33,473 nucleotides of DNA, taken from assembly GCA_000151295.1 (NCBI GenBank), contig GG745339.1:1030305-1063777 (forward strand), written 5' to 3'. Both the position numbers and the translations under genes were made by a program. Below, in pieces: positions 1 through 33,473 of this stretch (positions within the stretch are counted from its first letter, which is position 1; each line of letters begins with the position of its first letter). The notes under the pieces were generated by a model, which made no database searches, had not been told where the DNA came from, and saw only the letters and a list, made by a program, of their open reading frames with translations. Source of the DNA: Allomyces macrogynus ATCC 38327 (lineage: Eukaryota > Blastocladiomycota > Blastocladiomycetes > Blastocladiales > Blastocladiaceae).

Positions 1-1
1 G

Positions 2-3000
2 AGGAGGGGGCTGGACGCGGCGGCGGCCGTGCACGGGATCCCAGGTCGCGCACGACGCGCCGCCCCGTGCCCGACCGTGTGTCCGCTCGGCCTATCGCCC
101 GCACCGCTCGCCACCGCACCCGTCGCGCGCCCGCACACGCCCCCGCCCGCTGCCGCTGCGGCACCGCAGCCCGAGTCGCCCGACGGCCACCACGACGAGA
201 ACGAGACGAACGCGTACTTGCAGTACCTCGTGCGCACGCGCGTTGCGAAATGCACCAAGTGGAAAGTGCAACCCGCCAAGTGGACCGATTGGATCGACGA
301 GTGGCGCCGCGCCGTGGCCAAGGCGAGTCATGCGGATGAGGAGACGGGGAAGAGGTCGCGCCGGTCGTCCACGCGCACGGCGTCCGGCGGGAGTGTGTCC
401 GCGGCGGCGGCGGCACGGTCGAGGCGTACGACGTCGGCGTCCAGTTCCGTTGGGGTTTTGCACGAGCGCAGGCCGTCGGCGGGTTCGGTCTCGTCCGAGT
501 CGTCGTCGGCGACCGCATCGTCGTCGGCAACGGCACTCTCGTCCGCCGGCACAGGGTCGAATACGGGTGGGGCCGCAGCGGTGCCGGGCGTTACTGCGCC
601 AGGCCCCGCGGCAGCAGCTGTCATGGCCGCCGCGCGCCGGAGGTCGTCGTCCAAGGACGCGTCCCCGCTGCGCCGCGTCTCGCACGACAATTTGCGCCGG
701 CAGCGGCTGGCCGCAGCGTCGTCGGGCGCGACCTCACCCGCGACCGCGCCGTCACTTCGCGGATCGAACGCGTCGGTCGACGTCCCGTCGCCCACGGCGT
801 CGTCCCCTGCACTCGCGGGAATCGTGGGGACCGTGCGCGCCGATCACGCCACCCCCGCCGCCACCGTCCGCGTTCGCGAGCAGGCAGGAGCGCACAACGC
901 CGTCGCCGCCGCAGGGCAGTCTGTTCTCGCTGTCGTATGCGGACGTTGTCAAGCACGGGTCGTTGACTCCGCCGCCGCCGCCGCCGCCGTTGCTGGCCGT
1001 TGCGGCCGCGTCGCCGTCGAGTGTCTTGTTTGGGGCTGGGCTGACGACACCGCCACGCGCCCCGCCGCAGATGCACCAGGCGCGCCGCGAGTCAATGGAG
1101 GACGTGTTTGCCGCAGCGGTGCCCGGGTTCTTGCCCGAGTCGGACTCGCACCACGAGACGGACGACGAGGACGGCGACGAGGACGAGCGGACGTCACCAA
1201 CGCCCGGGGCCAAGCAGTTGCGGCACCATCGGCACCACCACCATCACCACTCCTCCCACCACCGTCACCAGCACCATCACCATCACCACAAGCCGCACCA
1301 CCACTCGCCCAAGCCCAAGCCGTTTGGCTTCTTCTCACACCTCGTCAACATGTCGCTGTCGGGCCGGCTTGCCAAGAAAAAGGAAGAGTGCGACGTGGAA
1401 CTGCAAAAGGCCATGGTCGAGCTCGCCGAACTTGTGGAGAAGGAACTGCTCGACGCGCAGCAGCAAGGCCTGTCCAACGAGGCACAGCTCGGGTGCTCGG
1501 GGACCGCGCGGTGCGGCGGGCAGTGTACCCCCGACGACCCGTGCCCGTTCCGGCCCAAGCGCGCCGCCGAGACTGCATCCGCAAAGAACGTCGCGTCGCC
1601 GCCGCTCTCGCCGCTGCCCGTTCTCGGCGGGCAGGAAGTCGCGCCGACGCCGCTGCTTCAGATCCTGCTGCAAATCACGCGCATCGGGCAGGAGATTTTG
1701 GATGCGGATGCCATGTTCCTCTACGATCGCGAGAAGTTGTGTTTTGCGAAGCTCGAGCGGCTCAAGGCATTGTTCTTGGCGGCGAGTTTGCCGCCGCGGT
1801 CGCCGCTGTCGATTTGCATTGTGCATATCATGACGGCCATGGCGAAATTGACGAATATCTTGGAGATCAAGGTCGCGGGGACCGCGCAGCCGGCACTCGT
1901 CGCGAGCGATTCGCTGCTCTCGTCGCTGTCGTCGGGCGAGTCGTCGCCGTCGACGCGAACCGCAAGCGAGGGCGAGGATGACGAGGAAGAGGAGGAGTCG
2001 GGGTCTGGTGAGAGTTGCGAGGAGGGGTTGACTGAGACGGTGAACGAGCCGTGCGAAGGCAGCGAGTTGACCGAGGACGACGTGAGTGCGGAAGTGGAGG
2101 CGGCAAGCTCGGTCCAGGACGACGGCGATCTCGACGAGGACGAGGACCAGACGTGGCTCGTGGACCGCGTCGCGTCGCCCGTCCCGAACGACGACGATGG
2201 TGAAGACGACATGCAGGCGCTGGACAACGTGGCCGGCGCGTTTCTCGACGAGGACGACGACGACGACGATTACGAGACGGGCATGCAGGAGATTCTCGTC
2301 TCGGCCGCGACGCCCGCGTTCCCGCCGTCCAAGCTCGGGCACAGCTTCAGCGAAGACGATCTCGCCGGCGACGCCGACACGGAATTCGAGGCTGCGTCGC
2401 CACGCGTGCGCGCATGGGTCAAGTCGGAACCCGACCTGGCATCGTCGTCAACGTCGAGTCTCAACGTGGACGCGGCGGCGAGCGGCTTGTCGCGGCGCCG
2501 CCGGTCGACGCGCGCCGAACCCGGCAGCAGCGAGTCGGAGCACCGCATCAACTACGTGTTTGAACTCTCGCTCGACGTGCGGTACCGGTACGTCTCGCCG
2601 CTGTTTGCGCAGATTCTCGGGCTTGAGCCGGCCGATCTGGTCGGAAAGCGCGTCGAGGACGTGTTGGGCCCCGTGCAGCACCGGCTCTTCGAGGACGCGA
2701 CCGCGCTCCTGCAGCGTGCCGCAGCTGAGGGCAACGCTGACCACGAGTCGTCGGCGTCGGTGCGGTTCAAGTTCTTGCAAGGCAGCCGCGAGTTCCACAT
2801 GGAGTCCAAGGGCGTGCTCGTGCCGGAACGCGCGCCGCCGCCGAACATGGCCGGGATTGCGCCGTCGATTCCGCCGCATACGGTGTGGCTGTCGACGCGC
2901 GACGTGGTGCCGGTGCTCTGCCACGTCTGCGAGCGGCACGTGCCGGATTTCCTGTTCGCCGTGCACAACAAGATTTGCTACGACGTGCACAAGTGCGAGG

Positions 3001-6000
3001 CCGATGTCGCGCTCGTCCTCGAAGGGTTGCGCGAGAAGCGCGCTGAGCTAGAACCGTTCTTGTCGCCCCCGGCACCAGCAGCAGCAGCACCAATGCCGGA
3101 ACCGGCGGCCGCAGTGGACTCAGCAAGCGCCGTGTCGGACCCCACCGGCAGCAACATCGACGTGGCCCAAGCCGCATCGGTGCCGGCCGTGATGCCGACC
3201 GACAAGCAGTTTGAGGTCCAGTTTGCGCGCCGGCTCGCCGACGTGATCACGGGCTGCCTCGCAATCCGCACCATGGTCAACGACTTCAACTGCAGTCTCC
3301 CGATCCGCATCTGCTACACGCTGCGCATTCCCGGGATGGGTCCGCTGCTCACGGTCGCGCGCGACGACAAGGCCGGGTTCCCGCCGCTGCCTAACGACTG
3401 CTGCCCGCTGTGGGTCCCCGCCGTGGTCACCGGATGGGCGATCCCGCCCGATGACGCGCTGCCTCCGGTCCTGTCGGAGATTGCCAAGGAGGTGCAGGAA
3501 CTCGTCAACGTGCTGCTGATCGGGTCGCAGAACTTGCTCGCCGCCAAGCAGGAGCAGTGGAAGCACGTGCGCGAGGAAAAAGTGCAGCAGGAGCGGGCCG
3601 GGATTTCCATGTCGGGGCCGCCCACCAAGGACGCCGCGTCGGCCGCGCGCAAGTCGCGGTCGAGCACCAAGTCGTCGCGCGCGCCGCCGTCGCGGTCCAC
3701 GTCGGCGCGGTCGGGCAAGGATATGGATAGTGGCGCGTCGACGGGGCCTGACGAGCCGGCGGCGCCGTCGTCGTCGTCGCGGCGCTCGGCCAAGTCACCG
3801 CACGCGCGCGGGTCCACGGGCAAGTCGCGGCGGCAGGAGCGGCCGCCCAAGATCAACACCAAGGGTACGGCGAGCGGCACGGCTGGGAGCAAGTTGCCGC
3901 ACTCGCCATTGATCCCGTCGCCGCTGGCCTCGCCCGCGGGCCGCCCCTCGGGGTCGTCGACCACGTCGCCGTCGATTGACGACTACGACTTTGTCAAGCC
4001 GATTTCGCGCGGCGCGTTTGGCAGTGTCTACCTGGCCAAGAAGAAGTTGACGGGCGAGTACTTTGCGATCAAGACTTTGCGCAAGGCCGACATGATTGCC
4101 AAGAACCAGGTCACGAACGTCAAGGCGGAGCGGCTCATTCTCATGCTGCAGCCCGACTCGGACTACGTTACGCGGCTCTACTGCACGTTCCAGACGCGCG
4201 ACGCACTCTACCTTGTCATGGAGTACATGAACGGCGGCGACTGCGCGTCGCTCTTGAAGAACGTGGGCTGCCTGTCCGAGGACTGGGCGCGCAAGTACGT
4301 GGCCGAAATGGTGTTGTGCCTCGAGTACTTGCACTCGCAAAAGATTGTGCATCGCGATTTGAAGCCCGGTACGTTTGCGATTCTGTTTTTCAGAATCCGT
4401 GCTGTGATTCGCGCGCGCCGAAAGCTTACCATAGGCACACGTGTTTTGCAGATAACTTCCTCATCCACCAGTCAGGTCATCTCAAGTTGACCGACTTTGG
4501 GCTGTCTCGCGTTGGTTTCCTCGATCGGCGCAGCCAAGCGTACCAGACGAACTCGGTGCTGAGCGGCATGGTGCGCACGTCGTCGACGGCCTCGTCGGCC
4601 AGCTCGAACCGACCGCCACGCACCGACTCGCTCGACGTGGTCCCACCACCCGCGACGGCAAGCCCGCTGATCGATGCGGGTGTCCCGATTGTCGCCAGTT
4701 ACTTGATGCAGAGTCGGCGCAACTCGACGGCATCGTCGCAGGGCAGCGCCGCCGAAGCAGCCGCAGCCGCGGTGGCGGCCATTGGGAATGCGCAGGGCGA
4801 GCCATCACCTGGCGTGCCGCAACCGGACCTGGCGCCAGACCAGCGGCGATTTGCCGGGACGCCCGACTACCTCGCGCCGGAAAGCATTCTCGGCACCGGC
4901 CAGGACAATGTCATGGTGGACTGGTGGGCGCTCGGCGTGATTCTCTACGAGTTCCTGTACGGCATCCCGCCGTTCCACGACGATACAATCGACAAGGTGT
5001 TTGAAAACATCTTGTCTCGGCGGCTCACGTTTGACCCGGCGTTTGAAGAGGACGTGTCGGAGGAGGCGCGCGATTTGATCGAAAAGCTGCTGTGCATGGA
5101 TCCGGAGCAGCGGCTCGGCGCCAAGGGCGCGGCCGAGGTCAAGGCGCACCCATTCTTCGAGTCGATCGACTGGGACACGCTCATGACCGAGGAGCCCAAC
5201 TTTGTGCCGGTCGTGAGCAACCCGGAGGATACCGAGTACTTTGACGCGCGCGGCGCCGAGCACGCCGTGCGCCGCAAGGGCAGCCGGTCGTCGTTGCTGC
5301 GTGTCGAGGAAGGCGGCGGGCCCAAGTGGACGCACGGGTCGGCATCGAGCGATCCGGCCGACGCGCGTGGATCGGGTTCGCGTGGCCGACGTGGTCGCGA
5401 CCGTGACCGGAGCGACAAAGGTATTTACCCGTCGTCAAGCTCAGCACACTCGGAGCCGACGGCGTCGGATTTCGGCACGTTCTCGTTCCGCAACCTCGAC
5501 CCGCTCGTCAAGGCCAACAACTCGACCGTGCAGCGCATCAAGACCGAGCAGCAGATGCAGACGGGGCTCGGCGGGACGCTCTCGCTCGTGTCGTCGGCCA
5601 ACACGTCGTCGGCATCGCTGCCGCTGTCTCCCAACGTCAACGCGCTGCACGTGCGCCCGCGGTCACGGTCGACAGCGTCGCAGTCACGGCGCCCGCTGCT
5701 CATGGCGCTGCATGCCAACACGCCGCCGCCGTCGAGCCCGGCGTCCAGCGTGTCGTCGCTGTTCCTGTCGTCGTGCTCCGACTCGCTCGAGCCCGTGAAC
5801 AGCCCCAGCGCCGCCGCTGGGACCCGTGGCACACCTGTGCAGTCGTCGCGACTCGGCGTGCAGCCATTTTCGAGGCCCACGGCGAGCATGGGTAGCACCA
5901 TGGCGTCCCCAACTGGTAGCCAGAGCAGGTTGTCGGGCCGGCACCGCACGCTGTCGCTGTCAGCGGTCCAGTCGCCGCCGCGCGCCCAGGTGCCCCTGAC

Positions 6001-6749
6001 TTCGCCGTCCAAGTCCACCCTGGCACCAATGGCAGGGCTCGAGGTGGACGAAGGCCGCGATCCGAGCACGGACGCGCCGCCCCAGTTTGGGTTTGAGATT
6101 GTTAAGCCGCCATCGGCGCCGCCCGAACTCGTCGAGCACGAGCGCGAGCGCGAGAACGAGCATGCCGATCTGCCGCCCGCAATGCCACTGGAGCGCGACG
6201 ACGAGGTGGACGACCTTGCCGCGATGCAAGAGGAAGAGGGCGTCGAGGTCGAGGATGTGGCTCCACCACCACCACTGCCCGCCGCGCCGCCGCGCCGCCG
6301 TCGCAACCCGTCCGACAAGCTGCGCGTGCTGATTGCCGACGACAATCCGATCGCGTGCAAGATTCTCGAAACGATCCTGAGCAAGCTCGGTGCGGCGTGC
6401 AAGGTCGTGCATAATGGCGCCGACGCGGTGCTCATGGCGACCGGGTCGACCCTCTGGGACGTGATTTTTATGGACGTCGGCATGCCCATCTGTACGTTTT
6501 TGATCAACTCCTCTCGCGCAGATTTGCTTCGACGTTCAACTCACCCTCGACTCCGATCAATTAGTGGACGGCGAGAACGCGGCGCGCATGATCCGGTCGA
6601 CCGACAACGTCAACCGGCTCACGCCGATCATTGGTATCTCGGCATACGAGCAGTTTATAAGCAGCAACAAGCACTTTGACCGCGTTGTGGGCAAGGCGCT
6701 TACGCGGTCTAGCCTCAAGGAGCTGCTCGACGAGCTCGCCTTGCTCTGA
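2..6749 (+). CDS. Rim15-like PAS/zinc-finger protein kinase with C-terminal receiver domain (5' partial)
   Basis: Family role: Rim15/Cek1/Greatwall-type AGC kinases control entry into quiescence downstream of nutrient signalling. The frame is open to the window edge with no ATG, so the start lies outside. Visible in order: Ser/Ala-rich N-terminus; His-rich tract (1219-1311); acidic linkers (about 1970-2280); PAS-like domain (about 2543-2830); CxxC...H...C...H zinc-finger-like motif (about 2918-2995); basic Ser-rich linker; AGC kinase domain (about 3985-5250) with FAIKTL, HRDLKPDN, DFGLSR and GTPDYLAPES. About 113 residues separate DFG from the GTPDY motif, as in Rim15 and Greatwall. A receiver domain (about 6319-6746) ends the protein, with the ADDN acidic pair, phospho-acceptor Asp at 6473-6475, GISAYE and a conserved Lys in GKAL. 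Introns 4369-4451 and 6492-6564 restore DLKPDN and the receiver domain. Near 824-887 the frame moves by one base, through a 55-64 nt intron ending at 887 or an indel. Stop TGA at 6747-6749. The family assignment is strong; the N-terminal structure is uncertain. Confidence 0.9.
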
Positions 6750-7131
6750 GTGCTTTGCTCTCATCGTTTTCTTGTGTTGCCGCAAGTGCTTCTATTTTCG
6801 AGACAATCTTTTCATTTTCATTTTGGTTTTTTGTGCTTCCTCTCGGGGTTGCCATTCTGTGATTTTTTCGCATTCCTTCTCGAGATTGTTTTTCGTCCGC
6901 TCACGTGTGTGGGCACGAACGAGCAAGCATCCCAACAGGATTCCATTTGCCGCCGCCGCAGTTGCATTTGCTCTGGCGCGCACCACCCTCTCCACCCACC
7001 CACCCACCCATCCGATTGATTGATATATATACCCACGGTTTGTCCATTCGGAAAGACTCGAGTCGTCATCTCGACGCTGCGAGTCCACGACCGTTCTCAG
7101 TCTGCTTCGTCTGCTGCTGCAAGCCGTCCCA
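6750..7131. other. Convergent intergenic region
   Basis: This is the shared 3' region between the kinase and the minus-strand gene at 7132-8016. It is more T-rich than the genes, especially at 6760-6860, as expected for 3' UTR sequence. It holds a TATATATA run near 7022-7030. Because both flanking genes end here, I do not call that run a promoter. I see no gene. Confidence 0.5.
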
Positions 7132-8016
7132 CTACTGGCTGCACGCGCCCTTGCGGTCCAAGATAAACTCGAGCAGCCGCTGCACGTCGGCCTTGGTCCC
7201 AACCGACTGCGGCGCGCTCGCTGTGGGTGGAGGGGATCCGAAGGGCAGCACAACGTCGTATTGCAGGACCAGGTGATGGTGCTCGACGCGGAAGTGCCAC
7301 TGGCCGTCCACCATTGCCCGTCAGCATCCACCATCAAAATCTGGCAACACAAGGGACAAAGCACTTACCCGCTCGGGCACACCGGTATCGCCCCTCCCCG
7401 TCTTGCGCCAGTACGCGCGGCAGGTCGCGGCCGGAATCGGGTGGTCCGGCGCGGGCTTGCTGAACGTGGTCACGTAGTGCGCTGGCACGTCGGCGACAAG
7501 TGCTGGCGGCATCGCCGCGGTGACCGCCGGTGCGGTCGAGTGCGCCCACGCCTTGTCGAGATGCCACGACGCGACCACGGCGGCAATGGCGGCCGTGTCG
7601 GCGCGCGCGTCGAGCGGGACCGAAAGCGTCGTGTCGGGAGCCGAGCCGGGCGCAGCTGACGGCGGGAGCGGGATCGACGCCGGCGCAGCATCGTTGTTGC
7701 CGTGTGCGGCACTGGTTGCTCGGGACGCTGGGGCGGCGACGGAGGCTGGGTCGGCGGGTTCGGGGCCGTTCGGTGCATCGGTAGCGAGAGCGTCAGCGCC
7801 AGGCACATTGTCGGAGAGAGCTTCCTCGGTAGGCTCGCTGTGACTTGCGAGCGCATCGTCAGCTGTGTGCATGTTGTCGGCCGGTGCGTCGGCGGGCGCG
7901 TCGGAGGCAAGAACGTCGTTGTTCGGTTCTCCCGGCAACATTGCAGCAAGTTCTTTCAGTTCCTGGTCCATTGCGGGATCGGTTCGTGATGCGGATCGGA
8001 TCATGTTCCAGGGCAT
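7132..8016 (-). CDS. Unrecognised Ala/Asp/Pro-rich protein, two exons
   Basis: I do not recognise this family. The proposed protein has 271 residues. Exon 1 runs from 8016 down to 7369, and the intron from 7368 to 7300 (donor GTAAGT, acceptor CAG). Exon 2 runs from 7299 to 7132 and ends in TAG. The first 140 or so residues are low complexity and acidic (repeats like ASDAPADAPAD). The C-terminal part is more protein-like, with AYWRKTGRGDTG, then WHFRVEHHHLVLQYD across the splice, and a final short helix-like stretch. An earlier CAG (7325-7323) would give a shorter intron but leads into an unlikely frame, so I prefer the longer intron. It starts 186 bp from the divergent AAA ATPase gene. No membrane segment or catalytic motif is visible. 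The start is the first ATG in a long open frame and could lie a few codons further in. Confidence 0.6.
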
Positions 8017-8202
8017 GGCGAACGCGTCGGTGATCTGTTGAAGGCAAGGACGTGGTGACTGATGGCGAATGACGTTGTAGATTGGAGCCTTTGGGGTAGT
8101 CGTCTGGCAGCTCGCAGTCGCTCACAATTGAGCCCGCGCTGCACCACCAAAGCAGCTCAACGATTGATCCTCGCGCTCTGACTGCGCGCAACGCTCCCCA
8201 GA
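8017..8202. promoter_or_regulatory. Probable bidirectional promoter
   Basis: This 186 bp spacer separates two divergent start codons, 8016 on the minus strand and 8203 on the plus strand, so both promoters should lie here or overlap the first exons. I see no convincing TATA box or repeated operator-like element. The call rests on gene geometry only. Confidence 0.4.
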
Positions 8203-10307
8203 ATGGCACCAACCAACTCGTTCGCTGCAATCTACCCCGGCGCTTTTGAGCGGTAATTGCCCTCTAGCTCGCACCTGTGGTCGATTGAGCAAGCTGCAGC
8301 CGGAATTGACGCTCGTAACTGGCGCAACCGAATGTTTCAAGACTTGAACAACTATTCTCGTGTTTTGCTGGTCATTCGGCATCAACGAACCAGGAGGCCG
8401 ACCTCGCGTCGGCGATCTTTGGCGACTCGTGCATTCCGAATGGCAGCCTGGTCTTGCTGGACGGGCCATCTGGCGTTGGTGGGTGGACAATATTTGCCGT
8501 CTATAAATGAATCTTTTTTGAAAGTCTGGTGGCTCTGTCTAGGCAAATCGTTTCTCGTCCACGAGTTAGCCAGGGCACATGGGCTCGAGGTTCGTTAAGA
8601 GCCCGTTGTCTCGCCCACAGTCCCTTGATCCGTGAGCTCACGAAGCCGATTCGATGCTATCCAGTGCACAACCATCAATTTGGGTCTCGTCAACTTGAAC
8701 TTCCCGCTCAACAAGCCGCGCGGCATCGAGCACCTGTTCTTGTCGGCCCTGTCAACCAAGCGCGTCGGTTCGTTTCCCGTTTGCTCATCGCGCCTCTGTA
8801 TCGTCGTTTTGAATTCTGACCAGTGAGTGTCCACCCACCAGTTATTCTCGACAACGTCGAAACGCTGTGCTCCGAGTTTGAAACGGCGCAGGCCGTCGTA
8901 ACGTGCCTGCGAGCTTGCCTCGACGCTGGCTTGAGCTGCGCGCTGGTCATTGCCACGACGCGAGTTCCTGATCGTATCAGTATCCCGGTCAAGTCGCTCG
9001 TCACGGTACGCGAACGCAGTCAGTTCTCGCTCGCGCAGGTCCGCGCTCAAACGTCCTCCCCCACAGGACCTCATTTCGCTCGCCGTGCCGGGATCCCCGC
9101 AACGATCGAGTCTCGTCCAGTACTACGCGCAGCGGCTGCAGCAAGAGCTCGCCAGCAACCCCGCCACGGCCGCGTTTATCGCGACCGTCGACGCCGCGGC
9201 GATCGCCCCGCAATGCCACGGCTGGGTCCATGCCGACGCGGCCTCGCTCTTTATGCACGCCAAGGCGTCGCTGCTCGTCGACGGCGTCCCGAGCGGGGTG
9301 ACGGCCACCGCGTTCCTGCAGTCCTTGATTCCGTCGATCACACCCATGACGCTGCGCTCGTCGGCCGTCGATGTGGTCGATGTGCCGTCGACCCGGTTCT
9401 CGATGGTCGGTGGGCTCGAGCACGCCAAGGTTCGTTTTTCCCACCAACTATCCGATCCTCATTGGAACCCAAACTCACCCCGACTCTACCTTCCTCCAGT
9501 CGGCACTCACGACTTCAATTGTGTGGATGCACCAACACCACGCCGCGTTTGCGCGCCTCGGCATCACCCCGACCGCCGGAGTCCTGCTGTACGGCCCACC
9601 CGGCACCGGCAAAACCCTCTTGGCGCGTGCGCTCGCGGGCGAATGCGGAATCAACTACTTGAGCACGAGCATTGCGCAACTCGTGCAGAGCTACGTGGGC
9701 GAATCTGAGAAACGCATTGCGGCGCTGTTCCGCGCGGCGCGTGCGGCCGCGCCGTGCGTCGTGTTCCTGGACGAGATTGACGCCATGTTCCGGTCGCGCG
9801 AGGGCGGGGAGACAGGGTCGATGTCGAGCAAGGTGCGTTGCGTTTGAGGCATGACGAGTGCGTTCGCGTTTCTGACCATGGGTGCGTGTGCCAATGTAGA
9901 TGATCACGCAGCTCATGATGGAGCTCGACGAGAGCGCGAGCCGCGGGGTCGTGGTCCTGGGCGCGACCAACCACCCGTACGCGATGGACGCGTCAGTGTT
10001 GCGGCCGGGCCGGCTTGATACGCACGTGTACGTCGGGTTGCCCAGTGCCGAGGACCGCCGCCAGATTTTGAGTCTGTACGCGGCACCGTTGGGCGATGCG
10101 ACCGCGGCCGTCACGGATGAGGTGGTCGTGCTCACGGACGGGTTCTCGGGCGCCGATTTGAAGGCTCTGGTGCGTCGCGCTGCTGGCGTGATGACGCGCC
10201 GTCGCGGCGAGACGTTGGTGGTCGAGGATTTGCTCACGGCGCTGAAGGGCACAAAGCCAAGTATTCGCGCCGAGGATCTGAAGCGGTTGGAAGCGTGGCA
10301 GCCGTGA
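8203..10307 (+). CDS. Two-domain AAA ATPase (Cdc48/AFG2-like), eight exons
   Basis: Family role: type II AAA proteins such as Cdc48 and Afg2/SPATA5 are hexameric unfoldases or remodelling factors. Proposed exons are 8203-8252, 8342-8478, 8543-8589, 8665-8767, 8824-9005, 9067-9429, 9500-9832 and 9900-10307. They join in phase to 540 residues. The D1 module has Walker A GPSGVGKS, split by the 8479-8542 intron, but a degenerate Walker B, ILDNVE, with Asn in place of the catalytic Glu region. D2 is canonical: GPPGTGKT, CVVFLDEIDAMF, the SYVGESEKRI pore-adjacent segment and RPGRLD. The protein is short for the family, which usually has about 750-800 residues, and appears to lack the N-terminal substrate domain. 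Assignment to AAA is certain. The exact orthologue (AFG2, SPATA5L1-like, other) is not, and exons 1-4 are less sure than exons 5-8. Confidence 0.85.
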
Positions 10308-10536
10308 TTTGTCGCTGTCTGTGTGTGTCGGGGCTGAGGAGCATAGAGGAGCCAATGATGGTCACGGCACAATGAGAAACAGTTTACTCGCAAACGTGAG
10401 AGAGAGGAGGCAGAGAGCGTGCACGCCGCTACTGTGGACACCCGGTGGAAACAGAAAAACGTAGACGAACAAAAAAGAAAAGCGAAGCCGCGGCCAAAAG
10501 CAATCGAAAAATCTAGCTAGGCCGCCGCGGCTGGTC
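10308..10536. other. Short convergent spacer
   Basis: This is a 229 bp gap between the ends of the AAA ATPase and the P-type ATPase. It includes A-rich, U-like 3' sequence around 10450-10510. No gene is seen. Confidence 0.4.
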
Positions 10537-13500
10537 TTAGACAATCGTCCCCGCCGCATCGTCGCGACGCGCCGCCGTCTCCTCGTCCTGCGCGAGCAAA
10601 TTCATGCCCGTCGCCGACGCGCCAAGCTGCGGGTGCAGGTGCGCGCCAACGCCATGCTTATCGAGCTGGCGGCGGTCGTGCCAGCGCAGGAACAACTTCA
10701 TGCACTCGGTGATGGTGATGTGCACCGCGAGCCCCGCAAGCACCTTGAGCCAGACGAACCCGTCGGGCCCCTCGAGCTCAAGCCACTTCGCGACGGGCGG
10801 GACGTAGACACCAATCAGCAGGCACGTGAGCGAAATGAGCACGGCGTAGACCATGGCGCGGTTACCAATCAGGCCAATCTTGAAGAGCGAGTGCGTCGTG
10901 GACCGCGAAATGAACCCTTGGAACAGCTGCATGAGCGTCAGGACCAGGAACGTTTCAGTGCGCGCCATGGTGAGCTGTTCCGGCACGGACGTCTCGTGGC
11001 CGTGGTCGTCGACCGCGGCACGCGCGTCGCCGACCTCGAGAATGTAGGTCGTGAACGAAATCAGCGTCATAGACAGCCCCTGCGTGAGAATCGAAATGAC
11101 GGCGTTGAAGTCGAGCACGGCAGCCGACGGGTCGCGCGGCGGGCGTTCCATGATATCGACTTCGGGCAACTCCACGCCCATGGCCATGGCCGGCGGCACG
11201 TCGGCGATAATGTTGGCAAACAAGATGACCATGGTCGTCAAGGGCAAATCGAGGTTGCACGCCGACGTCAGCAGCATCAGGCCGATTTCCGACGAGTTGC
11301 AGCTGAGCAGGTAAATGATGAACTTCTGGATGTTGTCAAACACGCGCCGACCCTCCTCGACGGCCACAACAATCGTCGTGAAGTTGTCGTTGGCCAAGAC
11401 AATGTCGGCGGCCTGCTTGGTGATTTCGGTGCCGCCAATGCCCATGGCCACGCCCACGTCGGCGGCCTTGATCGCGGGAGCGTCGTTGACACCGTCACCT
11501 GGAAATGAAATGGTCAAGAGTCAGCCTCACGCTGTAAGGTCCTCGACCTTTCGAAAGAGAAAAAAGACGGAACGCACCGGTCATGGCAGCTGAATGCCCC
11601 ATCTTCTGCAACGCCTTGACAATCTTGAGCTTGTTATCGGGTGAGACGCGGGCAAACACGTTCGGGAACGGGCTCAGCGACGCAATCTGCTCGTCCGAGA
11701 GCAAGTCGAGTTCGGCACCCCGAATCGCGCGGTTCTCGGCCGGATTACTCGGGTCCAAGATCGCCAATTCGTCGCAATCGCCGTCGCCGTGGCAATATGG
11801 TCGCCCGTGATCATGACCACCTTGATCCCGGCCGTCTTGCACATTTCGACCGGACTCGCGCACGCCCTTGCGCGGCGGATCAATCAGGCAATCAAACAGA
11901 CAAAACAAACCACTCGCACTCAATCGTGGCCGTATCCACATCACCGGACACGCGCGCACGGCGAAACCCGAGCACACGCAGACCCTTGGATGCCATGGCC
12001 GCGGACGCGTCGCTGATCGCGTTCATCATTTCGCCCTGGTCGATCGCGGCACCCGAACCACGCAGACCCGTGGCGCCGTCGTAGTGCTCGACGACACCGA
12101 CACATCGCTGCAAGACGGCCTCGGGCGCGCCCTTGGCGAGCACGAACCCGTTCCCTTCGTGCGTGTAGACGACACTCATCACCTTGCGGTCCGAATCAAA
12201 CGCATTCTCGCCAATCCGCGCCCACCCGTGCGCCTCGAAATGCTGTTTCGACCGCTGCGCCTTTTGTGAGGCCACGACCATGGCCACCTCGGTCGAGTCG
12301 CCAACAGCCTTCCAGGACCCGTCGTCCTGCTTGACGACGGCCGCGTTATTACACAGTGCCGTGACCATCATCGCGAGCTGCACCATCGGCGACTGCATTT
12401 CGGGCGCAACGTGGTTCCCTTGGCGGTCCGTGAGCTGGCCAACGTTCGGGTCGAGCACCGTCGACTCGGTGAACGCGTACCCGTGCTGGTCGGCGGTCCA
12501 CAGTTCCTGCGCGCCCATTTTCCCCTCGGTCAATGTCCCCGTCTTGTCGGAGCAGATGACCGTGACCGACCCCAACGTCTCGACCGACGGCAACTTGCGC
12601 ACGATCGCGGCCTGCTGCGCCATGCGGCGGACACCCAACGCCATGGTCACGGTCACGACGGCGACCAGACCTTCGGGAATGACCGACACGGCAAGCGAAA
12701 TGCCAACCTTGATCATTTGCACGACCTCGCGCTTCCACGCGAGCCCAATCACGACAACAAGCGCACAGAGCACAAACGAGAGCACGACCAGGATTTTCCC
12801 CAACTTCGCGAGCTTCCGTTGAATCGGGGTGATCACCGCGGGCGTCGCCGTGATCGCCGACGAAATCTTACCGACTTCCGTGCGCGCACCGGTCCGAACA
12901 ACAATCCCCTTACCACGGCCACGCGCAACCATGGTCGCCATAAACGCGTTGCCCTTGCAGTCGCCAAGGGGCATTCGGCGCGTCGACGACCGAATCGCGT
13001 CGGGCGACTTGAGGATCCCGATCGGCTCGCCCGTCAAAATGGCTTCAATCACCTCGAGCTGCGCCGACTCGGCAATACGCAAATCCGCGGGCACGGCATC
13101 GCCCTCTTCGAGAATGACCACGTCGCCGGGCACCAGTTCGACCGCATTAATTTCCTCGGTTTTCCCGTCGCGCAGGACGCGCGCCTTGGGCACGGTCAGG
13201 GACGCGAGGGCCTCGAGCGCCTTGTTGGCCTGGAATTCCTGCGAGAAGCCAATGACCACGTTGAGCACAACGACGACGAGCAGGACGATACCCGGGTCGG
13301 GCTCGCCAATGATGAATTCGACAATGGCCGCGATAATCAGGATAATGACCATGAAGTCGGTCAGCTGCGCGAAAATCATTTTCAGAATCGACGGTTTCGG
13401 CGGTTCCGGCAGGTCGTTTTTCCCATAGTGTTCGCGCAGCGCCGGGATGGCGTCGCTCGACAGGCCACTGTCGAGGTTGGTCTTGAACATGTAGATGACC

Positions 13501-14375
13501 TTTTTGATCGTGCGCTCAAAGTAGAGGTCTAGGTCGTTTGATCCAATCCGATTAGGTTCCCACGCAAACGGAAAACCAACCCCCGCATCGATTCGAACAT
13601 GGCAGCAAAACGTACCCGGCGGCGGGAACAAACGCTCCTTGGACGGCGCGAGCGTAGGCACGGCCAAATCGGCAAACTCGCGCAACGCCTTTTCCACGTC
13701 GTCAATCCCATCGCGCACGACCAGGTCCTTCCAATCGGCAAACTGCGGCGAGAGCGTTGGCAACAAGCGCACGGCGTGCACCGCCATTTGCTGCACTTCC
13801 TTGCCGGCATTCGATTTCACGCGCTTGTCGAGCCGCAAGTGGTGGCGCACGTCGGCGGCCGACTTGGCGGCGACAGCGAGTCGAAACTCCTCGACTTCTT
13901 CGAGAAACTCGACAAACAGGCAAAACGCCTCGTTGGCGACAACGGACAACCGCTTGAAGAGACCCTTGTCGTTGTCGCGGTGGCCCATGTTGAGTAAGAG
14001 CGCGTCGGCGAGCCGCTTCATGACGTCGGCGTCGAGCGAAGGCATCTTGCCGCCGCGGATCCGGTAGACCATCAGGTACCGCAACCCGGCCAGGACCTCG
14101 GCGGCGGTGATGTCCGGGTTGGTCGCAATGTCGAACAGGTCCTGGACATGGATGGAGACGAGGTGTTCGATGCTATCGACGACGATGGGGACCGGATGGG
14201 TGAGTTTGGTGCAGAGGAGAGCGAAACAGCAAGGTCGCCGAGAATCTCGCAGCAACGGCAACAGCCTCGGCGCCGCGCGCACGCTGAGGAGCAACACGTA
14301 CGAGGCCTTGCCGTCAATGGCGCGTAGCGAAACGACTTCTTGCGACGGCGACAGGAGCGGGGCGCCGACAGCCAT
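10537..14375 (-). CDS. Type II P-type cation-transporting ATPase (ENA/IID-like) with N-terminal extension; frame breaks
   Basis: The enzyme would pump a cation (Na+, K+ or Ca2+) across a membrane using an aspartyl-phosphate intermediate. Catalytic landmarks are the actuator motif LTGEP (usual form TGES), the transmembrane-4 motif SVIPEGL, phosphorylation site ICSDKTGTLT, nucleotide-binding VLAKGAPE, MITGDH (in a shifted frame) and hinge GDGVNDAPA. C-terminal membrane helices follow. Exons: 14375-13616, 13528-11578 and 11498-10537. Introns 13615-13529 and 11577-11499 fit cleanly. About 250 residues precede the cation-ATPase N domain; they are helical and charged and not typical of the family. 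Three one-base frame changes lie near 11893-11912, 11849-11853 and 11766-11769. Correcting them by one base each gives about 1223 residues ending in TAA. They may be sequencing errors or recent decay. The LTGEP box and IPEGL make me favour ENA-like, but IIA/IIC relatives are possible. The start ATG is inferred; further ATGs occur in the open frame upstream. Confidence 0.88.
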
Positions 14376-15417
14376 TCCAGACGGTGGGAGCGATGCGGGG
14401 GAGAATGGGGCGGATTGGCAAGGTCGATGACAGACTGGGAGCGCGCGGGGGAGCGGAGAGAGAGAGAGGGCGAAACGCTTGGCGCGCGCCAAGAAAATAG
14501 CCGCGCGTGGGCGGAGGGGGGCGCCAGGGTAAGCGTGCGTGCTTGCTGGGTTGGTTGGTGTCCTTGTCGACTTGCTGGAGCTTGGGCGAACACAAGGCGC
14601 GGGTGATGGCAAGGCAGCCGCGAGCGGATTGCGCCGAGTTGTCGGCAGTGGCGCGCTCTGCTGACGCCCGGACGGTCCTTGGCTGCAGCGAGGGGAGGGC
14701 AGGAAATGAACTGGGCGTGCGCCGTGCTGGGAGAGAACATGCGCGATCAGATCTCTGGCGGTGCTGCAGCGGCAAAGCTTTGGGCAGGGACGCCCCCTGT
14801 TTTGTTCCAGAAGCACCGATGGAACAGTGGACGTGACAGATCGACCACGCGACCGCGGCGCAACAGGCGTCTCCTGCCTCGCTGCCGGCTTCCTTTCAGC
14901 GCGCCTGTGCACCTGGTGCCGCTCGGCCGCGTCGGCTGCCGCGTCTCCTCGCAGCGCCTTCATTTCCGCATCCAACCTCAGCAGCAGAGCGAGCCGGGGC
15001 TGTCCTGGAGAGGCCCTTGATGGCGTCCAGTACGGCCCGCTCCGTCACGGTCGGATGGCGCGGGACCATGACCGCTCGCTGCGTCCGTCGGCCACGCTGC
15101 GCGCCGTGCCATTTGTCCGCCGTCGTGGCGGGCATTTCCCGGCATTTCAAGTCGACGTTGGAGGGTAAATACCTGTTCCCGGCAGACGGGGCGAAGGTAC
15201 ACGTCTGTTCAGGCAAATGCGATAAATTGATGGCCGGCCCGCGGATGGAGAGCACAATGCCACAATCAATCATCCTGCAGACGTTGCAACGCGTCCTCTC
15301 GCCTCCTCTCGCACGAGTCTCCACCCGCTCGACCCCGCTCGACCCCGCTCGACCCGCTGCAACCTGATCCAACTTGAACCAAAAGCTGATACCCGACCCG
15401 CAACTTCAACGGCAACC
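14376..15417. promoter_or_regulatory. Divergent intergenic region with a doubtful small minus-strand ORF
   Basis: About 1 kb separates the divergent ATPase and methyltransferase genes and should contain both promoters. On the minus strand, a stretch starting at an ATG near 15148 reads MPATTADKWHG... and VTERAVLDAIKGLSRTAPAR. After about 14995 a different frame gives a helical, charged stretch (LRLDAEMKALRGD, then AERHQVHRRAERK). One indel or a missed tiny intron would join them. No family is recognised. It may be a small gene or chance in GC-rich sequence. Confidence 0.3.
15326..15359. repeat. Short tandem repeat, unit GCTCGACCCC
   Basis: Three and a part copies of the 10-mer GCTCGACCCC lie side by side, about 60 bp upstream of the methyltransferase start codon. 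They could be in the 5' leader or promoter. No function can be read from them. Confidence 0.8.
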
Positions 15418-16336
15418 ATGTCCACTGGTCACCGTCACGATGACAGCGGTCTGACGCGACGCACAACCAGCGCGACCAGCCGAGGCTCGCAACACGACAA
15501 CAGCGCCGACCCCGAGCCCGTCACGGTCGAGCACGATGGCACGCGCATCTACGCGCCCAAACTCGACAAGCTCAAGCTGCTCTTTACCGTCGTGCTGCTC
15601 GCCTACACGGTGCGCGTATGCCTGCCACCGCAAGATGCCGTGCCCGAGGGCGAGGCTGCGCTCAAGCACGAGCAGGTCGCGCCCGATGTCGAAGGGTCGC
15701 TCCAGGACAGGTTTGTGTCTGGTTGGCTGCAAACGGTGGCGAGTGGCATCCATCGACTGACTCCGCGGCTGTTCATTGCACAGCTACGTCAACGACATGA
15801 TGATCCTCATGTTCACCTACAGCGCGTCGCTCGCACTCGGTCTCGCCCTCCTCGCCGCGCTCGTCCCTCTCCACCTCGCGTGGGTCCCATACGGCGTCCC
15901 GCTCGCGCGCCTGCGCCGGTTCCTGCTGGGCTACCGCCCGCCGCTCTGCTCCCCGCTCTACCAACCTCTCACGGCCAACGAAGTGACCATGTCGGTCGTG
16001 TGCCTTTTCGGGGCGTACTTGCGCCTCTGGTCGTTCGCGACGCTCGCCGACCACTTCACCTACGCGGTGCGCATCTTTGCCGACCACCAGCTGATCACGG
16101 CGGGGCCCTACGCGTACCTCGCGCACCCGAGCTACACGGGACTAGGACTGGCCGTGGTCGGGTACCTGTATATGGTCGGGCTGCGCGGGTGGCGGCTCGG
16201 TCTGGTGGCAGTCGTTGCACTGGCTGCGACGTATGCGCGGATCGTCGACGAGGAGGTTGCACTGCGCGGCAAGTTTGGCGAGCAGTGGGACGCGTACCTT
16301 GCGCAGCGGTGGCGGCTCGTGCCCATGGTGTGGTGA
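15418..16336 (+). CDS. Protein-S-isoprenylcysteine O-methyltransferase (Ste14/ICMT)
   Basis: This family methylates the C-terminal prenylcysteine of CAAX proteins such as Ras and fungal mating factors, using S-adenosylmethionine, in the ER membrane. Exon 1 is 15418-15710; intron 15711-15783 (GTTTGT...CACAG) restores LQDSYVNDMM; exon 2 ends at TGA 16334-16336. The product has 281 residues. After a hydrophilic N-terminus of about 45 residues, hydrophobic segments alternate with loops. The diagnostic ICMT C-terminus is present: GPYAYLAHPSYTGL, then the EE pair in VDEEVALRGKFGEQWDAYL. Length is near the usual 240-290. The proposed start is the first ATG in frame after a pyrimidine-rich leader. 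The gene diverges from the P-type ATPase, with no apparent functional link. Confidence 0.9.
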
Positions 16337-16433
16337 TGCGAGGTTGAAGCGGGCTCGCGACGCGCGCGCGCGCGCGCTGGTCGTAGCGTGTCGAAGTGGA
16401 TTGGCGAGGACGGCGGTCACGGACTCGGATGAC

Positions 16434-16528
16434 GCTCGCCCGTGGTGGGCGAGTAAGTGGATTATCCATTACAGATCTCGGTTTTGATTTTTTTTTTTTC
16501 CTTTTTAAGGGCACCTGGAATCGCAAAG
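16434..16528 (+). repeat. Imperfect repeat copy 1 with terminal inverted repeat
   Basis: The copy begins with the hairpin-forming pair GCTCGCCC / GGGCGAG around a 4-nt loop. It continues with GGATTATCCATTACAGATC, a T-rich stretch (with a long T run) and GGAATCGCAAAG. It matches the copy at 16586-16666 at both ends and in the middle. The length difference lies mainly in the T run. Confidence 0.75.
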
Positions 16529-16585
16529 ACATCGCCAATGCTTGCTCCGAGCAGCCCGAACAAGAGTGCCAAGCACTCAGGGAAT

Positions 16586-16666
16586 GCTCGCCCGAGGAGG
16601 GCGAGCAAGAAGATTACCCATTTACAGATCGTGGCTTTGATTTGTTGTCCACTTGGAATCGCAAAG
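16586..16666 (+). repeat. Imperfect repeat copy 2 with terminal inverted repeat
   Basis: This copy starts with GCTCGCCC / GGGCGAGC around the loop GAGG. It continues with GATTACCCATTTACAGATC, GGCTTTGATTTG and TGGAATCGCAAAG. It is a direct repeat of 16434-16528. The pair could be a small mobile element or a local duplication. Confidence 0.75.
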
Positions 16667-17216
16667 CAAGACGATGGCCTCGTCGACTGCACAAACATCA
16701 CCAGGGTTCTGGGCATGGCCAGGTTCAAACATTTTGTGTGTTGCGGTGGGCAGCATCACACCTTTTTGTTCACTCGAGGACGCACAAGATGCGGTGGGCT
16801 CTCATCATTTTGAACTCCCCTGTTGATCAAACCAGATGTTGGCCAAACCAGCACCACCTCCAAAATCATTTCATTCGACCGCTTCCCAGCCGCTTGACCG
16901 GCCAGCAACTCCCCGCAAAATGACGAGGATCAATGTTTTCCGCAACCTCAAGAGCACGCTGACCGTCGTCACGCGCAGCAATTCGATCCGGGTCCGTCCA
17001 CCAAGGCCAGCACCACCGAACCGGCCAGCCTTCCCATCAGAGCGAGCCTCAAGCTGCAGAAAATATGATATCGGCTCGCCCGCATTCTTTGCAATTATAC
17101 AGCGGGAACCGTTGTGCTGGTCGGCCGGCCGGTCGGAAATTCCGCCATGACCTCGCCTTCCACATTGGGCTGACCGCCGTGCACCCCCCACTGCACCCGC
17201 AATTTAGGCCAAGGAA

Positions 17217-17630
17217 ATGCAAACCCTCCCTCTGAACCTTCGCCCGCCGACGTTCCGTCCCGACCACTGGACCAAAGTCCTCTCTCTGACCGGTTTCTCG
17301 ACCGACGAGCACGCCGACCGCGCGCTCGGCAAGATCAAGGCCTACGACCTCCCCATCCCGCGTGACCACCGTGCCAAGGGCTACGACCCCGTCAAGGGCA
17401 AGATCTTGGCCGTGGCCAAGGCGCTCGACGAAGTGAAGGCGCGCGGCGCGCGGTTGCCGCCTCTGACGGCGCAGTGGGAGCGGCTCGACTTGAAGGATGT
17501 GGTCAAGGACCAGCAACTGCTGTGGCCCGCCGAAGTCACGCACCAGGTGATCCCGACCAAGACGCCCGCGTATGCGAAGCGAATTGATGCGGCGTGGGGC
17601 GAGAAGGCAATGTCGCCGGCGCTGCAGTAA
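17217..17630 (+). CDS. Small unrecognised protein, 137 residues, single exon
   Basis: No family is recognised. The frame runs from ATG 17217 to TAA 17628-17630. The sequence is non-repetitive and protein-like: a Pro-rich start (LRPPTFRPDHWTKVL), then an amphipathic region with GKIKAYDLPIPRDH and ILAVAKALDEVKARG, and the WERLDLKDVVKDQQ segment near the C-terminus. There is no signal peptide and no membrane helix. Its size and basic/aromatic character would suit a mitochondrial ribosomal or assembly protein, but this is a guess from composition. The 5' side has a TTTAG 12 bp before the ATG, so an upstream exon is possible. It converges with the CDK gene. Confidence 0.65.
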   Translation: MQTLPLNLRPPTFRPDHWTKVLSLTGFSTDEHADRALGKIKAYDLPIPRDHRAKGYDPVKGKILAVAKALDEVKARGARLPPLTAQWERLDLKDVVKDQQLLWPAEVTHQVIPTKTPAYAKRIDAAWGEKAMSPALQ

Positions 17631-18085
17631 GGAAAAGACGGGGTGGAGAGGGTATTGTTTCGTAGTCTCAGCCATTCAGGATTCACAAGCGGTGCGTGCG
17701 CGCGAAGAGGGAGAGAGTGGGTTCCGTGAAGGTGCAAATGTATTTCATGACACACGCCAACCAGACGCCCCACCAAGCGCCAGGATCAGACCAACGAAAG
17801 GAAGCAAAGCAAAAGAAAACCAGAGCCGGGAAAAAAGCTGGACCCAAGAAATCGAACAGGCAGGAAGGGCATGATAAAGCAGCAGTATCCACGACATTTG
17901 CGCAAAAGGGGAAGGGAGGGGACAGGCCACCAAACAAAACCATATCAAAGCAACGAAATAACACACAAGGCGGACCCACCAACCCCAAAAATGCAATCTC
18001 CATCAAGGGCGCGCGAGCGCGTGTGCGACACGGTCGCTCAACCGCTTCGGGCACGACACGCGGAACCAACATACGACCGACGGGC
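17631..18085. other. Convergent intergenic region
   Basis: This is 455 bp between the ends of the small gene and the CDK gene. It is A-rich on the plus strand from about 17790 to 17960, that is, T-rich in the sense of the CDK transcript. It is probably 3' UTR sequence. I see no gene or repeat. Confidence 0.45.
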
Positions 18086-19625
<1,540 letters not shown>

Positions 19626-20063
19626 GGTGCGGGCGGGATTGGCGGCAACGGCTGCAGAGAAAAGAGTCCGAGCGAGTGACCGAGGTCAGCCGGGGACCGA
19701 GGAAGTCAAGGGCGACGGCCAGCAAAGCGGGCCGAGGCGGTCGGAAGAGGGTCGAGGTCGCTCCGCCAGCAGGGTGCAGCAAGTTTTGGGCCAGGACACG
19801 CACTGGCGTCGATGGAAAAGGGTACGCCGCGGTGTCGGGCGTCGTCGTCGAGACGATGCGAAGACTCTAGAATCAGCACGTGGTGGCGAGCAGAACAGCA
19901 GACCGCGTCTTTGCTGATCACCTCTTGTCCCGTCTCGACAACGATTTCTGCATTTACCGTGACTCGCGCAACGAATTAACGGCCAACCAATACCACCAAC
20001 TGCCCCGCAACTCGCTGCAAATAGTTTCCGTCGAATCGGGCAACCGATTGATATCCATCGACC
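19626..20063. promoter_or_regulatory. Divergent promoter region between CDK1 and the MYCBPAP-like gene
   Basis: This 438 bp spacer separates the two start codons. The ORF-like stretches seen on the plus strand have no protein character. No TATA box is evident. Shared control is possible from the geometry but is not shown by the sequence. Confidence 0.4.
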
Positions 20064-23000
20064 ATGGCCGCGCCCGCTACCCTGGCCGCACCCGAGCTCG
20101 ACTCGGACGTGCTCTTTGCCGCGCCGTTTCCGACTGCCGAGCCCCCACCGACGCACGCTGCTCTACGGCGTCCCTCGTGCGAGCCGATTAACTCTGCTCG
20201 AGCCTCGGCAACGTCGGACTCGTTGGCGCGGTTGGCAACGTCGTCGCCGCGCGCTCTATCGCGTCCAACGTCTTCCCTGCACGAATACATCCACCACCAT
20301 CATCATGCCGTCTCGGGCCAGTTATTGGAGGACGCGGCCAAGTGGCCGCATTCGGAGCGACTCCCGCCGACGCCGACGCTTCTCTACGGCGATTTCCGTA
20401 CGACCCGGTCTTTGAGCGCGTAGCATGGGGTGGGGGCACGCCGGTGGATGGTAGTCGGGTGGAGAGCCGCGACGGTGATCCGAGGCCCACATTGTTTCGA
20501 AATTTCCTGTACAAATGCGCTTTTTGCAGGTGGAGTGTACAGGTCGGTATTGGGATTGACCGCTTTGCGATCCAGAAGCTTGCGCCAGGAGCGAGCGCTG
20601 TGCAACTGGCAGCGACATAGCTTTGGCTAGGTCAAGACGGAGTAGCACTTGGCAAGCCGGGTGGGCAAGGTGCGCCCGTTCGTTTCCTGGATTCCGCATG
20701 CGTCAACGACTCGATTGCTCAAAACACGTGAGCGCGTAGTGGCCCGAGGAGCTTCTGATGGCGCGTATCAACGAGTTCCGCCAGTTTATGGGAGGGCGCG
20801 AGCTCGTTGAGGAGGCCATCAAGGTGCTCGATGCCAACTACGATTTTTGGATGACCGGATTGAGCATTGGACACGAACTGCTCGGTCTGAATCTCCCACT
20901 CCCTCGCTGGGGGCCGCGCAGCTGTGTTTCTGTACCCTTGATTGTGTGGTCATCCGCCTGCTTTTTCGACTGAATTATGCATGTTGTTTTTGCATCGAGC
21001 GCGTCATTCGTCCCGACTAAGGCCGTCCCGGCGCACCCGCACACGGCCCATCGCACGGCGAGCAAGCCTACCTGGTGAGCCGCAAGCGGCAATTGCGCAC
21101 GGCCAAGGCATACCTGGACCCGACCGTCGTGTCCTCGCACCTCGAGCCCATGGCCGTGATCGGCACCAGCGTCTCCTCCTCTCTCGGCCACCAGCAGAAA
21201 CAGCTGCTCGACCGCCTACACCAGTTGTGGCCCGACACGGGTGTCGCTGAACCCGCTGAAATGCAGCCTGACGCTCCACCTTGCCCACCGTCGATGACCG
21301 GGCCCGAGTCGATTGTCTTGGACGTGACGCTCGGCACGGCTTCGCTCTCATTTGAGAGCGTTGTGCATGAAGTGACGGGGTCGGTCGTGACGCTCTACAA
21401 TCGCGGTGACGTGGCCGTGCATTTTTCCTGGGAGCGGCAGCCGCCGCGCGCGTTCCCGGGTTCTGGCACGACGCCGGCACCCACGGCGTCGGCGTCGACG
21501 TTTTACTTTCCGGTCGTGCGGGGCGTGTTGCTGCCGCGGTCGGCGTTTGATTTCCACGTTATTTTCAAGGTGATGCGGCCGGGCGTGTACGTCGAGGACT
21601 GGACGATCAGGACGAGACCGGACGTGCAGGGATTGACGCTGCGGCTCGACGTATGCGGCAGAAAATCAAGGTCTTGAAGGGGACACGCCGCTCACGTCGT
21701 ATTATAGGATCTTCACGCAACCCGATACGCTGTAACCGGCGCGCGAGTAGTTTGTGCGCGAGCTGACGTGAAAAGCGTACACATCTCGCGTGCTGACGCC
21801 GTCGATCCTGGACGACTACTCACCAAGGTTTCTTGTTCTTTCTTTCCAGCGCGCACCATGCCGCCAAGTCGGCCGTCGACACCATTCTCAACAACGCCTG
21901 GGAAACGCTCGCGTTCCGGTCATCACTGCGTCCATTCAACGCGGCCGCGCACCGGTTCTACCAGGCCAATGCCGAATTCGATGTGCGTGATTCGAGCCCA
22001 TTTTCCACGCGCGCTCATACTCCACCCACCTCACTCGCGATCACGCCCTCCAGATCCTCTGGTCCCCCTTGCTCGTCGCCGACCTCACCGACCTGCACGC
22101 ACGCATTACGCACGCTATGCAAGTCCCCGCGACCCCCTTCTCCGGCTCTATCCGGGACCTCTACGCGCTGACCGACTTCCTCATCGTTGTTGACGCGCGC
22201 AAATCAGCCCTGCACGACCTGAACGCGATTCTCGTCCGCGCACCGGACCTCTCACCGCCGAGGGCATTCCATGGCGTGCGCGCTGCCGTCGTCAACCTGT
22301 GCGACGCCGTTGGCGATATTGCGGTTCAGACCCGGACGGCGCTCGCGAAAACCCTGCTCGACCGGCCATGCACGCGCAAGTTTGCCGCGGATGCGGAAAT
22401 GCATGCGGCAGCGGATGCCGAGGCGCAGGCGGCGCTCGCGGAGGCGGTGGCCGCGGCTGCTGCGGTGCCGGGTACGTTGTGTTTGCGAGTTGCAGCAGCG
22501 TGGGGTGGACTGACCGAAGGGGTTGCGAGTTGTAGGTGGAAAGAACGTGCCGGGCGCTGATAAGAAGGGACTCGACAAGAAGGGTGCGGCGGTACGTGCT
22601 CGAATGCAACGCCGCATTGCTACTCGAGCGCCAGCGAGTAACCTTCCCGTCGTCGCCACGTAGGTCGGCAAGGACACGACCAAGAGTGCAGCACCCGGCG
22701 GCGGCACCGGCGCAGCGGCCAAGGGCGCGGCGGGCAAGGGCGCCAAGGCAAACACCTGCCGCTGCGGCGGCGGCTGGGGGCAAGGGGAAATGTACGATCT
22801 CCATCCCTTCAAGTTTCGCAACGGATGCGCGACTGACGCGCACGCAGCCGAGGATCCGTCGGCGCTCGGGCTCAGCCTCACGTCGTCGGTGGGTCTCCCA
22901 GCCGCGGACGCGGCCATGGACGCGCCCGAGACGTGGCCACCCAAGAGGCACGCGCTCGAGCAGCATTACCGCGAGCACCTACACGATGTGGTACGCGACT

Positions 23001-23129
23001 TGACGGCAGATTCCGGGCGGCCAGGGACCGTGACTGACGCTCGAACTGGTTTAGGTGGCCGACGAAGTGCGCAGCGCGTTGGATTGGATTGGACTGCTTG
23101 TGCTGGGCGAGCACTCGTTTTCGGATTGA
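20064..23129 (+). CDS. MYCBPAP-like axonemal (central apparatus) protein, multi-exon
   Basis: Family role: MYCBP-associated protein is a conserved cilium/flagellum protein assigned to the central apparatus. From 20740 on the exons join in phase to 613 residues: 20740-20923, 21022-21670, 21850-21982, 22054-22471, 22536-22591, 22664-22990 and 23055-23129 (TGA). Conserved features are WPEELLM, ELVEEAIKVLDANYDFW, the immunoglobulin-like module around SLSFESVVHEVTGSVVTLYN, FYFPVVRGVLLPRSAFDFHVIFK and TIRTRPDVQG, a Lys/Gly-rich linker, and the C-terminal HYREHLHDV helix. The N-terminal part probably starts at ATG 20064 and reads to about 20340 with a His run (HEYIHHHHHAV). I could not fix the exon join between 20340 and 20740; another open stretch lies at 20342-20620. 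The 179-nt intron 21671-21849 is long for this window and contains a stop-broken stretch that looks like a family segment. The identity is good; the 5' model is weak. Confidence 0.72.
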
Positions 23130-23423
23130 GCTTCGCTGCGCGTCCGGACTCTGGACAATGCGGACTGGAGATTCGAATTCGAAAAATGTGGTTGTATCAC
23201 GAGGTGTCTACGCTCAGGTTGAAGGGGTGGAGGGAGCCCTCAACAGGCAACCAAAAAACAAAATCAGGTCCAGACGGGCCTGGAAACGCACCCCGACGAA
23301 AATGATATCGCCATTTGCGAGGACGGAAGCGACCGCCACGCAGCTCGTCGGTGCGCTGCAGGCACGCGAGCATGCGACTGAGTGGCCCTCCACCCTCTAC
23401 TAGCACCGCATCATCACGCACGT

Positions 23424-25118
23424 CTACTTGGTCCGCTTAACCGTCAAGTCGTAGAGCGGCTCGCCCATACGGCGCACCGCAAACTTGACCTCCTGCTCGG
23501 AAATCTCAATCGCGCCCGCGTACGACCGCGCCCCCGCATCCTTGAACAAGATTGGCTCAATCTCCTCCTTGATCGACGGCAAGTCGTCGTAGAACGCGTG
23601 CAGCGGCGAGACGCTAAACTCGACCGACCGCGCGCCCTCGAGATTGCGCGGGATCTCAAACACGCCCACCTCGTGCCGGTCACCCGAGAGAACAATCAGG
23701 TTATGCACACCCAACTCATCGGCGCGTTTCAAGATCGCCGCACGTTCGCGGCGCGCGCCGTACCAGGTATCCGGGTCGACGTAGTTGGGCGAGAACGGCA
23801 CCGACGAAACAAATACTTTCCAGGTCACGTTGCGCTGTTGCGCGTCCTGCAGCCAGGCGTCGATGGCAGCGAGCTGGTCAGAGCCGAGGAACGTGGCGTC
23901 GGCCGATTCGAGGTCTTTGGACGAGGCCGCCGGGGTCGACGCGGGTTTGCGGAACGCGCGCGTGTTGGACATGAAGATGGTCGCGAGGTTGGAACCGACC
24001 GTCACGTTGTAGAACCACGTCGGGTTGGGCTTGACCGGGTCGGCCTCGTGCGGCATCGCATTGTGCACGTGCTCGCGGTAGACGGCGAGCGCGGTGGGCG
24101 CGTACGGGACGGGTGGCGCGCCGGCGACCCAGTTGTCAAAGATTTCGTGGTCTAGAAATTTTCCACGAGTCAGTCGTGACCCTGACTGGGTGGAGAGCGG
24201 AGAGCATGCGCGCACGTACCATCAAACATGTGCAGCGACGGCACGGACTGCGCGAGCTCCATGTAGTACGCGTCGTTGAGGTTGCGGCGGTACAGGCGGC
24301 GGAAGTTTTCCGTCGAGTCGCCGACCTGGAACGGCACGTCAGCATAGATAAAGTCGCCTACAAACGGAGGGTCAGGTTCTGCATGAATCTCATTCGCGCG
24401 TGGCGAGCGAGAGCGGCTTACCCATATGCAAAAACAGATCGGGCTTCATGTCGAGCACGTTCTTGAACCCGGCCATGCCGTGGCGGTACGGGAACGGCAA
24501 ATTGCAAGAACCAAACGCGACTTTGAACGAGTCTGGATTCTTGGTCGGCAACGTCTTGATCTTGAGCTCCTGGCCACTGGCCGGCTTCACGTCCTCGCCA
24601 CGGTCGTTCTTGACCTGGACGGCATGCTCAGCGCCACCCGACAGCCCAGTGAACCGAGCAATCCCCACAAAATCATTGTCCTGCGTTACGGGCACCGTGA
24701 CATCAAACTTCTTGGTTTCGGGCGCGGTCAGCGTCACGGTAATCGACTTGGCCGTCGGGTCGCGCACAATGACCGACGCAAATGAGCCGGTCACAGCACC
24801 GAGGCGCACGGTGCGCACGTCGCTGTGCGAGTACATGCGAATGTGCCAATTGTTGTCGAACACGAGCCCAAGTAACACCGCCATGATCGCGACCACTGCC
24901 GCGACCATGGCCAGAACCGGCTTCGGCGACGACGGAGCAGCCTTGCTGGTACTGCCTGGCTTGCTGTTTGATTCGGCGGCGCTGCGCGCGCGAAGACGGC
25001 GCGCACGGAGCCACAGGGCGCCCCACACGGCCAAGAACACGAGCGCGACGGCGAACATGGCAATCTCGTACGGCAGGAGCTGCCGGTACGGCGTGCGCAC
25101 GAGCGTCATGGTCGCCAT
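23424..25118 (-). CDS. PhoD-like metallophosphatase with N-terminal membrane anchor
   Basis: PhoD enzymes are metal-dependent phosphomono-/diesterases. Exons: 25118-24422, 24357-24220 and 24151-23424. Introns 24421-24358 and 24219-24152 restore LHMGDFIYADV and MFDDHEIFDNW. The product has 520 residues. Two hydrophobic segments near the N-terminus (LLPYEIAMFAVALVF... and PVLAMVAAVVAIMAVLLGLV) predict a membrane protein. They are followed by a beta-rich extracytoplasmic region with AFGSCN, then the metal-site blocks GDFIY, DDHE and, toward the end, LSGDRHEVG. Both hydrophobic segments are unusual; many PhoD proteins have a single leader. It converges with the flagellar gene (294 bp gap). The active-site residues appear complete. 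Substrate is unknown. Confidence 0.9.
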
Positions 25119-25950
25119 GACAATAAATCTACAGTCGATGTTGACTGCGCGTTAGCAGACAGCTCGACGCGGCAGACGGTGGGGAAATGCTGTACCCGAC
25201 GGTCGCAAACGCGAGTGGCCCCATGGCGATGCGCGTGGGCGAGCAGCACACTCGGCGCGCGGCGCGCGCGGCCGCGTTTCCGCTCATGATTTCCGGCGAG
25301 TCGATGGAGGTCAAGTCCTGTATGAGTAGACGCAGCACAACTCGAGCTGCACTCGGACGTGCTAACTTGATTACTTGGCGGCACGCTGCACGGTAAATTC
25401 AGTGCCGATACTGCTCGAGAAGAGAGAGTCGTCCCTTTCCACCAGTTCTTGTTCGGCCACGGTCGATTGGGAGCTCAAGGGTCCGGCGCGGCTGGCGTCG
25501 ATAGTGTTGCAAATCCTGGTTTGAGCCGGATTTGGACCTCGAGTGGCGAGAGGTGGCGAAGTGGCCCCAGATATGTGGGGCGTATTGGCCCGTATTTGAT
25601 TCGGCTCAAGTTACGCTTTTGCCTGGCCATGAGACAAGCCACCATTGTTTCAGACTGCCCACGGTGATGGCATGCTGCGCGATGTGCAGGACAGTCAATG
25701 AGAGACGCGTTTGGTCCTGTCATGTGCGCTCACCCTGTGATCAAAAGCTGATCTCTGATACCCTGACAGGCTAGTGCTCATGATTACAGCTAGAACTAGA
25801 TCTTGGACGCGTGTGCACAGCCCACAAGCAAGTGCGAGAGCGCTTCTGCAAGTCTTTGGTTTGAGAAACCTGGCTGGGACCTGGAAAAATCAATTACCAA
25901 ACTTCTCAACAGCAGCTTAGCTCAGGGGTTAGTTAACCTGGGTCTGACTT
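25119..25950. other. Intergenic region, left flank of the retroelement array
   Basis: This is probably the promoter region of the PhoD gene at its left end. Base composition changes toward the right: from about 25750 CpG becomes rare and TG/CA common, as in the array that follows. A tRNA-like D-arm string, TTAGCTCAGGGGTTAG, lies at 25917-25932, but no complete tRNA can be folded around it. Open frames are short and unrecognised. Confidence 0.45.
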
Positions 25951-26200
25951 TGCCACTGTGTGTACTGACAAGGTTTGTTAGCAAACTCCTTACACTGCAA
26001 TGCAACATGTGTGGGCAAGTGAGGTAATGATCCTGTTTGTCATCAGAGCCACACAGGCACTTGGGTTCACCCCTGCACTGCATACCCAGCATTTCCATAA
26101 GCATGACTTGCATCACAAGCTGGCCAAACAGCAACTGGAGCCAGAATGATGTGGCTGAGTTCTGGTTGCACAAGATGACATGTGTGAGTGTGTGATACCA
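25951..26200 (-). mobile_element. Element copy F: old, 5'-truncated non-LTR copy with zinc-finger remnant
   Basis: The left end is a decayed target motif (CACTGTGTGTACTGAC), then the shared element 3' end in complement (AAGGTTTGTTAGCAAACTCC). Beyond that it differs from the other copies. On the minus strand an open stretch contains CLCGSDDKQDHYLTCP, which resembles the zinc-finger C-terminus found after RT/RNase H in many non-LTR elements. The right border is the next target motif at 26201. It may be a related but separate subfamily, or an internally deleted copy. Confidence 0.6.
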
Positions 26201-26215
26201 GTCACCATGGTGTAG

Positions 26216-26772
26216 AGACAAGGTTTATTAGCAAACTCCTTATGCCACAGCACAGCAAGATTGCTGCTAGGAGACAGAAATATGCAAAACAAGCCTTGCA
26301 TCAGGTTGCTCAAGGGCCAAGGTGGTGGTGGCTTGCTAAAAATGGTCTGTCCAACCCTTTGCCCACTGGGAACTGAACCCAACACTCCTCAGGAACACAC
26401 AGAGCGCCATAAATGTGGACGCTCAAGGCGCCCCTGGACATGTGGTTCAGAATGCTACATCACACCCCCCCCCCCCACCTGACCAATCTGGCAAACTTGA
26501 TGGATCAGCACCTTGGAGAATTTCTGCAATGTGCTGCCAGGCTGAGAGCTGCACACAGCAAACAGCAGGAGAATGGCACGACTCATGCACAGCACAATGG
26601 TTGCATTGCAGCTCATGATAGTGATGACACAGTGGCCCATTTTGGTGGTGGGCTGAGGCCACTGGGGCTGGCAGCTGCTTGTCTCCACTCTCTGCAGCAG
26701 AAGCTGTGGGGGCCATGGCTGTTCTAGCACCAGCAGCAGGAGGATGTTGGGTATGGTGATTGTGGTGTTCCA
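26216..26772 (-). mobile_element. Element copy E: 5'-truncated non-LTR copy (about 0.56 kb)
   Basis: It lies between target motifs 26201-26215 and 26773-26787. It begins with the shared 3' end (complement of AATAAACC) and continues collinear with copy D from 26788 for several hundred bases; both share the segment around TTGGAGAATTTCTGCAA. A 12-nt C run sits at 26465-26476. The copy stops in the 3' part of the element, so it has no RT or RNase H. Confidence 0.8.
26465..26476 (+). repeat. Poly-C run
   Basis: Twelve consecutive C residues lie inside copy E. The matching place in copy D (about 27033-27045) has only short C tracts, so the run expanded after insertion or in the parent element. Confidence 0.9.
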
Positions 26773-27460
26773 GTCACTGTGGTGTAGAGACGAGGTTTAT
26801 TAGCAAACTCCTTATGCCACAGTGCAGCAAGATTGCCACTAGGAGACACAAATATGCGAAACAAGCCTTGCATCAGGTTGCTAAAGGCCCATGGTGATGG
26901 TGGCTCACTAAAATGGTCTGTCCAACCCTTCACCCACCAGAACCTGAACCCAACACTCCTCAAGAACGCACAGAGCGCCATGAAAGGGGATGCTCAAGGC
27001 GCCCCCAGACATGCAGTCCAGAATGCTACATCATGCCCCTCCACCTGACCAACCTGGCAAGCTTGCTGGGTCAGCACCTTGGAGAATTTCTGCAACATGT
27101 TGGCAGGCCAAGAGCCAAGTGCAGCAAACAGTGGGAGAATGGTGCGACTCACGCACTGCACAAAGGTCACACACAACATGGCTTGTGATGGCAGCAATGC
27201 AGTGGGCCGCATCAACAGTGGGCTGTGGCAGCAGGGGCCAGCAGTTGCTCATCTCCACCTTCAGGGGCTGTGGCCACTCCTGCACCAGCAGCAGGACAAT
27301 GACAGGCATGGCAATCATGGTGTGGCACATGAGGATGGGCTGGCCGCCCAGGTGGCAAGACTGGAGAATTGGCGACAAGTGCTTGGACATGGGGTCAGTG
27401 TAGCTCCTTCTGAATCACGGCTGAGCAGAGGTCAAACACGAGTGCTAGAATGTGTTGTGG

Positions 27461-28378
27461 TCAGGGGGGTTGCCACATCACCCTGTCTGACTGGGACGCG
27501 TCCATGGCAGGCAGGAACAACTCTCTCCACTGGGTGAGGTCATTGCACATGATTGCTGTGGATGCAATGTGAGTGAACTTGAAGTCAATGCTGTGCACCA
27601 ACTTGGCAAGCCAGAGTGCAGTCTGCAAATCCGTGGTAGTGGCGCAAATCACACAATGCACTGTCAAACCTGGTGACCCGCACATCTGCATCACAGCCCC
27701 ATCAATCACCATGCACAAATCAAGCTGCACGTCAAGTTGTGTACCCAGTGGGACATGATCATCTGTGACAAGGAGTGCAAAAAACTTGGCGCGTGTTGAG
27801 GACAAGGGACCTGGCAGCAGGTGTACTTCAATGGCACACTTGTCAGGGCCCAGGAAGTACACCCCCACACCAGCATGGTCAGCTGCCATGTCAAGAGAGC
27901 TGTCAGTGTACAATTGGATTGTGCGTGCATTGTGGCCATGGCAGACAGTCCAATCCCACTGGTATGCAACTCTGTCTGCAGCTGCCACAAGTGTGCCCAA
28001 CTGCTCATCAATCACCACGCCTGCCCCACACACCATCTCCACCTGGTGGAGAGGAAGCGTGCGGTCATCACAAATGCCACTGCGCCATTCCATGACTGCA
28101 TTGAACACACAGCAGTTGTCACAATGCACATGGGCTATGCCACTGCAGCTGTGGTCTGTCTTGTGGTGCTGTGCAATTGCCCACCGCACCTGCACAGCTC
28201 CCAACCGCATCACGACATTGTATGGCAGCACATGGTCATGCCACAGGTTGTGTGGGACTGCGTCCTCAAACAGGTACAGACCACATTCCATGGTCATGAC
28301 CTGCCAGACCACCTGCCTGCTGTGCTGCAGCTGGATGAAGTTGGGCAGCACAAGTGACAATGGGATGCGTGCGCCCAC
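27461..28378 (-). pseudogene. RNase H domain of the non-LTR element
   Basis: This is an open minus-strand stretch of about 305 residues. RNase H features are LYTDSSLD (first catalytic Asp), GVGVYFLGP, LPGPLSSTRAKFFAL, a VPLG-containing segment and a later VIDG. The second catalytic position, normally Glu in TRAEF, is Lys here, which would inactivate the enzyme. The surrounding order (post-RT upstream, long 3' part downstream) fits RNase H-bearing LINE clades. It has no start of its own; it is part of the element's second ORF. Confidence 0.8.
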
Positions 28379-29215
28379 TCACACAAGTGAGAACTCATTG
28401 TGCACATTGAGAAGTGACAGCCCATGGCCTGCCATTATTGGAACAAGCTGCTCAAACCATGCATGTGGCCCTTTCTGATCAGTGTTGATGTACAGTTTGG
28501 TGAGGTCTGGGCGTGACAGCAGCAAGACCAGGCACAACGTCCTGGCCTGTAGTAGCCTGATCTTGACACGCATGGGCACACCGCCAGGACCACAGTCCTG
28601 GAGCATGACAGCAATGTCCATCATGTGCTGCACAACAATGAGGTCCTCAAATGAGCTGAGACCTACAAGCGACTGCAGGTAGAGTGCAGCCAATGGGAAC
28701 AGGTATGGCAAATGGAACTTGGAGCAGACCAGGACCCAGATTGACACGTCCAGCCACTTGAGCTGGCTGTGTGTTGGGACCATGATGCACATGTGGTATG
28801 TGGCCATGGGCAGGATCACCACATTCATGAGGTGGACAGCAGCCTTGCCCATGATCTGACACAGCTTGAGCAGCTCAAGACCACACTTGATCTCATCATG
28901 CATGGCACAGAACCCCATAGCCAGTGACACAGTCCAATTCATGAAGATGCCCAGATACCTGAACGACGTACCAACCCAGGGGACAGCAATGCCACTGACC
29001 TCCAGCTGCATTGCTGCTTGCTGTGCATGTTGATGTTCAGCACTGCGCCCTTGGCTGGGTTGGCTCAAATCTTGGCCAGCTCGTTGAACTGGTTGACCAG
29101 GTCCATCATCTTTCCCAAACCAGCGCGACTGCACATGTAAAATGCAGCGTCATCCATAAACGCAACAGCCATGACCTGCAGGCGCATGACCTCTAGCCCC
29201 CCGTGCAGGTGCGGG
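28379..29215 (-). pseudogene. Reverse transcriptase (3' half) and post-RT region of the non-LTR element, broken
   Basis: At the right end one frame reads VMAVAFMDDAAFYMCSRAG, which carries the RT catalytic FMDD box. It then hits TGA in AKI*ANPAKGAVLNI (CGA would restore Arg). Near 29010 the reading frame shifts and continues open to 28379 with VPWVGTSFRYLGIFMNWT, a typical post-RT YLG block. The upstream RT motifs are absent because the element is truncated at 29219. Confidence 0.78.
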
Positions 29216-29234
29216 CACAGTCACTGTGGTGTAG

Positions 29235-29458
29235 AGATAGGTTGCATTTGCAGAGCAACTCCTTGTGCCACGGTATGACAAAATTGCTGCTAGGAAGCAC
29301 CAATATGCGAAAACGCCTTGCCACAGGCCCCTGAGCAGTGGTGGCTCACAACAACAAAACCCATCCAACCTGTCACCCGCTCGACGACTACTGAAACTCC
29401 ACGAGAACGCATGGAGCGGCCCTGGTGGGGGCACCCTAATCTGAGGAGGGCGCCTCCA
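29235..29458 (-). mobile_element. Element copy C: diverged 3' end of a related element
   Basis: It lies between the target motifs at 29220 and 29459. Blocks such as GCTGCTAGGA and CAATATGCGAAAACGCCTTG align with the other copies, but the first bases after the motif differ (AGATAGGTTGCATTTGCAGAGC instead of AGACGAGGTTTATTAGC). It also keeps more CpG than copies D-F. It looks like a separate subfamily that uses the same target. Confidence 0.7.
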
Positions 29459-29473
29459 GTCACCATGGTGTAG

Positions 29474-29647
29474 AGACGAGGTTTATTAGCAAACTCCTTA
29501 TGCTGCAGTGCGACAAGATTGCTGCTAGGAGACATAAATATGCGAAACAAGCCTTGCATCGGGCCGCTCAGGGAACCATGGTGGTGGTGGCTCGCTAAAA
29601 TTGGTCTGTCCAACCCTTCGCCCACCAGAACCCGGACCCAACAGGCA
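29474..29647 (-). mobile_element. Element copy B: 3' end only (about 175 bp)
   Basis: It lies between motifs 29459-29473 and 29648-29662. It carries the shared 3' module in complement: AGACGAGGTTTATTAGC, the GCTGCTAGGAGACA block, ATGCGAAACAAGCC, then GGTGGTGGTGGCT and TGGTCTGTCCAACCC. It stops exactly where the next target motif starts. It matches copies D and E at nearly every position over the first 150 bp. Confidence 0.8.
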
Positions 29648-29662
29648 GTCACCGTGGTGTAG

Positions 29663-29701
29663 AGACGAGGTTTATTAGCAAACTCCTAATGCCGCAGTGC
29701 A
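29663..29701 (-). mobile_element. Element copy A: about 39 bp of element 3' end
   Basis: Only the last bases of the element (complement AGACGAGGTTTATTAGC and AACTCC) remain between two identical 18-nt copies of GCAGTCACCGTGGTGTAG at 29645-29662 and 29699-29716. The second copy is the head of the intact tRNA gene. This is the clearest target-site duplication in the array and looks like the youngest event. Confidence 0.82.
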
Positions 29702-29774
29702 GTCACCGTGGTGTAGTGGTTATCACGTGAGTCTCACACACTCAAGGTCGCCAGTTCGATCCTGGCCGGTGACA
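29702..29774 (+). tRNA. tRNA-Val (anticodon CAC)
   Basis: The cloverleaf folds fully. The acceptor stem pairs GTCACCG (29702-29708) with CGGTGAC (29767-29773), followed by discriminator A. The D arm is GTG/CAC with TAGTGGTTAT between. The anticodon stem TGAGT/ACTCA encloses the loop CTCACAC, with CAC at 29735-29737. The variable loop is 5 nt. The T stem GCCAG/CTGGC encloses the loop TTCGATC. A-box (TGGTGTAGTGG) and B-box (GTTCGATCC) are intact. There is no intron and CCA is not encoded. A T5 run lies about 50 bp downstream. Its first 15 nt are repeated upstream at each retroelement junction. Confidence 0.94.
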
Positions 29775-30439
29775 TAATTGTTCGCGTTGGCAAATTGCCG
29801 CTACCATGTCTTGATGAGAGATGTACTTTTTGGACCCAACAACGCAGCTTTTGTATTGTGGCTGTCCGCCCAACTTAAGCCGCAAGCAGAGTTGCAGCAA
29901 AACCACCCAGGTAATATATCCACTAATTTCTCGACCACGAGCCCACCTCATCCACAACCACATAGCGCATTCAGTTGCCCGTGGCACGGAGAGCAGACCG
30001 TCGGGTCGAGCGCGGCGGTCGTGACAAGTTGAACGCAGCGGTTTGAGAGCTCAGCTCAGGCGAGTTGGGCTGCCAGATTCTCCCTTGCGGTGGTCGGCGG
30101 ATTGTGGTGGAGCTGTCTCACGCGCTGGACCCGACGTTGATCATGGTCCACAGCATCGCCGACAACGTCGATTTTGAAGGGTATCGTGGACAAGAGCGGC
30201 GTGGCTGTGGCGGGGTGTGGCGGAAGTCTGGCTGGTGTGATACATGTGATAATGTTCAAGTTGCAGCGCTCTTTTTCTGCGGCGCTTCTGCGACATTGGG
30301 AGAGCGCAGCATTACGTTCGGTCCTGAACCGTTGGAACCTCGCTAGGTCCCTTCCAAAGATCTACAGATCCACCAAGAAGCAAAACGTGCAGCAAAGACT
30401 ATTGTTGGTGCATCGGCCTCCACCAACACGCTTCTCATT
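29775..30439. other. Intergenic region downstream of the tRNA
   Basis: These 665 bp return to the normal, CpG-containing composition. Short frames exist on both strands (for example 30065-30346), but none has a recognisable domain. The PPR gene ends at the right edge, so part is its 3' UTR. Confidence 0.45.
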
Positions 30440-33022
30440 CTATTTCCTCTCCTTTCCACCCCTCCCCACCCTCACTCTCTCCTCCAACTCCGCCACCATC
30501 TCCCGCCTCGCATGGGCGCCGCCCATCCGCTCCACCCCCCTCCCAAACGCGTCCACCGCATACCTCAACCACGCCCTTTGCTCGTCCTCCCCCACAACCA
30601 ATCCATGCGCAGCCATCCGGTTTTGCAGGGCGACTGCACACTCGACCAACCGCGCCGCATCCTCGACCAATCCCCTACGGCCCAACATATCCAATGCGCG
30701 CGCGAGCGTGACGAGCGAAACTTCTGGTAACGAAAACCCATCATCGCCACGTTCGGGCGTCGCGTCAAGCGCGGCGCTTAATGTGCGTGCCATGAGCCGG
30801 ACAAGATCAACATGCTTGGCATCGAGCGCCGCGTGGCACATGACATGCCACGGGGAGACGAGCGTCACGTCGGCCCCGCCCCCACCACCAGTGGTGGTAG
30901 TCGCGCGATGCGCGCGACGCGCCGGGAGCGTCGCGGCCGCAAGCTGCGCTGGGTCCGGCCCACCATTCTGCGTGAACGCCGCAGGGAATCCCGGCACGTG
31001 GTCGTGTGCCGTGACAAATAAATGCACCGCGGCATCGACGTCGTTCGCGGCCAGGTGCGCCGAGAGAAGGGACAGTGGCACGTCGGTCGGCACCCGCAAA
31101 CCGGCACGGATCGAGTCAAAGTAAAGCCCGTGCGCTTTACCGCGCGCCGCATGGTCGACATGCGCGCGAATCGCAATCGCGTAACTGTCCGCATCGGGCG
31201 CGGGAATTCGGGCCAGGTGGTCGCGGACGCCCTTGAGTGCGGCAGCTACCTGCGCGGTTCGTGATGGGCGCACGGGGGTGTCGCGCGGGGTCGGGCGGAC
31301 CCAGGATAGGAGTCTGGCGACGCCGCGCGGTTGGTACCCGGATGCGGGGGCGGACGCGTCCGAGTCGCCGGGACTGTGCCCGATTTGCAGGACGCGGTCC
31401 TGCAACTCGAGGTTGTGCGTGGCTGTGGTCCATGGCACGCCGCGTGCCTTCATTTCCGCGAGCCAATAGGGCACGAGGAACCGTTCGGCTGGGTTGGTTC
31501 GCGCGAGGGCCAGGTGGAATCGGACGACCGCGTGGTAGGTCGCGCGCGACCACGTGTGCCCGCGCAGGTCGTCGAGGACCAACGCGACGAGTGTTCGAGC
31601 GTCGTGCGCGGGAATTGTCGTATCGGCGTGCTGCGTAGCCGTGACCAGGACCAGTTCGAGGAACGCCGGCGAGCGTGAGACGGCCGGGGCGAGGTTGGGG
31701 ACAACGTGCGCGTAGGCATCGTGCAGTGCGGCGACGGGGTAGTGGCCGTGTGCGAGCGCGACCACGTACGCGTGGACCGCGCGCTCGAGTTGAGCTGCAG
31801 CCACGGCACCGTCGAGCGGCGAGTCGCTGATCCCTGCGGCCGCGAGTCGGGCGAGCAGGTCGCGCACGTGCGGCGCGTCATTGTGCGCGGTGGTCAGCTG
31901 GTAAATGACGATGGCTGCAGCGTCGGTGCCCGCGGCGAGCCGAATCTGGTGCATTTGCATACGGCGGTACCAGGCGACGGCGGTGGCCGCGCGGTACGGC
32001 GCGCCGTCGCGGCCAAGACCGGGCCAGACGGTCGGTGGCGCGCTGTGGGCCGAGTCGACGCGGTGGAGAGCCGAGAGAATCAGGTTGTGGTCGTGACGCG
32101 AGAGCGTATGCAACGGCGTGTCGTGTGCTGAGTGCGCGCGTGCTGATGCGCGCCGAACGTCGCGGTGTGCCACCTGCACGGCCTCCTGGTAGAGCCGCAC
32201 AACGTCGGTCCAGGTGCCCGAATCGACTTCAACCGTGGGCGGCATTGGCGACCATACACGCGACGGCGCGGCCCATGTCGGTTCCCAATTGTCGTCGTTG
32301 TCGCCTTCTTCGCTCGATTCCGTCTCGGCCTTGAGCAGCCGGTGCGCGAGCTGGCGCGCAACGCGTACGAGCGACGCAGCAGACCAAGGCACGGAGGTCT
32401 TGTCGGCGAGCGGCGGGACCTGGACGGGCGCGATCCGCGGCGATCCGAGTGGGAGCGCAGCGGCGCGATCAGCGAGGACGCGACGGAATAGGGCGAGCGC
32501 GGCTGTCAGGTCCGGATCGTGACGGACAAAGTCCCATTGCAGGTGGTCGGCAATCGTGACGGCCGACCGCGTCGTGGACGAGGCTTGCGTCGGCGAGAGC
32601 CAGGCCGACGAGAGCGACGAGGCGGTCGTGGTAGCGGCGAGGCTTGTCGACGCACGCGGTACGGTCCGGGGCGAATAGAGTGGTTTGGTGCCGGACGGCT
32701 GGTATTCGGCCTTGGATCGGCGCGCGGGCCTAGTCAGCGGTGGCAGTACGGGGCGAGCGCGCACGTCGCGCTCGTTGCTCCTGTCGTAATCATGTCCGTT
32801 TCCTTGCCGTTGATGCGCTGCTGCTCGCTCGGGCGGGGTCGTGGTGGTCCAAACACACCGTGCCGAGCGACATTGTACACGGCGTTGGGGCGGTGCGACA
32901 TCGAAGAGGGCGATTGCGGGGGCGAGGGGAGAGAAAGCCGGCTGGGAGAGCAATGTGTAATCGACACGGGGGCGGCGTACGGCGGGTCTTAGCGAGACGG
33001 GCGGAGCGGGAGGAGTGCTCAT
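30440..33022 (-). CDS. Pentatricopeptide-repeat-like helical protein
   Basis: This is a single uninterrupted frame of 860 residues, starting at ATG 33022 (MSTPPAPPV) and ending at TAG/TAA-type stop 30440. After a Ser/Pro/Arg-rich N-terminus of about 150 residues (possible mitochondrial targeting plus disorder), the protein is a long array of Ala/Leu-rich helix pairs of about 35 residues. Examples are DADSYAIAIRAHVDHAARG with AHGLYFDSIRAGLRVPTD and SLLSAHLAANDVDAAVHLF, which match the PPR pattern. PPR proteins bind organellar RNA and act in processing, stability or translation. The repeats diverge, so the count and RNA code cannot be read by eye. A TPR or related superhelix is the alternative. 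Absence of introns contrasts with the other genes. Confidence 0.78.
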   Translation of the reverse strand: MSTPPAPPVSLRPAVRRPRVDYTLLSQPAFSPLAPAIALFDVAPPQRRVQCRSARCVWTTTTPPERAAAHQRQGNGHDYDRSNERDVRARPVLPPLTRPARRSKAEYQPSGTKPLYSPRTVPRASTSLAATTTASSLSSAWLSPTQASSTTRSAVTIADHLQWDFVRHDPDLTAALALFRRVLADRAAALPLGSPRIAPVQVPPLADKTSVPWSAASLVRVARQLAHRLLKAETESSEEGDNDDNWEPTWAAPSRVWSPMPPTVEVDSGTWTDVVRLYQEAVQVAHRDVRRASARAHSAHDTPLHTLSRHDHNLILSALHRVDSAHSAPPTVWPGLGRDGAPYRAATAVAWYRRMQMHQIRLAAGTDAAAIVIYQLTTAHNDAPHVRDLLARLAAAGISDSPLDGAVAAAQLERAVHAYVVALAHGHYPVAALHDAYAHVVPNLAPAVSRSPAFLELVLVTATQHADTTIPAHDARTLVALVLDDLRGHTWSRATYHAVVRFHLALARTNPAERFLVPYWLAEMKARGVPWTTATHNLELQDRVLQIGHSPGDSDASAPASGYQPRGVARLLSWVRPTPRDTPVRPSRTAQVAAALKGVRDHLARIPAPDADSYAIAIRAHVDHAARGKAHGLYFDSIRAGLRVPTDVPLSLLSAHLAANDVDAAVHLFVTAHDHVPGFPAAFTQNGGPDPAQLAAATLPARRAHRATTTTGGGGGADVTLVSPWHVMCHAALDAKHVDLVRLMARTLSAALDATPERGDDGFSLPEVSLVTLARALDMLGRRGLVEDAARLVECAVALQNRMAAHGLVVGEDEQRAWLRYAVDAFGRGVERMGGAHARREMVAELEERVRVGRGGKERK

Positions 33023-33473
33023 GGGGCATCGAGTATAAGTGGATGCCACGAGTCCATAGGGGCGGCTAGAGGATGAGGGGAGAGCGCCGGGTGCGGGTTT
33101 AGGAGTTCCGGAGAGTAAAGTGGGAGAGCGCGCAGTAGTAGTGATGGGTTAGGAGGTGAAACGGTCGGTGTGGAGCGCGCCATGCTAGCATGTGCGTATT
33201 GGGGTCAGTGTACGGGTAGCGACCCCAACTAGCACAGCTGCGGCTGGTCGGCACGATAGTAGCGGTGATCAAGTACGGTCAGCTGGGCTGAAGCGCTGAG
33301 ACTGCCGCGCTATCGATGCGGATGCAGTGTAGAGTCTAGCGGGCGATAACAGGTACGAACGTGTTTCGAGGATGGGAGTCGAAGCGCAAATTAGCAGACG
33401 TGAGCGCGTGGAAGGCTGGAGTTTGGACCGATCAAACTTGGTTGGACCGTGAGTCAAGTGTCAAAGAAACCAA
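33023..33473. other. Upstream region of the PPR-like gene
   Basis: The last 451 bp hold no gene that I can support. A TATA-like TTATAC lies on the minus strand at 33034-33039, only about 12-17 bp before the start codon. The promoter should be within this stretch. Confidence 0.4.

Follow-up and report, generated by a model that had tools for sequence, protein, structure and literature searches.

Target-specific LINEs are thought to limit the harm they do by using multicopy genes, some of which are broken. Among them are R1 and R2 in 28S rRNA genes (PMC3706591) and Keno and Utopia in U2 snRNA genes (PMC4640811); like the Allomyces elements described here, these sit in multicopy RNA genes, but their targets are different and their insertion is described as disrupting the gene unit, which is tolerated through the many copies. 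Closer still are NeSL-1_TV (tRNA-Pro), LIN15_SM (tRNA-Arg), and LIN25_SM (tRNA-Glu), LINEs of restriction-like-endonuclease lineages that, like the Allomyces elements, are non-LTR retrotransposons directed at a fixed target within a tRNA gene (PMC4640811). Compared with their main-text description, the Allomyces elements differ in having an APE domain and RNase H, in using several tRNA types, and in a duplication that appears to rebuild the gene (PMC4640811). The Dictyostelium discoideum elements TRE5 and TRE3 are also APE-type LINEs aimed at tRNA genes, and TRE5 lies opposite to the tRNA in orientation, as the Allomyces elements do; however, they are reported 40–54 bp upstream or 40–150 bp downstream, not inside the gene, and have a zinc finger where the Allomyces elements have RNase H (PMC5911963). 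Copies of Dictyostelium purpureum NLTR-A, which shares APE (PMC5911963), reverse transcriptase, and RNase H with the Allomyces elements, lie 2–6 bp upstream of the first tRNA nucleotide, near the position of the Allomyces element 5' end (PMC5006619). The account in PMC5006619 is one of upstream targeting and does not describe a duplicated tRNA head. By analogy, NLTR-A could be the same mechanism viewed from one side. The Allomyces insertions make it worth re-checking elements described as lying a few bp before tRNA genes, NLTR-A among them, for a duplicated head on their far side. Dada DNA transposons have a similar target, with five lineages at nt 8–13 of tRNA genes, inside the A box, in several isotypes, but are described with a DDE transposase and 6–7-bp duplications (PMC8869645, PMC3706591).

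The original prediction for this locus held that an element inside a tRNA-Val gene of a zoosporic fungus, stacked into an array, would be new. It was partly anticipated: LINEs inside tRNA genes, of restriction-like-endonuclease lineages, had been published (PMC4640811). No published case of an APE-type LINE inside a tRNA gene was found.

The tRNA-Val array

When the whole window (the 33,473-nt stretch of DNA analysed) was searched with ARAGORN, a single tRNA was predicted, tRNA-Val(CAC). Its first 15 nt, GTCACCGTGGTGTAG (the head), occur with no mismatch at 29702 and 29648 and with one mismatch each at 29459, 29220, 26773, and 26201. Allowing ≤3 mismatches, six heads were observed against 0.94 expected by chance, and none of 100 shuffles reached six. 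In five cases a LINE 3' end on the minus strand follows the head; the remaining head is the start of the intact tRNA-Val. The array reads as follows.

25795–25931 (+): ancestral 5' flank of the tRNA-Val gene, assigned by homology to the flank directly before tRNA-Val at two insert-free paralogous loci; 137 bp, 74% to L090 (C62) and 70% to L004 (C38)
25952–25965 (+): seventh and oldest tRNA-Val head, decayed, read from the sequence as GCCACTGTGTGTAC against GTCACCGTGGTGTAG
25966–26200 (−): unit 1, family A LINE fragment with internal deletion; BLAST to the C12 copy finds 48 bp of 3' end and an internal 162-bp piece
26201–26215 (+): tRNA-Val head copy, 1 mismatch
26216–26772 (−): unit 2, family A LINE, 5'-truncated, 88.3% to the C12 3' end
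26773–26787 (+): tRNA-Val head copy, 1 mismatch
26788–29219 (−): unit 3, family A LINE, 5'-truncated in the reverse transcriptase region, internal deletion, 89.7% to the C12 3' end
29220–29234 (+): tRNA-Val head copy, 1 mismatch
29235–29458 (−): unit 4, family C element, truncated; its 28-nt 3' end recurs at C37 without mismatch and at C72 with one; 76.5% identity to the 3' end of family A
29459–29473 (+): tRNA-Val head copy, 1 mismatch
29474–29647 (−): unit 5, family A LINE, truncated, 174 bp, 93.4% to the C12 3' end
29648–29662 (+): tRNA-Val head copy, no mismatch, lying within an exact 18-nt duplication shared with 29699–29716
29663–29701 (−): unit 6, 39 bp of family A, the insertion adjoining the tRNA, 94.7% to the C12 3' end (38 aligned bases)
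29702–29774 (+): intact tRNA-Val(CAC), ARAGORN; 100% identity over 74 bp to L090 and L004

The recurrent heads, the minus-strand non-LTR insertion in the D-arm region, and the target duplication were all foreseen in the original prediction and were borne out, the LINE 3' ends following five heads at fixed junctions. The uniform switch into AGAYRAGGTT that it described occurs after most upstream heads, but not at 29235, where the sequence switches into AGATAGGTT. Likewise, the single kind of element assumed there accounts for the five family A units, but unit 4 belongs to another family than its neighbours, and at least three families (A, B, and C) exist in the genome. Where the four older heads differ by one base, a CpG has become TpG or CpA. 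When five pairs of heads were compared within the window, the duplication was uninterrupted in two (18 nt for 29648/29702, 17 nt for 26773/29220) and interrupted by CpG changes in three. Identity of the family A units to the C12 3' end rises toward the tRNA, beginning with 85.0% for the unit furthest away (n = 5, BLAST). The comparison of empty and filled sites that had been proposed could be made with L090 and L004, paralogous tRNA-Val sites that lack the inserts; their homology is to the left flank of the window only, at 70–74% identity.

Structure and class of the elements

Unit 3 retains reverse transcriptase and RNase H frames in decayed form, and a Pfam scan of its broken ORF pieces found no domain; the domain evidence comes from better-kept copies elsewhere in the genome. 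Three copies of ~7.8–7.9 kb were read along their whole length, at C12 (Gln), C40, and C75 (both Met); the 5' end of each meets a complete tRNA. The two that were scanned, C12 and C40, contain an APE endonuclease (PF03372; E = 1.6e-8 and 4.9e-8, respectively), a reverse transcriptase (PF00078; 2.9e-15 and 1.7e-15), and RNase H (PF00075). ORF1 has a CCHC motif, and ORF2 carries all three domains. The reverse transcriptase matches R2 and LINE-1 sequences in the PDB. The 3' end is fixed, 5' truncation is variable, and no LTRs were seen. With reverse transcriptase, APE, and a fixed 3' end, the elements are APE-type non-LTR retrotransposons (LINEs).

Several other assignments were rejected: a restriction-like-endonuclease (NeSL/R2-type) LINE, as an APE domain is present in the two copies scanned; TRE membership, as insertion is after nt 14–17 of the tRNA and not at a distance outside the gene; and a Dada transposon, given 14–20-nt rather than 6–7-bp duplications and reverse transcriptase with APE rather than a DDE transposase. 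We take the domain order APE–reverse transcriptase–RNase H to be compatible with Tad1 or another RNase-H-bearing clade, without being decisive. The only named protein relatives (2 of 15 matches) are from Blastocladiella emersonii, which fits the zoosporic fungus that had been named as host. An ATPase of the window has relatives scattered over fungi and prokaryotes.

Element 3' ends and tRNA heads in the genome

The 54-Mb genome was searched with element 3' ends stripped of tRNA letters. A tRNA head (≤3 mismatches) abutted 27 of the 32 matches (16 of 17 for family A, 8 of 12 for B, 3 of 3 for C); these matches are partly non-independent, and four are those of the window. At sampled background positions a head was found in 190 of 110,272 cases (0.17%), the reference heads being derived from the tRNAs found at these same loci. 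An earlier tally of 22/30 at the same threshold, whose query carried 9 nt of tRNA head, is superseded by this count. Where the 3' end is intact, most copies thus lie at one tRNA position, and the elements are site-specific LINEs in tRNA genes, as the prediction had anticipated in proposing this search; they are not found mostly at unrelated sites. No recognised head was present at C69:1181670, C49, C57:689089, C71:233902, and C74. The C71 match is surrounded by other heads and a decayed tRNA resembling tRNA-Gly, so that the heads of this array, judged by the decayed gene, are likely tRNA-Gly. It may be noted that the C71 locus holds pieces of both family A and family B.

The head type was that of the local tRNA: Val in three variants, Gln, two Pro, Ala, and Met. 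Heads matching a local intact tRNA were found for Val (the window and C40), for the Val variants GTCAACATGG (C37) and GACAGCGTGG (C72), and for Gln (C61, C14, C12), Pro (C70, C57), Ala (C46, C53, C56), and Met (C67, C40, C75). The expectation of tRNA-Val heads is therefore correct for the Val loci, but Gln, Pro, Ala, and Met genes are targeted too. Assigned heads of family A are Val, Gln, Pro, and Ala; those of family B are Met in 8 of 12 matches, with 4 unassigned. In a tree of 3' ends (16 family A copies, rooted with one B copy), resolution was poor and there was no clear grouping by target tRNA.

The intact tRNA predicted for the far end was found at 11 of 22 family A sites, and complete tRNAs likewise at further B and C sites, in agreement with the proposal that each event restores the tRNA. 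At the other 11 family A sites no matching intact tRNA was found in a search reaching mostly ~1.5 kb downstream; at C25 a tRNA-Ser lies downstream, without a matching head. The Rfam tRNA search scored 63 of 794 candidates and gives neither tRNA density nor absence. Among 20 junction pairs, 11 showed exact, uninterrupted duplications (18, 17, 17, 17, 18, 15, 20, 18, 17, 16, and 14 nt), which start near tRNA +1 and extend into the A box; substitutions interrupted eight, and one (C40 Met), compared one base out of register and with tandem heads on the 5' side, was left uncounted. The insertion point follows nt 14–17 of the tRNA, and the element 5' end lies ~0–5 bp upstream of its first nucleotide.

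Proposed insertion mechanism and its alternatives

We propose, with a probability of roughly 0.93, that a group of LINEs of the APE type uses target-primed reverse transcription to enter certain tRNA genes at a single point, in the D-arm/A box. The endonuclease would nick the tRNA-sense strand after nt 14–17, at GTGTAG^TGG in Val, Gln, and Pro, CAGTG^G in Ala, and GCGCA^GG in Met, the strand and the order of nicks being the presumed ones. Judging from the junctions, the nicked 3' end would prime cDNA synthesis from an element RNA with a fixed 3' end and presumably no poly(A). The other strand would be nicked near the first tRNA nucleotide, and filling in the 14–20-nt stagger would duplicate the entire 5' end of the tRNA gene. 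Hence the insert would abut a complete gene that has its two internal promoter boxes, and because the target is renewed at every event, insertions would stack before the tRNA with the oldest furthest away. On the sequence, it holds that LINEs inserting in the A box would regenerate the tRNA gene and their own target. We infer that transcription of the rebuilt tRNA continues, and likewise what recognises the site.

As to the latter, the same insertion mechanism might have its site chosen mainly through A-box-bound Pol III factors (TFIIIC/TFIIIB) rather than DNA sequence read by the endonuclease. A nearly identical A-box position is used in several isotypes, families A and B meet at C71, and Dictyostelium TRE5-A is reported to require box B, with an ORF1 protein that binds TFIIIB (PMC5911963). 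We consider this unlikely, though worth keeping in view, since for any given tRNA type the junction falls on a single base, and families A and B differ in their assigned heads, which looks like sequence reading.

Growth of the array from one insertion by tandem duplication or unequal crossing-over would explain the tandem head–element units at C64, C57, and C61. It is very improbable for the window, whose units differ in length (39 bp to 2.4 kb), divergence, and family (unit 4 being C), with truncation points private to each; moreover, single insertions with duplications occur at other tRNA genes. Still harder to credit is the view that the head belongs to a tRNA-derived SINE, as its 5' part, and spread jointly with the element 3' end. 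The two do co-occur repeatedly and the A box lies inside the head, but the head is not constant: it differs by locus and tracks the local tRNA, including the rare Val variants, in line with the target duplication that the prediction had supposed. Furthermore, within one element family the heads come from more than one tRNA type, the element runs at its far end into a full tRNA of matching kind, and what is repeated is the 3' end of a protein-coding LINE in inverted orientation. Gene conversion between tRNA genes can occur, but a spread of heads by this route after one ancient insertion is scarcely tenable, 5'-truncation points and flanks being private to each locus read.

Under target-primed insertion into the A box, the LINE would restore the gene it strikes, even initiator-type tRNA-Met, while renewing its own target. 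The system opens a test of how LINE endonucleases position the second-strand cut, and supplies candidate proteins for tRNA-gene insertion that spares the gene; the arrays would naturally preserve past insertions in order. We lean, by a small measure, towards a broader statement: that this lineage has matched its staggered cut (A box nick plus near-first-nucleotide nick) to tRNA anatomy, so that full-length or truncated inserts alike rebuild Pol III gene and target, tRNA genes become unlimited landing pads that record insertion order, and extra 5' heads record the donor gene. Such extra heads were seen at the 5' ends of three copies: a Val head in the C12 Gln copy, and tandem Met heads on C40 and C75.

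Stacked insertions at the window tRNA-Val gene

The original prediction was that non-LTR elements had been inserted repeatedly, on the minus strand, into a single tRNA-Val gene, and that the first 15 nt of this gene (the head) recurred upstream of it. Six copies of the tRNA-Val start are present in the window, as against 0 of 100 shuffles reaching six, and the further decayed head expected near 25954 was also located:

26201, 26773, 29220, 29459, 29648, 29702; + strand; copies of the tRNA-Val head
29702-29774; intact tRNA-Val(CAC), starting with the sixth head copy
25952-25965; decayed seventh head

Directly after each of the five upstream heads an element 3' end begins in inverted orientation, just as had been proposed. 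The heads at 26201, 26773, 29220 and 29459 differ from the intact tRNA solely by CpG to TpG or CpA changes, the pattern expected if these older heads had decayed through methylated cytosines or a process resembling RIP.

The elements belong to at least three families (A, B and C). When the family A units of the window were compared with the 3' end of the copy on contig C12, the identities were 85.0, 88.3, 89.7, 93.4 and 94.7%, increasing towards the tRNA, with the first and last values coming from alignments of only 40 and 38 bases. The units range from 39 bp to 2.4 kb and have different truncation points, and the fourth belongs to family C. Tandem duplication of the array is disfavoured by these lengths, truncation points and the family of unit 4; together with the identity gradient, they favour serial insertion, and the array fits such insertion into a renewed target.

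Genomic location of the copies

The 54-Mb assembly was searched with window 26779-26979, which includes 9 nt of the head. At least 30 matches were obtained, merging into 22 sites. At 11 of the 22 (C64, C40:262k, C61:234k, C12, C56, C70, C46, C53, C57, C37, C14), the tRNA predicted from the head was found at the far end in the correct orientation; at most of the others the downstream search covered about 1.5 kb. At C25 a tRNA-Ser lies downstream, yet the left flank matches no reference head.

Since tRNA letters in the query would bias the result, the search was repeated with 3' ends free of them, giving 17, 12 and 3 matches for families A, B and C, partly non-independent in that four of the 17 fall in the window. 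A tRNA head at three or fewer mismatches abutted 16/17, 8/12 and 3/3 of these (27/32 in total), the reference heads being taken from tRNAs seen at these same loci and two of them having joined the set once an initial count had been made. For comparison, sampling of every third position of loci L009-L062 on both strands, with true junctions included, gave a background of 190 in 110,272. Even with cautions on the sample, the difference is several hundredfold.

The decisive evidence is the match of the head to the type of the local tRNA. At C37, two upstream heads and the intact tRNA all carry the rare Val start GTCAACATGG, and at C72 heads and intact tRNA have GACAGC(A/G)TGG in common. Head and intact gene are both tRNA-Gln at C61, C14 and C12, tRNA-Pro at C70 and C57, tRNA-Ala at C46, C53 and C56, and tRNA-Met(CAT) at C67, C40 and C75; the last we take to be of the initiator type (A1-U72, T-loop AUCGAAA). 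Insertion into tRNA-Val was thus correctly proposed but too narrowly: most copies do abut tRNA heads, those of Gln, Pro, Ala and Met included.

Junctions and nature of the element

The insertion point follows nt 15 in Val, Gln and Pro (GTGTAG^TGG), nt 17 in Ala (CAGTG^G) and nt 14 in Met (GCGCA^GG). Among 20 junction pairs, 11 showed uninterrupted duplications of 14-20 nt, eight had duplications broken by substitutions, and one was misframed in the comparison. The duplications start 0-5 nt upstream of tRNA +1, so that the far end of the insert adjoins a complete tRNA gene.

Copies read end to end
C12 copy; 7.94 kb; family A
C40 and C75 copies; ~7.8 kb; family B; 91.8% identity between the two

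On the 5' side all three end in a common CAAGTTAGG stretch with G runs, and between it and the complete tRNA lie extra tRNA heads. In the C12 copy (L084, just above 123230), which is seated in tRNA-Gln, the extra head is a tRNA-Val start; the C40 and C75 copies have tandem Met starts at their 5' junctions (L085, L086). Such heads may plausibly be donor tRNA sequence that the RNA carried along, having been transcribed from the donor's tRNA locus before reinsertion; alternatively, they may reflect slippage while the element inserts.

Pfam detected APE, RT and RNase H domains in both copies scanned (C12 and C40), preceded by an ORF1 with a CCHC motif read by eye. Taken as read, the C12 copy changes reading frame, and in the C40 frame a stop separates the endonuclease from the RT. 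In a PDB sequence search the C40 frame matched proteins of both R2 and LINE-1, as well as RNase H. Searched as protein, an RT piece of the window copy gave 10 matches, the window itself among them; some lie in long open frames. Among 15 protein matches, the sole named relatives were two Blastocladiella emersonii proteins (42% and 38% identity).

The element is a target-specific LINE, a known kind. LINEs of restriction-like-endonuclease lineages are reported from tRNA-Pro, -Arg and -Glu genes (PMC4640811), TRE elements lie outside tRNA genes (reviewed in PMC5911963), and Dada DNA transposons insert at nt 8-13 and other places in tRNA genes (PMC8869645, PMC3706591). NLTR-A, an RNase-H-bearing LINE, is placed 2-6 bp upstream of tRNA genes (PMC5006619), and its insertions may be a similar event viewed from one side. 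In the titles, abstract openings and passages searched, mostly from non-subscription literature, we found neither an APE-type LINE inside a tRNA gene nor a LINE described as rebuilding one. Within that literature, the combination of APE type, tRNA A box, several isotypes and gene-restoring duplication is new.

Insert-free sites and other tRNA sequences

To the left of the array, the 5' flank at 25795-25931 matches flanks at C62 (L090) with 74% and at C38 (L004) with 70% identity over 137 bp. These flanks directly precede tRNA-Val genes 100% identical to that of the window over 74 bp. The right flanks of L090 and L004 showed no match to the window past the tRNA, and the two are therefore insert-free paralogous sites rather than alleles.

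Directly 5' of several tRNA-Val genes is a leader of ~35-40 bp with a D-arm-like hairpin (e.g. GCTTAGCTCAGTGGTTAAGC), which looks like a tRNA 5' half:

25911-25950; hairpin leader in the window
L002-L005, L007, L090; hairpin leader at other loci

At C71:232,200-233,950 (L034, L037, L094), family A and B pieces form an array whose heads resemble GCGCC(A/G)TTGGTG and in which the 3' half of a decayed tRNA is present; its target was probably a tRNA-Gly, now inactivated. At C56, the head that the element has hit is closely preceded by a second tRNA-Ala call (L016 1322-1392, anticodon CGC), so this locus may hold two adjacent tRNA-Ala genes. On C5 (41,499-64,768), groups of tRNA genes recur every ~6.43 kb; they may form a tandem tRNA array or belong to a repeat of organelle-like or rDNA-like kind.
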